From Deltaproteobacteria bacterium (GTDB taxonomy: Bacteria > Desulfobacterota > Desulfomonilia > UBA1062): 64,000 bases of DNA. Positions 1-64,000 of this stretch are shown in pieces. The notes beneath the pieces are model-generated. The model saw only the letters and a list, made by a program, of their open reading frames with translations, was not told the DNA's origin and did not search any database. Numbering within the stretch: the stretch's first letter is position 1; every line of letters begins with the position of its first letter. Made by a program: the position numbers and the translations under genes. Where the stretch lies: the NCBI GenBank assembly GCA_018434685.1, contig JAHDOV010000003.1:278302-342301 (forward strand), written 5' to 3'.

Positions 1-43
1 GGTGGACGAGAGCGGATTCTGGATCATCATCAAAAAACAGTGA
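1..43 (+). CDS. 3' end of an unidentified gene (partial)
   Basis: An open frame enters from the left edge and ends in TGA at 41-43; the visible C-terminus is VDESGFWIIIKKQ. It is only 13 codons, so no family can be named. A hydrophobic strand followed by lysines is a common protein end, and the position (convergent with the PHP gene) fits a real gene end, but chance is possible. Confidence 0.35.
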   Translation, partial: VDESGFWIIIKKQ

Positions 44-112
44 CGGATGGGCCTGCGAAGGGTCGAACAGGGGCGACGGACCGGAAGGGTTCCTGTTGCC
101 GGCCCGCGTACT

Positions 113-946
113 TCATGGTGATAAGTGGTCGAGCAAGACCGCGAGGGTAGCGGTATCGATACCATAATCCCCCGGGGAGACGGAGTTCCTGGCCGTGCCG
201 TGGTAATCGGTGCCGCCGGTGGCGAACAGACCGAGATCCCGTGCCAGGGATCTATAGAGCTTCTTCTGGGCCCTGGAGTGTTCCGGATAGAAGATCTCCA
301 CGCCCTTGAGTCCCCCTGACACGAGGCGTTCCATCAGGAGCCTGAGTTCATGGGACTGCAGTTCCAGGGTGAATGGGTGGGCAAGGACAGGCAACCCCCC
401 ATATTCATGAATGAGAGTCAGCGATTCCTCCCAGGTCATCTTTTCCTTGTCCACATAGGCCGGTCTGCCCTTGGCCAGGTATTGAGAAAAGGCCTCCTCA
501 TAATTGCGCACATAGCCGCCCCTGATAAGGGCCTTGGCGATATGGGGCCTCCCAATCTGGGCATCGCGGGCTATCTCTGCCACCTCATGGGCGGTGACCG
601 GCATCCCCAGGGCATTGAGTTTTTCTATGATCCGCGGACACCTCTTTCTCCGTGCATCCTGGATGCCCTCGAGGGCCTTTTCAAGCCCCTGAGGGTAGGA
701 GGGAAAATAGCCGAGGATGTGCATGGTGCCGGGTTCATAGATTGCACTGATCTCTACCCCGGGTATGATGCGGATGCCGGCCTCTTCACCGGTGCGGATG
801 GCTTCAGGGATGCCGGCAACGGTGTCGTGGTCGGTAATTGCAATGGCATCGAGTCCCCGCGCATGTGCCCAGGATACAATCTTGCCCGGGTTCAGGTCGC
901 CATCGGATGCGCTGGTGTGGATATGAAGATCGGCACAGATTTGCAA
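113..946 (-). CDS. PHP-domain phosphoesterase (RNase AM / nucleoside 3',5'-bisphosphate phosphatase-like)
   Basis: A 277-residue protein with the N-terminal PHP signature ADLHIHTSASDG, then AITDHDT near residue 40, PGVEIS near 62, and late metal-binding histidines in LAHP and GGTDYHG. These are the metal ligands of the PHP superfamily. The length and the order of motifs match the YciV/TrpH-type single-domain enzymes that hydrolyse 3',5'-nucleotide ends in the cytoplasm. The start is TTG at 946, chosen because the PHP signature begins immediately after it. It is the third gene of a minus-strand operon and lies 3 bp after the response regulator. Family assignment is firm; the exact substrate is inferred. 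Confidence 0.88.
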   Translation of the reverse strand: MQICADLHIHTSASDGDLNPGKIVSWAHARGLDAIAITDHDTVAGIPEAIRTGEEAGIRIIPGVEISAIYEPGTMHILGYFPSYPQGLEKALEGIQDARRKRCPRIIEKLNALGMPVTAHEVAEIARDAQIGRPHIAKALIRGGYVRNYEEAFSQYLAKGRPAYVDKEKMTWEESLTLIHEYGGLPVLAHPFTLELQSHELRLLMERLVSGGLKGVEIFYPEHSRAQKKLYRSLARDLGLFATGGTDYHGTARNSVSPGDYGIDTATLAVLLDHLSP

Positions 947-949
947 GAG

Positions 950-1321
950 TTACTCTTTCTCCGGCACGCGTGCCTCCAGTACCTGCGCTATCTTGTTTTT
1001 CAGTTCCGTAAGGTCTGACGATTTTACCACATACGCATCGGCGGCTATGGACTTGATATCCACCTTGTAGCTGCCGTATGCGCTGCAGAGGATTACCGGG
1101 AGGTTGTAGTAGGTGTTTCTGATCTCCTGAAGTACGTCGAGCCCATTGGTGGAAACCATCTTGATATCGAGCACGATCACGTCGGGTTTTTCTTCCTTGA
1201 TGCGGTCGAGAATGCCGGTTCCATCAGATGCCAAGGCCACCTCATAGCCCTCTTCTTCCAGTTCTTCCGAATACAGGAGCCTGATATGTTTCTCATCGTC
1301 AACGATAAGGACCTTTGACAT
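950..1321 (-). CDS. Single-domain response regulator (receiver only)
   Basis: A 123-residue CheY-like receiver with no output domain. The acidic pocket is VDDE (residues 7-10), the phospho-acceptor is Asp52 in VLDIKM, the switch Ser80 is in ILCSAYG, and the conserved Lys100 is in YVVKSS. I chose the ATG at 1321 because AAAGGAG sits just upstream of it; an earlier in-frame start at 1348 would overlap the preceding gene. It lies between a glycosyltransferase and a PHP enzyme, and no histidine kinase is adjacent. Its partner kinase is unknown; the orphan kinase at 29281 is one candidate in the window, without positional support. Confidence 0.9.
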   Translation of the reverse strand: MSKVLIVDDEKHIRLLYSEELEEEGYEVALASDGTGILDRIKEEKPDVIVLDIKMVSTNGLDVLQEIRNTYYNLPVILCSAYGSYKVDIKSIAADAYVVKSSDLTELKNKIAQVLEARVPEKE

Positions 1322-1335
1322 AGACCACTCCTTTC

Positions 1336-2553
1336 CTACTGGTTCCACCTGTCAATGAGATATGGTTTGGTTTGTTCGAATACCAGACACATATCCTCGA
1401 GGAATTCCTCTGCCTGCTGTATGGACATGCCCTCGGTCTTGTTCACGAAGGAGAGCGTCATTCCGTAGTACAGGGGGATGAGCACCTCGATGGCCTTATC
1501 TCTGTCCACGGTGATATGATAATATCCCAAGGCAAAGTCAAAGAGGATCCTTGCCCACACGGGAACAGGCATTTCAAAATGATCGATACTTAATGATGCG
1601 ACTTCTCTGATCTTCTGGAGATTCTCTGTCGAGAATATCGAACGGTACGTATCCCAGTACGTGTTGAACCCGTCTCTGAATCTCCGGTAAAGCTTTTCCT
1701 TGTCTACCTCCACCGGGGGAGGCATCTCCACCTCTCCGAGACCGAAGCCGAAAATTGCAGTGGGTTTACTCCATTTTGCAGATTGCCACTTGCCCTTGTA
1801 TTCGATCATGAGATTGAAGATGGTGCTGATCACCTGCCTGAACATGGGCCCGAGATCGGAGGCAGGGTCTTTGGGGTTGTGAACCTTGGGCCTGCCCATG
1901 AAGGCCTGACAGATGGGAACCCCCTGGTTCATGGCGATGGTCGTCATCCAGATATCGATCCCGAACTGGCTCACCTCCTCATTCCAGAGGGTGCTCTTCA
2001 GGTACTGGTGAGCCATTCTTCCGGAAAATCCGAAATCACCGCCGATGGGCTGTCGAACCCGTCTCCCGTAGAGGCAGCGGGTCAGGGGATAGGCGATGTT
2101 GTTGGTGATGGTGCCGTCGTATTTGTGTCTCACGTAGAGCGGGGCAACATAGCCGAAATCGTTGAAGAGGGGTTCTCCGAGGTTCTTGATCCACCGGGGG
2201 GTGATGCTCTTGAGATCGGCATCCACGACAACAATGGCCGTCGCATCCAGTTCCAGGACCTTTCTGAAGAGATTCTTGAAGTTGTTGCCCTTGCCGCGCA
2301 CCCCCTTGGGGGTCGAGAGGTATATCTTCGGGATTCCCAGGGTGTCTGTGTTCATGAAGGCATTGCCGGTTCCATCGGTACTGCTGTTGTCACAGTTGAT
2401 GATGACCGCGCGGGAGTCCCCGAAGTATTCCTTCAGGCCGAGAGCGGCCTGTGATGTCGGATATGCGATGAGGTCCGCTTCGTTGTACGAGGGGATGCCG
2501 ACAACGATATCCGCTTTCTCGACACCAGCGGGATTTTTTTCAAAGGCCTTCAT
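1336..2553 (-). CDS. GT-A fold glycosyltransferase (family 2/81-like, possibly glucosylglycerate synthase)
   Basis: A 405-residue soluble protein. The N-terminal nucleotide-sugar region reads IVVGIPSYNEAD (about residues 16-27), followed by CDNSSTDGT and the metal-binding VVDADL (about 108-113). No membrane segments are visible. The arrangement and length resemble bacterial enzymes that transfer a hexose from a nucleotide sugar to glycerate or 3-phosphoglycerate (compatible-solute synthesis), but the acceptor cannot be read from sequence. It is first in the operon with the receiver and the PHP enzyme, with a weak GGAG ribosome site. The GT-A family is sure; the specific product is tentative. 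Confidence 0.75.
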   Translation of the reverse strand: MKAFEKNPAGVEKADIVVGIPSYNEADLIAYPTSQAALGLKEYFGDSRAVIINCDNSSTDGTGNAFMNTDTLGIPKIYLSTPKGVRGKGNNFKNLFRKVLELDATAIVVVDADLKSITPRWIKNLGEPLFNDFGYVAPLYVRHKYDGTITNNIAYPLTRCLYGRRVRQPIGGDFGFSGRMAHQYLKSTLWNEEVSQFGIDIWMTTIAMNQGVPICQAFMGRPKVHNPKDPASDLGPMFRQVISTIFNLMIEYKGKWQSAKWSKPTAIFGFGLGEVEMPPPVEVDKEKLYRRFRDGFNTYWDTYRSIFSTENLQKIREVASLSIDHFEMPVPVWARILFDFALGYYHITVDRDKAIEVLIPLYYGMTLSFVNKTEGMSIQQAEEFLEDMCLVFEQTKPYLIDRWNQ

Positions 2554-2586
2554 AATATGGACTCCAGATTACAATGATAAGGCTCT

Positions 2587-2615
2587 ATTGTCTGACATTT
2601 GAGAGACAATGGCAA
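2587..2615 (-). promoter_or_regulatory. Candidate sigma-70 promoter of the glycosyltransferase operon
   Basis: On the minus strand TTGCCA (2615-2610) and GACAAT (2592-2587) are separated by 17 bp, giving a start near 2580 and a leader of about 27 nt before the ATG at 2553. Confidence 0.4.
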
Positions 2616-2636
2616 CAAGAAAATGCACGCTTGCAT

Positions 2637-2666
2637 TTGAGGGGGAGATGTGTGAATCTACATAAT
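2637..2666 (+). promoter_or_regulatory. Candidate sigma-70 promoter of the XPB gene (possible leaderless start)
   Basis: TTGAGG at 2637-2642 and CATAAT at 2661-2666 are separated by 18 bp. The predicted transcription start falls at about 2671-2673, on or next to the ATG at 2671, which has no Shine-Dalgarno sequence in the preceding 15 bases. Confidence 0.4.
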
Positions 2667-2670
2667 TCTG

Positions 2671-4353
2671 ATGAAGACGAGTGATAAACCTGTAATAGTA
2701 CAGAGCGATGGAAGCATCCTCCTTGAGGTCATGTCCCCGAGGTACGAGGAGGCGCGGGATGCGATTCTCCCCTTTGCAGAGCTCATAAAATCCCCCGAAT
2801 ACGTGCATACCTACCGGATCACCCCGTTGAGTATCTGGAATGCTGCAGCCATCGGCTTGACCTTTGACAGGGTGCAGACCACCCTTATGATCTTTTCGAG
2901 ATACGAGATCCCCGAAGGGGTTCTCTTCAGGATCCGGGATGCCTTTTCCCGCTGGGATGCAATTCGACTGCTGCGTCATGGCGATGGGGTGTTGAAGGTC
3001 GAGGTCAGATCCAGGGAACTCCTCGAAGAGATCACCGCGAAACCCTTTGTCAGGAATGCCCTCATCGACCAGATCGAGCCCCTGGGGTTTACCATCCCGG
3101 AAGACATACGGGGGAGATTCAAGCACCTGCTCATCAAGATCGGATATCCGGTCAATGACCTCGTCGGGTATGACCCGGGGGACAAATTCCCTGTGGAGCT
3201 CCGGGAAACCACCCTGGCGGGACAGAGATTCACCCTCAGGCAGTACCAGACGGAAGGCGCCGATAATTTCTGGGTCGGCGGCGGACCGAGGGGAGGGCAG
3301 GGGATTGTCGTTCTCCCCTGCGGGGCGGGAAAGACCGTCGTCGGGATGGAGGTCATGTCCAAGGCCGGGACGTATACCCTCATCCTGTGCACGAATGTGT
3401 CTGCCGTGCGTCAATGGATTTCAGAGCTGCTCGATAAGACCACGCTCACCAGGGATGATATCGGGGAATATACAGGAAACAAGAAGGAGATCAGGCCGGT
3501 TACCATTACGACATACCAGATGCTCACCTACCGGAAGACCCGCAATGCCCCCTTCGAACACATGAAGCTCATGCAGGCCCGGAACTGGGGGTTGCTCATC
3601 TATGACGAGGTTCATGTTGTCCCCGCACCGGTGTTCCGCGCCACGACGGAAATCCAGGCCAAGAGAAGACTCGGGCTCACCGCGACCCTGATCCGGGAAG
3701 ACGGCCTCGAGGAGGATACCTTTACGCTTGTCGGGCCGAAGTGCTACGATGTCCCGTGGAAGGAACTGGAGGTCAAGGGGTTCATCGCAGAGGCGTTGTG
3801 TTATGAGATCCGGCTCCCGCTGCCCCCGGAAAAAGAGATGGAGTATGCCCTCGCGTCGGACCGGTCACAGTTCAGGATTGCTTCGGAGAATGTCTACAAG
3901 GACCGGGTGATGAAGGATATCATCAGAAAACATGCGGATGAGCCCATCCTGGTGATCGGCCAGTATATAAGCCAGCTCAAGAGGATCGCGGCCACCCTGG
4001 GTGCCCCGTTGATCACCGGCGCCACCCCGAATACGAAAAGGGACAAGCTCTATGAGGCATTCCGCAGTGGCGACATACCGGTGCTCGTGGTATCGAAGGT
4101 CGCGAATTTTGCCATCGATCTGCCGGATGCCTCCGTGGCGATACAGGTTTCCGGGACATTCGGATCCCGCCAGGAGGAGGCGCAGCGGCTCGGAAGGATA
4201 TTGAGGCCGAAAGAGAGGATTTCAACCTTCTACACCCTGGTGAGCCAGCGCACGACAGAGGAGGAATTCGCCCACAAGCGACAGATCTTCCTTGCGGAAC
4301 AGGGATATAAATACCGGATTGAGGAATGGACACTCGATGAAATCAACCTATGA
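2671..4353 (+). CDS. Bacterial XPB-type DNA helicase (superfamily 2)
   Basis: A 560-residue ATP-dependent helicase. Walker A is CGAGKT (217-222), Walker B is DEVH (312-315), and motif III is TAT (337-339). It is followed at once by RED (342-344), the hallmark of XPB that couples strand opening to DNA damage handling. Motif VI begins QEEAQRLGR (from 501). The N-terminal 180 residues correspond to the damage-recognition-like region of XPB. It overlaps the next gene by 17 bp; the same gene pair is known from actinobacteria. The ATG at 2671 is the first usable start. Helicase identity is firm; a role in repair or transcription-linked repair is inferred from family knowledge. Confidence 0.92.
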   Translation: MKTSDKPVIVQSDGSILLEVMSPRYEEARDAILPFAELIKSPEYVHTYRITPLSIWNAAAIGLTFDRVQTTLMIFSRYEIPEGVLFRIRDAFSRWDAIRLLRHGDGVLKVEVRSRELLEEITAKPFVRNALIDQIEPLGFTIPEDIRGRFKHLLIKIGYPVNDLVGYDPGDKFPVELRETTLAGQRFTLRQYQTEGADNFWVGGGPRGGQGIVVLPCGAGKTVVGMEVMSKAGTYTLILCTNVSAVRQWISELLDKTTLTRDDIGEYTGNKKEIRPVTITTYQMLTYRKTRNAPFEHMKLMQARNWGLLIYDEVHVVPAPVFRATTEIQAKRRLGLTATLIREDGLEEDTFTLVGPKCYDVPWKELEVKGFIAEALCYEIRLPLPPEKEMEYALASDRSQFRIASENVYKDRVMKDIIRKHADEPILVIGQYISQLKRIAATLGAPLITGATPNTKRDKLYEAFRSGDIPVLVVSKVANFAIDLPDASVAIQVSGTFGSRQEEAQRLGRILRPKERISTFYTLVSQRTTEEEFAHKRQIFLAEQGYKYRIEEWTLDEINL

Positions 4354-6097
4354 TCTTATCTCGCATATCCCTGCATACATGATCGAGCTTATCTCCTCGC
4401 AGATCCTGGGGAATCCGGCCGATACGGGAAGGCTGGCCGAGGGATTGAGCGACGACAAGCGGCTCCGCAAGATCCTCGAGGCCCTGGGGGATAAACCCCG
4501 CTCCCTCCTCATGGACCTGTTCGAACTGGGAGGGCAGGTGCAGTGGGACGTGCTTGCACACCTCTATGGGGATGAACTGGACGAGGCCAGACAGACCCTG
4601 TCGCTCCTCGGGAAGGAAGGAATCGTTTTTCAGGGAGGTCTAACAGGACGAGACCCGCTCATCCTGCTGCCCTCTGTGAACCCCCTGCTGGATGCGGTCC
4701 GCCAGAAACAGTACAAACCGGTGGAAGATCTCGCCTGGAATGAGCCGAAACGCCTGGATGTCTGGGGACATATGGCCCTGATCAACACCGTGCGCAGCAC
4801 AAGGATCCGATGCAGATCCGGAATGGAGCCCTTCAAGCGGGGGTGGGAATTTCTCGAGGAAAAGCTCGGAGATCTCATCGATCTCAAGAGGATCTACTGG
4901 GAGCTCGTGGATCTTGGCTGTTTCTGGGACAAGAAGGGCGTGGTGACGGTCGCACACAACGCGTGCACTGATCTTGCCATCGACGGCGATGCGCGCTATC
5001 CCCTGTGGCGATTCGTGCAGACCTGTAAACCGTATCCCGGAATCGAGATCAAGGTCGTTGACCTGCTCGGGGAAAAGGCCCTGGCGAGAGATTTCCTGTC
5101 CCGGGCCCTCGTGCTCTTTCTCGTGAGCAGGACCCCCGAGGTGCCGGAGGCCCGGCAGATCATTGCAGGTCTGGTCGATCTCTGGATCGGCCTCGGTGTG
5201 CTCCAGGAAGACACCTTGGGCACCTGGATCAGGTTCACGCCGGGCGTTTCCTCTGGTTTGAAAGCAGGGAGACTGGAAGTGCCCCTTCAATCCTACGCGG
5301 AGGAGGTCATCATACAACCGAACATGGAAATCCTGGTGCCGAAGGATTTCGACCCTGTCGATATCCTGAACATCGGAGAGATTGCCGATGTGGTGCTGTG
5401 CGATGTCGTGAGCATCTATCGACTCACGCGCAAGTCCGTCTTCAGGGCACTGCATGAAGGGTGGAATGCCGGCAAGATCGAGAATTTCCTCGACCGGATC
5501 TCACGGCACGAGGTGCCGGACAATGTCATCAAGACCGTTGCCGGATGGTCTCGCTCCCATAGCGAGGCCCATATCATCACAGGGACGTTTCTCGTATTGC
5601 CCGACGCACCGCACAAGGCCCCCCAGGGGCTTGAGGAGATCCTGCCGGGCATCTTCAGGATTCCCGAGAAGTGTGGTGAAGAGGTCAGGGCATTTCTCGA
5701 CAAGAGGGATGTTATGGTGCGGGGTGTGGATCTGGTCTGGGACCGGGAGGAAGAAGGCGGGATCAACTGGGGGAAGATGATGCCCGTGGAGGCTCTGGCG
5801 CGGTATCAGACGAAGGCGGTCCGGAAAGAGGAGGGGGTGTATCCCTTCGGCATGGTGGCGCCGCTTCCCTATGGTTCAAAGGGGGAGGTGGTCTTTGAGG
5901 AGGCCCTGCACGTGGGCAAGTCGCTCATCATCTTCTATCCGAGGCAGGGCTATGGTGAAATTCAGGTGAAGAAGATCAGCCCGGTATATATCTACCGCAA
6001 AGGCGGTGCCGCTTTTGTCGAGGCCTTCTGCGAGGACACCGGAGAGGGCGAGATCTTCGAAATCAGCAAGGTTCGGGCACTGTTCAAAGAAGGCTGA
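4337..6097 (+). CDS. Helicase-associated protein paired with XPB (Helicase_C_3-like)
   Basis: A 586-residue protein starting at an ATG inside the end of the XPB gene (17-bp overlap), so translation is probably coupled. It has no Walker motifs. Segments such as EVIIQPNMEILVPKDFD (about residues 320-336), followed by IYRLTRKSV, resemble the XPB/Ssl2-like accessory domain found in the protein encoded beside actinobacterial XPB. An earlier in-frame codon at 4292 would add 15 residues with no homology-like character. The stop lies only 4 bp from that of the convergent M48 gene. Physical association with XPB is inference from gene order and family; no biochemical role can be read from sequence. Confidence 0.75.
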   Translation: MKSTYDLISHIPAYMIELISSQILGNPADTGRLAEGLSDDKRLRKILEALGDKPRSLLMDLFELGGQVQWDVLAHLYGDELDEARQTLSLLGKEGIVFQGGLTGRDPLILLPSVNPLLDAVRQKQYKPVEDLAWNEPKRLDVWGHMALINTVRSTRIRCRSGMEPFKRGWEFLEEKLGDLIDLKRIYWELVDLGCFWDKKGVVTVAHNACTDLAIDGDARYPLWRFVQTCKPYPGIEIKVVDLLGEKALARDFLSRALVLFLVSRTPEVPEARQIIAGLVDLWIGLGVLQEDTLGTWIRFTPGVSSGLKAGRLEVPLQSYAEEVIIQPNMEILVPKDFDPVDILNIGEIADVVLCDVVSIYRLTRKSVFRALHEGWNAGKIENFLDRISRHEVPDNVIKTVAGWSRSHSEAHIITGTFLVLPDAPHKAPQGLEEILPGIFRIPEKCGEEVRAFLDKRDVMVRGVDLVWDREEEGGINWGKMMPVEALARYQTKAVRKEEGVYPFGMVAPLPYGSKGEVVFEEALHVGKSLIIFYPRQGYGEIQVKKISPVYIYRKGGAAFVEAFCEDTGEGEIFEISKVRALFKEG

Positions 6098-6101
6098 GGC
6101 C

Positions 6102-7415
6102 TCAGGGCTTCTCCATCTTTCTGAAGGTCTTCTTCATTTCCCTGAGTTCTTCTGCCGTCTCCTTGTCCAGGTCCTGCTCCATGGCAAGGGCCGCATCTAT
6201 GTGGTGGATGCTCGCCTTGATCTTGCCTGTCCGGGAAAAATACCTGGCGAATGCAACGTGAGACAGCGCGGTCCGGGATGATTTCTCATAGAGGACGCCC
6301 AGCTTGTACTCCACCTTGATGTTTTGTTTCTGGTAGGGCAGCAGGGTCTTGATCGCCTCATCGACCTCACCCTTGTCTTCCATGATCTCGGCCAGGGCGA
6401 TGTTCGTCTGGGCAGATCTCCCGAAATTCTTCAGGTAGGGGTAGGCCTCGTCCTTTTTCCCGAGCATGTACAGGCACAGGCCCTTGTATGCGTATGCCTG
6501 GGGCAGGTCCATGTCGCCCAGCAGGGCAAGCGCCTCGTCATATTTCCTCTCCTGGGTCTTCATGATGCCCAGCGAGAGTGACCGATACGGTTCGGGGATT
6601 GTTTCAGTGCGGAGGGCAACCTCCGACTCGGACAGCATGAGACCCACCACGCTCGCATAGAGTGTCCAGTAGTTGTTGTCAGGACGAGGCTCACCCGGAT
6701 CGATAGAGGACGTGGCGATGCGGTTTTCCGTATACGGGTGGGTGAGGAGATACTCCGGGACGTTCGCCCCGCCCGTGAATGCCTGCATCCTGATGAGGAA
6801 GCGCTTCATGGCGGCAGGATCGAACCCGGAGGTCTTCATGAGGTTCCAGCCGAATTCGTCTGCCTCGTACTCGTTGCGCCTCGAATACGCGAGCTTGATA
6901 TTCTCACCACCCCCCAGGGAGGAATACACCAGCGCCGATCCCGCTTCGGGATTTTTGGTAGAGAGCAGGGTTCCGGCGATGATCCCCACGATGGTGGCAG
7001 TGGAGATCTTTTTCTGGGCCTCGAAGTTCTCCGAGATGTGACGCATCTGGCTGTGTCCCAGCTCGTGGCTGATAATGGCTGCAAGCTCATCCATATCGTT
7101 GACGAAGAAGAGCGTGCCCACGTTGATGAATATATAGCCATCGGGTATTGCGAAGGCATTCACCGAGCGGTCCTTCACCACGAATATCTTGAAGGGGTAG
7201 ACCGGCTGTTTTATGTGGTCTGCGAGCCGGTCCATGAGCATCTGAATCGGCCAGGTAATTTCCGGATCGTAGACAAGCAGATTGTTGGAGTCCAGATAGG
7301 TTATGAACTCCCTGGTAATATCCCGTTCTTCTTCATAGCTCAGTGCGTTGAGCTCTGAAGAGCTCAGCACGAGCAGCATCATGATGAGAAGATATCGTTT
7401 CATAGGGTTTGTCAT
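6102..7415 (-). CDS. Periplasmic M48-family metalloprotease with TPR tail (BepA/LoiP-like)
   Basis: A 437-residue protein with a hydrophobic signal segment (residues 5-24) and the zinc protease motif HELGH at 117-121. The third ligand lies in NEYEADEFG (181-189). The C-terminal 170 residues are helical TPR-like repeats, as in BepA. The family degrades or rescues misfolded outer-membrane proteins in the periplasm. The start is ATG 7415 with AGAGGTGA upstream; the second ATG at 7403 has no ribosome site. The gene is monocistronic with its own promoter at 7487-7515 under a palindrome. The family is sure; the OMP quality-control role is inferred and fits the porin and Tol genes in the window. Confidence 0.9.
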   Translation of the reverse strand: MTNPMKRYLLIMMLLVLSSSELNALSYEEERDITREFITYLDSNNLLVYDPEITWPIQMLMDRLADHIKQPVYPFKIFVVKDRSVNAFAIPDGYIFINVGTLFFVNDMDELAAIISHELGHSQMRHISENFEAQKKISTATIVGIIAGTLLSTKNPEAGSALVYSSLGGGENIKLAYSRRNEYEADEFGWNLMKTSGFDPAAMKRFLIRMQAFTGGANVPEYLLTHPYTENRIATSSIDPGEPRPDNNYWTLYASVVGLMLSESEVALRTETIPEPYRSLSLGIMKTQERKYDEALALLGDMDLPQAYAYKGLCLYMLGKKDEAYPYLKNFGRSAQTNIALAEIMEDKGEVDEAIKTLLPYQKQNIKVEYKLGVLYEKSSRTALSHVAFARYFSRTGKIKASIHHIDAALAMEQDLDKETAEELREMKKTFRKMEKP

Positions 7416-7480
7416 CGGCTGTTCACCTCTGAATGTATGGGGCTGTCTGGATTACTTTTCGTTCTTCCTGCCTTTTTGCA

Positions 7481-7503
7481 CCCTATACTATAGAGGTATA
7501 GGG
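7481..7503. promoter_or_regulatory. Perfect inverted repeat over the -10 of the M48 protease promoter
   Basis: CCCTATAC (7481-7488) and GTATAGGG (7496-7503) are exact inverted arms around a 7-bp centre. The right end of the predicted -10 and the start region of the M48 promoter fall inside it. It is a plausible operator for an unidentified repressor, or alternatively a leader hairpin. Confidence 0.5.
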
Positions 7504-7515
7504 CACGGGTGTAAA
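7487..7515 (-). promoter_or_regulatory. Sigma-70-type promoter of the M48 protease gene
   Basis: On the minus strand TTTACA (7515-7510) and TATAGT (7492-7487) are separated by exactly 17 bp. Predicted transcription starts near 7480, about 65 nt before the ATG at 7415. Confidence 0.6.
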
Positions 7516-7534
7516 TGAAAAAAGAGCAGCGGTT

Positions 7535-7566
7535 CCCCTGGCCGGGTCGGTCGGGCCGGCCAGGGG
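7535..7566. repeat. GC-rich inverted repeat between divergent genes
   Basis: CCCCTGGCCGG (7535-7545) and CCGGCCAGGGG (7556-7566) form an 11-bp perfect stem with a 10-base loop. No T-run follows directly on either strand, so it is not a standard terminator. It separates the M48 promoter from the sigma-54-type promoter of the PKD protein gene. Confidence 0.55.
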
Positions 7567-7662
7567 CTGAAGTGATTACGATATAGTAACATCTCATACG
7601 AATCTGTTGTGCAAATCTGTTCGTTCTCTCGATAACTACCCAGAAGCATTAATTTAAAAATG

Positions 7663-7679
7663 TTGGCTCGTTAATTGCC
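7663..7679 (+). promoter_or_regulatory. Sigma-54-type (-24/-12) promoter of the PKD-repeat protein gene
   Basis: TTGGCTCG with GG at 7665-7666 is followed at the correct 10-bp spacing by TTGC with GC at 7677-7678. It fits the consensus TTGGCACG-N4-TTGCT except for A to T in the -24 box and the last base. The start is expected near 7690, and the ATG is at 7719 with TGGAGG upstream. TTAC-N6-GTAA at 7576-7589 is a possible but weak activator site. Confidence 0.65.
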
Positions 7680-7718
7680 TTTGGTGATTCCAGCAATGGA
7701 ACTACTGGAGGTGTTTTC

Positions 7719-10115
7719 ATGAAACAACTACGAACTACTGTTGTGATGATATTTTCTCTGTTCATGCTCGCTCCTGTTCCCTCGATGGCCGCATCGGTCC
7801 TGGTGAGCTGGAACGCAAATCTGGAGCCTGATCTTGCAGGGTATCGGGTATACTATGGTTTCCAGTCCGGGCAGTACGGGACACCAAGAGATGTGGGCAA
7901 CACCACCAGTTATCAGGGGAGCGTGCCTGATGACGGGACAACCTATTACATAGCCGTGACCGCTTACGATACCTCGGGTAACGAATCCGGTTTTTCCAAA
8001 GAGGTCAGCATATCTGTTCCGGCGCCGGACACCACGCCTCCTGCCGGCAGCATCGTCATCAGTCAGGGAAATGCGACCACCCCGACGAGGGTAGTGACCC
8101 TCACCCTGAACGCAACGGATGCCGCCGGGGCCGTGACCGGGATGAGGTTGAGCAACGATGGTCAGAATTTCTCCGACGAGGTGGCCTATACCGCATCGCA
8201 GCAGTGGGTGCTGACAGAGGGCGATGGACTCAAGCGTGTTTACGTGCTCTTCAAGGATGCCGCCGGGAACTGGATGAGCGCACCCGTGAGCGATTCCATT
8301 GAATTGCAACTGGATTCCGATGGTGACGGCCTGCCGGATTCCTGGGAAAGCTCGTTTGCCTTCGATTCCAGCAACCCCGATGATGCAGGTGGGGATTCCG
8401 ACAACGACGGGATCTCAAACCTCGAAGAATACTATAACGATACTGATCCTAGAGATGCCTCGGACAACCTCCCGGTTGCCTCGGCCGGACCCGATCAGAG
8501 CCTCGCCCCCACGAGGGTATATCTCGAGGGATCGGCATCTTTCGATCCCAACGGAGATCCCCTTGAATATGCCTGGTCGAGCGTGACGGCCCCTGCTGCT
8601 ATCACCCTGGAGAATCGAACGGCTGTACGGGCAAGTTTCGTGGGTGTAAAGGCAGGACTGTACCGGTTCATGCTGAGCTGCTTTGACGGAAAGGCCTCAG
8701 CCACCGACACGGTGGACATCACTATCCTGAACGCCCCACCCAGCGTGGAAGCCGGCAGCGACATGACCGTCGATGCAGGGGAGACCATTGCGCTCCACGC
8801 GAGCGGTTCGGACCCCAATGGCGATACCCTGGGCTATGCGTGGTCACTCCTGGAAGGCCCTGAGGCGCAGCTCCCGGATCTGACCGATCAGGACATCAGT
8901 CTCACACTCATGAATCCGGGAATCTACCGCTTCTCGGTGGTGTGCTCGGACGGTGTCAATTCGAGCCCTGCAGACGAGATGCTCGTTACGGTCAATGACG
9001 ACAACCATGCACCCACGGCCATAGCAGGCACTGATGCAGACGTGCAGCTCGGGGCGAGGGTAACGCTCGACGGCAGCAGATCCTCGGATCCTGATGGCGA
9101 TGAGCTGGAATTCGCCTGGATCCAGGTCCTGGGACCTGCCGTGGCCATGCAGGATGCCACCACGTCAAACCCCTGGTTCGATGCTGACGCCGAAGGGACC
9201 TTCGAGTTCGAGCTCGTTGTCACAGACGGGTTCGTTTCCTCAGTTGCAGACAGGGTGATCGTGAGGGTCCTGCAGCTCAACAATGCCCCGGTTGCCGCTG
9301 CCGGTGACGATCAGCACGTATACGTGGGGGACCTGGTGACCTTCGATGCTGCAGGGTCGTTCGACCCGGACAATGATACGCTCTCGTTCTCCTGGAGCCA
9401 GACCTCAGGTGCGAGCGTGGAGCTCGCCGGCGCCGATTCCGACCGGCCGTCCTTTACCCCGACGACATCCGGCGTGCTGGAGTTCACCCTGGAGGTGTCC
9501 GACGGACAGGCATCGTCGCAGGACAGCATCTCGGTCACCGTCGATGATATCAACCAGGTTCCTGTGGCAGATGCCGGAGACGACTGTGTGGTCAATACCG
9601 GAGAAACGCTTACCCTTGACGGAAGCCGCAGCTCAGACCCCGATGGTGATGCCGTATCATTCATATGGTCGCAGCTCCAGGGACCCAGGGTGTCATTGAG
9701 TTCTTCCAACAGCGCTGCGCCATCGTTCGTCCCGGCAGAAGCAGGGGTGTATGTATTCGAACTGAAGGTCTACGATGGAACCGACACGAGCAGTCCGGAT
9801 ACGGTCACGGTTACCGTCCAGGCAGACGAGGCAGGCATCACGCCCCTTTCCCCGGAGATGGGTGCGGTGGTCAGCGAAAACCCCACGTTCTCGTGGGCAG
9901 GCAATGACTCGATAACCAAGTACAAGCTCTATGTCTCGCTGAAGAACAACAGGTACTACAACGTCTATACCGGGAGCAATACCACCTACACGATGCACCC
10001 GGTGCTGTGGTACTGGTTCATCCCATCGGGGACCTCGGTGACCTGGTATGCCGATGGGTACACCTCGGATGGGCAGGTGATCAAGAGCGAGGTGTTCGTT
10101 ATCAGAAAGCAGTGA
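7719..10115 (+). CDS. Secreted multidomain protein: Fn3, calcium-binding spacer and five PKD-like repeats
   Basis: 798 residues. A signal peptide (1-24, ending SMAA) is followed by an Fn3-like domain (about 25-108), an Ig-like domain (110-198), and an Asp-rich thrombospondin type 3-like segment (197-250, DSDGDGLPDSWE and DSDNDGISNLEEY). Five tandem PKD/REJ-like repeats of about 90 residues follow (252-705), each with a SxDPxGD loop and a W at the end of the next strand, then a C-terminal beta-sandwich ending in IRKQ. No sortase, S-layer or autotransporter tail is visible. The modules suggest an extracellular or surface adhesion or polymer-binding protein; no enzyme domain is present. It has its own sigma-54-type promoter and terminator. 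The architecture is clear, the function unknown. Confidence 0.85.
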   Translation: MKQLRTTVVMIFSLFMLAPVPSMAASVLVSWNANLEPDLAGYRVYYGFQSGQYGTPRDVGNTTSYQGSVPDDGTTYYIAVTAYDTSGNESGFSKEVSISVPAPDTTPPAGSIVISQGNATTPTRVVTLTLNATDAAGAVTGMRLSNDGQNFSDEVAYTASQQWVLTEGDGLKRVYVLFKDAAGNWMSAPVSDSIELQLDSDGDGLPDSWESSFAFDSSNPDDAGGDSDNDGISNLEEYYNDTDPRDASDNLPVASAGPDQSLAPTRVYLEGSASFDPNGDPLEYAWSSVTAPAAITLENRTAVRASFVGVKAGLYRFMLSCFDGKASATDTVDITILNAPPSVEAGSDMTVDAGETIALHASGSDPNGDTLGYAWSLLEGPEAQLPDLTDQDISLTLMNPGIYRFSVVCSDGVNSSPADEMLVTVNDDNHAPTAIAGTDADVQLGARVTLDGSRSSDPDGDELEFAWIQVLGPAVAMQDATTSNPWFDADAEGTFEFELVVTDGFVSSVADRVIVRVLQLNNAPVAAAGDDQHVYVGDLVTFDAAGSFDPDNDTLSFSWSQTSGASVELAGADSDRPSFTPTTSGVLEFTLEVSDGQASSQDSISVTVDDINQVPVADAGDDCVVNTGETLTLDGSRSSDPDGDAVSFIWSQLQGPRVSLSSSNSAAPSFVPAEAGVYVFELKVYDGTDTSSPDTVTVTVQADEAGITPLSPEMGAVVSENPTFSWAGNDSITKYKLYVSLKNNRYYNVYTGSNTTYTMHPVLWYWFIPSGTSVTWYADGYTSDGQVIKSEVFVIRKQ

Positions 10116-10140
10116 TCCGTGAGGGCATGTGAGTAAGAAA

Positions 10141-10173
10141 AGCGGGGTGGGCGTACGCTCACCCCGCTTTTTT
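10141..10173. terminator. Bidirectional rho-independent terminator
   Basis: AGCGGGGTG (10141-10149) pairs with CACCCCGCT (10160-10168), with inner GCG/CGC pairs, and a T6 run ends at 10173. An A-rich left flank gives a T-run on the other strand, so it can serve both the PKD protein gene and the convergent antiporter gene. Confidence 0.9.
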
Positions 10174-10179
10174 CATGGC

Positions 10180-11487
10180 TCAGACCTTTTTGGGAGGCCT
10201 ATTGATGAGCGTTATGACCGCACCGATGAGACAGCCGATGGCAGCGATCATGAACGGCTTTATCCAGGCATCTACGCCGGCACCCGAAGAGATGGCTGCA
10301 TCCTTGAAAAATCCCCCTATCTGAGGTCCGGCAATGCCGGCGAGGCCATAGGACAGGAAGATCCAACCATAGTTCTTCCCGACGGTCGTATTGCCGAAGT
10401 AATCGGCGGTGATGGCGGCAAACAGGGCAAAGTTGCCGCCAAAGTTGAACCCGATGATACAGGCTCCGGCGATGAGGCCGGCCGAGGTGCCGCCCAGTTT
10501 GTAGAACAGGAACATGATGACGGCCTGGAAGAGGCACATGAGGAAGATGGAAAGACGCCTTCCGATGCTGTCCGAGACTGTTCCCCAGATGATTCTGCCG
10601 AGGCCGTTGAAGATGGCATACCACCCCATGGCGGTCCCTGCGATGGCCGAGGCAATCGCGCCGTCAATCCCGGCGGACGAGAGGGCATCGATTCCGAAGA
10701 GCTTGATGCAGCCGATGACCATGAGCCCTGCCATGGCGCTCAGGAAGAAGGTGAGGAACGTCAGGTAGAACTGGGGCGTCTTGAGCATCTCGCCGGTTTC
10801 AAAGGCCACGGCCCCGTTCTGGGAGGCTGCCGCACCCGAGGTGTCCGGAGGGGTATATCCTTCCGGAAGCCATCCCTCCGGAGGATTGATCATGACGGTG
10901 CTGCCCAGGAGAACGATAACGAGGAAGATGGCCCCATAGAGCATGAACACGCTCTGTACGCCGCCGAGGCCGAAGAAGTCGAGCCGGCCCAGGAGATCGA
11001 ACCATGCACCCGCTGATTTCACCCATATGAGGGCGCCGAAGCCGAAGCCTGCGACTGCAAGTCCGGTAATGAGGCCCTTCTTGTCAGGGAACCACTTGAC
11101 CCCGACCGCAATGGGCACGACATAGGCAAGACCGATTCCGGCTCCGCCGAGAAGCCCGATGCAGACCATCTGTGCGGCAAAGGTATTTCCGAAGAAACCG
11201 CCGAGGATGTACCCGAGGCCGAGGACGACACCGCCCAGTGAGGCGAGAGCCCGGGGCGTAATCTTCCCCTGGAGACGACCGGCAATGATCATGACGCTCG
11301 CAAAGGTGAGAAGACCAAGGGAGAACACCCACTGGGTCTGTTTGACGGTGAAGGCATAGATACCGGTGGGATCGGCAAGTTTCGGCGTGAAGACCGACCA
11401 TGCATAGATTGCACCCAGACACAACTGGATCGCGATTGCTCCGATGACAACTATCCACCTGTTCATTACCCGATCGTTATTTCCCAC
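10180..11487 (-). CDS. MFS transporter of the oxalate/formate antiporter (OFA) family
   Basis: A 435-residue membrane protein with about 12 hydrophobic segments. The start region AIQLCLGAIYAWSVF and the segment FSLGLLTFASVMIIAGR are typical of OFA-family antiporters, which exchange small carboxylates such as oxalate and formate across the inner membrane. The start is GTG at 11487 with AAGGAGGG five bases upstream; the ATG eight codons later has no such site. The gene is monocistronic, with a strong promoter upstream and a shared terminator downstream. No oxalate-degradation genes are nearby, so the substrate is open (formate, oxalate, lactate or another monocarboxylate). Confidence 0.88.
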   Translation of the reverse strand: MGNNDRVMNRWIVVIGAIAIQLCLGAIYAWSVFTPKLADPTGIYAFTVKQTQWVFSLGLLTFASVMIIAGRLQGKITPRALASLGGVVLGLGYILGGFFGNTFAAQMVCIGLLGGAGIGLAYVVPIAVGVKWFPDKKGLITGLAVAGFGFGALIWVKSAGAWFDLLGRLDFFGLGGVQSVFMLYGAIFLVIVLLGSTVMINPPEGWLPEGYTPPDTSGAAASQNGAVAFETGEMLKTPQFYLTFLTFFLSAMAGLMVIGCIKLFGIDALSSAGIDGAIASAIAGTAMGWYAIFNGLGRIIWGTVSDSIGRRLSIFLMCLFQAVIMFLFYKLGGTSAGLIAGACIIGFNFGGNFALFAAITADYFGNTTVGKNYGWIFLSYGLAGIAGPQIGGFFKDAAISSGAGVDAWIKPFMIAAIGCLIGAVITLINRPPKKV

Positions 11488-11527
11488 GAAACCCTCCTTG
11501 AAATATCATTAAAAAATTAAAGATGAA

Positions 11528-11556
11528 TGTATACTTATCCCGCGTTGGGCTGTCAA
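11528..11556 (-). promoter_or_regulatory. Strong sigma-70 promoter of the antiporter gene
   Basis: On the minus strand a consensus TTGACA (11556-11551) and TATACA (11533-11528) are separated by 17 bp; the predicted start is near 11521, giving a leader of about 34 nt. A short palindrome TGAATT-AC-AATTCA lies just upstream at 11565-11578 and could be a regulator site. Confidence 0.7.
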
Positions 11557-11578
11557 CCAGGAAATGAATTACAATTCA

Positions 11579-11806
11579 ATTGCGGCGCGATAAAGTCTTT
11601 ATATCAATAGGTTGCGGTAATCGATAGTGAGGCTGACTGCCCGCGTGGAGTGAATGATATCGCCGGGCATGCGGGGCCGGATGTCCGGTATCCTTCGGCA
11701 TGACTGGGGGCAGGCCATGGGTCATGCCAGTCCCCGGTGTTCACCGGCCAGCCTCCGGGGACGGTAAAGGCGGTGCGGCCGTTGGTCCCCCGGCATGCAG
11801 CCGCTA
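11579..11806. other. Intergenic region between alr and the antiporter gene
   Basis: The 319-bp gap 11488-11806 holds the antiporter promoter in its left part. The rest is GC-rich with short dyads such as CCGGTG-TT-CACCGG near 11733-11746. I see no convincing terminator with a T-run for the long dcw operon, and no gene or RNA. Confidence 0.5.
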
Positions 11807-12907
11807 TCAGAAATAGGTGCGCGGGACTCTGCGGCTCATGTTGCAGGTTATCTCGTAGGGGATGGTATCGCACCAGGAAGCCACGGTCTCTGCGGTGATC
11901 ACATCCCTGCCGAACAGGATCACCTCCTCGCCAATGGGGTAGAGGTCGTCACCCAGGTCGATGAGGGTCTGGTCCATGCAGATCCTTCCTGCAACCGGAT
12001 AGGTTCTGCCGTTGATGAGGACCTGTGCCTTGTTCGACAGGCCCCTGAGGTACCCGTCGGCATAACCGACGGGTATGGTTGCGATATAGCTGTCTTTCTC
12101 AGCCCGGTAGGTGAGTCCATAGGACAGGCCGGTTCCCTTTTTCACCCGTTTGGTGAACATGATCGCGGTCTTCAGCGTCATGGCGGGCACAACCGCGACC
12201 GGGCTCTTCGGGTGGTCCCCCGGGTAGAGCCCGTAACACAGGATTCCTGGCCGAACCATGTCCATATAGGAGTCCGGGTAGTTCATGACAGCGCCGGAAT
12301 TGGCACAGTGGCACAGTCCCGAGGGAATCCCCTGGGATCTGAGGCGGTTCGTAAAGGCGATAAAGGTCTGCAGCTGTTCGTACGTGAAGGCATCATCACG
12401 GACGTCCGAGAGCGGGAAGTGCGTGTAGGTCCCGGAAATGATCAGTTCCCTGATCGCGGTGACGGTCTCCATGATCTCTTTTGTCTTTTCAGGGACGAGG
12501 CCGAGTCTGCCCATGCCGGTATCGGTCTTTACATGAACCTCTGCCGGCCGGTTCCACTTCCGTGCACCCGAGACGAGTTCGTCGATGCCCCTGCGATCAA
12601 CGAGGGTAGGCATGAGCCGGTGAGAGAAAATGGCATCGATTTCTTCCTTTGAATAATTGATAAGGCCGAAAATAAGGATAGGGAGTGATACGCCGGCATC
12701 CCGTAAATGGACGCCTTCTTCAATACTGCTGACCCCGAGCATGTCCACGAGGTTCCGGTCCTGGACGAACCTTCCCACCACCTGTGACCCGTGGCCGTAG
12801 GCATCAGCCTTTATGGCCATCATGATTCTCCCCTGGGTCACAGCCCGGATCGCTTCGATGTTGTTCCTGATTGCACAGAGATCTATCTCAACCCTCGTGG
12901 GCCGCAT
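11807..12907 (-). CDS. alr: Alanine racemase
   Basis: A 366-residue PLP enzyme that interconverts L- and D-alanine for peptidoglycan. The PLP lysine is Lys33 in AIKADAYGHG, the second catalytic base is Tyr263 in LSYGLTYR, and the C-terminal domain has GYADGY and GRICMDQ. Length and both catalytic residues are normal. The start ATG follows AGGAGAAGG and lies 8 bp after the ftsZ stop, so it is the last gene of the dcw transcript. No D-Ala-D-Ala ligase gene is present in the cluster. The placement of alr directly after ftsZ is unusual among the dcw clusters I know. Confidence 0.97.
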   Translation of the reverse strand: MRPTRVEIDLCAIRNNIEAIRAVTQGRIMMAIKADAYGHGSQVVGRFVQDRNLVDMLGVSSIEEGVHLRDAGVSLPILIFGLINYSKEEIDAIFSHRLMPTLVDRRGIDELVSGARKWNRPAEVHVKTDTGMGRLGLVPEKTKEIMETVTAIRELIISGTYTHFPLSDVRDDAFTYEQLQTFIAFTNRLRSQGIPSGLCHCANSGAVMNYPDSYMDMVRPGILCYGLYPGDHPKSPVAVVPAMTLKTAIMFTKRVKKGTGLSYGLTYRAEKDSYIATIPVGYADGYLRGLSNKAQVLINGRTYPVAGRICMDQTLIDLGDDLYPIGEEVILFGRDVITAETVASWCDTIPYEITCNMSRRVPRTYF

Positions 12908-12915
12908 ACCTTCTC

Positions 12916-14085
12916 CTAGTCAGCCTTCTTGCGCAGAAATGTCGGAACGTGGTACGACTCTTCGTCGAGTACGCTTTCGTCGACAACCATTCCCAGCTTC
13001 ACGACCTCTTTGTCAACCTTCTGTTCCTTTTTTCTCATGAACGCGGGTCTGTTATAGTCGATAACCGTGGCATTATGGAGATCCCTTACCGGAGCCCGCT
13101 CTTCTTCAACGCTGGAAAGCACAATGGGTTTGCTCGAGAAACCCGTCGCAACCACGGTAATGGCCATCTCCTCGTGCATGGCCTCGTCGATCACGACACC
13201 CCAGATGATGTTTGCATCGTCATGGGCGGCAGACTGGATCAGGGTGGAGGCTTCGTGGATTTCATCCATGGTGATGTTCGGACCGGAGGTGATGTTAATC
13301 AGGAGCCCCTTTGCCCCGTGGATATCCATATCCTCGAGCAGCGGAGAGGAGATGGCGGCCTGTGCAGCCTCCTGTGCCCTGTTCTCGCCTGTTCCCGAAC
13401 CGATACCCATGAGGGCCTTTCCCTTTTCTACCATGACCGCCCGCACGTCGTTGAAGTCCACGTTGACAAGCCCGGTGTTGTTGATGAGATCGGAAATCCC
13501 CTTGACGGCATTGATGAGGATATCGTCGGCCATCTTGAAGGCCTCGAGCATGGGCACATTCTTCCCGGCCATGCTCAGGAGCCGGTTGTTCGGGATGACG
13601 ATTAAGGCGTCCACATGTTCGGACAGCGCCTTTTCACCGCTCTCGGCCTGGGTCATCTTGCGTTTTCCCTCAAAGGGGAACGGCTTGGTCACCACACCCA
13701 CGGCGAGTGCCCCCATTTCACGGGCTATGCGGGCTACGATGGGAGATGCCCCGGTCCCGGTACCGCCGCCCATCCCTGCGGTGATGAACACCATGTCGGC
13801 TCCCTCGAGGGCAGACCTGATTTCCTGTTCGCTTTCAGTGGCAGCGTTCTTGCCTGCCTCGGGGTCTCCACCTGCACCGAGCCCGCGGGTGAGCTTGGTC
13901 CCGATCTGCACCCGTATCGAAGACAGCGAAGACTTGAGTGTCTGGATATCCGTGTTGCACGAAAGGAAATCCACGCCCTTGATGGTCGCCTTGATCATGT
14001 TGTTCACGGCATTGCAGCCGCAGCCTCCCACCCCGACGACCTTTATCTTTGCCCCTGTATTCTCCGTCTTTTCCAGTTCAAACAT
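12916..14085 (-). CDS. ftsZ: Cell division protein FtsZ
   Basis: 389 residues, the tubulin-like GTPase that forms the Z-ring. The N-terminal GVGGCGCNAVNNM and the tubulin signature GMGGGTGTGASP are intact, as is the T7-loop region NVDFNDVRAVM. The variable linker ends in a short C-terminal peptide VPTFLRKKAD, which fits the conserved tail that binds FtsA. Two ATG codons lie in tandem (14088 and 14085); AAGGAGG is five bases before the second, which I chose. It is 17 bp after ftsA in the same operon. Confidence 0.98.
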   Translation of the reverse strand: MFELEKTENTGAKIKVVGVGGCGCNAVNNMIKATIKGVDFLSCNTDIQTLKSSLSSIRVQIGTKLTRGLGAGGDPEAGKNAATESEQEIRSALEGADMVFITAGMGGGTGTGASPIVARIAREMGALAVGVVTKPFPFEGKRKMTQAESGEKALSEHVDALIVIPNNRLLSMAGKNVPMLEAFKMADDILINAVKGISDLINNTGLVNVDFNDVRAVMVEKGKALMGIGSGTGENRAQEAAQAAISSPLLEDMDIHGAKGLLINITSGPNITMDEIHEASTLIQSAAHDDANIIWGVVIDEAMHEEMAITVVATGFSSKPIVLSSVEEERAPVRDLHNATVIDYNRPAFMRKKEQKVDKEVVKLGMVVDESVLDEESYHVPTFLRKKAD

Positions 14086-14102
14086 CATTGCCTCCTTATC
14101 GC

Positions 14103-15332
14103 TTAAAAGACCTCTTTGAACCACCGTATCATTCTGTCCAATACCCTTTCAAACATTGAACCGCCCTTTTTGGGTTTGAAGCTGTGTGTTGGTCTTCCCG
14201 CTTCATAAATGCACAGCCCGACTGCCGTTGCATAGGCCGGGCTGTTCACGAGTTCCACCAGTCCCTTGACCCCCCGGGGATAGCCCACCCGAACGGGCAT
14301 GTGCATGATGCCCTCGGCCAGGTCCGCAACTCCCTCCAGCGCACTGGAGCCCCCGGTGAGGACGAGGCCGGCGGACATCTTCTCGGTGAGGCCGGTGTTG
14401 CGGATCTCGGTAAAGGCGAGCTTGAAGAGTTCCTCCACCCGCGACTCGATGATCTCGGCGAGGATTCTTCTGGGGACGGTGTTGACCGTATCCCCCCCGA
14501 TGGAGGGCACCTCGATCTGCTCGTCGGAAGAGACACGAGACGCGATAGCATGGCCGTACCTGATCTTCAGCCGTTCCGCCTCTGCAATGGGGGTCCTCAG
14601 GCCGACGGCGATGTCATTGGTCACATAATCGCCACCGAGGGCCAGCACGGCGGTGTGGCGGATGGATCCCTCGTTGAACACGGCTATGTCCGTGGTGCCG
14701 CCTCCGATATCCATGAGGATCACCCCGAGCTGCCGCTCGTCCGGGGTGAGGATGGCTGCTGCAGAGGCGATCTGCTGGAGCACGATGTCCTGGAGTCCGA
14801 GGCCTGCCTTCTGTGCGCATTTCGTGATATTGCTCACCGCCGAGATCGAGCCGGTGACGATGTGTACCCGCGCCTCGAGTTTCGAGCCGGCCATGCCCAC
14901 CGGATTAGCTATGCCGTTGATGTCGTCGACACAGAATTCCTGGGGGAGCACATGGATGGTCTCGACGCCTACGGGTTTGGCAAAGTCCTTGGCCTGGTCG
15001 ACAACGCGTTTCTTGTCGGACTCCGTGATCTCGTCCCCCTTGATCGAAATGACCCCGGATGTGCTGATGCCCTGGATGTGGCCCCCTGCAATGCCCGTGA
15101 AGACCTCGTCCACCCGGATGCCTGCCATGCGTTCGGCATCCTCGACGCAGCACCCGATCGCCTCCACCGTCTGTTCCATATTCACCACGAGTCCGCGCCG
15201 GAGCCCCTTGGATTCGGAGATACCGAATCCGATCACTTCCAGATCGTTGTTCTCTTTCAGTTCGGTGACGATGCAACAGATTTTGGTGGTCCCTATATCC
15301 AGACCGACGATGATTCTGTCTCTAGCTGCCAT
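14103..15332 (-). CDS. ftsA: Cell division protein FtsA
   Basis: A 409-residue actin-like ATPase that tethers FtsZ to the membrane. The phosphate-1 loop VGLDIGTTKICC is at the N-terminus, with the phosphate-2 region ILMDIGGGTTDIAVF and the adenosine motif LTGGSSALEG. The last residues (FERVLDRMIRWFKEVF) form an amphipathic helix, as in other FtsA membrane anchors. The ATG at 15332 has GAGG five bases upstream and overlaps the ftsQ end by 11 bp; an upstream in-frame codon at 15368 would extend into ftsQ. Confidence 0.97.
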   Translation of the reverse strand: MAARDRIIVGLDIGTTKICCIVTELKENNDLEVIGFGISESKGLRRGLVVNMEQTVEAIGCCVEDAERMAGIRVDEVFTGIAGGHIQGISTSGVISIKGDEITESDKKRVVDQAKDFAKPVGVETIHVLPQEFCVDDINGIANPVGMAGSKLEARVHIVTGSISAVSNITKCAQKAGLGLQDIVLQQIASAAAILTPDERQLGVILMDIGGGTTDIAVFNEGSIRHTAVLALGGDYVTNDIAVGLRTPIAEAERLKIRYGHAIASRVSSDEQIEVPSIGGDTVNTVPRRILAEIIESRVEELFKLAFTEIRNTGLTEKMSAGLVLTGGSSALEGVADLAEGIMHMPVRVGYPRGVKGLVELVNSPAYATAVGLCIYEAGRPTHSFKPKKGGSMFERVLDRMIRWFKEVF

Positions 15333-16104
15333 GATATCCTCGATTCCGTAAAACGATTTTGTCTTCACAGGTCAGATCCATGATCGTGCCGCACTCCGGC
15401 TTGATCTCCCGCAGGGTCTTCAGGGCCATCTCCACCTTGACCGGGGTCATCTCCCCGAGGATCACCAGGGTCACCCCCTTGTCCAGCCTGATATTCATCA
15501 TGCCCCCCGGTTCGATGATGAGATCCTTCACCTTCAACCCCTTGGCCTCGACAACGGTGACTGCATGGATCGCCTCCTTCAGGATGCCGTCGAGGTCGTC
15601 TCCGTTCTTCAGCGGCGCATAATCGGAAGCCTGGATCATGAGCCCGTAGTGATCCTCGGGGGCTGAGGCGAACACGAGCCCTTCTTCCGATATGAGGTAG
15701 GGCTTGTCCTTGAGCACCAGGGTTGCCGTTGGCTTGTGCTCCTGGATCCGTACGCTCACGGTTGCCGGGACAAAGTTTCTGGAAATGGCCACGTCCTTGA
15801 CCCAGGGGTGTTTCAGGAGCCGTTGCCGTGCGGCATCCATATCCCAGCCGAGGATGTTGTTCCCCTCTTCGATGTCGAGCAGGGTCAGCACCTCATTCTT
15901 TTCCACGTGGGCACCGCCCTTGACCTCGATGGAGCGCACCTGGAACAGTTGAGAGTTGGTAATGTAGGCGACGGCACACAGCAGTATCAACGAACCCGAG
16001 ACCCCCAGGCTCAGCCATATGGACGCACGCAGGGCAAGATTGATCTTCGAGATGGTCTTCTTCTTGGAGGCGGTCTTTTTTGTAGGTTTATAATCTCTAA
16101 CCAA
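15322..16104 (-). CDS. ftsQ: Cell division protein FtsQ (DivIB-type)
   Basis: A 260-residue bitopic inner-membrane protein. A basic, Lys-rich cytoplasmic tail (1-25) is followed by one membrane helix (about 28-50) and a POTRA domain (VRSIEVKGG... to about 125), then the FtsQ beta domain. It scaffolds the FtsQLB complex of the divisome. The start is TTG at 16104 after AGAGGAGGT, overlapping the murB end by 8 bp. Sequence conservation is low, as usual for FtsQ, but the position between murB and ftsA and the domain order make the call strong. Confidence 0.92.
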   Translation of the reverse strand: MVRDYKPTKKTASKKKTISKINLALRASIWLSLGVSGSLILLCAVAYITNSQLFQVRSIEVKGGAHVEKNEVLTLLDIEEGNNILGWDMDAARQRLLKHPWVKDVAISRNFVPATVSVRIQEHKPTATLVLKDKPYLISEEGLVFASAPEDHYGLMIQASDYAPLKNGDDLDGILKEAIHAVTVVEAKGLKVKDLIIEPGGMMNIRLDKGVTLVILGEMTPVKVEMALKTLREIKPECGTIMDLTCEDKIVLRNRGYHGS

Positions 16105-16933
16105 TTATCCGTACCTCCTCTACAAGTTCTATGCCGAATTTCTCCCGTACCCTCTGCTTGACCGTGTCGATGAGGACCTTGATGTCAGAGGTCGAGGCGT
16201 TTCCGTCATTGATAATGAAGTTCGCGTGGATGTCCGAGACCTTGGCACCCCCGATTGAAAACCCCTTCATGCCTGCCTGTTCGATGAGGAGCCCTGCGGC
16301 GGACCCGGCGGGATTCCTGAACACGGACCCGCAGCTGTAGCCCCGGGGCTGGGACCGTCTCTTCTCCAGGAAGGATGCTATGGTCTCCTGTATGCGATCC
16401 CTTGGTGCGCTGTTCAGGGCGAAACGTGCACCGAGGATGACACTCTGAGTGGGGATGCCCCCGTGGCGATACCCGTAGGGGATGGCCTCACGGGCGAGCG
16501 TGTGAATCCCTTCCCTGTCCATGACCTCCACGGATTCTACCGCATTCATGATCCCTGAGGTGGATGTTCCGGCATTCATCCACAGCGCGCCGCCGACCGT
16601 TCCCGGTATCCCGGCAATGAATTCGAGCCCGCTCAGGCCATTGTCCACGCAGCTGGACAGCAGCGCCCCGGTGGACAGGGCCGCTCCTGCAGCGAGGTGA
16701 TCGCCGGTTCGCTGTATCGTGTTGAATCCCCTGCCCAGGCGGATGACCGGCCTGGTGATCAGGGTGTCCTCGAAGATGAGATTGGAGCCGCCGCCGAGCA
16801 CGACGAAGTCTTCGAGCCGGCCGATCAGTTCGCGCAGCTGCTGGGGCGATTCGGGCTCAAAGAGCACGGCTATCTTTCCGCCACAGTGCATGGTGGTCAG
16901 ATCGGAGGCACATATCCTTGAAAACTGCCTCAT
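16097..16933 (-). CDS. murB: UDP-N-acetylenolpyruvoylglucosamine reductase MurB
   Basis: A 278-residue FAD-dependent reductase that completes UDP-MurNAc synthesis. The FAD-binding LGGGSNLIFED, the GIPGTVGGALWMNAG signature and the catalytic serine region YSCGSVFRNP are visible, with a C-terminal HANFIINDGNAS segment as in the shorter (type II) MurB. The ATG overlaps the murC stop by 4 bp (16930-16933). Confidence 0.97.
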   Translation of the reverse strand: MRQFSRICASDLTTMHCGGKIAVLFEPESPQQLRELIGRLEDFVVLGGGSNLIFEDTLITRPVIRLGRGFNTIQRTGDHLAAGAALSTGALLSSCVDNGLSGLEFIAGIPGTVGGALWMNAGTSTSGIMNAVESVEVMDREGIHTLAREAIPYGYRHGGIPTQSVILGARFALNSAPRDRIQETIASFLEKRRSQPRGYSCGSVFRNPAGSAAGLLIEQAGMKGFSIGGAKVSDIHANFIINDGNASTSDIKVLIDTVKQRVREKFGIELVEEVRIIG

Positions 16934-18300
16934 CCGAGCATCTCCAGTATCTTCAGTCCCTGTCTCCAGGCATCGCCGGCCCCGAGGAAGAGCACGAGGT
17001 CTCCTTCCCGGAGATCCTTGAAGATGATCTCGGGAAGCGCTTCTTTATCTTCCACAAAACAGACATCCCGGTGGCCGTGTTCCTTTATGCCGTCACACAG
17101 GTGGCGGCCCGATACGCCTGCGATGGGCTTTTCCGAGGCGGCGTAGATCTCGGTGACGTACAGGCGCGATGCATCGTAGAAAGAGGTCACGAAATCATCG
17201 AACAGGTCCCTCGTCCTGGTGTAGCGATGGGGCTGGAACACGGCGATCAGGCGCCTGTCGGGGAACCCGCTCCTGATGGCCATGAGGGTCATCCTGATCT
17301 CGGTGGGGTGATGACCGTAATCGTCCATGATCATGATGCCGCGTTTCTCCCCGCGGACGTGGGCCCTTCTCTGGACCCCCTTGTACGAGTTGATCCCTTT
17401 CCGGACGATCTCGAAATCGATGCCGAGCTCCATGGCGGTTCCAATGGCGGCCATGGCATTGAAGCAGTTGTGCATGCCCGGGACGCCAAGGGTGATATCG
17501 CCGAGGGTCCTGCCGTTTCTGTGGGCGGTAAAGGTTGTAGTGAGCCCGCTGAAGACCGGGTTGGTGAAGCGGTACAATGCCTGGGTGTGAGACCCGTAGG
17601 TAATGACCTTTCTCTCGAGCCTGGGAAGTATCTGCTGGATGTTTTCGTTGTCCAGGCACACCATGTCGAACCCGAAGAACGGGACCTTGTTGAGGAACTG
17701 CACGTAGGTATCGAGGATATCATCGAGATCGCGGTAGCAGTCCATGTGTTCCCTCTCGATATTCGTGACCACGGCAACGATCGGGGCGAGCTTGAGGAAT
17801 GACCGGTCGCTCTCGTCCGCCTCTGCCACGAGCAGTTCCCCCTCACCCAGCCTGGCATTGGAGCCGAAGCTGTCGAGTTTGCCGCCGATGATGGCGGTGG
17901 GATCGAGGCCTGCCACATCGAGTATGGTGGCGAGCATGGACGTGGTTGTGGTCTTTCCGTGGGTGCCTGCTATGGCGATGGAATGCTTCATCCTCATGAG
18001 TTCTGCAAGCATTTCCGCCCGGGGAATGACCGGCAGCCGTTTGCTCTTTGCGGCGGCACACTCGGGGTTGTCGAGGCCCACGGCAGAGGAGTAGACCACC
18101 ACCTGGGCGTTTCCGAGGTTTTCGCCCCTGTGACCGATCTCGATACGGGCACCGAAGCTGCGCAGCCGTGCAATGATATCCGATTCTGCAATATCGGAAC
18201 CGGAGACCTCGAACTTCAGATTGAGGAGGAGCTCCGCGATCCCGCTCATGCCGATGCCGCCGATTCCCACGAAATGAATTTTCGATATCCCTTTAAACAC
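16930..18300 (-). CDS. murC: UDP-N-acetylmuramate--L-alanine ligase MurC
   Basis: A 456-residue Mur ligase that adds the first amino acid of the stem peptide. The N-terminal Rossmann motif HFVGIGGIGMSG, the ATP loop AGTHGKTTTTSM (about 108-119) and the C-terminal DDYGHHPTEI are diagnostic of MurC. The start overlaps the murG end by 8 bp and the stop overlaps murB by 4 bp. Confidence 0.98.
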   Translation of the reverse strand: MFKGISKIHFVGIGGIGMSGIAELLLNLKFEVSGSDIAESDIIARLRSFGARIEIGHRGENLGNAQVVVYSSAVGLDNPECAAAKSKRLPVIPRAEMLAELMRMKHSIAIAGTHGKTTTTSMLATILDVAGLDPTAIIGGKLDSFGSNARLGEGELLVAEADESDRSFLKLAPIVAVVTNIEREHMDCYRDLDDILDTYVQFLNKVPFFGFDMVCLDNENIQQILPRLERKVITYGSHTQALYRFTNPVFSGLTTTFTAHRNGRTLGDITLGVPGMHNCFNAMAAIGTAMELGIDFEIVRKGINSYKGVQRRAHVRGEKRGIMIMDDYGHHPTEIRMTLMAIRSGFPDRRLIAVFQPHRYTRTRDLFDDFVTSFYDASRLYVTEIYAASEKPIAGVSGRHLCDGIKEHGHRDVCFVEDKEALPEIIFKDLREGDLVLFLGAGDAWRQGLKILEMLG

Positions 18301-19345
18301 CTGTTATCTCCCGGGCTATCTTTTCAGCCCCGTCTCCCAGACATATGGCCGATATGTTCGATGCCGCCGTCTCCAGCCCCCGAGAGTCAGACAGTCTCGA
18401 CCTGATCTCCAGGGCGAGCCTCTCGGGGGTGAGGCAATCGTCGGGGATGATCCACCCGCCTCCCTTGGACGCCACATAGCGGGCATTTTCCATCTGGTGA
18501 TTGTCCGTTGCATAGGGGTAGGGGACCATGATGGCCGGAACGCCTGTCCTGGAAAGCTCGGAAAGGGTCAGTCCCCCGCACCTGCAGACGGCCAGGCAGG
18601 CCTGTTCGTAGACGCCGGCCATATCATCGATGAAGTCTGATACCGCAACATCGAGTCCCAGGTCCTTGTACGCCTCCTTCACCCGGGAAAAGTCGGCACG
18701 ACCGGTCTGGTGGATGCCGGCCGGGGCAGCACTTTCGCCGTGCAGCAGGGCAAGAGCCCCGGTACAGGCATGGTTGATGCTGCTCGCACCGAGACTGCCG
18801 CCGAGGATGAGGAGCTTGTCCCCGGTGCCCTTGCCCTGAGCGATTTCTTTGCGTACCGGGTTGCCTGTCAGGACGGTCTTGCCCGGCGGAAAGACCTGTC
18901 TTGAATCCGGGAAGGCGATGAAGATCTTTTCCACGATCCTGGACAATATCCTGTTGGTGAGTCCCGCCACACTGTTCTGTTCCTGGATTGCCAGGCGGCA
19001 CCCCAGGAAGTAGCCTGCGAGCACCACCATCCCGGTGACATATCCCCCGGTCCCGATTACCCACTGGGGGCGGTACGTCCTGACGATCCTCAGGGCAGCG
19101 AGAAAGGCCCGCATGTTTACGGCGAAAGACCTCAGGGCATTCGCCGCTGATTTTCCCTTGATGCCCAGTGCCCTGATGGCCTTGAACTCCAGCCCTTGCT
19201 GCCGGGCAAGGCGCTCCTCCATGCCCCGGTCCGTGCCCACGAAGAGGATCTCGGCATCGGGCAGGCGCTCTCTGATGGCGTGGGCAATGGCAAGAGCGGG
19301 CATGATGTGGCCGCCCGTGCCCCCTGCGGTGATGATGATCTTCAC
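18293..19345 (-). CDS. murG: UDP-GlcNAc transferase MurG
   Basis: A 350-residue peripheral membrane GT28 enzyme that makes lipid II from lipid I. It has the N-terminal ITAGGTGGHIMPALA loop, the second loop ILGGSLGASSIN and the C-terminal UDP-GlcNAc site RCGGLTLSEL. The start is GTG 19345, inside a GTGA overlap with the ftsW stop and preceded by GAGGAGG; an in-frame extension upstream runs through ftsW in another frame and has no MurG character. Confidence 0.97.
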   Translation of the reverse strand: MKIIITAGGTGGHIMPALAIAHAIRERLPDAEILFVGTDRGMEERLARQQGLEFKAIRALGIKGKSAANALRSFAVNMRAFLAALRIVRTYRPQWVIGTGGYVTGMVVLAGYFLGCRLAIQEQNSVAGLTNRILSRIVEKIFIAFPDSRQVFPPGKTVLTGNPVRKEIAQGKGTGDKLLILGGSLGASSINHACTGALALLHGESAAPAGIHQTGRADFSRVKEAYKDLGLDVAVSDFIDDMAGVYEQACLAVCRCGGLTLSELSRTGVPAIMVPYPYATDNHQMENARYVASKGGGWIIPDDCLTPERLALEIRSRLSDSRGLETAASNISAICLGDGAEKIAREITGV

Positions 19346-20463
19346 AGGCGTGCCCTCCTCGAGACCGACAGGACCAGGCCTGAAATAGCCATGGTCGTTA
19401 CCAGGGTGGAGCCGCCATAGCTGAAGAATGGCAGCGCTATGCCGGTGGTGGGGAATACCGACATGGCAACCCCCATATTGATGATTGCCTGCAGGCCAAT
19501 GAGACAGATCGAGGAGGCAGCCAGGAAAAAGCCGAAGGAGTCGTTCGTGTTCAGCGCGATGCTGAGCCCTCTCCATATCCACACCCCGAAGAGGATGATG
19601 ACCAGTGCCACCCCGATGAATCCGAGTTCTTCACCGAGAACCGAGAGGATAAAGTCCGTATGCGGGGCAGGCAGAAAGAACATCTTCTGGGTGCCCTCTC
19701 CGAGACCGGAACCCAGGAAGCCGCCATTGGCCAGGGCCACCATGGACTGGATGATCTGATACCCGATGCCCTGCATGTCTTTCCATGGATCTATGAAGGC
19801 AAAGAGCCTGGCCCTACGGTAGGGTTCCAGAATCATCATGAGAACCCCCACGGGAAGACCGGCCAGGCATATGAAGAACAGGTGTTTCCACTGCATCCCG
19901 GCAATAAACAGTATCCCCAGCGCCCATACCGCTATGGTGGCGGCAGTGCCGAAATCCGGTTCGATGAAGATCAACAACGCGCAGACACACACGATGAGCA
20001 GGGCGGGCAGAACCCCGTACGTAAAGTCATCGATGCGTTTCGATTTCTTTGCGAGATACGAGGACAGGTAGAAGATGAGGGCGATCTTGACCAGCTCGGA
20101 TGCCTGAAAGGAAAAGGCCGCGATGCGGACCCATCTCTTGGCATGCCCACCTGAGAGTCCGACCCCGGGCACAAAACACAGAACAAGGGCAATGATCGCG
20201 GAGGCGAGGACGAGCAGGACAAAGGGCCGTGCATTAAAACGCCGGTAGTCCATCCGCATGATACCGGCCATGAGCACGGTCCCGATGACGAGGTGGAACA
20301 GGTGTTTCTTCATCATGACAAAGGGGCTGCTGAACAGCTCTTTTGAGAGGAAATAGCTTGCCGAGAAGATCATGATCGTTCCCATGGCCAACAGCGCGAG
20401 CGTGGTCATGAGGAATATGAAATCAAAATCCATCTCCCTGGCTACCTGATCGTTGCTATGCAT
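19342..20463 (-). CDS. ftsW: Lipid II polymerase FtsW (SEDS family)
   Basis: A 373-residue polytopic membrane protein with about ten hydrophobic segments. The SEDS signatures IEPDFGTA, SVLGEELGF and the C-terminal PFFSYGGSTLV are present. It polymerises glycan strands at the septum with its partner FtsI. I chose ATG 20463 (overlapping murD by 22 bp); ATG 20433 (start MDFDF) is an alternative. Neither has a strong ribosome site. Confidence 0.95.
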   Translation of the reverse strand: MHSNDQVAREMDFDFIFLMTTLALLAMGTIMIFSASYFLSKELFSSPFVMMKKHLFHLVIGTVLMAGIMRMDYRRFNARPFVLLVLASAIIALVLCFVPGVGLSGGHAKRWVRIAAFSFQASELVKIALIFYLSSYLAKKSKRIDDFTYGVLPALLIVCVCALLIFIEPDFGTAATIAVWALGILFIAGMQWKHLFFICLAGLPVGVLMMILEPYRRARLFAFIDPWKDMQGIGYQIIQSMVALANGGFLGSGLGEGTQKMFFLPAPHTDFILSVLGEELGFIGVALVIILFGVWIWRGLSIALNTNDSFGFFLAASSICLIGLQAIINMGVAMSVFPTTGIALPFFSYGGSTLVTTMAISGLVLSVSRRARL

Positions 20464-21719
20464 TGCCTGAATGTGTCCCCCCTGTGGACATAGCTCTTGA
20501 ACATGTCGAAACTCGAACATCCCGGGCTCAGCAGCACGATGTCCCCGGGTGAAGCTGCAGCGTATGCGAGCAGGACCGCCTCGTTCATGTCGGAGGCGGC
20601 AACACTCTCCACGGTATCCGAAATCTCCCCCATGATCCTGGCGGTCGCCTCACCGATGACCACGGCCTTTTTGATCAGGTGTTTGTACCGGGCAGCCAGC
20701 AGGGAGAAATCGCCGCCCTTGTCCTTGCCGCCGAGGATAAGGACTACCGGGGCGCCGGTCCCGGAAAGGGCCTTGTCCACGGCGCCTACATTGGTTGCCT
20801 TTGAATCGTCGATGAACACCACGCCGTTAATGGTGGCGGCGTGTTCGTAGCGGTGATGGATGACCCTGAAGGAGTGAAACACCTTTTCCATGGACGCATT
20901 GGAGATTCCCAGGAGACGGCCGACCAGGGCCGTCACGAGCATATCTTCCATGACCCCGCTGCCAAGGGCCTTCTGGTCGGGGAGTACCGGCCCGGTGCCC
21001 TCGATGCTCCCGGCGAAGCGCACCCGGGAGTTCTCCAGGTATGCGCCGTCGGGCGTGGAGAGGCGGCCGAGGGAAAAGCCGAACCTCCTGGCCCTGGTGG
21101 GGAAGGCTTTCAGGTAGGGATCATCATCGTTTACAATGGCGATATCGCTGCTTTCCTGGTTCTCGAAGATCTTCAGCTTGTAGGTGACGTATTCCTCCAT
21201 GTCGCGGTAGCGATCGAGGTGGTCCGGGGTGATGTTCATGCAGATGGCGATAGCCGGCCTGAAGTGCTCGATCCATTCCATCTGGAATGAAGAGACCTCT
21301 GCCACGACATAGTTCGGATCCTTCCGGACAAGGGAGATGAGCGGGGGGGATATGTTTCCCCCGATACCCGCGTCGAACCCGGCGTTTTCGAGGATCTGGT
21401 GGATCAGGGTGGTGGTTGTCGTCTTTCCGTTCGTTCCGGTTATGGCGATGAGCTTTCCCGAAAGCAGGGAAGAGGCCACTTCCGTCTCCGAAAGGACCTT
21501 CTTCGCGCAGGAAAACAGGGGATGATTCCTGGGTATCCCGGGGCTCGGGATCACGAGGTCGGCCCAGAGCAGGTCCTCTTTCTCCAGGGCCTTGACCGGG
21601 AGGGTGAAAACCGTATCAGGGACATGTTCGTCCACGAGCCGCACTTCATGGCCCTGGCGAAGCATTTCCTCTGTTGTCATGAGCCCCGTCTTGCCGGCAC
21701 CCCACACTGTTATGCGCAA
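20442..21719 (-). CDS. murD: UDP-N-acetylmuramoylalanine--D-glutamate ligase MurD
   Basis: A 425-residue Mur ligase adding D-Glu. The N-terminal VWGAGKTG, the ATP loop ITGTNGKTTTT (about 93-103), the central PDHLDRY and the C-terminal ILGGKDKGGDF are all in place. The start appears to be TTG at 21719 with GGAGG very close; it lies inside the last codons of the small ORF at 21710-21844, so it is probably translated by coupling to that ORF. Confidence 0.97.
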   Translation of the reverse strand: MRITVWGAGKTGLMTTEEMLRQGHEVRLVDEHVPDTVFTLPVKALEKEDLLWADLVIPSPGIPRNHPLFSCAKKVLSETEVASSLLSGKLIAITGTNGKTTTTTLIHQILENAGFDAGIGGNISPPLISLVRKDPNYVVAEVSSFQMEWIEHFRPAIAICMNITPDHLDRYRDMEEYVTYKLKIFENQESSDIAIVNDDDPYLKAFPTRARRFGFSLGRLSTPDGAYLENSRVRFAGSIEGTGPVLPDQKALGSGVMEDMLVTALVGRLLGISNASMEKVFHSFRVIHHRYEHAATINGVVFIDDSKATNVGAVDKALSGTGAPVVLILGGKDKGGDFSLLAARYKHLIKKAVVIGEATARIMGEISDTVESVAASDMNEAVLLAYAAASPGDIVLLSPGCSSFDMFKSYVHRGDTFRQCIATIR

Positions 21720-21844
21720 GCCTCCATCCTTTCAAGTAGTTGATGTATCCTCGTCAGAAGAGCTGTAATACCCTGGTCCTCACTGTCCATGTAAAACTGC
21801 AGTAAGGATTGCAAATAAACGATATCGCTGTTTGTTTTCTGCAT
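21710..21844 (-). CDS. Small 44-residue ORF between mraY and murD
   Basis: An ATG at 21844 is preceded by GAGGTGAGGTGCG, an SD-like sequence that contains the mraY stop. It opens 44 codons ending in TAA at 21710. The product begins MQKTNSDIVYLQSLLQFYMD and ends LLERMEACA; it is acidic and probably one or two amphipathic helices, with no signal peptide or membrane segment. The stop overlaps the murD TTG start by 10 bp, so the gene fits the end-to-start packing of the cluster exactly. I do not recognise a family. It may be a small divisome or Mur factor, or a leader whose translation feeds ribosomes to murD. Confidence 0.6.
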   Translation of the reverse strand: MQKTNSDIVYLQSLLQFYMDSEDQGITALLTRIHQLLERMEACA

Positions 21845-21850
21845 CGCACC

Positions 21851-22930
21851 TCACCTCAACTTAAGGGTCGATATGGCCACCATGGCAAGGAAGATGGATA
21901 TGATCCAGAACCGGACGATTATCTTGGGTTCCGGCCATCCCTGCAGCTCAAAATGGTGATGTATGGGTGCCATTCTGAATATGCGTCTGCCCTTGGTGTA
22001 CTTGAAGAAGCCCACCTGCAGGATGACAGACACGACCTCCATGAAAAAGATCCCGCCAACCACCAATAACAGTATCTCCTGTTTTGTCATGAGAGCCACG
22101 GTGCCGAGGATGCCCCCGAGGCTCAGTGAACCCACGTCCCCCATGAAGACCTGTGCCGGATACGCGTTGTACCAGAGGAACCCCATGCCGGCCCCCACTA
22201 TGGCGCCAAGGAAGATGCTCAGCTCGCCCACACCCGAGATGAAGGGAATCTGCAGGTACGAGGCAGCCTTGATATTCCCGGTGACATAGGCGAACACGAG
22301 GTAGGTTGCTGCGGCAATGGTGCAGGGGCCGATGGCCAGACCGTCAAGGCCGTCGGTGAGATTGACGGCATTTGCGCAGCCCACGATCACGACCATGGCA
22401 AAGGGGATATAGAATAGCCCGAGGTCGAGGTGGATGTTCTTGAAGAACGGAATGGTTATGGATCTGTCGAACCCCGGTATGTTCACGAGGATATACGCGA
22501 CGCAAGCAGCGGCACAGAACTCGACGAGAAGTCGCACTCTGCCGGGAACGCCGAGCATGTTGCCCTTGATGGTTTTCAGATAATCGTCAATGAAGCCCAG
22601 GATGGCAAAGGAGATGAGGATGAACATCCCGAGCCACATGAAGAGGTTGGAGAGATCGACCCAGAGGAGGGTGGCCAGTGCAATGGCGAAGATGATGAGG
22701 AGTCCGCCCATGGTGGGGGTGCCTGATTTTCCCTGGTGGGTCTTGGGGGTATACCCGTTGATCCGTTCTCTCAATCTGAGCTCGCCGAGTTTTCTGATGA
22801 ACCACGGACCCAGGAGGAGGCAGATGATGAGCGCAGTGATGGTTGCGTAGATGGTCCTGAAGGTGATGTACTTGAATATGTTGAAGATCGAGAAGTAGGT
22901 ATGGAGCGGGTAGAGAAGATTGTAGAGCAT
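21851..22930 (-). CDS. mraY: Phospho-N-acetylmuramoyl-pentapeptide transferase MraY
   Basis: A 359-residue inner-membrane enzyme with about ten membrane segments that makes lipid I from undecaprenyl phosphate. The loop [14 protein letters not shown], the DDYLK motif ([11 protein letters not shown]), [10 protein letters not shown] and the C-terminal PIHHHFEL are diagnostic. It starts 2 bp... from the murF stop (22932) and ends 7 bp before the small ORF. Confidence 0.98.
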
Positions 22931-22931
22931 G

Positions 22932-24302
22932 TTATGCCACCGCCTTGAGATGATTCACCACGTGATCCAGATGGAGTGCCCTGGAGGCCTTGACGAGCAC
23001 GATGGCATCCTTGTCGACGATATCCGAGAGACTCCAGAAGATATCCTCCATGCTCTGTGCCTGGTGGATGGCCGAGGCAGCCATGCCGGCATCGAGGGCT
23101 GCCTGCGAGATCACCTCTGCCTGCGCCCCTATGACAACAAGCCGGTCGATATTGGACTGGGCGACCCACGTCCCCAATTGTGTATGCCAGTACCGGGTGT
23201 CGTTGCCCAGTTCGAGCATGTCGCCGAGCACCGCCACCTTGAAGGAATGGGGCGATGATGTGAGCATGGCCAGGGCAGCCTTCATGGAGGCAGGGTTCGC
23301 ATTGTAGCAGTCGTTGATGATCGAGATATGATCGGAGACGATGACCTCGGACCTCATGCCCGGGAACCGTGCCTCCATGAGCCCGTGGGCGATCCTGGCG
23401 GGATCTATGTTCAAGGCGACTCCGCAGGCACAGGCTGCCAGCGCGTTGCTCACATTGTGCATCCCGGGCAGCGGTATGTGGGTGGAAATGATCTTTCCCG
23501 CGAGGTCTATGACCACGTCGGAACCGTCGAGGGCCTGGTGGCGGATTTCTCTCAGGGTTATATCCGCCTTTTCCGAGGTGGAATAGGTGATCACGTCGAG
23601 ATTCTTTGGGATGAGAACCCGATCCATGTGCTCCTGGTAGGGGTTTATCACGGCTATGCCGCCGGGCATGGTGTTTTTGAAGAGGGCCTGCTTTTCCTTG
23701 ATGATGCCGGAGATGTTCCTCAGCCCGTTTAAGTGTACGGGGTTGATGTTGGTCAGGATGGACACCGTGGGCCTGGTGATGGCGGAGAGCCGGTCGATCT
23801 CCCCGAACCGGTTTGTCCCCATCTCTATGACGGCGAATTCATGATCGTCCCTGAGTTCCAGCAGGCTCAACGGGACGCCGATGAGGTTGTTGAAGTTCTT
23901 CTCGGTCTTGAGGCAGCTGCCCTGCTGGGACAGGATGGAGGCACACATCTCCTTTACGGTTGTCTTGCCCGTGGAGCCGGTTATCCCAACGATGGGCAGG
24001 CAATAGCGCTCTCTTGTGCGGGCTGCGATGTCTCCCAGCGCGGTAAGGGTATCGTCCACGAGGATGACAGTCCCGCCAAAGCGCCCCTCTTCGTCCATGA
24101 CCACTGCGCCCTGTGCGCCCAGGGCAAGGGCATCGTTCACAAAGGCATGACCGTCGAAGGTTTCTCCCTTGAGCGCAATGAAGAGATCGCCCCGACAGAT
24201 CGTTCTCGTATCCGTGGATATGCCGGTAAACCAGGTCTCGGGGTCTCCCGAGACGAGGTACCCTCCGGTAAAGGAGGCTATCTTTCCTGCCTGTATCTTC
24301 AT
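22932..24302 (-). CDS. murF: UDP-MurNAc-tripeptide--D-alanyl-D-alanine ligase MurF
   Basis: A 456-residue Mur ligase adding D-Ala-D-Ala. The ATP loop is [12 protein letters not shown] (about 107-118), with [15 protein letters not shown] and the C-terminal [15 protein letters not shown] that distinguishes MurF. The ATG shares one base with the murE stop (TGATG). The D-Ala-D-Ala it uses must come from a ligase encoded elsewhere, since ddl is absent here. Confidence 0.97.
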
Positions 24303-25750
24303 CAGCCGAAAATCTCCCTGAGGCTCTGCTGAACACACACCTTGTCGTCGAACGGTTTTTTGACCTTGCCGATAATCTGGTAGTCCTCGTGACCCTTGCC
24401 GGCGATTATGAGGCAGTCTTCCGGCCTTGCGGAGGAAATGCCCAGCCTGATCGCATCTCTCCGGTCAGGTTCAACCAGGACGTGCCCGGTATCGGTCATC
24501 CCTGAGAGGATATCTTCTATGATGGTCTGGGGATCCTCTGTGCGCGGATTGTCGGAGGTTACGATGACCAGATCCGACAGCGCAGAGGCAATTTTGCCCA
24601 TCATGGGTCTCTTGGCCTGATCCCGGTCCCCGCCGCAGCCGAATATGGAGATGAGGCGCCCCCTGGAGAGTCCCTTTGCCGACTCGAGGGCGGTCTGCAG
24701 GGCGGCAGGGGTGTGCGCATAGTCTATGATGATGTTCCTGCCGTAGGGGTTCTCAACCGGTTCCATTCTGCCGGGAACCCTCTTGAGCGCGCCAATTCCC
24801 CGGATAACCGTCTGGGTTTCGATGCCCATGGCCCTGCAGAGGGCCACTGCTGCCATGATGTTGTAGACATTGATGTCCCCCAGGAGGGAACTGGTCAAGG
24901 AGATCGGACCCTCGGGGGTGGAGAGCACCACCTTGAGACCCTGCGAGATGCTGACCAGGGTCGTGGCGCGGATCAGTGCGTCGGGGCTTCGTCCGTAGGT
25001 GACGGGCCTTTTCAGTTCGCCTGCGAGCTTCCTGCCGTAGGGATCGTCGATGTTGATGACGGCATCGCCCCTGAGGTATCCCCCGAACAGCTTCCTCTTC
25101 GCCAGGAAGTAGGTGTCCATGTCACGATGGTAATCGAGGTGGTCCTGGCTGAGGTTGGTGAAGATCGCATAGTCGAAGAACAGGCCGGCGAGCCGGTCCT
25201 GGTCGAGGGCGTGGGAGCTCACTTCCATGATGCAGGCGTCAACGCCTGAGCGCTTCATGGCCTCGAGCCTCTCGAACATGTCGAGGGGGCCGGGGGTAGT
25301 GAGCGATGAGGCAATGGAGACATCGGCGTATCGCATGTTGATCGTCCCGACCACCCCGGGGCACATGCCCGAGGCCTTGAGCACCGATTCTATGAGATAC
25401 GTCGTGGTTGTCTTGCCGTTGGTCCCGGTTATCCCCGTGAGGGAGACCTCCTGGGCGTGCGGATAGAGCACGGGCAGGAGGACTTGCAGGGCATCTCCGG
25501 TGTCCGGCACCTCGATGGTAGTGGTGCCGGAGGGGGCAACGTACCCGTGGTTGTTGCAGATGATGACCTCTGCCCCGGCCTTTACGGCATCAGGAATGAA
25601 GATATGCCCGTCGGTGATGCTGCCCTTGAGTGCAATGAAGGCATCGCCCGGCTGGATGCCGGCCGAATTTGCCCTGAGCGCGACGATGTCCCGTTCAGGA
25701 CCTGTTATCCGTGCCCCGGGGATGAGACCGGCGATGTCAGATACCCTCAT
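24302..25750 (-). CDS. murE: UDP-MurNAc-tripeptide synthetase MurE
   Basis: A 482-residue Mur ligase adding the third residue of the stem. The ATP loop is ITGTNGKTTTTYL, and the C-terminal region includes TSDNPRTEDP, the DNPR motif associated with meso-diaminopimelate rather than lysine selection. The ATG at 25750 has AAAGGAG six bases upstream and overlaps the ftsI end by 14 bp. Together with the Gram-negative context this supports a meso-DAP peptidoglycan. Confidence 0.97.
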   Translation of the reverse strand: MRVSDIAGLIPGARITGPERDIVALRANSAGIQPGDAFIALKGSITDGHIFIPDAVKAGAEVIICNNHGYVAPSGTTTIEVPDTGDALQVLLPVLYPHAQEVSLTGITGTNGKTTTTYLIESVLKASGMCPGVVGTINMRYADVSIASSLTTPGPLDMFERLEAMKRSGVDACIMEVSSHALDQDRLAGLFFDYAIFTNLSQDHLDYHRDMDTYFLAKRKLFGGYLRGDAVINIDDPYGRKLAGELKRPVTYGRSPDALIRATTLVSISQGLKVVLSTPEGPISLTSSLLGDINVYNIMAAVALCRAMGIETQTVIRGIGALKRVPGRMEPVENPYGRNIIIDYAHTPAALQTALESAKGLSRGRLISIFGCGGDRDQAKRPMMGKIASALSDLVIVTSDNPRTEDPQTIIEDILSGMTDTGHVLVEPDRRDAIRLGISSARPEDCLIIAGKGHEDYQIIGKVKKPFDDKVCVQQSLREIFG

Positions 25751-27452
25751 CTTGGGCTCCTTTCCTGGCAACCGTGATGGAAGGTTTCAGATCCATGATG
25801 CTGGCGCAGCTCTGGACGATGTCCTTGAAGACGGGACATGCCACGATGCTCGCAAAGTGGTAGGGGTGCGGTTCGTCGATGTTCACGATCATGGAGAGCC
25901 TGGGTTTTCCGCTCGCATCGATAACACCGCCGATAAAGGTGGCGATACAGTCTTTTCTCGAGTACGTGCCGGTGAGCGGATCGATCTTCTGCGACGTGCC
26001 TGTCTTTCCGAACACCTGATAATTGTTTATGTTGGCAGCCTCGGCCGTACCCCCCTTGGCGCACACCGACGTCAAGATCCCGACGATCTCGTCGGATGTG
26101 TGCTCCGAGATCACCTTCCGGATGATGGTGGGTCTGAAGGACTGGGTTTCCTTCCCCGATGCGTCCGCCGTGTGTTCCACGAGGTAGGGTTTCAAGAGCA
26201 TGCCGCCGTTGATCAAGGCGTTGAAGGCAGTGATGAGCTGGATGCCGGTGACGGCGAACCCCTGGCCGAACGAGACGTTGGCCTTGTCCACGCTGGTCCA
26301 CTTCTGGGGATTGCGGACGAGGGCAGCGGGTTCGCCGGGGAAATCCAACCCGGTAGGCCCAACCAGGCCGAATTCCTTCAGGCAGGAATACATGACGTCT
26401 GCGTGAACCGGATCAAGAAGCTTTACCATACCGATATTGCTCGAATATTTGACGATATCCCTGACCGGAAGCCACCCGTATCCCTCGTGGTCGCGGATCG
26501 TGGTCCGGTGATAGGAAAAATTCCCGTTCTCACAGAAGATGCTCTGGGAGATTTTGAAGACACTGTTGTCAACACCCCAGGAAACGAAGATGGGTTTGAT
26601 GACCGAGCCGGGCTCGAACACATCCACGACTCCCCGGTTCTTGTGACCGTCGAGGTGTTTATAGGAGCCGATGTTCGGGTTGAAGCTCGGATACGAAGCC
26701 ATTGCATAGATTTCACCGGTCAGCGGGTTGGTGATGATGACGAACCCGGATTTTGCCTTGTTGTCCCTGACAGCCTTTTCGAGTTTTGAGGATGCGATAT
26801 ACTGCATCCTCCTGTCGATGGTGAGCCAGATCGTGTTGCCGTCTTTCTTTTCATCGCTCGGTAGTCCCCTGGCGTAGATGATTCTCCCCAGTCCGTCTTT
26901 CTGCACCTCGATGTGTCGAGGTTTTCCTTTCAGTGCGTGATCGAAAAGGAGTTCTATACCTTCGAGTCCCTGGCCGTCAACACCTACGATGCCTAATATG
27001 TTGGCAAGGGATTCGCTCTCGGGATAGAACCGTTTCGCCTCATTGTAGTATCCTATGCCCTTGATGTTGAGTGCCTTGACGGCCGCAACCTCGTCGGGGT
27101 TGGCCTGCCGCTTTATCCAGACAAAGTACTTGTCCGACTGGAGCCTCTTCTTCAGGGCGTTCTGGTCCATGTGCAGTGCCCGGGCTATCTTCGAGGCTGC
27201 CCCCGACGGTTTGTCGATGAGCCTCGGGTTTGCGGCGATGGATTTTACCTCGAGGCTTATGGCGAGGGGCTGGCCGCTGTGGTCGTAGATGCTGCCCCTC
27301 TGCGAGCTCAATTGAATGGTGTGGTCGAATCGTTTGTGCGCCTGGGAGATAATCGTGTCCGGCCGGACGAGCTGGAGGTCAACGGCGCGTATGCCGATCA
27401 GTGCCAGAAGGGCGATGAAAAAGATCTGCGCAATCTTTACTCGTCCAGCCAT
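25737..27452 (-). CDS. ftsI: Septal transpeptidase FtsI (PBP3, class B)
   Basis: A 571-residue penicillin-binding protein. A short cytoplasmic tail and one membrane helix (about 7-24) precede the dimerisation domain (about 45-200) and the transpeptidase domain, with Ser283 and Lys286 in GSVIKP, SxN at 337-339 (SSN) and KTG at 483-485. It lacks PASTA repeats. It cross-links septal peptidoglycan with FtsW. The start overlaps the ftsL end by 16 bp. Confidence 0.96.
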   Translation of the reverse strand: MAGRVKIAQIFFIALLALIGIRAVDLQLVRPDTIISQAHKRFDHTIQLSSQRGSIYDHSGQPLAISLEVKSIAANPRLIDKPSGAASKIARALHMDQNALKKRLQSDKYFVWIKRQANPDEVAAVKALNIKGIGYYNEAKRFYPESESLANILGIVGVDGQGLEGIELLFDHALKGKPRHIEVQKDGLGRIIYARGLPSDEKKDGNTIWLTIDRRMQYIASSKLEKAVRDNKAKSGFVIITNPLTGEIYAMASYPSFNPNIGSYKHLDGHKNRGVVDVFEPGSVIKPIFVSWGVDNSVFKISQSIFCENGNFSYHRTTIRDHEGYGWLPVRDIVKYSSNIGMVKLLDPVHADVMYSCLKEFGLVGPTGLDFPGEPAALVRNPQKWTSVDKANVSFGQGFAVTGIQLITAFNALINGGMLLKPYLVEHTADASGKETQSFRPTIIRKVISEHTSDEIVGILTSVCAKGGTAEAANINNYQVFGKTGTSQKIDPLTGTYSRKDCIATFIGGVIDASGKPRLSMIVNIDEPHPYHFASIVACPVFKDIVQSCASIMDLKPSITVARKGAQDEGI

Positions 27453-27727
27453 AGGTATACCACCTGATCAGGTCTTGGCGAATGCAGGTCCAGCTCGTTT
27501 TTTGCGATGAGTTCGAGCCTCTTGGTGCTCTTGAGGGTCGATATCTCCAGCCGGAGAGATTTGTTTTCGCTCGCCAGATCTTCCTTCTGTGACTGCATCG
27601 CCGATATGGTGTATCCGAGTTCGGTCGTCATGTGTCTCGTCCAGGTGTGGAAGAGTGCCCACGCCGTGACGAACAGGAGCAGGACAATGCAGGTCGGGAA
27701 ATAGTTCCGCGCCACCCTGGTCTTCAT
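27437..27727 (-). CDS. ftsL: Cell division protein FtsL
   Basis: A 96-residue bitopic protein with a short basic tail, one membrane helix (about 10-28) and a periplasmic coiled coil (about 38-75, heptads such as LASENKSLRLEISTLKS). Size, topology and the place between rsmH and ftsI are those of FtsL, although sequence conservation in this family is very low. It overlaps both neighbours (4 bp with rsmH, 16 bp with ftsI). Confidence 0.88.
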   Translation of the reverse strand: MKTRVARNYFPTCIVLLLFVTAWALFHTWTRHMTTELGYTISAMQSQKEDLASENKSLRLEISTLKSTKRLELIAKNELDLHSPRPDQVVYLWLDE

Positions 27728-28647
27728 GACATCCTCCTGGCAGCCCTGAGCCTGGCACTGCGGGCACGGGGATTGTGCTCGATTTCCTGCGGCGTGGGGA
27801 CAATGGATCTGCCGGTGACCCTGACCAGTTTCGGTGCATCCGTGGGTGGTGGTTCGGGCAGACCTCTGAGGAAGTAGTTCTCGGGTTTGTCCCCTGAAAA
27901 GAAGCGCTTGACGATGCGGTCTTCGAGGGAGTGGTAGGAGATCACGGCCAGCACACCACCGGTGCCGAGCAGGGAAGCCGCCTTGGGGAGAAAGGCCTCG
28001 AGATTTTCGATCTCTTTGTTCACCTCCATGCGGAGCGCCTGGAAGGTCTTTGTGGCAGGGTGAATCCTTTTCGGCCAGAACCGCCTCGGGATGGCCATGC
28101 CGATCACCTCGGCCAGGCCGGTGGTTGATTCCAGCGGCCGGGCATTCACGATGCGGCGAGCGATGCGGCGGGCAAACCGCTCTTCGCCGTAGCTCCTGAT
28201 GATATCTGCGAGCCTGTCCTCGGGATACGTATTTACCACCTCATGTGCAGTGAGTGAGCCCGTCGGGGAGAACCTCATGTCCAGGGGGCCTTTTCGCATA
28301 AAAGAAAACCCCCGATCGGCATCATCGAGGGCCCCCGAGGACATGCCCAGGTCGACTAAGATGCCGTCAAAGTACTCCCACCCGAGCAGGGTGCTCACCG
28401 TATCTATCTCGGAAAAATTCCTGGCATACAGGTGAACCCGCCCGCCAAAGGCTGAGAGTGTCCGGGAGAGCCCGGCAATGGTGTTTTCGTCGAGATCGGT
28501 GCCGGCCAGCTCTCCCGTGGGAGAGCTCATCTCGAGGATTGCCCGGGCATGTCCGCCGCCTCCCAGGGTACCGTCGAAGTATCGCCCGCCATCTCTTGGC
28601 ATGATCACCTCTAAGACCTCTTTGAGAAGAACCGGGACGTGCTGCAT
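27724..28647 (-). CDS. rsmH: 16S rRNA (cytosine1402-N4)-methyltransferase RsmH
   Basis: A 307-residue SAM-dependent methyltransferase (MraW). The start MQHVPVLLKE is canonical; the SAM-binding motif is DGTLGGGGHARAIL, and LVDLGMSSGALDD and YHSLEDRIVKRFF are family signatures. ATG 28647 lies 4 bp after the mraZ stop and has a weak ribosome site, so coupling is likely. An in-frame TTG at 28671, preceded by AAGGA, is an alternative that would add 8 residues. Confidence 0.97.
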   Translation of the reverse strand: MQHVPVLLKEVLEVIMPRDGGRYFDGTLGGGGHARAILEMSSPTGELAGTDLDENTIAGLSRTLSAFGGRVHLYARNFSEIDTVSTLLGWEYFDGILVDLGMSSGALDDADRGFSFMRKGPLDMRFSPTGSLTAHEVVNTYPEDRLADIIRSYGEERFARRIARRIVNARPLESTTGLAEVIGMAIPRRFWPKRIHPATKTFQALRMEVNKEIENLEAFLPKAASLLGTGGVLAVISYHSLEDRIVKRFFSGDKPENYFLRGLPEPPPTDAPKLVRVTGRSIVPTPQEIEHNPRARSARLRAARRMS

Positions 28648-28651
28648 AGGC

Positions 28652-29095
28652 CTATAGACCCAGCTCTGCAAGTCCTTCGCGCAGGCTTTCGGAATCCTTG
28701 AGGGCCTCGTTCATGTACGTGTCGTACGCTTGCGTATCCCAGATCTCGAGATGGTCCGTAATGCCCACGAAGAGACATTTCTTCTTGAGGTCGGCATATT
28801 CGCGCAGGGTGGCAGGGATCAATATCCTGCCCTGCGCATCGATCTGGCATTCCTCGGCAGAGCCGATCACGTGCCGCTTGAAGACGATGTCAACCTTTCT
28901 CACCATGGACAGGGTGGAGGCCTTTTTTTCCAGCAGCTCCCAGTCATCGGGGGCAAAGGCCTTGAGACAGTGGTCGATCCACTTGGTGACAATGAGACTC
29001 TCCGTGCCCAGTTCCTTGAACACGTCTCTGAACTTGGAAGGTATGCTCAGTCTGCCCTTCTCATTTATCGAATTTTGGTAATGCCCTATCAACAC
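28652..29095 (-). CDS. mraZ: Transcriptional regulator MraZ
   Basis: A 147-residue protein with two SpoVT/AbrB-like halves: INEKGRLSIPSKFR near the start and IDAQGRILIPATLRE in the second half. MraZ binds DNA upstream of its own operon. I chose GTG 29095 because the first half-domain begins there; in-frame codons further upstream fall inside the predicted promoter (29138-29166). It is the first gene of the dcw operon. Confidence 0.93.
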   Translation of the reverse strand: MLIGHYQNSINEKGRLSIPSKFRDVFKELGTESLIVTKWIDHCLKAFAPDDWELLEKKASTLSMVRKVDIVFKRHVIGSAEECQIDAQGRILIPATLREYADLKKKCLFVGITDHLEIWDTQAYDTYMNEALKDSESLREGLAELGL

Positions 29096-29137
29096 CCTAT
29101 TTACCCCACAAAATTGGCACAAAATGACACTTTTTGA

Positions 29138-29166
29138 CATATATAATATTAACATGGTGATGTCAA
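29138..29166 (-). promoter_or_regulatory. dcw operon promoter (upstream of mraZ)
   Basis: On the minus strand a consensus TTGACA (29166-29161) and TATATG (29143-29138) are 17 bp apart, giving a start near 29131 and a leader of about 36 nt. GGG-containing repeats at 29104-29107, 29095-29097 and 29084-29086, spaced about 10 bp, resemble the TGGGN repeats MraZ binds elsewhere, but they extend over the start codon, so this operator is tentative. Confidence 0.65.
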
Positions 29167-29280
29167 CACCAAGTTGCAAGAGCTGAAATTATATTAATCT
29201 AAATAATTCAATCAGTTATACAATATATCATGGGGGTGAAAAAAGTGCCACGGGCGGAATAAATTTCTCTGGAAGTTTTG

Positions 29281-30285
29281 GTGGTTGTTCGATACTATGG
29301 ATCTATGAGACAGGAACTCGTATACGAGATTCTCGATTCATTGCCGACAGGGGTCATGCTTGCAGACAGCACCGGCGGCGTTGCCTTTGCCAACAGTGCC
29401 GCCCTCGAATACATGGGAATAGACAGGGAGCGGCTCTCTGAGATCAACATAGACGGTCTCGTGCAGCACGACTCGAGGAAGAAAGAGACCATGCTGCGTA
29501 CCCGGGGAGATGAGCGGCTCACGGTTCGATTGAGCAAGAAGGACCTCGGCGGCGGGGGCTCGCTGATCATCCTGACCGACATAACCGAGATTCACCAGCT
29601 CCAGCAGGAGATTCTCAAGATGGACAAGCTCGCCACGGTGGGAGAGCTCACCTCGGGGATAGCCCATGAAATCCGCAATCCCCTTGCCGGGATAAAGATC
29701 ACCGCACAGGCCCTCCAGGAAGAGATCCCGGACAATGACCACCGGGCAGCCTACATCTCGAAGATCATCATCGAGATAGACAGGCTGAACAAGCTGCTGC
29801 TGAATTTCTTTGACTTTGCCAAGCCCAGGGAGTTGTATGTCCGTTCCTGTGATGTAAAGAAGGTGATCGAGGATACGGTCTCCATGGTCAGGGATACTGC
29901 CCGGGGTAACCATATCCGGATAATGGAATTCTACCCGACCAGTGCCATCAGGATCAAGGCCGATCCTGACATGATCCGGCAGGTGCTCATGAATATCCTT
30001 ATCAATGCCGTTCAGTCCATGACGTCCGGCGGCACCATGGAGGTGCACCTCCTGGAATTGGGTTCGTCTGTCCGGATCGAGGTGAGGGACACCGGAGAGG
30101 GTATCCCGGAAAACATCCGCAGCAGGATCTTCGATCCGTTTTTTACCACAAAGCCCAAGGGGATCGGCCTCGGGCTGTCCATTTCGTACCGGATCGTCAA
30201 GATGCACTCCGGATCGATCACGGTGGAGTCCTCGGCACAGGGGACGACGTTCATCGTGACGCTCCCAAGGGATATCGGGCGGTGA
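29281..30285 (+). CDS. PAS-containing sensor histidine kinase (NtrB-like)
   Basis: A 334-residue soluble kinase. An N-terminal PAS-like domain (about 10-105) is followed by HisKA with His129 in GIAHEIRNPLAGIK and an HATPase domain (NILINAVQS as N box, DTGEGIPE as G1, GIGLGLSIS as G2). No membrane segment is seen, so it senses a cytoplasmic signal, as NtrB-type kinases do. GTG 29281 has GGAAG five bases upstream; TTG 29278 and ATG 29305 are alternatives. No response regulator is adjacent. It is divergent from mraZ and 47 bp upstream of tolQ, with which it may be co-transcribed. Confidence 0.88.
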   Translation: MVVRYYGSMRQELVYEILDSLPTGVMLADSTGGVAFANSAALEYMGIDRERLSEINIDGLVQHDSRKKETMLRTRGDERLTVRLSKKDLGGGGSLIILTDITEIHQLQQEILKMDKLATVGELTSGIAHEIRNPLAGIKITAQALQEEIPDNDHRAAYISKIIIEIDRLNKLLLNFFDFAKPRELYVRSCDVKKVIEDTVSMVRDTARGNHIRIMEFYPTSAIRIKADPDMIRQVLMNILINAVQSMTSGGTMEVHLLELGSSVRIEVRDTGEGIPENIRSRIFDPFFTTKPKGIGLGLSISYRIVKMHSGSITVESSAQGTTFIVTLPRDIGR

Positions 30286-30332
30286 GGACGGGATCTCCCT
30301 CTCATTACTAAAAAGGTACAGGAGGAAAGTAC

Positions 30333-31046
30333 ATGCCGTTTTTGACATCGACTGCCTATGCAGCCACATCTCAGTTCCGGGGTGATATCGGGGCCATGAT
30401 CGTTGATTCCGACCCCATCGTGAAGCTCGTGCTGCTGGTCTTGTTTCTCTTTTCCATCTTTTCCTGGGCAATTATCATCCAGAAATGGTTCAGCCTGTCC
30501 AGGGCGCGCAAGCGGGCCCAGCTCATCCTCGATTCTCTGGCGCAGAGCGGGAGCATGGTGGACCTTCTCGACAATGTCGACAAGGCGGGTGACTGTCCCA
30601 TGGCGCATCTCTTCCATGGCGCCCAGGATGAGCTCAACAGGATCATGGCCAAGAGCCAGACCATACCGGTTTCCATGCTGGCCAATGTGGAAAACAGGAT
30701 TGCAAGCGTAAATGCGCAGCAGACCATGGATCTCTCGCACGGGCTCGGTTTTCTGGCGAGCATCAGCAACGCGAGCCCGTTCATCGGGCTGTTCGGTACG
30801 GTCTGGGGGATCATGGACTCATTTCGGGAGATCGGGATTGTGGGCTCTGCAAACCTCGCCACCGTGGCCCCGGGAATCTCCGAGGCCCTGATCGCAACTG
30901 CTGGCGGACTTTTTGTCGCCATCCCTGCGGTGCTCTTCTACAACTACTTCACCGGGGTGATAAACCATGCGTCCGCGCAGATGGATACGTTCCAGATAGA
31001 TTTCATGAACTGGATACGAAGGGGGCTGCTGCATGGTGACAAATAA
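30333..31046 (+). CDS. tolQ: TolQ, proton channel subunit of the Tol-Pal system
   Basis: A 237-residue inner-membrane protein with three membrane helices (about 25-47, 140-160, 180-200). The regions GLLGTVWGIMDSF-like (GLFGTVWGIMDSF) and EALIATAGGLFVAIPAV are the conserved TolQ/ExbB segments. With TolR it forms the proton-driven motor that energises TolA during constriction. A good AGGAGG precedes the ATG. The end overlaps tolR by 14 bp. Confidence 0.94.
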   Translation: MPFLTSTAYAATSQFRGDIGAMIVDSDPIVKLVLLVLFLFSIFSWAIIIQKWFSLSRARKRAQLILDSLAQSGSMVDLLDNVDKAGDCPMAHLFHGAQDELNRIMAKSQTIPVSMLANVENRIASVNAQQTMDLSHGLGFLASISNASPFIGLFGTVWGIMDSFREIGIVGSANLATVAPGISEALIATAGGLFVAIPAVLFYNYFTGVINHASAQMDTFQIDFMNWIRRGLLHGDK

Positions 31047-31440
31047 ACCCCACAGGCTCGTCTCAGAGATAAACGTAACCCCCATGGTCGATGTCATGCT
31101 CGTCCTCCTCATCATATTCATGGTATCGGCCCCCATGATGAAGGAAGGCATGAAGGTGGACCTTCCGGAGGCCCAGGCTCGTGCCCTGGAAAGCCAGGAC
31201 CAGGATCTGATCATCAGCATCAACAAGGACAGCACGCTCGATATCAACGGTTCTCCCATCGAGCTCTCGCGGCTCGACGTGATCCTGGAACAGATCAGGC
31301 AGCAGCGGGGGATCGAGAGTATATTCCTGCAGGCTGACAAGGCCATTCCCTACGGGTACGTGGTCGAGGTGATGTCCCTGATCCGTTCAACCGGCCTGAC
31401 CAAGATCGGTCTGGTCACGCAACCACCAGTAAAGAAGTAG
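31033..31440 (+). CDS. tolR: TolR, Tol-Pal motor subunit
   Basis: A 135-residue bitopic protein. The start LVSEINVTPMVDVMLVLLIIFMV holds the membrane helix, with the conserved Asp (in MVDVMLV) that carries protons; the periplasmic domain follows. Its size and motif fit TolR/ExbD, and the operon context (tolQ before, tolA after) selects TolR. Confidence 0.94.
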   Translation: MVTNKPHRLVSEINVTPMVDVMLVLLIIFMVSAPMMKEGMKVDLPEAQARALESQDQDLIISINKDSTLDINGSPIELSRLDVILEQIRQQRGIESIFLQADKAIPYGYVVEVMSLIRSTGLTKIGLVTQPPVKK

Positions 31441-31441
31441 G

Positions 31442-32167
31442 ATGAGACGTTTGAGATGGTTTGTGGGGATTTCGCTTGTCTGCCATGCAGTCCTGATGCT
31501 GGCAGTGGTGGATCTGGAGTTTTCCCGCACAGACATTCCCGACTACGATGTCTATGAGGTGGCTATCGTCTCCTCTGCCCCGCCGGCCCGGCAGAGCGGG
31601 ACATCCGCAAAGGCTCCGGGGAAGACGTATGTCTACCGGAAAGGCTCGGATACGATGGCTCTCAGCGGGGTCAAGAAAGAGAAGGCACTTCAGGATCGTG
31701 CGCCCAAGCTGTCTCCCGCAGACCTCGAGCCGGTAAAGCGCCAGGACGAAGAACCGCTTCCGGACAGCCCGGCCGAGACCGGAGATGATCTCGCGCAAGG
31801 GCTCAAGGAATATGAATCAGCACAGGGAGAACCCATGGAGGCCGCCGGGAAACAAGGGTCTTCAGATGCAATAACCCTGTGGAAGGCCCAGGTGAGATCC
31901 CTTGTGGACAGTCACTGGAAGACGCCGCCGGAGGTCTCCATCGTGGATATGTCCCTGAAGACCACCTATCTTCTCAAGATAACCAGGAGCGGTGAGCTGC
32001 TCGACAAAAGGCTGCTCGTCCCGTCGGGAAACAGCCCGTTCGACCGTTCGGTGCTCCTGGCACTCAACAGTATAAAAAGACTGCCCCAGCCCCCCCTGGT
32101 ACTGATTGCCGGGAGAGACACCGTGGAGCTGACCATGTCTTTTACCCCTCCCAAAGGAGCTCAGTAA
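31442..32167 (+). CDS. tolA: TolA-like protein with C-terminal TonB/TolA domain
   Basis: 241 residues: an N-terminal membrane helix (about 5-24), a charged linker of about 110 residues (proline- and glutamate-rich rather than the long Ala/Lys helix of E. coli TolA) and a C-terminal domain (about 145-241) with VDSHWKTPPE and the SG(E)LLDKRLL strand typical of TonB/TolA C-termini. It would span the periplasm to pull on TolB and Pal. The linker is short compared with E. coli. Assignment rests on the domain and on the position between tolR and tolB. Confidence 0.85.
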   Translation: MRRLRWFVGISLVCHAVLMLAVVDLEFSRTDIPDYDVYEVAIVSSAPPARQSGTSAKAPGKTYVYRKGSDTMALSGVKKEKALQDRAPKLSPADLEPVKRQDEEPLPDSPAETGDDLAQGLKEYESAQGEPMEAAGKQGSSDAITLWKAQVRSLVDSHWKTPPEVSIVDMSLKTTYLLKITRSGELLDKRLLVPSGNSPFDRSVLLALNSIKRLPQPPLVLIAGRDTVELTMSFTPPKGAQ

Positions 32168-33445
32168 ATGAAAAGAATTATCGCCTCAGCCGTTATCCTT
32201 CTGTGCCTGTTCTCCAGTGCCCTCTATGCCGCCAACCCGATTCACATCGACATCCAGGCCCGGAGTTTCAAGAAGCTGAAAGTTGCCATGCCGGCATTCT
32301 GGGGGCCCGCAGACCTCGCGGGACAGGTGTGGGATGTCTGCGCCAGGGACCTGGCCATTACCGGGGTGTTCTCCCTCATAGAGCCGAAGGGATACATTCA
32401 TCCCGGCCCGCTCAGGAGGATCGAGGCCGGCACGCTGAAGGACTGGTCGCTGATCGGCGCGGACTACGTGATTGCAGGAGAGATCAGCAGGCAGGGGACA
32501 CTTGCCGCCTTCACAGTGCAGGTCGTTGAAATAGCCACGTCGAAGATACTCCTGAGCACGACCTATACCACGAGTGCGGATTCGGCGTACCTGACGGTGC
32601 ATACCTTCATGGATGCCATGATGGAGCGGGCACTGGGGCTCGACGGCATCTTCTCCTCCAAGATCGTCGCCATACAGAAGGTAGGCGAAAAGAAACAGCT
32701 CTACAGCTCATGGTGTGACGGCACCGGCGGAAAGGCCATCAAGGGCGGGGGAGATCTCATGCTCAATCCCGCATGGTCTCCCGACGGGAGAAAGATCGCC
32801 TTCGTGTCCTACTGGAAAAACAACCCCGACCTGTACATCCTCGATCTCGCCACATACAAGGTGGGGATGATCTCGTCGGAAAAGGGCATCAATTCAACCC
32901 CGAGTTTCGACGCTACCGGCACCAAGATAGTCTGCACCCTGTCCAGGGACGGAAACCCGGAGATCTACCAGCTCGGGCTCGACGGCAAGAATTCCCTCAG
33001 GCTCACCGACAGCTGGGCAACGGATACCTCGCCGTCTCTCGCCCCCGACGGCAAAAGCATGGTCTTCTGCTCCTCCCGGGCTGGAGCGCCGCAGATATAC
33101 ATCCTGGATATGCCCTCAAAGAAGGTGGAGAGGATCTCCTTTACGGGTACTTACAATACCGAGCCGGTATTTTCCCCCAAGGGCGATCTCATCGCCTTTA
33201 CCCACCTTGCCGAGGACCGGCGGTACCACGTGGCCATCATCCGTCCTGACGGCTCCAAGATGAAGGTCCTCGCCGGCACCGGGCGGGGGGACGAATCTCC
33301 CACCTTTTCACCTGATGGGAGGCTCGTTGCCTTTGGATCATCCGACGGGAACATCTACATCACCGATATCTTTGATACCATGACCGTGCAGATTACCAAA
33401 GGGGGCGGCTTCTCGGAACCCTCCTGGTCCGGGCTCATAAAATAG
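32168..33445 (+). CDS. tolB: TolB, periplasmic beta-propeller of Tol-Pal
   Basis: 425 residues. A signal peptide (1-21, ending LYAA) is followed by the N-terminal TolB domain (about 22-160) and a propeller built of WD40-like PD40 repeats: NPAWSPDGRKIAF, TPSFDATGTKI, SPSLAPDGKSMVF, EPVFSPKGDLIAF, SPTFSPDGRLVAF. It binds Pal and is released by TolA. It starts immediately after the tolA stop. Confidence 0.96.
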   Translation: MKRIIASAVILLCLFSSALYAANPIHIDIQARSFKKLKVAMPAFWGPADLAGQVWDVCARDLAITGVFSLIEPKGYIHPGPLRRIEAGTLKDWSLIGADYVIAGEISRQGTLAAFTVQVVEIATSKILLSTTYTTSADSAYLTVHTFMDAMMERALGLDGIFSSKIVAIQKVGEKKQLYSSWCDGTGGKAIKGGGDLMLNPAWSPDGRKIAFVSYWKNNPDLYILDLATYKVGMISSEKGINSTPSFDATGTKIVCTLSRDGNPEIYQLGLDGKNSLRLTDSWATDTSPSLAPDGKSMVFCSSRAGAPQIYILDMPSKKVERISFTGTYNTEPVFSPKGDLIAFTHLAEDRRYHVAIIRPDGSKMKVLAGTGRGDESPTFSPDGRLVAFGSSDGNIYITDIFDTMTVQITKGGGFSEPSWSGLIK

Positions 33446-33459
33446 TTTCGATTTTGTAC

Positions 33460-33495
33460 TTGACCTTGCCCGGATTTAAGGTAATTTATTAATAA
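33460..33495 (+). promoter_or_regulatory. Possible internal promoter before pal
   Basis: TTGACC (33460-33465) precedes an AT-rich stretch (33482-33499) that offers several imperfect -10 hexamers. It could give pal extra expression independent of tolB, but no single -10 stands out. Confidence 0.3.
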
Positions 33496-33552
33496 TTAAC
33501 AGTGGATCAGGAAAAAATAGTCAAGGAAGTGGTCCCACATAAGGAGGAGGAT

Positions 33553-34101
33553 ATGAGCAAGACATACAGAGCACTGTGGCCGATAATCGTTTTAAGTCTG
33601 GTCCTTTTCATGGCCGGATGCGCAAAGAAAGGCGTGGAGCAGGTTGAGGAAGTGACCCCTCCGCCATCCCAGGAGACCGCCGCCCCAGGTATGGATATGA
33701 CCATGCCCGGGACCGAACAGGTTGAGGTGACCGAACAGGCTGCCATGGATGCCGAGATAGCGAACTTCCAGGACAAAGACATCTACTATGATTTCGACAA
33801 GTTCAACCTCACGCCCGATGCGCGGAAGATCCTCGCGGAAAAGGCAAGTTTCCTCAATGTCCATCCCGAGATCAAGGTCAAGGTCGAAGGTCATTGCGAC
33901 GAGCGCGGCACCAGGGAATACAACCTTGCCCTCGGAGAGCGCAGGGCTAAGGCCGCCATGGATTATCTCATCTTCCTGGGCATCAACCCCATGAGGATAT
34001 CCACCATCAGCTACGGAGAAGAGAGACCGCTGGATCCGGGACACAATGAAGAGGCCTGGACAAAGAACAGAAGGGCTCACTTCCTGGTCAGCGGAAACTA
34101 A
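33553..34101 (+). CDS. pal: Peptidoglycan-associated lipoprotein Pal
   Basis: A 182-residue outer-membrane lipoprotein. The signal peptide ends in the lipobox MAGC (Cys at about 22), a Pro/Glu/Thr-rich linker follows, and the OmpA-like domain has IYYDFDKFNL, the peptidoglycan-binding VEGHCDERGTREYN and ALGERRAKA. It tethers the outer membrane to the cell wall. ATG 33553 is chosen for the AAGGAGGAGG just upstream; the in-frame codon at 33502 would put 17 charged residues before the signal peptide. Confidence 0.96.
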   Translation: MSKTYRALWPIIVLSLVLFMAGCAKKGVEQVEEVTPPPSQETAAPGMDMTMPGTEQVEVTEQAAMDAEIANFQDKDIYYDFDKFNLTPDARKILAEKASFLNVHPEIKVKVEGHCDERGTREYNLALGERRAKAAMDYLIFLGINPMRISTISYGEERPLDPGHNEEAWTKNRRAHFLVSGN

Positions 34102-34110
34102 GCAGACGCC

Positions 34111-34839
34111 ATGAACAGGGTATTCTGCCTCTTCGTTCTCCTGGGTCTTGTCGGCTGTGCATCGCAGCAGGACCTGAACAGCCTGAAATGGGAGGTGGAT
34201 ACCCTCAACACCCGGCTCACCAAGATGGAGGAGCGGCTCGGGGACAAGGACCGAGTCGTTCAGCAGAGCCTGAGTCAGCAGGCTGAACTGCAGGCCCGCT
34301 ACGGAGAGCTGCAGGATCAGCTGTTCTCCATCCAGGGGAGCATCGACGAGATGCGTGCCGCCTCCGGGACCGCCTCGGCGGGAGCCGGAGAGGCGCGGAT
34401 CAACGCCCTGGAGCAGGAGATTCAGGCCATCAGGGATTCCCTTGTGAAGGGCCAGGTGTCTGCGAAATCGCTGTACGAAACAGGGGTCGATAAGTTCCGT
34501 GCAGGGCAGTACGAGGCCTCCATCGCCGATCTGAAGTCCTATCTCACCCAGAACCCCGACCCATCGCTCGTGGACAATGCATATTTCTGGTTGGGTGAAT
34601 CATACTATGCGCTCGGCAGGTATGAAGACGCCATCCTGCGATATGACCTGGTGGTGAAGAAGTACTCCTCGAGCGAAAAGATCCCGGACTCCCTTCTCAA
34701 GCAGGGCATGTCCTTCATGAAGATGGGGGATAAGGAGACCGGAGAACTGATATTGCAGCAGCTTTTACAGGGGCATCCCGGATCGGATGCAGCGGCAAAG
34801 GCCAAAAAGATCATGAAGGACGGGGTGGGCAATGGGTAA
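34111..34839 (+). CDS. cpoB: CpoB/YbgF-like Tol-associated TPR lipoprotein
   Basis: 242 residues. The N-terminal signal ends LVGC (Cys about 16), so it is a lipoprotein here. A coiled coil (about 20-115, Gln-rich) is followed by three TPR motifs (about 125-240, AKSLYETGVDKFRAGQYEASIADLK truncated here to the first repeat, then a YFWLGESYYALGRY repeat). CpoB links Tol-Pal to PBP1b activity in E. coli. It follows pal by 9 bp and overlaps the next gene by 8 bp. Confidence 0.9.
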   Translation: MNRVFCLFVLLGLVGCASQQDLNSLKWEVDTLNTRLTKMEERLGDKDRVVQQSLSQQAELQARYGELQDQLFSIQGSIDEMRAASGTASAGAGEARINALEQEIQAIRDSLVKGQVSAKSLYETGVDKFRAGQYEASIADLKSYLTQNPDPSLVDNAYFWLGESYYALGRYEDAILRYDLVVKKYSSSEKIPDSLLKQGMSFMKMGDKETGELILQQLLQGHPGSDAAAKAKKIMKDGVGNG

Positions 34840-35440
34840 GTCAATCACGATATCGAGGGATTATGCATGTGGTGCCGTGGAACTGGCTCGTATGCTTGCC
34901 AGGGAACTCGGGTATGAATACATTGACAAAAACCTCGTGATAGATCTTGCAAAGAAGATGAACACCTCTGCGGGTGAGGTCTCATCGTACGAGGATGGCA
35001 AGTCCCTGGGGCTCTTCAAGAGTATCAACGAGTTCATGACCACTGCCAAGGTGCAGACCATTCTCTCCAAGGATTTCGGGTATGTGGATAACGAGGGATA
35101 CCGGATCGCCCTGCAGGGATTGATGGCCGATCTTGCCGATCGCGGCAACGTCGTGATCGTGGGCCGCGGCGGTCAGTGCATTCTCCAGGACAGACCCGAT
35201 GTCGTTCGGATACACCTCATCGCGCCATTGGAATTCAAGAAGAGCTTCCTCTCGGCAAAGGCCGGTATTACCAAGGGCGAGGCCGAAACGATCATCAAGG
35301 CAAAAGAGGACGAACGCAGGCAATACCACGAGAAGATGTTCAACCGGTACCACAACGACCCGACATTGTATCATGTCACGATCAATCTCGGCCTGATCAA
35401 TCAGACAACGGCCATAGATTTGATCAGAAAACTCTTGTAG
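34832..35440 (+). CDS. Cytidylate kinase-like family protein
   Basis: 202 residues. The start SITISRDYACGAVELARMLA matches the family in which the P-loop of cytidylate kinase is replaced by SRxxGxGG-like sequence; here the glycine-rich part is reduced to YACGA, so nucleotide binding is uncertain. DKNLVIDLAKKM and VIVGRGGQCIL are the other conserved blocks. It overlaps cpoB by 8 bp and is the last gene of the tol-pal run, an association I cannot explain from function. Confidence 0.75.
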   Translation: MGKSITISRDYACGAVELARMLARELGYEYIDKNLVIDLAKKMNTSAGEVSSYEDGKSLGLFKSINEFMTTAKVQTILSKDFGYVDNEGYRIALQGLMADLADRGNVVIVGRGGQCILQDRPDVVRIHLIAPLEFKKSFLSAKAGITKGEAETIIKAKEDERRQYHEKMFNRYHNDPTLYHVTINLGLINQTTAIDLIRKLL

Positions 35441-35473
35441 CTTATTTAGCAGACCTTTTTCCGTGACGATGTC

Positions 35474-35507
35474 CCCCGCTTGCCCCTGATGCAGGCGGGG
35501 TTATAAT
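35474..35507 (+). terminator. Hairpin after the tol-pal run, overlapping the glgP promoter
   Basis: CCCCGCTTGC (35474-35483) pairs with GCAGGCGGGG (35491-35500), one G-U pair, with a 7-base loop. The downstream tract TTATAATTT is only partly T, so termination may be incomplete. The same bases carry TTGCCC (35480-35485) and a perfect TATAAT (35502-35507) at 16-bp spacing, a probable glgP promoter. Confidence 0.6.
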
Positions 35508-35553
35508 TTGAATGTAATACATATAATATAATGAGGTGACGAAAGGGGACGGC

Positions 35554-38106
35554 ATGAAGATAAAATCCTTTAGGGTAGTGCCCACGCTTCCCGAGACACT
35601 CAGCCCGATACTCTCCCTTGCATACAATGTGTGGTACTGCTGGAACCAGAAGGGACTGCGGCTCTTTCAGCACATGGACCGGTACCTCTGGGAGGAAACC
35701 GGTCATAATCCGGTCGAGATGCTTTCCCGGCTCTCGCAGGGCAGGATTATGGATCTGATGGAAGACGACGGATTTCTCTCGCAGATGAAAAAGACTGCAG
35801 ACGATTTCAACGACTACATGTCCGAAAAGGGAATATACTCCTTTCTTCTCGCACAACCAATTGATTTCACAATAGCATATTTTTCCATGGAGTTCGGCAT
35901 CACCGAGAGCCTGCCCATATATTCAGGCGGGCTGGGGATCCTTGCCGGCGATCACCTCAAGAGTGCGAGCGATCTGCGGCTTCCCCTGTGCGGGGTTGGG
36001 CTTCTCTACAAGCACGGGTACTTCACCCAGTATCTGAGCTGGGACGGGTGGCAGCAGGAAGAGTCGCCGAACAATGACTTCTATCACATGATGCTCGTTC
36101 TGGAGAACGGCAGCGATGGAAAGCCGTTGAAGATATCCATCGACATGGGCGGCAGACAGTGTGTGGCACAGATCTGGAGATGTCCGGTGGGCAGGATTCC
36201 CCTGTACCTGCTGGACACGAACCTCGAGGAAAATCATCCTGACGAGAGAAACATCACCGGTGGATTGTACGCCGGGAACATGGAAGACAGGCTCAGACAG
36301 GAGATCGTGCTGGGTATAGGAGGCATGAAGGCCCTCGAGGCGCTCGGCCTCGATCCCATGGTCTATCACATGAACGAGGGGCACAGCTTTCTCGTGGCCC
36401 TGGAGCGGATCAGGTCGCTCATGCACAAGAAAGGCCTGGATTTCAACACTGCACGCGAGGTGGTGAGATCTTCGCTGGTCTTTACCACGCATACGCCGGT
36501 TCCTGCCGGCAATGACATGTTTGACAACGGCCTCATGGAGAAATATTTCAAATCGTATGCCGAGCAGCTGGGATTGAAGTGGTCCGAGTTCCTCGCCCTG
36601 GGGCGGAAGAACGCGGGTGACGAGAAAGAACCCTTCGGCGCGACCGTGTTCGCCCTGAAGAACGCTGCCTTCAGAAACGGGGTGAGCAAGCTCCATGGAG
36701 AGGTGTCCCGGGACATGTGGCAGGATATCTGGCCTCATGTAAAGAAACACGATATCCCCATCTCCTCGATCACGAACGGCATCCACATCCCCTCGTGGAT
36801 CTCCTCCGAAATGGCCGATCTCTTCGACAGGTACCTCGGCCCGAAGTGGAAAGAGGATCCTGACAATCAGAAGGTGTGGGAGCGCATAGACGACATCCCC
36901 GATGCGGAGCTGTGGTCGACCCACCAGAGACGCAGGGAGCGGCTTGTGGGGTTTGCCCGCAACCGTCTCATGAAACAGCTGAAGGCCAGGGGAGCCAAGC
37001 CCAGGGAACTCCAGCGTGCCGCAGAGAGCCTCCATCCGGATGCCCTCACCATCGGTTTCGCCAAGCGGTTTGCAACCTACAAGCGGGGGCTCCTCATCTT
37101 CAGGGACATCGAGCGGCTCAAGAAGATCATCTCGGACACAGGGCTGCCGGTTCAGCTCATCATATCCGGCAAGGCGCATCCCCGGGACCACGAGGGCAAG
37201 GCCCTCATTCAGCGCATCGTTCATATAGGCCGCGACGAGGTGTTCAGGAACAGGGTCGTGTTCCTGGAAGATTACAACATGAATATCGGGCGCTACCTGG
37301 TGGAGGGAGTCGATATCTGGCTGAACAACCCGAGGCGGCCGCTGGAGGCCTGCGGGACCTCGGGGATGAAGGCCACGGCAAACGGAGCGTTGAACCTGAG
37401 CATACAGGACGGCTGGTGGGTCGAGGGATACAGTCCCGATCTCGGCTGGTCCATCGGCAATGGCGAGGTGTACGAGAACCTCGATTACCAGGATGAGGTG
37501 GAGAGCAAGGCGATCTATGATCTCCTTGAACGGGAGATCATCCCGCTGTTCTATGATCGGGGTCTGGACGGCCTGCCGCGGGGCTGGATCGCCATGATGA
37601 AGAGGTCCATGAGGACCCTGTGCCCTGAATTCAATTCCAACAGGATGGTGGAGGAGTATACCGACCGCTGCTACATGGGTGCGGCGCTCAACATGAAGAA
37701 CCTGTCGGGGGACAATTTTGCCAGTGCCAAGAACCTGGTCGGGTGGATGGAGGCTCTCCGGAAGAACTGGGAGCAGGTCAGCATCAGGGATATCTCCCAT
37801 TCCCAGGGCGACGAGGTGGAGGTGCACAGTGATGTGGTCATCCAGGCACTGGTTCATCTCGGGCCGATCAAGCCGACGGACGTGAGCGTCCAGATATACT
37901 ACGGGCATATAGATGATGCCGGAAATCTCTTCGATACAAGGGAGATCATGATGGAGCACACCGAGGACCAGGGCAAAGGCAGCCACATGTTCGAGGCCAG
38001 GATCCTCTGCAAGGACACAGGCAGGTTCGGATACACCGTCAGGATACTGCCGAGACACACGAACCTGATCTATCCCGTCGATACCGGGCTCATCTGCTGG
38101 GCGTGA
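35554..38106 (+). CDS. glgP: Alpha-glucan phosphorylase (GT35, Thermotoga-type)
   Basis: An 850-residue PLP enzyme releasing glucose-1-phosphate from glycogen or maltodextrins. The N-terminal ~100 residues form the DUF3417 domain (PETLSPILSLAYNVWYCW), IAYFSMEFGI follows near 110, and the PLP-lysine region GTSGMKATANGALNLS lies near 610. Its length and N-terminal domain match the AgpA/'alpha-glucan family phosphorylase' group rather than E. coli GlgP. ATG 35554 has AAAGGGG upstream. It stands alone; no other glycogen genes are in the window. Confidence 0.95.
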   Translation: MKIKSFRVVPTLPETLSPILSLAYNVWYCWNQKGLRLFQHMDRYLWEETGHNPVEMLSRLSQGRIMDLMEDDGFLSQMKKTADDFNDYMSEKGIYSFLLAQPIDFTIAYFSMEFGITESLPIYSGGLGILAGDHLKSASDLRLPLCGVGLLYKHGYFTQYLSWDGWQQEESPNNDFYHMMLVLENGSDGKPLKISIDMGGRQCVAQIWRCPVGRIPLYLLDTNLEENHPDERNITGGLYAGNMEDRLRQEIVLGIGGMKALEALGLDPMVYHMNEGHSFLVALERIRSLMHKKGLDFNTAREVVRSSLVFTTHTPVPAGNDMFDNGLMEKYFKSYAEQLGLKWSEFLALGRKNAGDEKEPFGATVFALKNAAFRNGVSKLHGEVSRDMWQDIWPHVKKHDIPISSITNGIHIPSWISSEMADLFDRYLGPKWKEDPDNQKVWERIDDIPDAELWSTHQRRRERLVGFARNRLMKQLKARGAKPRELQRAAESLHPDALTIGFAKRFATYKRGLLIFRDIERLKKIISDTGLPVQLIISGKAHPRDHEGKALIQRIVHIGRDEVFRNRVVFLEDYNMNIGRYLVEGVDIWLNNPRRPLEACGTSGMKATANGALNLSIQDGWWVEGYSPDLGWSIGNGEVYENLDYQDEVESKAIYDLLEREIIPLFYDRGLDGLPRGWIAMMKRSMRTLCPEFNSNRMVEEYTDRCYMGAALNMKNLSGDNFASAKNLVGWMEALRKNWEQVSIRDISHSQGDEVEVHSDVVIQALVHLGPIKPTDVSVQIYYGHIDDAGNLFDTREIMMEHTEDQGKGSHMFEARILCKDTGRFGYTVRILPRHTNLIYPVDTGLICWA

Positions 38107-38217
38107 TACTGCTGAGCCATGCCGGCATACTCTCCGTAAAACCCGGTCCTGCTTCTGCCGGGTATGAACGGGCATTCAAAAAAGGCAGGCATGGACCGGG
38201 GCAATGCGTTTTTAAGC

Positions 38218-38247
38218 TTGACAAACCCCGGTGCAATTTCCTTACAT
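38218..38247 (+). promoter_or_regulatory. Candidate promoter of tRNA-Leu
   Basis: A consensus TTGACA (38218-38223) is followed after 18 bp by TTACAT (38242-38247). The start would fall about 4 nt before the mature tRNA 5' end. The -10 is weak. Confidence 0.5.
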
Positions 38248-38256
38248 AGCGCTCGT

Positions 38257-38341
<85 letters not shown>

Positions 38342-38428
38342 TCTGCTCAAGGGTCCATCCCGATCAGGCAGGGGGCTGGAAAGATCACCAGGACCGCTAA
38401 AAAAACAGCCGGAATTTTCTCATGGTGC

Positions 38429-38471
38429 AGCACTTAAGTGCTTGACAGCGGCGATGTGATTCCTATATAGA
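38429..38471 (+). promoter_or_regulatory. Promoter of the rpsU-rpoD operon with an overlapping palindrome
   Basis: A consensus TTGACA (38442-38447) is followed by TATATA (38464-38469, 16-bp spacing) or TATAGA (38466-38471, 18-bp). The perfect 14-bp palindrome AGCACTTAAGTGCT at 38429-38442 abuts and shares one base with the -35 box, an operator-like position. Confidence 0.65.
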
Positions 38472-38524
38472 ATCTTATCCTTGAAAAAACGCTTTGGGAA
38501 AGAGGGGGGGTGTACGAAAGACGC

Positions 38525-38728
38525 ATGCCCGGTATAAGAGTGAGAGAGACCGAGCCTTTTGAGGGCGCTCTGAAGCGCTTCAAAAAGCAGGTGGAAAAAG
38601 CGGGTGTTCTCTCCGAGGTTCGTAAGCGTGAGTTCTATGAAAAACCGAGTGTCAAGAAGAAGAGGAAGGCAATAGCCTCGCGCAAAAGGGCCTTGAAGAG
38701 AATGAGTAAGGTAAGGACATACTACTGA
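38525..38728 (+). CDS. rpsU: 30S ribosomal protein S21
   Basis: 67 residues, basic. The start [22 protein letters not shown] and the block [12 protein letters not shown] match S21, which helps in mRNA binding by the 30S subunit. ATG 38525 gives the canonical N-terminus; GTG 38510, next to a G-rich run, is a possible alternative adding five residues. First gene of the macromolecular-synthesis operon. Confidence 0.97.
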
Positions 38729-39165
38729 TGCTGCTTGACACCATCAAGACAGACTTGGGAGTAGCAATGAAAAGCGGAGACAAGGACAAGGTGTCCTGTC
38801 TCCGCATGGTTATCTCTGCAATCAAGTATAAACAGGTGGCATCGAAAAAAGAGCCCGATGATCAGGAGATCGTAAAGGTTCTGCGCTCCCAGATAAAACA
38901 ATCCACCGAATCCTATGAACTCTACAGGCAAGGCCACAGAGACGACCTGGCCAAGGCAGAGGAGAACAATCTCGCAATACTGAAATCATACCTGCCCAAG
39001 GAACTGGGAGAGGAAGAGATTGCTGAGGTCATAAAAGAAATCATTACAGATACCGCAGCCACGAAGAAGGACCTCGGGAAGGTAATGAAGCTCGTAATGG
39101 CAAGACTCGCCGGGCAGGCTGACGGGAAGCTGGTCAACGGCATCGTATCGAAACTGTTGCAGTGA
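38728..39165 (+). CDS. yqeY: GatB/YqeY domain protein
   Basis: A 145-residue all-helical protein with the YqeY signature (IKTDLGVAMKSGDKDKVSCLRM at the start, shortened here, and LPKELGEEEI in the middle). It resembles the tail domain of GatB and is proposed to act in tRNA-linked amidation or as a tRNA-binding factor; its role is not established. The ATG shares one base with the rpsU stop. The rpsU-yqeY-dnaG-rpoD order is common in bacteria. Confidence 0.92.
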   Translation: MLLDTIKTDLGVAMKSGDKDKVSCLRMVISAIKYKQVASKKEPDDQEIVKVLRSQIKQSTESYELYRQGHRDDLAKAEENNLAILKSYLPKELGEEEIAEVIKEIITDTAATKKDLGKVMKLVMARLAGQADGKLVNGIVSKLLQ

Positions 39166-39216
39166 TTTCTTAATATTCTGCGTACACAACGGGCATCTGC
39201 CCGGATCTTTACATTC

Positions 39217-41481
39217 ATGGGAGAAGATCTGTTAGAGTTTTCTGCTCTTAAAGAACACATACGGTCCTTTATTGCCTCCGATATGGGTTCGAACGCCCTT
39301 GAAGGGCTTTCGCCCCTTGATTCATGGGATGAGGCAAAAAAGCGGTGGGCAATGCTGGACGAGATGATGAACATCGTCTCGTCGGAAGAGTCCCTTGCCA
39401 TCGCAGCGATACACGATGTCCGGGAACTGCTCGGGATCCGTGAAGGTGCGCTCCTGGAGGGTCAGGACATCGTCAAGGTCTCACAGGTTGTCAGGGAGAC
39501 TGCCCGGCTCAAGCGCGCCATAGAAAAATCAGGACAGAACCTCCTCGAGCTCACCAGGGAGATCGATCCGCTCGAGCACCTCTCCAGCGAGATCGATGCC
39601 GTGCTCCTGCCCACCGGAGAGATATCAGACGAGGCAAACCCGATCCTGCGGAATCTGAGGGCGCGGTACAGGTCCTGCCGCACCATGATCTATGAGCGGC
39701 TCGAAGGCATCGTCGAATCATTGAGATCGAAGTCCGTGCTCATGGACGAGATCATCACCAAACGCAACGACCGGTATGTCATATGCCTGAGGCTTGACTA
39801 TGGGAGCCACATGAAGGGCATCACCCATGATTATTCCCGTACCAACCGCACGGCATACGTGGAGCCGCTGGCAATAATCGAAGAGAACAATACGCTCAAC
39901 CAGATCAGGGCCGATATCCATGAAGAGGAATCCGCGATCCTCAAAGACCTCACCGCGCTGATCCGGGAGGATGCCCTGCTCATAGGAGAGAACCTTCAGC
40001 GGTACGGAAGGCTCGACCTCATTCATGCCTGCGCCCGGTGGGCCATAAAATATCACGCCACCATACCGGGTATATGTCCCGACGGCATCCATCTCAGGGG
40101 GGCCCGGCACCCGCTCCTGCTCGAGCGGATCGGCGCGCAGGCCGTACCGCTCGACATCACGATCCCAAAGGGCAAGGACTGCCTCATCATTTCCGGGCCG
40201 AATGCCGGGGGAAAAACCGTTGCCCTCAAGACACTGGGCCTGCTCGTCACAATGGCCAAGAGCGGGCTCGCCATCCCGGCGGATGCGGATTCCGTGATAC
40301 CCCCGGTGAAGTCCATCTGGGTGGAGATGGATACGAATCAGGATATCGAACACGACCTCTCCTCGTTCACTGCCCATGCCATGGCGCTCAAGCGCATCTA
40401 CGAGCAGGTCTCCAAAGGAGATCTCGTGCTGCTCGACGAGCCCGGGGTCGGGACGGATCCCCAGCAGGGCGGGGCCATTGCGGTGTCCTGTATCGACGCG
40501 CTCAGGAAGAAGGGGGCTTGTGTGATCGTGACCTCGCACTCCGACCTCATCAAGCTCTATGGGGTTTCCTCTAGCGGTGTGGAAAACGCGGCCACTGCCT
40601 TTGACGAGAGCGGACTGAAGCCCCTGTACCAACTTCAATACGGGGTAATCGGACAGAGCAGGGCCATCGAGATCCTCGAGTCCATAGACTTTCCGCGGGA
40701 GATCATCCGCGAGGCGAGCGGCATCCTGTCGCACGATACCCATTCCGCCCTGTCGAAGGCCATGGAGGACATCTCGAAGGCGTCATCCATGAGGAAGCAG
40801 GCAGCCGCCGAGCTGGAGGAGGCCGCCGGGTTGAAGGTGCAGGCCCAGGAGGCGCTGCGCGCGATCGAGCAGGAAAAGATCACCAGCGCCCTGCGGTACC
40901 ACAAGCTCATGGACAAGGCGCAGGCGCTCGTGCGGCAGCCCTCAGGCGCTGAAGCGATCAGGGAGATCAGGGCCGTTGCCGAGGCCGTCGAACTCGAACA
41001 GGTATTTCAGGACTACAACCCCGGCGAGATCCTCGATGTGCAGAAGGGTTCCGTGGTCAGGCTCAAGGGGACCGATACATGCGGGGAGGTGCTCGATCTC
41101 TGGCATGAGAAGGCTGAGGTCCTCTTCGGCAGCAAACGCATGAAGGTGGGGCTCGAGCAGATAGAGGTGATCAGCCAGCCGCAGGAGACCTCCCAGAGGA
41201 AGAACAGTCTCAGGATGTCGGCGGACTCGCAGATGGTACTGCCCATAAAGGTGGTGGGGATGAGGGTGGATGAGGCGCTGCCAATTGTTGAAAAGGCCAT
41301 CGACCAGGCAATGCTCTCCGGCCAGGAGTGCCTGGAGATCATCCACGGTACCGGAACGGGCAGGCTCAAGAGCGCGATCAGGGGGTACCTCAAGGGCGTG
41401 CCCCTGATAAAGGCGGCCTTCGATGCCCCCATTGCTGAGGGCGGGGGAAACAAGACCCTGGTGGTCTTTGAAGTGAGATGA
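39217..41481 (+). CDS. mutS2: Endonuclease MutS2
   Basis: A 754-residue MutS-family ATPase without mismatch-recognition domains. It has a core/clamp region (1-310), Walker A SGPNAGGKT (near 327-335), LLDEPGVGTDPQQGG as Walker B region, a coiled linker (about 515-580), the KOW-like segment (VQKGSVVRLKG) and a C-terminal Smr nuclease domain (about 675-754) with ECLEIIHGTGTGRLKSAI. It acts on branched DNA or stalled ribosomes in other bacteria. Inserted between yqeY and dnaG; its ATG has no clear ribosome site. Confidence 0.95.
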   Translation: MGEDLLEFSALKEHIRSFIASDMGSNALEGLSPLDSWDEAKKRWAMLDEMMNIVSSEESLAIAAIHDVRELLGIREGALLEGQDIVKVSQVVRETARLKRAIEKSGQNLLELTREIDPLEHLSSEIDAVLLPTGEISDEANPILRNLRARYRSCRTMIYERLEGIVESLRSKSVLMDEIITKRNDRYVICLRLDYGSHMKGITHDYSRTNRTAYVEPLAIIEENNTLNQIRADIHEEESAILKDLTALIREDALLIGENLQRYGRLDLIHACARWAIKYHATIPGICPDGIHLRGARHPLLLERIGAQAVPLDITIPKGKDCLIISGPNAGGKTVALKTLGLLVTMAKSGLAIPADADSVIPPVKSIWVEMDTNQDIEHDLSSFTAHAMALKRIYEQVSKGDLVLLDEPGVGTDPQQGGAIAVSCIDALRKKGACVIVTSHSDLIKLYGVSSSGVENAATAFDESGLKPLYQLQYGVIGQSRAIEILESIDFPREIIREASGILSHDTHSALSKAMEDISKASSMRKQAAAELEEAAGLKVQAQEALRAIEQEKITSALRYHKLMDKAQALVRQPSGAEAIREIRAVAEAVELEQVFQDYNPGEILDVQKGSVVRLKGTDTCGEVLDLWHEKAEVLFGSKRMKVGLEQIEVISQPQETSQRKNSLRMSADSQMVLPIKVVGMRVDEALPIVEKAIDQAMLSGQECLEIIHGTGTGRLKSAIRGYLKGVPLIKAAFDAPIAEGGGNKTLVVFEVR

Positions 41482-43213
41482 TGGACAGGATAGACGTCGA
41501 GAAGATCAAGGCTGCAATCGACATCGTTGCAGTCATATCCGAGTATGTCCACCTCAACAAGAGGGGGAGGTCGTATGTCGGGCTCTGTCCGTTCCACAAG
41601 GAAAAAACCCCTTCGTTCAACGTGGATTCGCACAAGCAGACATACAAGTGCTTCGGGTGCGACAAGGGCGGGGACGCGATCAGCTTTGTCATGGAGATGA
41701 AGGGCCTGAGCTTTCTCGAGGCCGTCCAGGAGCTCGCGGCCCGCTTCGGCATTCCCGTGGACCTGACGAAAACAGCGAAGTCCTCCGAGAACAGGAAGTT
41801 CTATGACATCAACCGGTATGCCATGGGATTCTACGAGCACTCTCTCCATTCCGGCCCCGGGGAGCGTGCCCGGGAATACCTGCGGTCGCGGGGGCTCTCC
41901 GAAGAGACGATCCGGGCCTTCCATATCGGCTATGCCCCGGATTCCTGGGATGGCCTCAGCAGCGTGCTCAGGAAGAAGGGGATTCCCCTGGAGGTGGCAT
42001 TCACGTGCGGGCTGGTCATACAGCGGCCCTCGGGTGGCTATTACGACCGGTTCAGAGACCGGGTGATCTTCCCCATACAGGATATCTCGTCGGAGGTGAT
42101 CGGGTTCGGGGCGAGGATCATGGGCTCCGGCGAGCCGAAGTATATCAATTCCCCGGAATCGCCGGTATTCAAAAAGCGCAAGATCCTCTACAATCTCTGC
42201 GGGGCCAAGAACGGTATCCGCCAGGCAGGGGTGACCATCGTCGAGGGCTACATGGACGTTGTGTCTCTGCATAATGCCGGCCTGACTGCAGCGGTTGCAA
42301 CGCTGGGCACCGCGCTGAGTGAAGACCACGTCAATCTGCTCACCCGGTTCACCGACAATATCACGCTCGTGTTCGACGGGGACTCCGCAGGAAAAAGCGC
42401 GATGCTCAGGGCACTGGAACCGTTTCTCTCTAACGACGTGATCCCGAAGGTGGCCGTCCTGCCGGCCGGGAAAGACCCGGACGACATCGCCAGGACCGAT
42501 CCCGGTATGTGGAATCAGCTCACAGGCGAGGCACGGTCCATATGGGATTTTATTTTTGATGAATCTTTTTCAAGGCGTGATCCATCAAAACTGGAGACTC
42601 AGAACGCGATAATAAAGGAACTCGTTCCCATGATTTCCCGGATGAAGGACCAGATTTACAGGGATTTGCTCGCCCAGCGTCTCGCGGTGAGGCTCGGCGT
42701 ATCACCTGAGATGGTGCTTGGCCAGATAAGGCCGCAGGGAAAGGGAACCCTCCGTGATGTGCCACAACCCCGCAGGGAAAAGGGAAGTCCGGAAGATATC
42801 CTCCTGTTGAAGCTCATGCTTTCTGACGATGAGGCGATAAGACTGGTAAAGGATTTGGGGCTCACCGGAGCGATCAGAAACAACGAACTCTCCGAGCTTG
42901 CCGCATATCTCATACAACAGGGAACCAGAGGACTCGATGATATGCGCTGTCCGGATCACATCCGATCATACGCCATGGAGATCAAGGCCGAGGGAGAATT
43001 TCCAGGAGACAGAAAAAAGGCCTTGATCGATACGCTGTGCCGGTTTAAGACGCTGTCGATCGAAACGGATATACGGAGAATACAGCGGGACCTGGCCCAG
43101 GCCGAGAAGAATGATGATAAATCGAGAAGGAATGACCTACTCAAGGAAAGGCAGGAAAAGATGCTGGAAAAGAAACATGTCCGCAACTATGTAGTGGAGG
43201 TGGCACAGAAGAG

Positions 43214-43217
<4 letters not shown>
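41478..43217 (+). CDS. dnaG: DNA primase DnaG
   Basis: 579 residues. The N-terminal CHC2 zinc ribbon uses Cys37, His40, Cys58 and Cys61; the Toprim domain has the VEGYMDV acid motif and [10 protein letters not shown]; the C-terminal helical region would bind DnaB helicase. It makes RNA primers at the replication fork. The ATG overlaps the mutS2 stop by 4 bp; a second ATG follows directly at 41481. Confidence 0.97.
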
Positions 43218-44935
<1,718 letters not shown>

Positions 44936-44958
44936 GTGCAGGCGTGATAGAACGATAA

Positions 44959-44992
44959 CAAAAAAGGGAGGCCTTAAAGGCCTCCCTTTTTT
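44959..44992. terminator. Bidirectional rho-independent terminator
   Basis: GGGAGGCC (44966-44973) and GGCCTCCC (44979-44986) form a perfect 8-bp stem with a 5-base loop, flanked by an A-run on the left and T6 on the right. It serves both rpoD and the convergent porin gene. Confidence 0.95.
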
Positions 44993-45012
44993 GTTGCCTG
45001 TTGCACAGGGTG

Positions 45013-46563
45013 TTAGAAGGTTACCGTGGCGATCCAGCGAGCAGCGTACTCGTCTTCGATCTCGAGGCCGGTATCGCCTGCGCCGAAGGCGTTTTCAAGC
45101 GCGCTCTCGTAGAAGTCGCCCGGCATGTAGTAGGCTGCCTGCAGTGCGACGCTGAAGTTGTCCTGCACCTTGTAGGAGGCCTTTGCGTTGAGCTCGATGC
45201 CGAGGTTCTTGTCCACCTTGTTCTTCGAGGTGAAACCAAGGGCAGTTGCGGCTGGTCCACCGACTTTGAATGCGTCCTGATTGAGGATATTCAGGGTTCC
45301 GTTTCTCGTATCCCAGTTCTCCAGGAAGTCGGTATTCTCTCTCTGTGCCCAGATCACGTTGCCGGTGAGCGTGAGCTTTTCCGACAGGTCGGCATCGGCG
45401 CCGAGGCGCACGAGCACGATGTTGGAGAAGCTGTAGTCGTCGAGGTCCGGGTCGCCGAGTGCGTCATACGTGTTGCCGGTGGGGGTCTCGAAGTACCGGG
45501 CATACCGGTCGGAGACATCGTTCATGAGCCAGGTGCCGAAGTCCTGATCATCCTCGAACCAGCCTGATACCATGGTCGGCTCGTCCGCGCCCTTTGCCCA
45601 GGCCACCGTGAGTTTCGGGGTGAGCAGGTCGAGGCCTGCGGATACCTCAGGGTAGGGAGACGGGCTGTTGAACTCGAGGTCATCAGCCAGGGAGTACGTT
45701 GATCCAAAGTATGAGCCGGTGTCCACATAGGTTCCCACGACATACTTGAGGAAGCCCGTGATCGTGATGTTGTCCATCTTGTAGGTAGCCTCGAAGTGCG
45801 GAGCCCACAGGGAGGTAGACGCATAGTCTTTTCCGCTCCAGATGTAGGTGAGCGTTGTAGAGACCGTGAGGTCCTGCGCCTCGTACTTGGTTAGCAGGGT
45901 CAGGTGGTCCTCGTCTGCCCGGTCGGACATGGAATCGAGGTTCTCCTGGTCGCCGCCGTTCTCGTCCTGCTTGTCCCAGATAAGCCCGAAGGTCCAGCCC
46001 TCGAGATCAGGCAGCCTGATGAAATACCCGACTCCCAGGAACTGGGGGGTCTTGCCGAAGATGAACTTGCCGTAGTCCGTGGTGACATCGGCCCAGAGGT
46101 TGTCGATGCGGAAGATCGTGTACCGGTCGTAGTGGTCGTATTCCCTCGGGCCGGTGAACTCGTCGGTCCTGCCGTACTCGTCGCCGCTGAGCTGGTTCTC
46201 GAAGGCCACGATGTTCGACTTGATGGAGATCCGGTCATTGATGATGAGCGTAGGGTCGAGGTAGAAGTAGTGCTTGAGATACGCATCGGAGTTGACAGTA
46301 TCTTCGATGGCGCCTTCGGGCACATAGGGGTCTTCAGTGAGACCTCCAAGATTTATTCCAAGCAACGGTGCCCTGACTATTGCCTGTGAGCCGATGGCCG
46401 CCACTGCCCCATCCGTCTTTGCATCGATGATGTCCGGCTGAACATAGTACCTGCCCTGGATCTCATAAGAGCCGTTGAGCTGAAGCTCCACGGCCCAGGC
46501 AGGCATGCCCAGTACCATAAAAGTACATGCCAGGAAAAACCATTTTGCCCAATTTTTTTTCAT
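45013..46563 (-). CDS. Outer-membrane beta-barrel protein (DUF1302-like porin)
   Basis: 516 residues. The signal peptide (MKKNWAKWFFLACTFMVLG, cleavage after PAWA near 24) is followed by alternating beta-strands with aromatic girdles, and the protein ends in Phe (ATVTF), as required for BAM insertion. The region with DNLWADVTTDYGKFIFGKTPQ resembles porins that carry an inner plug or constriction strand. Substrate unknown. ATG 46563 is chosen for the GGAGGG upstream and the signal peptide; the longer in-frame reading from 46659 has no signal character. It has its own sigma-54-type promoter 134 bp upstream, and a long, AT-rich 5' leader. Confidence 0.85.
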   Translation of the reverse strand: MKKNWAKWFFLACTFMVLGMPAWAVELQLNGSYEIQGRYYVQPDIIDAKTDGAVAAIGSQAIVRAPLLGINLGGLTEDPYVPEGAIEDTVNSDAYLKHYFYLDPTLIINDRISIKSNIVAFENQLSGDEYGRTDEFTGPREYDHYDRYTIFRIDNLWADVTTDYGKFIFGKTPQFLGVGYFIRLPDLEGWTFGLIWDKQDENGGDQENLDSMSDRADEDHLTLLTKYEAQDLTVSTTLTYIWSGKDYASTSLWAPHFEATYKMDNITITGFLKYVVGTYVDTGSYFGSTYSLADDLEFNSPSPYPEVSAGLDLLTPKLTVAWAKGADEPTMVSGWFEDDQDFGTWLMNDVSDRYARYFETPTGNTYDALGDPDLDDYSFSNIVLVRLGADADLSEKLTLTGNVIWAQRENTDFLENWDTRNGTLNILNQDAFKVGGPAATALGFTSKNKVDKNLGIELNAKASYKVQDNFSVALQAAYYMPGDFYESALENAFGAGDTGLEIEDEYAARWIATVTF

Positions 46564-46696
46564 CCAAATCCCTCCGTTAAGATAATATTTGTGTACGCTA
46601 AGCCAAACCCGGCAAAGACAGTGCACCCGTTCTCGGGCTTTCTGTCTGCGGGGAACCATTATTAATTAAATTACACTCTTATCCAAAAGGTACTAT

Positions 46697-46712
46697 ACAA
46701 CTTGTGTGCCAA
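46697..46712 (-). promoter_or_regulatory. Sigma-54-type promoter of the first porin gene
   Basis: The minus strand reads TTGGCACACAAGTTGT, with GG opposite 46710-46709 and the -12 TTGT at 46700-46697 (consensus TTGC, one mismatch). The start is expected near 46686, a leader of about 120 nt. The core (46698-46716) is identical to the one at 48335. Confidence 0.75.
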
Positions 46713-46762
46713 TATAAATCGGCAATGAATACGCAAAACTATAATAATTAATGCTGCAGCTT

Positions 46763-46778
46763 GTTGTAATTATACAAC
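46763..46778. promoter_or_regulatory. Palindromic upstream activator site, porin 1
   Basis: GTTGTA (46763-46768), ATTA, TACAAC (46773-46778). The centre lies about 60 bp upstream of the -24 GG, the usual place for a sigma-54 enhancer-binding protein. The same palindrome with a different centre stands upstream of the second porin promoter. Confidence 0.65.
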
Positions 46779-46868
46779 TATACCACCCAATCAGATGCAA
46801 AAATGATACAGGGGACAGTGCAGGGCTCTGGTAAGGAGAACCGGTGGGGGAGTTTCAGCCAGATAAAG

Positions 46869-46898
46869 AAAAGGCCGGGACAGCTGCCCCGGCCTTTT
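46869..46898 (-). terminator. Rho-independent terminator of the second porin gene
   Basis: GGCCGGG (46873-46879) and CCCGGCC (46888-46894) with an 8-base loop, flanked by AAAA and TTTT. On the minus strand it lies 27 bp beyond the stop of the porin gene at 46925. Confidence 0.9.
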
Positions 46899-46924
46899 CT
46901 TATGTTCACGATACGAAGGAACGA

Positions 46925-48163
46925 TTAGAAACCGAACGAGAGGCGGGTGCCGAGTTCGTACGGATCGGCGTCGTTTGCGCCCTTGTAGGTTGCATCGCCG
47001 GCAAAGAGGTATGCGCCGACCACATCGAGCTTGAGGTTTTCCATGAGCGCGTAGGTGGCGATGAGGTCGATCTCGGTGCCGAGGACGCTGTCGCCGGCTG
47101 CATTATCCTCTGCCAGTTCGGCATACCAGAGGTCTGCGGTGAGGCTCAGCTTGTCCATGGGCTTCACGGTCACGCCGAGGTTGGCGGCCATGATGTTGCT
47201 GATCTGGTCTTCGGGAGAGTTTGCAGAAGCGCCCTCGTCAAAGATGCCGAGGCCCATGATCTCTGACCAGTAGTAGCTCTGGCCAGCGGGTACCCAGAAG
47301 GCGTCGTTGTCGACATCAACTGCATCGTCGTCGCCGGTGGCATAGAAGATCTGGCCGTGGATATCGAGGGCATTGACACCCACGCTGCCGCCCAGGGCTA
47401 CGAGGTAGGCAGAGGTGTCAGAGCTGCCGCCTGCTACGAGGTCAGCAGAACCGAACTGATAGATGCCGGTGAACCAGAGAGAAATGGCATCGAGCTCCAT
47501 GTCCACATCGGCGCCGAGGTAGTAGAGGTCGAATTCGTTGTAGTCTTCGAGCCATTCCGAGGCATCCTTGGAGGTGATCCACATGAAGATCGGCTGGACC
47601 GTTGCGCCGCCGAGCTTGAGCGACGGGTTGATGCCGTAGTAGTCGACGTCGAAGTCGTTCTTGCTTGTTACTTCGCCGGTTACATTATAGCCTTCGTAGG
47701 CCTTGAGCCAGAAAACAGGGATCGCCATGTCGCCGGCATTGTAGGTGAAGGTTGCGCCCGAGGCGTCGTCGTCCATTATGAAGCCGCGGTTCAGGACCTT
47801 GCCCTGGATACCGATCTTGGAGTTGACATTGCCGAGGGTGAAGTCCACGTAGGAATTCTTCACAACGATGTTTGCTGCATCAGCGCCGATGTCGCCGCCA
47901 TTGGTGTCACCCCATACATTGTTGAACTCGAACTTGTTGACGAACTTGAAGGCATCGCTGAACTTTGCGGTGTAGTAGAGCCTGGTCCTGGTGTCTACGC
48001 GCTGCAGGTCCTGCGATTCGCTCTGGTCCTCGCCGGCGAAATCCTGCTGCAGGATGGCCCGGGTGCGCATGTAGCCGCCGAAGATATTCTCCAACGCCAC
48101 TGCAGGGGTTGCAAACACACAGAAGAGCCCTGCTGCCAAAAGTAATACCATTAATTTCCTCAT
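46925..48163 (-). CDS. Outer-membrane porin
   Basis: 412 residues. The signal peptide (MRKLMVLLLAAGLFCVFATPAVA, cut near 23) is followed by a beta-barrel with repeated amphipathic strands (e.g. DTRTRLYYTAKFSDAFKFV) and a terminal SFGF ending in Phe. It is shorter than and not similar in sequence to the porin at 45013, so it is not a recent duplication. Acidic loops (DDDA, DVDNDAF) may bind cations. The substrate cannot be read. A good AGGGAGG precedes the ATG; the gene is monocistronic, with a sigma-54-type promoter upstream and its own terminator. Confidence 0.87.
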   Translation of the reverse strand: MRKLMVLLLAAGLFCVFATPAVALENIFGGYMRTRAILQQDFAGEDQSESQDLQRVDTRTRLYYTAKFSDAFKFVNKFEFNNVWGDTNGGDIGADAANIVVKNSYVDFTLGNVNSKIGIQGKVLNRGFIMDDDASGATFTYNAGDMAIPVFWLKAYEGYNVTGEVTSKNDFDVDYYGINPSLKLGGATVQPIFMWITSKDASEWLEDYNEFDLYYLGADVDMELDAISLWFTGIYQFGSADLVAGGSSDTSAYLVALGGSVGVNALDIHGQIFYATGDDDAVDVDNDAFWVPAGQSYYWSEIMGLGIFDEGASANSPEDQISNIMAANLGVTVKPMDKLSLTADLWYAELAEDNAAGDSVLGTEIDLIATYALMENLKLDVVGAYLFAGDATYKGANDADPYELGTRLSFGF

Positions 48164-48332
48164 CCTAAATTCCTCCCTATGTTTTTTTCTTGTCTTCTTA
48201 ACAGATAGATATCATGTGTCCAGATCGTGCCCGGAGATGCTCTGTCGATAGAGCTAAAATTCTCTCTTTCACTATCATATCCCGCAGTTCTGCCTCATAA
48301 TTTATAGTATCCATTTGAATGTATGCAAGATA

Positions 48333-48349
48333 AGCAACTTGTGTGCCAA
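48333..48349 (-). promoter_or_regulatory. Sigma-54 promoter of the second porin gene
   Basis: The minus strand reads TTGGCACACAAGTTGCT, a full match to the -24/-12 consensus (GG opposite 48347-48346, GC opposite 48335-48334, correct spacing). The expected start is near 48323, leaving a leader of about 160 nt. Confidence 0.85.
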
Positions 48350-48400
48350 TATAAAAAAACCATGATATCTTGTGGTTATGCGAGGCTGACCTGTGCAGGT

Positions 48401-48416
48401 GTTGTAGAAATACAAC
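48401..48416. promoter_or_regulatory. Palindromic upstream activator site, porin 2
   Basis: GTTGTA (48401-48406), GAAA, TACAAC (48411-48416). The centre is about 61 bp upstream of the -24 GG, within 1 bp of the spacing at the first porin promoter. Confidence 0.65.
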
Positions 48417-48549
48417 GCACGCCGCTCACGACTGAGGTAAAAATAAAACAGGGAATTAGGACCTTGACCTTTGGAAGGAGTTTTGAGAAAGGGTAGGTAC
48501 ACGCTACAGGCACCGGCTCAAAAAATGTGATCCGACAAGGGGATAACGC

Positions 48550-49446
48550 ATGTACAGGAATATCGCACTACTCGTTACGGCTTTCGGTTTCGTCATGATA
48601 AGCGGCTGTGCCGAGCTCGATCAGCTCCAGGTGAACAGGGGGGTGCAGGACAATGTATTCTCTTCGACGTCCCCGAGGCTCGAGCTCAGGATAGACCCTT
48701 CGCTCAAGCTCATGGCAGAGGTGAAAGAGGACAGGGCGCCTGCGAAAAACAGCATCCGGAACGATCCCATGGAGAACGCCTCCACGCACCTCTCCTATAT
48801 ATTCGGGGATGAAAGTAACGGCGTCGTGGTGAGACGGGGGGTCATCATCAGGACCCGCACCGTTACGGGCGACCCCAACCAGGCGGGCGAACCGGACCTG
48901 CCGGAGAAGAGAAACGAGCTCGTCTCGGGGATGACGAAGATCCTCGGGGATGAGTACCAACACTATACCGTGGCAAGCGACAACCTCTTTACCGATGAGG
49001 AGCGGCGGGCATTGACCGGACGGGACATCTCCGGGTGCCTCCTGGTCAAGGGGCTCGAGAGGGACTTCGGGCTCGGCAGCAAATCACTTGTGCAGATCCT
49101 CTATTTCGAGCGCATCCCGGCATCAGAAGTCACAGCGCAGTGCGGCTCCTGGCAGGACGCTTCGGCATTGACCGATGAGCAGGACAGATTCCTGGGTGCC
49201 TTTCTGGACAGGAGCTTCCAGGGGGTCCGCTTTGTGAAGGGCAGCGAGGTGACCGATGCGACCGCAAAGTATGTGGACCGCGAGCAGAAGGGGGATGCTG
49301 AGGCTGAAAAAGCGCTGCCTCCTGCCGGCCCTGACGGCGGCGATATCGAGAAGAGGCTTCAGGTCCTGAAGAACCTGCGGGACAAAGACCTGATAACCCA
49401 GGACGAGTACGAGCGCAAGAAGCTGGAGATCCTCGAGGGATTGTAG
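48550..49446 (+). CDS. Lipoprotein with C-terminal SHOCT-like domain
   Basis: 298 residues. The signal peptide ends in the lipobox ISGC (Cys about 20). The middle (about 30-235) is a mixed alpha/beta domain I do not recognise. The last 34 residues (DIEKRLQVLKNLRDKDLIT, then QDEYERKKLEILEGL) match the SHOCT short oligomerisation domain. No +2 Asp inner-membrane retention signal is visible after the Cys (Ala-Glu follow), so outer-membrane placement is likely. AAGGGG precedes the ATG. It is a single gene between the porins and phosphomannomutase; function unknown. Confidence 0.8.
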   Translation: MYRNIALLVTAFGFVMISGCAELDQLQVNRGVQDNVFSSTSPRLELRIDPSLKLMAEVKEDRAPAKNSIRNDPMENASTHLSYIFGDESNGVVVRRGVIIRTRTVTGDPNQAGEPDLPEKRNELVSGMTKILGDEYQHYTVASDNLFTDEERRALTGRDISGCLLVKGLERDFGLGSKSLVQILYFERIPASEVTAQCGSWQDASALTDEQDRFLGAFLDRSFQGVRFVKGSEVTDATAKYVDREQKGDAEAEKALPPAGPDGGDIEKRLQVLKNLRDKDLITQDEYERKKLEILEGL

Positions 49447-49600
49447 GGCAGTGCCCGTGCCGGGTGACGCCGTTTGCGCTACAGATCCGCCCGGCCACGG
49501 CCGATAGAGTGTCTATGAACAGGGTTGGGATCTGTGCGGCAGGTCCTTTTTGGAGCAGGAGCCCGAACACCTGTTCAGTGCAGATAATACCGGAGGTGAC

Positions 49601-50962
49601 ATGAATCCGCAGGTCTTCAGGGAATACGATATACGGGGCGTTGTGAACAGTGACCTGGATGATGACTTCGTCCGGAGGTTTTCCCGGGCAATGGGCGTCT
49701 ACTGGGCAGGGCACGGCGTGAAGCGTGTCTCTGTGGCAATGGATGCGCGGCTGAGCTCGCCCGGGTTCCATGACATCCTCATAGAGGGGATCACACATAG
49801 CGGGATCGATGTGTATGATCTCGGCATGGTGCCGACCCCGGTGATGTACTTTTCCCTCTTCCGGCTCGACCTCGACGGCGGCATCCAGGTGACCGGCTCC
49901 CACAACCCTGCCGACAACAACGGTTTCAAGATAGCGCTCGGCAAGTCCACCATCTACGGAGGAGAGATACGCGCCATACAGGCCATCATGGAGCAGGGCA
50001 GAACCATCAGCGGCACGGGGACGGTACAGGGATACGACATCATCCCCGAGTACGTGGGTGATATCATCTCCAGGATACACTCCTGCCCGCGCAGGCTCAG
50101 GGTGATCGTCGATCCGGGTAACGGCGTGGGAGGGCCCACGGCCATGGCGGTGTGCACTGCGCTCGGCATGGATGTGCGGGGGATCTGCCTCGAACCCGAC
50201 GGCACGTTCCCGAATCATCATCCGGATCCCACCACGGTCGAAGGCCTGGCCATGCTCAGGCATGAGGTCCTCCGGCAGGGGGCCGACCTGGGCATCGGGC
50301 TCGACGGGGATGCAGACCGGATCGGGGTGATCGATGCACGGGGCGCCACCGTGTACGGAGACATGATCACCACGATCCTCGCCAAGGATATCCTGAGCCG
50401 CGCAAAGGGTGAGAAGATCATCGGCGAGGTCAAGTGCTCCAAGGTCTTCTTCGACGAGGTGAAAAAGGCAGGCGGCATCCCCATCATGGGCAAGGTGGGG
50501 CATTCGCCCATGAAGGCGCGGCTCCTCGAGGAACAGGCTGCCCTGGCAGGTGAGATGAGCGGTCACATCTTCTTCAATGACCGGTGGTATGGGTTCGACG
50601 ATGCGGTCTATGCCGCCGCGCGGCTCCTCGAGGTGCTCTCTGCGCAGGAGAACCCGCAATCAATATTCGACGGCCTGCCGAAGGTAGAGAACACACCGGA
50701 GATCAGGATCGCGTGTCCGGACGGGATAAAATTCGAGGCCGTGGATGCGTTCAAGTCGTATGCGAGGGGTGCCTATGACGACTGCGTGGATATCGACGGG
50801 GTGAGATTCACCCGGGGGGATGCATGGGGCCTGGTGAGGCCGTCCAACACCCAGCCGGTCATCGTGCTGCGGTTTGAGGCGAGAAACGCCGAAACCCTTG
50901 CCGCCCTGGAAGGAGACACGAGGCACCGTCTCGATGGGATTATCGGGGAACTGGCGCCGTAG
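49601..50962 (+). CDS. Phosphomannomutase/phosphoglucomutase
   Basis: A 453-residue alpha-D-phosphohexomutase of the ManB/AlgC type. The phosphoserine is Ser100 in TGSHNP, the metal loop is GLDGDADR (near 235-242), the sugar loop is GEMSGH, and the phosphate-binding RPSNTQP lies near the end. It supplies hexose-1-phosphates for LPS and exopolysaccharide. ATG 49601 has CGGAGGTG upstream; the in-frame codon at 49550 would add 17 non-conserved residues. Confidence 0.95.
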   Translation: MNPQVFREYDIRGVVNSDLDDDFVRRFSRAMGVYWAGHGVKRVSVAMDARLSSPGFHDILIEGITHSGIDVYDLGMVPTPVMYFSLFRLDLDGGIQVTGSHNPADNNGFKIALGKSTIYGGEIRAIQAIMEQGRTISGTGTVQGYDIIPEYVGDIISRIHSCPRRLRVIVDPGNGVGGPTAMAVCTALGMDVRGICLEPDGTFPNHHPDPTTVEGLAMLRHEVLRQGADLGIGLDGDADRIGVIDARGATVYGDMITTILAKDILSRAKGEKIIGEVKCSKVFFDEVKKAGGIPIMGKVGHSPMKARLLEEQAALAGEMSGHIFFNDRWYGFDDAVYAAARLLEVLSAQENPQSIFDGLPKVENTPEIRIACPDGIKFEAVDAFKSYARGAYDDCVDIDGVRFTRGDAWGLVRPSNTQPVIVLRFEARNAETLAALEGDTRHRLDGIIGELAP

Positions 50963-50988
50963 TCTCGCGGTACTGAAAAGAGAACCTG

Positions 50989-51017
50989 TTGCATCGGCCG
51001 GCCATATACGCTATGGT
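50989..51017 (+). promoter_or_regulatory. Possible promoter of the SH3-domain protein gene
   Basis: TTGCAT (50989-50994) and TATGGT (51012-51017) are 17 bp apart, with the start about 30 nt before the ATG at 51055. Both boxes are imperfect. Confidence 0.35.
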
Positions 51018-51054
51018 CGGATAAACATAAAAGGTGAATTTGAGAGGACAGGTG

Positions 51055-51732
51055 ATGATGCGACGCAGTATGATGATATTCCTTGTTTGCCTGGTGTTCA
51101 CCGTGGCCCCACTCCTTGCGGCCAATGCAAAGGGCGTGTATATCCGGGACTGGATCACCATCTCCGTACGATCAACTCCGAGTGAGGCTGCCAGGACCAT
51201 AGGGCTCGGGAATACCAATGATTTCCTCGAGGTCATCGAGGAACAGGAAGACTGGACCAAGGTCAGAACCCCCGAGGGCAAGGAAGGCTGGGTCCAGAAC
51301 CGCTACCTCACGAAACAGACGCCCAAGGCCCTGATCATCGATCAGCTCAACGAGAAGGTGAAGTCGTTGACAGAGAACAACCTGACGTTGCGCGAGGAGA
51401 ACAAGCAGCTCCAGAAGGAAAATCGCGAGCGCAGCTACAAGATGAGCTCCTCATCGAAAGAGATCGAAAAGATCCAGAAGGACTACGAAGACCTGAAGAC
51501 GGCATCCAGCGACTATCTCGAACTGAAAAAGGCATACGAGAAGCTGCAGCAGGAGAATATCGGCCAGACGGAAAAGGTGGATCTCCTGGCAAAAGAGAAC
51601 AGCAGACTCAAGACCTCCGAGCGGCTCATATTCACCCTCATCGGGGGCGCGTTCATCATCATCGGACTGGTCATCGGTGTATTGCTCCAGCTCATGAGGG
51701 CCCGGCCGAAAAAGGCGGGGTATAAATTCTAA
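51055..51732 (+). CDS. SH3-domain and membrane-anchor protein (TIGR04211/YgiM-like)
   Basis: 225 residues. The signal peptide (about 1-24) is followed by a bacterial SH3 domain (about 27-90, ISVRSTPS... GWVQNRYL), a long coiled coil (about 95-190) and a C-terminal membrane helix (about 194-215) with a basic tail RARPKKAGYKF. The same order defines the YgiM family, whose SH3 domain faces the periplasm and may bind peptidoglycan. Two ATGs are in tandem (51055, 51058) after AGAGGACAGG. Function beyond topology is unknown. Confidence 0.85.
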   Translation: MMRRSMMIFLVCLVFTVAPLLAANAKGVYIRDWITISVRSTPSEAARTIGLGNTNDFLEVIEEQEDWTKVRTPEGKEGWVQNRYLTKQTPKALIIDQLNEKVKSLTENNLTLREENKQLQKENRERSYKMSSSSKEIEKIQKDYEDLKTASSDYLELKKAYEKLQQENIGQTEKVDLLAKENSRLKTSERLIFTLIGGAFIIIGLVIGVLLQLMRARPKKAGYKF

Positions 51733-51749
51733 CAGGGACGAACGTACGC

Positions 51750-52730
51750 ATGCTGAAAAAATACGAGCGATTGTGTGAACGGGTAACCATCAAGGGGATC
51801 TTGAAGGCCAGGTCTGCGATTTCCCACTATATCAACAAGACCAACCTCATCTACTACTCGGAGCTGAGCAGGCTCATCGGGTGCGATGCCTTTGTCAAAC
51901 ACGAAAATCACCTGCCCACGGGATCGTTCAAGATACGCGGGGCCATGAATTTCTTCCACAACATCAGGAAGGAAGAGGTGGAGCACGGGGTGCTCGTTTC
52001 CACGAGGGGAAACCACGGTCTTGCCATGGCCTGGGCTGCCCGGTGGTACAACATCCCCTGCACGGTCGTGGTGCCTGAGAACAACAATCCCGAGACAAAC
52101 CGGACCATCGAGAGCTTCGGGGCAGAGCTGATCGAGCATGGGCATGATTTCTACGATGCCCAGTTCTACTGCGACGAGCTCGTCGCCGCTGCAGGGTATT
52201 ATTACGTGGAGCAGGGGAACGAACCCGATATGCTCAACGGTATCGGGACCATGGGCCTGGAGATATTCGAGGATATGCCGGATGTGGATGCGATCATCTG
52301 CCCCATCGGCGGGGGAGCGGGCTGTGCATCGCTGCTGAGGGTTGCCCAGGCCGTCAATCCCGCAGTGGAGATCATCGGAGTACAGGCAGCCAATGCCCCG
52401 GCGTTTTACGAGTCGCTCCACAAGGGAGACTGGACCGTCCTGGACAGGGCAGACACCATTGCCGACGGACTCGCTGCGCGCAGCGTCTTCCAGCTCCCGT
52501 ACGTGATCATGAAGGATCACGTCAGAGACGTTGTTCTCCTGGACGAGGACGAGATCCTCGAGGGGATCCGCCAGGCGCTCATCACGACCCACAACCTTGC
52601 GGAAGGCGCGGGAGCGGCTTCCATCATGGCAGCCCTGAAGATCCGTGAGCGGCTCGCCGGCAAGAAGGTGGTCCTGATCATGTCTGGCGGGAATCTGGAC
52701 CGGAAGCAGCTCGAACTGGCCCTGGCCTAA
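51750..52730 (+). CDS. PLP-dependent threonine dehydratase / serine racemase-like enzyme
   Basis: A 326-residue fold-type II PLP enzyme. The PLP lysine is Lys61 in GSFKIRGA, the phosphate loop is GGGAGCAS (near 187-194), and the C-terminal LIMSGGNLD closes the site. It lacks the ACT regulatory domains of biosynthetic IlvA, so it resembles catabolic threonine/serine dehydratases or racemases. Such enzymes yield 2-oxobutyrate or pyruvate, possible substrates of the convergent oxidoreductase. It overlaps that operon's last gene by 4 bp, stop to stop. Family sure; substrate inferred. Confidence 0.87.
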   Translation: MLKKYERLCERVTIKGILKARSAISHYINKTNLIYYSELSRLIGCDAFVKHENHLPTGSFKIRGAMNFFHNIRKEEVEHGVLVSTRGNHGLAMAWAARWYNIPCTVVVPENNNPETNRTIESFGAELIEHGHDFYDAQFYCDELVAAAGYYYVEQGNEPDMLNGIGTMGLEIFEDMPDVDAIICPIGGGAGCASLLRVAQAVNPAVEIIGVQAANAPAFYESLHKGDWTVLDRADTIADGLAARSVFQLPYVIMKDHVRDVVLLDEDEILEGIRQALITTHNLAEGAGAASIMAALKIRERLAGKKVVLIMSGGNLDRKQLELALA

Positions 52731-53644
52731 TCCTGGGCGGATTCCTCCTGGGTTACCGAATAGCCTTCCCAGCGGGCGTTGACCTCTTCCTGTATCTGCC
52801 CGATCTTCTCATCGGTGAGAATCTTGAACCGGCCCTGTGACTTGAAGTAGTCTGCCACCGGAAGGAGCTTTCTCTTCTCGCGGAGTTTTGCCGACGCACC
52901 GGTCAGGCGCATAACGGAGTTTTCCACCTCGTAGAGTTCGTACAAGCCGGTCTCCACCGCGAGCTTTCCCACCTTGACCGCATAGCGGGGCTGAAATCCC
53001 CAGCCCGGGGGACACGGCGTGTGGATGTGTATGTATTTGACGCCGTCAAAGGTGAGCGCCTTGGTGATCTTGTCAAAGAGATCGAGCGGGTAGGATGCCG
53101 AGCACGTTGCCACGTACGGAATCCCGTGTGCAGCCATAATGGCCGGAACATCCTTTTTCTGCTGGAGCTTTCCCTTGATGGGGGTGTTCGAGGTCAGGGC
53201 GCCCATCGGGGTCGTGCCGGAACGCTGCACCCCGGTGTTCATGTATGCCTCGTTGTCGTAGCAGATGAAGAGGAAGTTGTCACCCCGCTCACAGGCACCC
53301 GAGAGCGCCTGCAGGCCGATATCGCTCGTTCCGCCGTCACCGGCCCATCCCACCACGTTGATATCCTTCTTCTTGAGGGCCTTGAGCGCGCCGAGCAGGC
53401 CGGTTGCCGCTGCAGCGGTCGAGGCAAAGGTCACGTTCAGGCTCGGCAGTTTTGTCGCTGCAATGGGATAGAGACCCTGGAGAACGGTCAGGCAGCTTGG
53501 AGGGACCACGATGATGGTATTTTTCCCGAGGGCCTTGAGCCCGACACGGTAGGCGATCCCGAGCGCGCACCCGGCGCATGCCCTGTTGCCGGGATGAACG
53601 AGTTCTTCTTCCGGCAGGCTCAAGATGGTTGTTTTCGCTTGCAT
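52727..53644 (-). CDS. 2-oxoacid:ferredoxin oxidoreductase, beta (TPP) subunit
   Basis: 305 codons including the stop. The N-terminal HPGNRACAGCALG binds the cluster or TPP edge, and GWAGDGGTSDIGLQALSGACERGDNF is the TPP motif (first part GWAGDGGTSDIG). It pairs with the alpha subunit in the POR/VOR class that oxidises pyruvate or branched 2-oxoacids to acyl-CoA with ferredoxin reduction. ATG 53644 follows AGGAGAG and lies 11 bp after the alpha subunit. An in-frame extension to 53713 would overlap the alpha gene. Substrate specificity cannot be fixed. Confidence 0.92.
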   Translation of the reverse strand: MQAKTTILSLPEEELVHPGNRACAGCALGIAYRVGLKALGKNTIIVVPPSCLTVLQGLYPIAATKLPSLNVTFASTAAAATGLLGALKALKKKDINVVGWAGDGGTSDIGLQALSGACERGDNFLFICYDNEAYMNTGVQRSGTTPMGALTSNTPIKGKLQQKKDVPAIMAAHGIPYVATCSASYPLDLFDKITKALTFDGVKYIHIHTPCPPGWGFQPRYAVKVGKLAVETGLYELYEVENSVMRLTGASAKLREKRKLLPVADYFKSQGRFKILTDEKIGQIQEEVNARWEGYSVTQEESAQD

Positions 53645-53655
53645 GAACTTCTCTC

Positions 53656-54861
53656 CTATAGTTTCAGGCCGATCCACCTGAGTTCGTCGACATTGTCCTG
53701 CACTTCGGTGCACGATTGCCGGAACGCGTCATGCAGGTCCCGGGTCGTGATCTCTCTGCCCCCGAGTCCCAGGATATAGTTCAGCACGAAGGGGCGTCGG
53801 CCGCTGCCGTCGATGCCCTGATAGAGGGCTGATTTGATATCTGCGCAGAGCGGCCCCTGGTACCCGTAGCTCAGTGCCTTTTCGAACACCGCCACCCCCC
53901 TGCAGCCCCTGAGCGTCTTGGCAATGATGGCGGCAGGGAACGGACGGTACAGGTTCACGCTCAAGACTCCCGCCCTGATCCCCTCGTCTCTCAGGCTGTC
54001 TGCGACGTCCCGGAGATGATAGGACAGCGAGCCGATGCCCACGGCGATGAATTCTGCATCGTCACACCGGTAGGATTCGATGAACGGGTTTCCTCCGCGG
54101 CCGAAGATTTCCTTGAAGCGGGTTTCCACCCGGGCGAGCGCCTGTGTGGACGAGCGCATGTCTTCCTGGAGGAAATGGCGGATCTCCATATAGCCATGGG
54201 CCTGATTTCCGTGGATGTCGCTGCGGACATCAGGCAGCGTCACCGTGTTGAGGTTTGCCGGGGTGTGCGGATCGAGGGCATAGGGCGGTTTGTACGGAGG
54301 GAGGAATCTGTCCACCACGGCCGTCTCGGGCACATCGAAGGGCATGTACGTATGCGAGAGGAGGTAGCCGTCATAACAGACCATGACCGGGACCATCACC
54401 TCTTCGGCCAGACAGAAGGCCTTGATGACCGAATCTATGATCTGCTGATGGTCGTTCGCATACATCTGGATCCAGCCGGTATCCCGCTGGGACATGGAGT
54501 CCTGGTGATCGTTCCAGACGGTCCAGGGTGCGCCCACGCCCCGGTTTACCACACACATGACAATGGGGAGCCTGGCGCCCGCAGCCCAGTGGATCTGTTC
54601 GTGCATGTACAGCAGGCCATTTGCCGAGGTGGCCGTGAACGATCGTGCGCCGGCGGACGATGCCGCTATGCAGACGGCGAGCGCGCTGTGCTCGCTTTCA
54701 ACCGGGATGTACTGGGCCTCCATATCTTCTGCTTCGATGAATTCCGAGAGTTTTTCCGTCAGCGGTGTCTGGGGGGTGATGGGATATGCGGCAACTACCT
54801 GAGCCCGTGAGAGTTTCACCCCTAAGGCGGCAGCAACATTTCCGGATTCTATGATTTGCAT
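53656..54861 (-). CDS. 2-oxoacid:ferredoxin oxidoreductase, alpha subunit
   Basis: 401 residues. The N-terminal region has SGNVAAALG, AAYPITPQTPLTE and PVESEHSA, the conserved pyrimidine-binding segments of POR alpha; TATSANGLLYM follows near 77. The C-terminal part has the domain II segment GVLSVNLYRPFPA. The subunit is normal in length for the heterotetrameric enzyme. It starts 4 bp after the delta subunit gene. Confidence 0.93.
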   Translation of the reverse strand: MQIIESGNVAAALGVKLSRAQVVAAYPITPQTPLTEKLSEFIEAEDMEAQYIPVESEHSALAVCIAASSAGARSFTATSANGLLYMHEQIHWAAGARLPIVMCVVNRGVGAPWTVWNDHQDSMSQRDTGWIQMYANDHQQIIDSVIKAFCLAEEVMVPVMVCYDGYLLSHTYMPFDVPETAVVDRFLPPYKPPYALDPHTPANLNTVTLPDVRSDIHGNQAHGYMEIRHFLQEDMRSSTQALARVETRFKEIFGRGGNPFIESYRCDDAEFIAVGIGSLSYHLRDVADSLRDEGIRAGVLSVNLYRPFPAAIIAKTLRGCRGVAVFEKALSYGYQGPLCADIKSALYQGIDGSGRRPFVLNYILGLGGREITTRDLHDAFRQSCTEVQDNVDELRWIGLKL

Positions 54862-54865
54862 TGCC

Positions 54866-55171
54866 CTACTTGTCCTCCTTGATGAAGCTGGCTTCCTCCA
54901 CCATGGTGATCGCCTTGGTGGGGCATTCCTCGGCGCATATCCCGCAGCCCTTGCAGTATTCGTAGTCTATCGTGGGCGGGATGCTTCGTGATATCACCCC
55001 GTCCGGGCAGTAGAGCCAGCACATGTAGCACGCCGGGGTGCCGCGTTTGGCCGGGATACAGATCTGCGGGTCCAGGACAGGGCGGAGGATTCTCCATGAG
55101 CCTGTCTTGCCGGCATCTCCCGGTCCGTTTGTGCTGTGCGAAATTTTCCGGCAGTAGTCATTGCCCATCAT
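54866..55171 (-). CDS. 2-oxoacid:ferredoxin oxidoreductase, delta (ferredoxin) subunit
   Basis: 101 residues with two [4Fe-4S] sites. The second is regular (CKGCGICAEECP). The first is irregular: Cys in QICIP, then a 9-residue gap before CYMCWLYCP, so the first Cys-x2-Cys spacing is expanded. It passes electrons from the catalytic subunits to ferredoxin. The start overlaps the gamma stop by 4 bp. Confidence 0.92.
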   Translation of the reverse strand: MMGNDYCRKISHSTNGPGDAGKTGSWRILRPVLDPQICIPAKRGTPACYMCWLYCPDGVISRSIPPTIDYEYCKGCGICAEECPTKAITMVEEASFIKEDK

Positions 55172-55731
55172 GAGCCTCCGATGACGGTATTTTCATAGGC
55201 GAGCATGGCCGAGCGGGCGTTTTCCCGGGGCCTTCTTCCGCGGAATTCCTCCTCGATGGCCTTGAGAAGCGTATCCATGTCCGTGAGTTCGGTCGCCCTG
55301 GCGAATGAGCCGATAATGCCGCTGTTGACCACTCCCTGGGGCAGCCCGGCCTTCATTGCCAGGTCTGTCACGTCGGCCACCGCTATCCGTGCCCCGTTAT
55401 GCCGGTAGGCATCGACGTGCCGGGGTGTGTTGACGATAATGAGCCCGTCGGGTTTCAGCCCGGCGGTGATAGCCGATTCCTCCAGGAGCAAATGATCCAG
55501 GACGATGATGATATCCGGATACTGGGTGGGAGAAAGGTCGTAGATTCGTTTTTTCGATAATTTCAGCGAGGTGAATACCGGGGCACCCCTGCGTTCGGTG
55601 CCGAAGGTGGGTACCATGACGACGCCGGGAAAACCGGTGCTGAACGTTGCCTTTGCAACGATCTTCGCTGCGGTGATCGCGCCCTGTCCACCCCTGCCGT
55701 GCCATCTGATCTCGATTAAATCGCTCTTCAT
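55168..55731 (-). CDS. 2-oxoacid:ferredoxin oxidoreductase, gamma subunit
   Basis: 187 residues. The start IEIRWHGRGGQGAITAAKIVAKA is the gamma-subunit signature (first 20 residues), with TFGTERRGAPVFTSLKL following. It binds the CoA side of the enzyme. I chose ATG 55731; an in-frame reading from 55854 would run through the predicted promoter. First gene of the gamma-delta-alpha-beta operon. Confidence 0.93.
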   Translation of the reverse strand: MKSDLIEIRWHGRGGQGAITAAKIVAKATFSTGFPGVVMVPTFGTERRGAPVFTSLKLSKKRIYDLSPTQYPDIIIVLDHLLLEESAITAGLKPDGLIIVNTPRHVDAYRHNGARIAVADVTDLAMKAGLPQGVVNSGIIGSFARATELTDMDTLLKAIEEEFRGRRPRENARSAMLAYENTVIGGS

Positions 55732-55791
55732 AGTATGCCTGCCATCGATCAGACTTGTTTCCTGCCTTGCGGAAGGGTTCTGATCACGTTT

Positions 55792-55820
55792 TCTGTAGCT
55801 TGGGACTTGCCCTGTGTCAA
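55792..55820 (-). promoter_or_regulatory. Promoter of the oxidoreductase operon
   Basis: On the minus strand a consensus TTGACA (55820-55815) and TACAGA (55797-55792) are separated by 17 bp; the start would be near 55785, about 54 nt before the ATG. Confidence 0.5.
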
Positions 55821-55941
55821 GTCTAAGAAGTGCTCTTTGTCGGCCTGTAACCATATATCATTACCCCATAATAATCAAGGCACATACTTTGCATACCGCT
55901 ATTGCGTCATCAGAGAGATCCTCAAGGAGTAAGGAGAGATT

Positions 55942-56922
55942 ATGTATACAGGTGAAGCAGGCAACCTCAGCACTCACAAGGAATTTATTGCCGGAGAGAA
56001 TACCAGGAGCCGAAACCTTGCCCTGTTCACGGAGAGCATGGTTTCTTTCCTGTCGAGCAAGAACTCTCACCAGGCATTCATGGATCTGGTGTCGCTCATG
56101 GGCCAGACGTTTCCCCTGGCTGCACCTGCACTGTACATCGAAAGCCCGGGCTTTCCCGGCAGGGTTTTCACGATGCTCGAACCAGGGGGAGGCGGAGAGC
56201 ATGAGGCGGAAAAGGTGTTCGGGAAAAAGCACTATTCCTACGAGAAGGTCCTGGTTGGTGGACATCCTCCCATTGCCAGGCTCCGCAAGGATTATTCCAT
56301 CATGAACACCACGGGGGCCAGGGTGACCCTGTGCATCAATTCCGGCATACATGACGAAATATTCCGGGAATGGGTCAAAATATTGACGCCTGCAGTAGCA
56401 AAACTCATGGATCATGAACTGCTCATGCACATGGCATATCGGGACGGGCTCACCGGTCTGTTCAACTACCGGGCCTTCGATGAGATGCTCAGGGCGGAGG
56501 AAGACCGGTCATCGCGGTATCGAACGAACTTCTCCCTCATGATGATCGATATCGACCATTTCAAGCGGGTGAATGACGGGTACGGCCACCCCATCGGAGA
56601 CATGGTGCTCAAGGCGCTGGCGGAAAAACTCGGCCAGTGCGTTCGCCGCAGTGACCGGGTATTCCGCTACGGGGGTGAGGAGTTTGCCATCATCCTCCCC
56701 CACACCGGGCTCGAAAAGGCCAGGAAGCTCGCGGAGAGGATACGGACCACGGTGGAGCGCATGAGTTTTATCGGAGGATTGCAGATAACGATCAGTATTG
56801 GAATCAGTCAATATAGTGATGGAGTTACGCCGGGTGATCTGGTGAAACGGGCAGACATGGGCCTGTACCTGGCGAAAAACAGGGGCCGGAACATGGTAGG
56901 CACCGTCGAGGACAGTATATGA
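55942..56922 (+). CDS. Diguanylate cyclase (GGDEF)
   Basis: 326 residues. The N-terminal ~155 residues are an unrecognised sensor region without membrane helices; the GGDEF domain (about 160-322) has the active site YGGEEF and, five residues before it, RRSD, a match to the RxxD product-inhibition site. It should make c-di-GMP from two GTP in the cytoplasm. A strong AAGGAG precedes the ATG. The stop overlaps the PilZ gene start by 4 bp, so enzyme and effector are co-translated. Confidence 0.94.
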   Translation: MYTGEAGNLSTHKEFIAGENTRSRNLALFTESMVSFLSSKNSHQAFMDLVSLMGQTFPLAAPALYIESPGFPGRVFTMLEPGGGGEHEAEKVFGKKHYSYEKVLVGGHPPIARLRKDYSIMNTTGARVTLCINSGIHDEIFREWVKILTPAVAKLMDHELLMHMAYRDGLTGLFNYRAFDEMLRAEEDRSSRYRTNFSLMMIDIDHFKRVNDGYGHPIGDMVLKALAEKLGQCVRRSDRVFRYGGEEFAIILPHTGLEKARKLAERIRTTVERMSFIGGLQITISIGISQYSDGVTPGDLVKRADMGLYLAKNRGRNMVGTVEDSI

Positions 56923-57740
56923 ATATCGATAATCTGCTGGATCTGGGGGCTGGTATTTACGCCTATTCAGAGGGAGGGGAAAAGATTCCCGGGAAGGTGG
57001 CTGAGATTTCGGACAACGACAGCTTTGTCTTCGTGCCGGATGGAGAGCTCCTTACCCGTGAAGGCACCATGGTCAAGATATCCGATGGCCAGGATTCGGT
57101 GCTCGTCAGGGTGCTGGCGCAAACCGGTGAGGGCATCAGGATGTGCATCGAGTGCTACACCTCTCCGGGTAACGAGCGCAGGCAGGATGTCCGGATCTAT
57201 GACAAGATCTATATCGGCGCCAAATTTCTCTGCAGTGCGGAGATGAAACCACGGACACTGGCCGGTGCAGTGGAAAGGATACGGGCCAACAAGCTCCTTA
57301 TAGACTCGTTTCTCAAGGGAAAATATGGCTATCCCGGCATCGACGAGATGCCCTACACGAAAGAATCTCCCCACAGCCAGGCCCTCTGGGAGATAAACAG
57401 GAAGCTGGACCTCCTCATCCACATGTCTCTTGCCGAAGATTTCAAGGCACTCATGGCTACAACGCCCCGAGAAGTGAACATCTCTGCCTCCGGGATCAGG
57501 TTCATATCCGACAGCCAGTACAAGCTGGGAGACCTCCTGGAGATAAACCTGATCCTGCCCATGGTCCCGCTCCTGTTCCTCCGGTTTGTCGGAGACGTGA
57601 TCCGTGTCAAGGCAGTCACGAGTTACGAGATGGAGCGTCACGCGGTAGCCGTACGGTTTCTCCAGGTCGACCCTGAAACAAAGGACGATGTTATCCGGTA
57701 TCTGTTCAGGAGACAGCGGGAGCAGCTTCGGAAGAGGTAG
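56919..57740 (+). CDS. PilZ-domain c-di-GMP effector with a helical insertion
   Basis: 273 residues. A YcgR-like N-terminal beta domain (about 1-85) precedes a PilZ domain whose two binding motifs are both present: RxxxR as R88QDVR92 and NxSxxG at 187-192 (NISASG). The gap between them is about 95 residues instead of the usual 20-30; it is filled by a predicted helical segment (about 115-180, with LWEINRKLDLLIHM). Such insertions can form coiled-coil oligomers. It likely reads the c-di-GMP made by the cyclase encoded just upstream. Confidence 0.83.
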   Translation: MNIDNLLDLGAGIYAYSEGGEKIPGKVAEISDNDSFVFVPDGELLTREGTMVKISDGQDSVLVRVLAQTGEGIRMCIECYTSPGNERRQDVRIYDKIYIGAKFLCSAEMKPRTLAGAVERIRANKLLIDSFLKGKYGYPGIDEMPYTKESPHSQALWEINRKLDLLIHMSLAEDFKALMATTPREVNISASGIRFISDSQYKLGDLLEINLILPMVPLLFLRFVGDVIRVKAVTSYEMERHAVAVRFLQVDPETKDDVIRYLFRRQREQLRKR

Positions 57741-57776
57741 GACTGATTCCCGAGCGGTAAGCGGCATCTTTGGGCG

Positions 57777-57806
57777 TTGACACTCGTTTGCTGAACCGCC
57801 TATAGT
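57777..57806 (+). promoter_or_regulatory. Strong promoter directly before the PBP gene (leaderless candidate)
   Basis: A consensus TTGACA (57777-57782) and TATAGT (57801-57806) are 18 bp apart. The start is predicted at about 57812-57814, only 2-4 nt before the GTG start codon at 57816, and no ribosome site precedes it. Confidence 0.7.
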
Positions 57807-57815
57807 CGCTTCGTC

Positions 57816-60062
57816 GTGAAAACATACGTACGGTATCTGAGGAATATCGCCATCTGCCTGGGCATTGCAGTCGTGCTCACGGGCATGGCCTTCTCTCTCG
57901 ATGCATACCGGGAAATCAAGAAGATCGGCGTCGGCTCCATCTGGCACCTGCCGTCGCGGATTTACAGCAGGGAACTCGTGATGGTCCCGGGCATGGATGT
58001 GGAACGCATCGGCCTGATGGGCAGGCTCGACCGCCTGAGATACCGGCAGGCAGCAGTCGTCTCGTCGCCGGGAGAGTACAGCCGGGATGCGCAGGGGCTC
58101 ACCATCTTTCTCCACCCCTTCGAGTATGCGCAGCACAAATCAGAGGCCTCGCTGGTCAGGCTGGTGATCCGGGAGGGGACCATCACCGAGATCATCAGCG
58201 TGGATACCGCCAAGTATGTAGAATCGGCCACCCTGGAGCCTGAGTGTATCACGGATGTCTTTGACGATCGCTATGAGGATCGTACGATCATAACCCTTGA
58301 GCAGTGCCCTGCCTTTCTGATCGATGCCCTCATCGTGACCGAGGACCGGAGATTCTACGACCACTGGGGGATCGATTTCAGGTCCCTGATGAGGGCGAGC
58401 CTGGCAAATGTCCGCGAGGGAGGGATCGTCGAAGGCGGATCCACCATTACCCAGCAGCTCATCAAGAATATCTTTCTCACCCACAAGCGAACCTTTGGCC
58501 GGAAATTCAAGGAGATGTGGATGTCCTTCATCATGGAGGCCGTGTATTCCAAGCCTGAGATCCTGGGGCTGTATGTCAACGAGATCTACATGGGCAGGCG
58601 GGGATATACCGGCATCTACGGCCTCGGCAGGGCGGCGAGGCTGTTCTTTGACAAGGATATCTCGGACCTGGATCTCGAGGAGGCGGCGCTCCTGATCGGC
58701 ATCATCAGGGCGCCGAACCGGTATTCCCCCTATACGTTTCCTGCCAGGGCCCTTGCCCGCAGGAACACGGTCCTGGAACTCATGAAGGATGAGGGCACGA
58801 TCACCCCGGAAGAATACGAGGCCGCACGGTGCACGCCGGTGCGGGTCATACCCATCGAGCCGACACTGAGGTATGCGCCCTATTTCATCGATCATGTCCT
58901 GGCAGGCATCCAGGAGCAGTATCCCATAACCCTGCTTGCCAAGGGAGGGTACCGCATCTTCACCACGCTCGACATGCATATGCAGCAGACGGCCCAGGGC
59001 CTCCTCCAGCATGCATTGAAGGGCAAACAAGGCGACATCGAGGGTTCGGTCGTCATCAGCGACCCTCAAACCGGGGATATCCTCGCCATGGTCGGCGGCA
59101 AGCACTATGCGCAGTCGCAGTTCAACCGCGCCGTCCAGATACAGCGCCATATCGGCTCCCTTATCAAGCCGTTCATCTACTACACGGCCCTGCGCAAGGG
59201 TTATACCGTGTCCACCATGGTCGACGACAGTCCCATCACGGTAAAGCTGCAGGACAACACCCAGTGGGAACCCGAGAATTTCGATGAGAAAAGTCACGGG
59301 ACCGTCATGCTCAGGGATGCACTTGCCAACTCGTACAACCGGGCAGCGGTGCGGGTGGGGCTGGACCTGGGTCTGCCTGCCATCGTCTCGGAGATCCGCG
59401 GGGTCCTGCCGGGGCTCGGTATCAATGAAAACCCCTCCCTGCTGCTCGGGGCGCTGGACTGCTCCCCCCTGGAGGTGGCTACGCTCTACAGCGTCTTCGC
59501 AAATGGCGGATACAGGATCACACCCCGGTGTGTCGATACCATCGTCAACGAGAACAACACTGTGCTGCTGAAGGAACCGCCCCACCAGGGACCGCAGGTT
59601 CTCGACCCGGCCACGGTGTACCTGCTCGATACCGTGCTGAGGGACGTCGTCACCTCGGGCACTGCGCGCTCGGCGAGCATGTATGGGATGCCCGCCGGGG
59701 TCTGCGGGAAGACTGGGACAACCAACGATCTGCGTGATTCCTGGTTTGTCGGCTTTACCCACGACATGCTCGTGACGGTATGGCTCGGCAACGACGAGTA
59801 CCTGCCCATAGGGCTTACCGGGTCATCGGGCGCCCTGCAGATCGTATCCATGATCCTGTCGCGCATCGCGGGTCCTGATACCTGGCAGGCGCCTGCCGAC
59901 ATTGTTTACTGCTCCATAGACCCGGTCAATGGAAAGCTTGCCGGCCGGTGGAGCGACGAACGCGTGAAGCTCCCCTACCTGCAGGGAACCCAGCCCACCG
60001 AGGTCTCAGAGGTCGGTTCGCCCAGCGTGAGAAAATTCTTCCGATCGATCCTGGGGCAGTAG
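57816..60062 (+). CDS. Class A penicillin-binding protein (PBP1b-type)
   Basis: A 748-residue bifunctional peptidoglycan synthase. One membrane helix (about 10-29) precedes a UB2H-like regulatory segment (about 45-135), then the glycosyltransferase domain with catalytic Glu176 in TEDRRFYDHWG and GGSTITQQL (208-216). The transpeptidase domain has Ser448 and Lys451 (SLIK), SxN at 506-508 (SYN) and KTG at 632-634. GTG 57816 is chosen because the membrane helix begins right after it. Its partners would be the LpoB- or CpoB-like factors; cpoB is in this window. Confidence 0.95.
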   Translation: MKTYVRYLRNIAICLGIAVVLTGMAFSLDAYREIKKIGVGSIWHLPSRIYSRELVMVPGMDVERIGLMGRLDRLRYRQAAVVSSPGEYSRDAQGLTIFLHPFEYAQHKSEASLVRLVIREGTITEIISVDTAKYVESATLEPECITDVFDDRYEDRTIITLEQCPAFLIDALIVTEDRRFYDHWGIDFRSLMRASLANVREGGIVEGGSTITQQLIKNIFLTHKRTFGRKFKEMWMSFIMEAVYSKPEILGLYVNEIYMGRRGYTGIYGLGRAARLFFDKDISDLDLEEAALLIGIIRAPNRYSPYTFPARALARRNTVLELMKDEGTITPEEYEAARCTPVRVIPIEPTLRYAPYFIDHVLAGIQEQYPITLLAKGGYRIFTTLDMHMQQTAQGLLQHALKGKQGDIEGSVVISDPQTGDILAMVGGKHYAQSQFNRAVQIQRHIGSLIKPFIYYTALRKGYTVSTMVDDSPITVKLQDNTQWEPENFDEKSHGTVMLRDALANSYNRAAVRVGLDLGLPAIVSEIRGVLPGLGINENPSLLLGALDCSPLEVATLYSVFANGGYRITPRCVDTIVNENNTVLLKEPPHQGPQVLDPATVYLLDTVLRDVVTSGTARSASMYGMPAGVCGKTGTTNDLRDSWFVGFTHDMLVTVWLGNDEYLPIGLTGSSGALQIVSMILSRIAGPDTWQAPADIVYCSIDPVNGKLAGRWSDERVKLPYLQGTQPTEVSEVGSPSVRKFFRSILGQ

Positions 60063-60136
60063 GGCGATCAACCGCTCGCCCTCTGCGGCCGGCCCTGCCT
60101 GATGACTCCAGGGTATGGGTCTGAGACTCAAAATAC

Positions 60137-60165
60137 TTGCCCTTTGAGGAAACAGGCAGTATGCT
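60137..60165 (+). promoter_or_regulatory. Candidate promoter of the Cys-rich gene (leaderless candidate)
   Basis: TTGCCC (60137-60142) and TATGCT (60160-60165) are separated by 17 bp; the predicted start is 60171-60173, on the ATG at 60172, which has no ribosome site. Confidence 0.4.
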
Positions 60166-60171
60166 CATACT

Positions 60172-60432
60172 ATGGACTTTCGAGACAGCAACTGTGCCTG
60201 GTGCGACAGGAGACGGGGGCCGATAGAAGACTGCCGGTCGTGCCCCAAATTCAGGAAATATCATCTCGGGGAGGACCTTGTGCTGGATGAGCGGGTCTTC
60301 TGCCGTGCCTGTCTGCATAACCTCAACAGTGACCTTGCCGTATTCTGTACCACGAACCGGCGGCTCCAGCTTGGCAGCGGCGAACCGTTCGAGTGCTACC
60401 GCTTCCTCCTCGATTCGAAGACGAAGGAATGA
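60172..60432 (+). CDS. Small Cys-rich, probably zinc-binding protein
   Basis: 86 residues with eight cysteines: CxxC at 8-11, 21-24 and 44-47, plus single Cys at 59 and 75. The pattern suggests two zinc-ribbon-like knuckles. The rest is basic and polar (DRRRGPIEDCRSC). No known family. Its stop overlaps the NUDIX start in ATGA, so the two genes form a translational pair. Confidence 0.6.
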   Translation: MDFRDSNCAWCDRRRGPIEDCRSCPKFRKYHLGEDLVLDERVFCRACLHNLNSDLAVFCTTNRRLQLGSGEPFECYRFLLDSKTKE

Positions 60433-61223
60433 AACAGGTCCACGTGGTCACCGTATTCCTCTGCCACCAGGGAAGGGTCTGCTTGGTGAGGAGAAGCCCA
60501 ATGGTCAGCACCTACAAGGGGCGGTTCTCCGGCATCAGCGGCTATCTCGAAGGCGATCCTGCAGAGCACTTCATGGTGGAGCTGAGGGAGGAGACGTCGC
60601 TGGTCCCCTCTGACTACGTGCTTCTCAGGCGAGCGCAGCCCGAAGAGATCCCCGATGAAGAACACGGCTGCCTCTGGCAGGTGCACCCGTTCCTCTGCGA
60701 GGTGGCTGATCCCTCGAAGATCCTTCTCGACTGGGAAAACACGGAGCTCGAATGGGTGCTCCCGGAGGAAATCAAACGACTGGATACCGTGCCCGGGCTC
60801 TGGGGGGTATACGAGAAGGTCTCCAGGCTGCCGCTGGAAAGAGCGGTGTTCCAGTTCGAGGAGCAGCTGTGCCTCGACCTCGGCAGCGGTGCCCGTGAGA
60901 TGGCCACGGCGGCACTGGAGTTTCTGCTGCGGGTCTGTGAAGGCACCAATGCCGCATCATGCACCACGCTCGTGGAAGACCTTTCCTTCGTGTGTGAGCG
61001 AATACGAAACGTGCGGCCGTCCATGGCCGGTATCTCCACTGTCCTGGACCTCGTGCTCAGGGAGATCCATACGGTGCGCAGCCCTGATGCGAGTGCTGCC
61101 ATTGAGGCGGTGAGCCGGATCATCGGTCGGCACAGGCAGGACATGGAATCATCGTCTCAAACCTATACGTTGACCGGACACCTGCCCGGTACATCTTCGG
61201 GATCGTTCTCGAACACGGCATAG
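60429..61223 (+). CDS. NUDIX-like protein fused to a truncated eIF2B/R15P-isomerase-like N-terminal domain
   Basis: 264 residues. The NUDIX fold (about 1-135) keeps the catalytic pair in ELREETSL (51-58), but the box is degenerate: the first Glu and the Arg of the consensus are not found at their positions. Residues about 155-238 form a helical region with GAREMATAALEFLL and the motif RPSMAGI, which resembles the N-terminal helical domain of eIF2B-type sugar-phosphate isomerases. The Rossmann part that should follow is missing; the frame stops after a low-complexity tail (SSSQTYTLTGH). No continuation appears in the other two frames downstream. Full-length NUDIX-eIF2B fusions are known in other lineages. 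Confidence 0.7.
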   Translation: MKQVHVVTVFLCHQGRVCLVRRSPMVSTYKGRFSGISGYLEGDPAEHFMVELREETSLVPSDYVLLRRAQPEEIPDEEHGCLWQVHPFLCEVADPSKILLDWENTELEWVLPEEIKRLDTVPGLWGVYEKVSRLPLERAVFQFEEQLCLDLGSGAREMATAALEFLLRVCEGTNAASCTTLVEDLSFVCERIRNVRPSMAGISTVLDLVLREIHTVRSPDASAAIEAVSRIIGRHRQDMESSSQTYTLTGHLPGTSSGSFSNTA

Positions 61224-61320
61224 TGGAGCCGTATCAGATCAGGGAGACAGCGCCCGCTCTGCAGGCACCACCGGTTGACAGGGTGTTTCCCGCGGATTGG
61301 CGAACAACCACAGATTGTCG

Positions 61321-61349
61321 TTGCGTTGTTCATTATTAAGCACTATATG
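61321..61349 (+). promoter_or_regulatory. Weak candidate promoter for the ligase-radical SAM pair
   Basis: TTGCGT (61321-61326) and TATATG (61344-61349) are 17 bp apart in an AT-rich patch of the 287-bp gap 61224-61510. Otherwise the gap shows no RNA, repeat or clear ORF. Confidence 0.3.
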
Positions 61350-61510
61350 CTTGAAAAACTGCTTCCCGCATCTTTGTGAACGGTACAGAAGACGAGAAGT
61401 CGGCTGCCCGGCCAGAGATAACGAACCAGGCAATGCTACCACAACAAGCAGTCGCAGCGGGTTTTCTGGTTCAATCGCAGTAAGTACTGACAAGAGGTAA
61501 AGGAGATTCG

Positions 61511-62995
61511 ATGAATATCTATTCTTGGCTGAAAGAAAATGCACAGACCAGGCCTGAAAAGGTATGCCTGAAGGACAAGGACGGAGAGATTACCTTTTCC
61601 GAATTATTCCGGTTAACCAGTGCCTTTGGCAGTGCATTGAAGGAAGCGGGTATCAAAAAGGGCGACCATGTAACCATCGTCCTGCCCAACATACCTGAAT
61701 TCGTCATATCCTACATGGGTATCATCGGGATCGGTGCTGTCGTAACCACGGTCAACCCGGCCTATACCTCGCGGGAGCTCGAGCATATCCTGAAGGACTC
61801 GGATTCGAAGGGCCTTGTCCTGGAAGGGAAAAACAGCGAGACCTACCAGGCGATTCAGGATACCTGCCCCCAGGATTTCGTCATCACCACCGGCGAAGAG
61901 GGGACCTTCTCCCAATGGGTGAGCGGAAAGGGTGATGGCGTGATGGAGGAGATGGATCGGGATGACGTTGCCGTCATGATCTATTCCTCGGGCCTGACCG
62001 GCTATCCCATGGGAGCCATGCTCACGCACGGGAACCTGGAGCACAACTCGGATCTCGTCAGGATCTGTCTTGACGGAGACCACACCGATACGACCCTGAC
62101 CCTGATCCCGTGTTTCCATTCCTTCAGTGCCAGCGCCAACCTGCTCTCCATGATCCGGCTGGGCGGCACCGCTTACCTCATGAAGAAGCTCGATTTCAAG
62201 GAACTCCACCAGGTTCTCGCCGATGGCGTCATTACCCTGATCAGCGCGGTTCCGACGCTCTTCTTCGGCCTCCTGCACCACCCTGATCTGCAGGATATCG
62301 ACTATACCCGTATGAAGGCATTGATTGCCGGCGGGTCTGCACTGTCCCTGGATCTCTATAACGGGTTCAAACAGCGGTTCAACGCCGAGATCAGGCAGGG
62401 ATACGGTATTACCGAGGCATCGCCGGTGTGCGCTGCCAATTACCTCCACGTAAAGATAAAACCCGAGTCCATCGGCCCGTGCATCCCCGGGGTTGAGGCA
62501 CGGATCGTCGACGATGCAGGCAACACCCTTGGTGCCAATGAACACGGGGAGATCCTGTTCAAGGGTCCCAACATCATGAAGGGCTACTACAAGAAGGAAA
62601 AGGAAACGGCCGAGATCATCAAGGACGGGTGGCTCTATACCGGAGATCTGGGTTATATGGATGAGGACGGGTATATCTATATCACCGGATACAAGAAGGA
62701 CATGATCATCACCTCCGGATTCAACGTGTACTGCCAGGAGGTGGTCAATGTGCTCAAGTCCATACCCGGGATCGTGGACTGCGCCATCACGGGAGTGCCG
62801 GACCTCATGCGGGGGGCTGTCGTCAAGGCCTATGTGGTGAGTGGCGACCCGGAGCTGACGGAAAACGACATAAAGAAGACTGCACGCAAGATGCTCGCCT
62901 CGTTCAAGAACCCGAGGAAGGTCGTCTTCGTCAGCGAAATACCGAGGGATTCAGACGGGCGGCCCCTTCTGGGGGGGCTCGATGACGAACAGTGA
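61511..62995 (+). CDS. Acyl-CoA ligase-like protein of the ANL family, catalytic residues altered
   Basis: 494 residues with the full ANL fold order (A3 through A10). Key positions deviate: the P-loop reads YSSGLTGYPMG, with Met167 in place of the usual Lys; the hinge motif reads ITGYKKD, with Tyr394 in place of Arg; and the A10 motif reads PRDSDGRP, with Arg484 in place of the adenylation Lys. NVYCQEV replaces NVYPxEV. YGITEASP and WLYTGDLG are retained. AAAGGAG precedes the ATG. It overlaps the radical SAM gene by 4 bp (GTGA). It may be a binding or regulatory pseudo-ligase, or an unusual thioesterification enzyme. Confidence 0.88.
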   Translation: MNIYSWLKENAQTRPEKVCLKDKDGEITFSELFRLTSAFGSALKEAGIKKGDHVTIVLPNIPEFVISYMGIIGIGAVVTTVNPAYTSRELEHILKDSDSKGLVLEGKNSETYQAIQDTCPQDFVITTGEEGTFSQWVSGKGDGVMEEMDRDDVAVMIYSSGLTGYPMGAMLTHGNLEHNSDLVRICLDGDHTDTTLTLIPCFHSFSASANLLSMIRLGGTAYLMKKLDFKELHQVLADGVITLISAVPTLFFGLLHHPDLQDIDYTRMKALIAGGSALSLDLYNGFKQRFNAEIRQGYGITEASPVCAANYLHVKIKPESIGPCIPGVEARIVDDAGNTLGANEHGEILFKGPNIMKGYYKKEKETAEIIKDGWLYTGDLGYMDEDGYIYITGYKKDMIITSGFNVYCQEVVNVLKSIPGIVDCAITGVPDLMRGAVVKAYVVSGDPELTENDIKKTARKMLASFKNPRKVVFVSEIPRDSDGRPLLGGLDDEQ

Positions 62996-63894
62996 GCGGA
63001 TGCAACCTCTGCCCGAGACAGTGTAACGTCGAGAGGTCACGGCGGGCAGGGCCCTGCACTGCCGGTAGTGAACTCCTCGTGGGGTCCATCGTGATCCACC
63101 GCGGGGAGGAGCCGCCCCTTGTCGGGGGGGCAGGGTCCGGGGCGATATTCTTCTCGGGCTGCCCGCTGCGGTGCAGCTACTGCCAGAACAGGCAGATCAG
63201 CCACAACGCCTGCGGCCGGCCACTGACACCGCCTGACCTGGCCTCGTACATGGCGAAGCTGCAGGACAGCGGCTGTTCGAACATCAACCTGGTAACCCCC
63301 ACCCACTATACGCCGCAGATCCTTGAGGCCCTGGAAATCGTCCGTGACCTCGGGCTGACGATCCCGGTCATGGTCAATTCGAGCGGGTATGAGTCCACCG
63401 GGACTCTGCGCAGGTGGAGGGGCCATGCCGAGATCTACCTCATGGACCTCAAGTACGGGGACAACGTCACCGGCGCACTCCTGAGCGAGGTCCCGGATTA
63501 CTGGGACAGGGCCAGGGAAGCAATAGAAGAGCTCTGGGAGTGGTGCGGGCCGCTTGTTGTTGATGAGAGGGGATGGGCGGCCAGGGGGCTTATCGTGCGG
63601 CACCTTGTCCTGCCCGGTATGTTCTCGAACCCGTTTGCCGTGCTTGAATTTCTCGCCGGGATTTCCTTGGATATCCCGGTGAGCATCATGTCGCAGTATA
63701 ACCCCGGCTTTTATCAGGGGGGCATTGGGGAAATGAAACGGGGGATTCTCCCGGGAGAATATTCGGTGGTGCTGGAGCGGGCCATGGAGCTGGGCTTCTC
63801 GACCATATTCTCCCAGGATATGGAGGCCCCTGGCATCTATGTGCCTGATTTCAAACAAGAGGCCCCCTTCGGGGATTTTCAGAAACTCCTGTAA
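62992..63894 (+). CDS. Radical SAM protein, PflX-like (glycyl-radical-activase-related)
   Basis: 300 residues. The [4Fe-4S] motif CxxxCxxC is at Cys57, Cys61, Cys64 (SGCPLRCSYCQN). An N-terminal Cys cluster (Cys4, 7, 11, 22) precedes it, as in the PflX/YfkAB-like branch rather than true PFL activase. NLVTPTHYTP, VMVNSSGYES and YLMDLKYGD are family blocks. The start is GTG in a GTGA overlap with the ligase gene. No glycyl-radical enzyme is encoded nearby, so the target is unknown. Confidence 0.9.
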   Translation: MSGCNLCPRQCNVERSRRAGPCTAGSELLVGSIVIHRGEEPPLVGGAGSGAIFFSGCPLRCSYCQNRQISHNACGRPLTPPDLASYMAKLQDSGCSNINLVTPTHYTPQILEALEIVRDLGLTIPVMVNSSGYESTGTLRRWRGHAEIYLMDLKYGDNVTGALLSEVPDYWDRAREAIEELWEWCGPLVVDERGWAARGLIVRHLVLPGMFSNPFAVLEFLAGISLDIPVSIMSQYNPGFYQGGIGEMKRGILPGEYSVVLERAMELGFSTIFSQDMEAPGIYVPDFKQEAPFGDFQKLL

Positions 63895-63919
63895 GTGCCT
63901 TCAGTGCCGCTGCCACGCT

Positions 63920-64000
63920 TCATGAACCACAGGGCGTGCCGCAGGCCATGAGCCCTTGAAGGAGTTCATGGCCGGTAGCGGTACCCCTCAGAAATCCTGG
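63920..64000 (-). CDS. Possible C-terminus of a convergent gene (partial)
   Basis: The minus strand is open from the right edge to TGA at 63920-63922. The visible 26 residues end TGHELLQGLMACGTPCGS. It is too short to assign; convergent position fits a gene end, but it may be chance. Confidence 0.3.
   Translation of the reverse strand, partial: PGFLRGTATGHELLQGLMACGTPCGS

Follow-up and report, generated by a model that had tools for sequence, protein, structure and literature searches.

Two neighboring porin genes of a deltaproteobacterium are probably switched on together from sigma-54 promoters with a common palindromic enhancer

We analyzed a 64,000-nucleotide stretch of a deltaproteobacterial genome (the window) and found that two neighboring porin genes, here called porin A and porin B, have a common sigma-54 promoter core and a common palindrome upstream of it. 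In all likelihood, the two genes form two separate sigma-54 units under one common NtrC-family activator that would act from a tandem palindromic enhancer. The sequence itself shows the promoters, the palindromes with their spacing, and the terminators; it also shows that these elements are conserved and that the genome has rpoN and activator genes. From these we infer binding, activation and the sameness of the activator for both porins.

Porin genes and their transcription units

The two genes and their terminators are as follows.

45013..46563, minus strand: porin A, open reading frame of 516 aa with signal peptide, outer-membrane beta-barrel (PF13372, E 9e-4, sub-cut-off)
46925..48163, minus strand: porin B, open reading frame of 412 aa with signal peptide, Desulfovibrio-type porin superfamily
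44958..44995, minus strand: terminator between porin A and the convergent rpoD, hairpin, -30.5 kcal/mol for a 61-base stretch
46866..46901, minus strand: intrinsic terminator 3′ of porin B, hairpin, -29.1 kcal/mol, dividing the two units

It seems that each promoter serves its own gene, because a strong hairpin terminator lies behind each porin. Alginate_exp (PF13372) matched both proteins (18.5 and 19.3 bits), under its gathering cut-off of 25.2. Porin B also matched DESULF_POR1 (NF033939) with 92.8 bits over residues 1-287, under the curated cut-off of 250; by this score it is related to the family and not a member of it. The preliminary description had called the two porins dissimilar. This held for BLAST, in which the best match covered 33 aa (E 0.014), but not for a profile-profile comparison, which aligned 370 columns of shallow profiles with 97% probability. 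The profile alignment suggested that porins A and B are distant homologues with a retained common control element. Structure models of the two porins (mean pLDDT 37 and 52) were too poor for a fold search, and no relatives of solved structure were found by sequence. Weak ceruloplasmin matches to a 46-residue stretch were judged to be chance.

A divergent lipoprotein-like gene with a SHOCT end (window 48550-49446, plus strand) lies between porin B and a phosphomannomutase gene. It was missing from the corresponding place in two genomes of the family, G005 and G008.

Sigma-54 promoters

Comparison of the two upstream regions on the minus strand revealed a 21-base core, TTTATATTGGCACACAAGTTG, common to both promoters. 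An identical core had been noticed before, with its length given as 19 bases; the identity stands and the length is corrected to 21.

46697..46712, minus strand: sigma-54 promoter of porin A, TTGGCACACAAGTTGT, predicted start at about 46685
48334..48349, minus strand: sigma-54 promoter of porin B, TTGGCACACAAGTTGC, perfect consensus, predicted start at about 48322

Tested against TTGGCAC-N5-TTGC (GG at -24, GC at -12), the porin B promoter was an exact match and the porin A promoter had a single deviation, C to T at -12 (TTGT), just as the preliminary description had read them. The starts that it had placed near 46686 and 48323 also agree with those predicted here from the -12 elements. When the window was scanned for TTGGCAC-N5-TTGC with at most two mismatches, 14 sites were found and 14.0 were expected, which is not significant alone. 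A consensus match by itself is therefore at chance level in the window; the pair rises above chance because of the common 21-mer and the common upstream palindrome. The genome-wide motif search suggested earlier was run with the exact pattern TGGCACN5TTGC and gave 20 sites versus four for the reversed control, an enrichment. The genome-wide statistics given here came from pattern searches of the 4.29-Mb genome. Sigma-70-like boxes in the AT-rich DNA upstream of the porins were weak and at chance level (4 found, 2.4 expected).

Some sigma-54 promoters, not all, require an IHF bending site. No IHF consensus was found before porin A or porin B of this genome. Between enhancer and promoter, a perfect one occurred only in G005 and one with a single mismatch in G008.

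Upstream palindromes

The palindrome GTTGTA-N4-TACAAC lies 50/51 bp upstream of the -24 box at both porins. There are exactly two perfect copies of GTTGTAN4TACAAC in the 4.29-Mb genome, both at these porins, while about 0.13 would be expected from the base composition of the window. The predicted enhancer sites are listed below.

46763..46778, minus strand: predicted proximal enhancer palindrome of porin A, GTTGTATAATTACAAC, exact palindrome, centre at about -85
46794..46809, minus strand: putative weak distal enhancer site of porin A, GTATCATTTTTGCATC, 7/12 consensus bases, 31 bp above the proximal site
48401..48416, minus strand: predicted proximal enhancer palindrome of porin B, GTTGTATTTCTACAAC, exact palindrome, centre at about -86
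48434..48449, minus strand: putative weak distal enhancer site of porin B, GTTTTATTTTTACCTC, 9/12 consensus bases, 33 bp above the proximal site

The distance from palindrome to box was 66/67 bp for these two porins and 66-68 bp in every case, like that of an activator-type site at a fixed place. We rescored eight upstream regions for a second site, each anchored on its proximal site. A weaker second copy was present 31-33 bp farther upstream in six of the eight (porin A and porin B of this genome, G005, G008, G002 and G011). The mean second-site score was reached by 0/2000 mononucleotide shuffles at that offset and by 3/2000 anywhere upstream, figures that are indicative only, since the sequences are related to each other and not independent. 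A pair of sites separated by three helical turns is the classical layout of NtrC-type activators.

Outside the promoter core and the palindrome, the two porin upstream regions are mostly unlike each other. Divergence around an exact core and an exact palindrome is the pattern expected from selection on two functional elements. Around 30 retrieved sigma-54-like sites of the genome (L011-L040), no enhancer other than those of the two porins was found within 300 bp at up to two mismatches. No description of a GTTGTA-N4-TACAAC operator was found in the open-access full-text literature.

Conservation in other genomes

Orthologues of porin A were found in G008, G002, G009 and G003, and those of porin B in G011, G012 and G018. 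Among 24 family genomes, the strict pattern of enhancer plus promoter occurred in this genome (twice), in G005 of the same genus and in G008 of another genus; the reversed controls gave zero. In G008, it precedes the porin A orthologue (54% identity), beside phosphomannomutase. The G005 site adjoins the syntenic phosphomannomutase gene and is 43 bp short of the contig end. Porin A of G002 has a variant promoter, TGGCATGTAACTTGT (TGGCAT), with a one-mismatch palindrome at unchanged spacing and a second palindrome-like site 32 bp upstream of the first. Porin B of G011 and G012 has, in the corresponding position, a sigma-54-like site and an altered palindrome with a GATGCA half-site (L098, L097; some 230-150 bp ahead of the start of porin B). 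As counterparts of the enhancer these sites are suggestive only, and perhaps the operator has drifted there. The upstream regions of porin A in G003 and G009 and of porin B in G018 had no such enhancer.

A looser pattern gave 20 matches in 84,980 species genomes, where roughly a dozen would be expected by chance according to a rough estimate from the count of specified bases. The complete palindrome was present in three of the 20 (G005, G008 and a Nitrospirae MAG, G024), all with an identical 81-bp layout. The loose scan also returned a nifH-like gene of Denitrovibrio (L080, 2373-2460) with TGT-N10-ACA upstream and a sigma-54 promoter.

In G024 (contig C93), the enhancer and sigma-54 promoter precede a 464-aa porin-like gene, whose product matches DESULF_POR1 weakly, far under the curated cut-off. 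The genes downstream, all on one strand, encode a double PhnD-type substrate-binding protein, a Cache/HAMP sensor kinase and a sigma-54 response regulator (L124).

L172 (G024:C93), 325-6816: apparent operon of enhancer, promoter, porin, PhnD-type protein, kinase and regulator

L124 has a sigma-54 activation domain, and its DNA-binding end is lost at the contig end. This operon is independent evidence, from outside the window, that links the palindrome with porin control and with a sigma-54 activator. It may be a porin switch that senses a solute and controls the genes of the operon itself; its PhnD-type protein and Cache kinase hint at a periplasmic solute as the signal. A second copy of the arrangement was not found in 396 genomes of the phylum of G024.

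Candidate activators

An rpoN gene, on which the preliminary description had made sigma-54 control depend, is present in a single copy (one Sigma54_DBD match, 215 bits). The genome has about 31 strong matches to sigma-54 activators, none inside the window. Together with the genome-unique palindrome at equal spacing, this is consistent with the earlier proposal of a two-gene regulon whose activator is encoded elsewhere. For six activators (L042, L045, L046, L052, L055 and L064), a reciprocal best match was found in G005 as well as in G008; others may also be considered, because G005 is only 79% complete. The best conserved candidates, all response regulators, were L052 (C47:98272), L042 (C46:579152), L045 (C46:603517), L046 (C47:363918) and L064 (C46:575079). 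In seven further family genomes, none of the candidates tracked the site exactly. L055 was favored at first by its co-occurrence (it was absent from three genomes thought to be without the site), and it was dropped because a variant site was found in G002, which has no L055.

It is possible, if doubtful, that L052 activates the two porins as one element of outer-membrane homeostasis. Its gene adjoins lpxC and a sensor kinase.

L180 (G000:C47:88500-108000), 6276-9352 and beyond: lpxC, sensor kinase and NtrX-like activator, side by side

L052 scored highest among all models with NtrX (NF051870; 492 bits), and we call it only NtrX-like because the curated cut-off of 600 was not reached. It had reciprocal best matches in G005, in G008 and, at full length, in G024, where it was the best of the six, and it is present in G002, G011, G012 and G018. 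However, it was found too in genomes without the enhancer pattern (e.g. G004 and G003), there is no operator near its gene, and the G024 operon encodes a separate regulator of its own.

We consider it unlikely that the activator is L042, the closest relative in this genome of the G024 operon regulator. Identity to L124 was 53% for L042, L119 and L120, of which each enhancer-bearing genome has one, and did not exceed about 48% for any other regulator with a complete receiver domain; L042 was also the best match of L124 in the receiver and ATPase parts, each taken separately. However, a nearest relationship between the two was not upheld by the tree, in which another G024 protein, L132, was closer to L042 and L124 had no supported partner. 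In addition, the L042 gene lies beside flagellar genes and is present in nine of the nine family genomes tested, and the truncated L124 offers no DNA-binding end for comparison. A study of Desulfovibrio vulgaris cautions that activators with similar DNA-binding domains do not always have similar motifs (PMC4641369). Kinase matches to the G024 kinase reached only about 29-35%, which was not decisive.

Two other signaling loci were seen. An orphan histidine kinase (window 29278-30285, plus strand) has no adjoining response regulator gene. In L177 (G000:C34; 10007-17807) and L185 (G008:C258; 922-8796), genes for a receiver protein, a Cache kinase and a sigma-54 activator come after formate-dehydrogenase-like genes. 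The two genera thus have this cluster in common, and no promoter with the exact sigma-54 consensus was found in the stretch.

Proposed mechanism and alternative explanations

A closed complex, DNA looping and activator-driven opening are established sigma-54 biology. Porin A and porin B would be separate transcription units, each with its own promoter for RNA polymerase-sigma-54, and the polymerase would wait at each in a closed complex until activation. A common NtrC-family activator would bind the tandem palindromes, the strong one at about -85 and the weak one at about -117, three DNA turns apart. The activated oligomer would then contact the polymerase by looping of the DNA and open the complex by ATP hydrolysis, and the signal would raise both porins together. 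The common promoter and the common palindrome at equal distance, recurring elsewhere, suggest that one activator probably controls both porins and switches them on together. The promoters, rpoN, the activator genes and the conserved palindrome with its spacing all agree with the sigma-54 control that had been proposed, and very probably represent a dedicated, enhancer-activated porin regulon.

Alternatively, the palindrome might be bound by a regulator that is not of the sigma-54 kind, such as a CRP/FNR-type protein, which would either work through a sigma-70 promoter or modulate the sigma-54 promoter. The 5-4-5 format does resemble TTGAT-N4-ATCAA, and a few sigma-70-like boxes are close by. 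However, these boxes are present only at chance number, the distance to the -24/-12 box is a constant 66-68 bp with a second site three turns up, and the apparent operon of G024 includes a sigma-54 activator gene. We therefore regard this explanation as very unlikely. It is hardly credible that the common upstream DNA is a leftover of tandem porin duplication without regulatory meaning: the porins are adjacent and distantly homologous, but the proteins have diverged nearly past BLAST and the surrounding upstream DNA has diverged too, while core and palindrome are exact, and the elements and their spacing recur in other genera and another phylum.

Significance

Two sigma-54 units under one activator would be a new case of an already known type of control, a reading that is well supported by the sequence comparisons, with an operator for which the open-access full-text literature gave no description. 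In the literature searched, sigma-54 control of porins is sparsely documented, and no reports of it were found for these uncultured anaerobes. A two-gene regulon with a genome-unique operator offers a testable handle: one motif, two targets and a short list of activators. The preliminary description had suggested a nitrogen, carbon or formate signal, and nothing that we found points to any of these. If the signal is a solute sensed in the periplasm, as the Nitrospirae operon suggests, nutrient sensing would be tied to outer-membrane permeability. More tentatively, and with somewhat less than an even chance of being right, we propose that a previously undescribed, porin-dedicated sigma-54 activator with the operator GTTGTA-N4-TACAAC recurs in different phyla, in a deltaproteobacterial family and in Nitrospirae, and couples a periplasmic solute sensor to outer-membrane permeability, the cassette being kept while the porins diverge.

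Comparison with known systems

The glnAp2 promoter is a sigma-54 promoter with an NtrC-type tandem enhancer. The porin regions resemble it in their -24/-12 promoters, in palindromes about 85-117 bp upstream and in sites about three helical turns apart. They differ from it in that the operator is GTTGTA-N4-TACAAC, the targets are porins and the activator is only predicted.

In Pseudomonas putida, the sigma-54 activator CbrB binds upstream of porin genes including oprD (PMC6296734). Unlike the activation proposed here, oprD expression was higher without CbrB and the other tested porin was unchanged; CbrB also has a large regulon and an operator different from GTTGTA-N4-TACAAC (PMC6296734). The homotrimeric Desulfovibrio porin DVU0799 (PMC5686591) belongs with the DESULF_POR1 model, which porin B and the G024 porin matched over much of their own length. 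Size and signal peptide are similar, but the scores of both were far under the curated cut-off. The word "promoter" is absent from the DVU0799 paper (PMC5686591).

The main text of the study of Desulfovibrio vulgaris sigma-54 regulons (PMC4641369) contains neither "porin" nor "outer membrane" nor TTGTA/TACAA. It describes numerous dedicated activators, which each have an operator of their own and act on few targets, and the two porins would likewise make up a deltaproteobacterial sigma-54 regulon with few targets.
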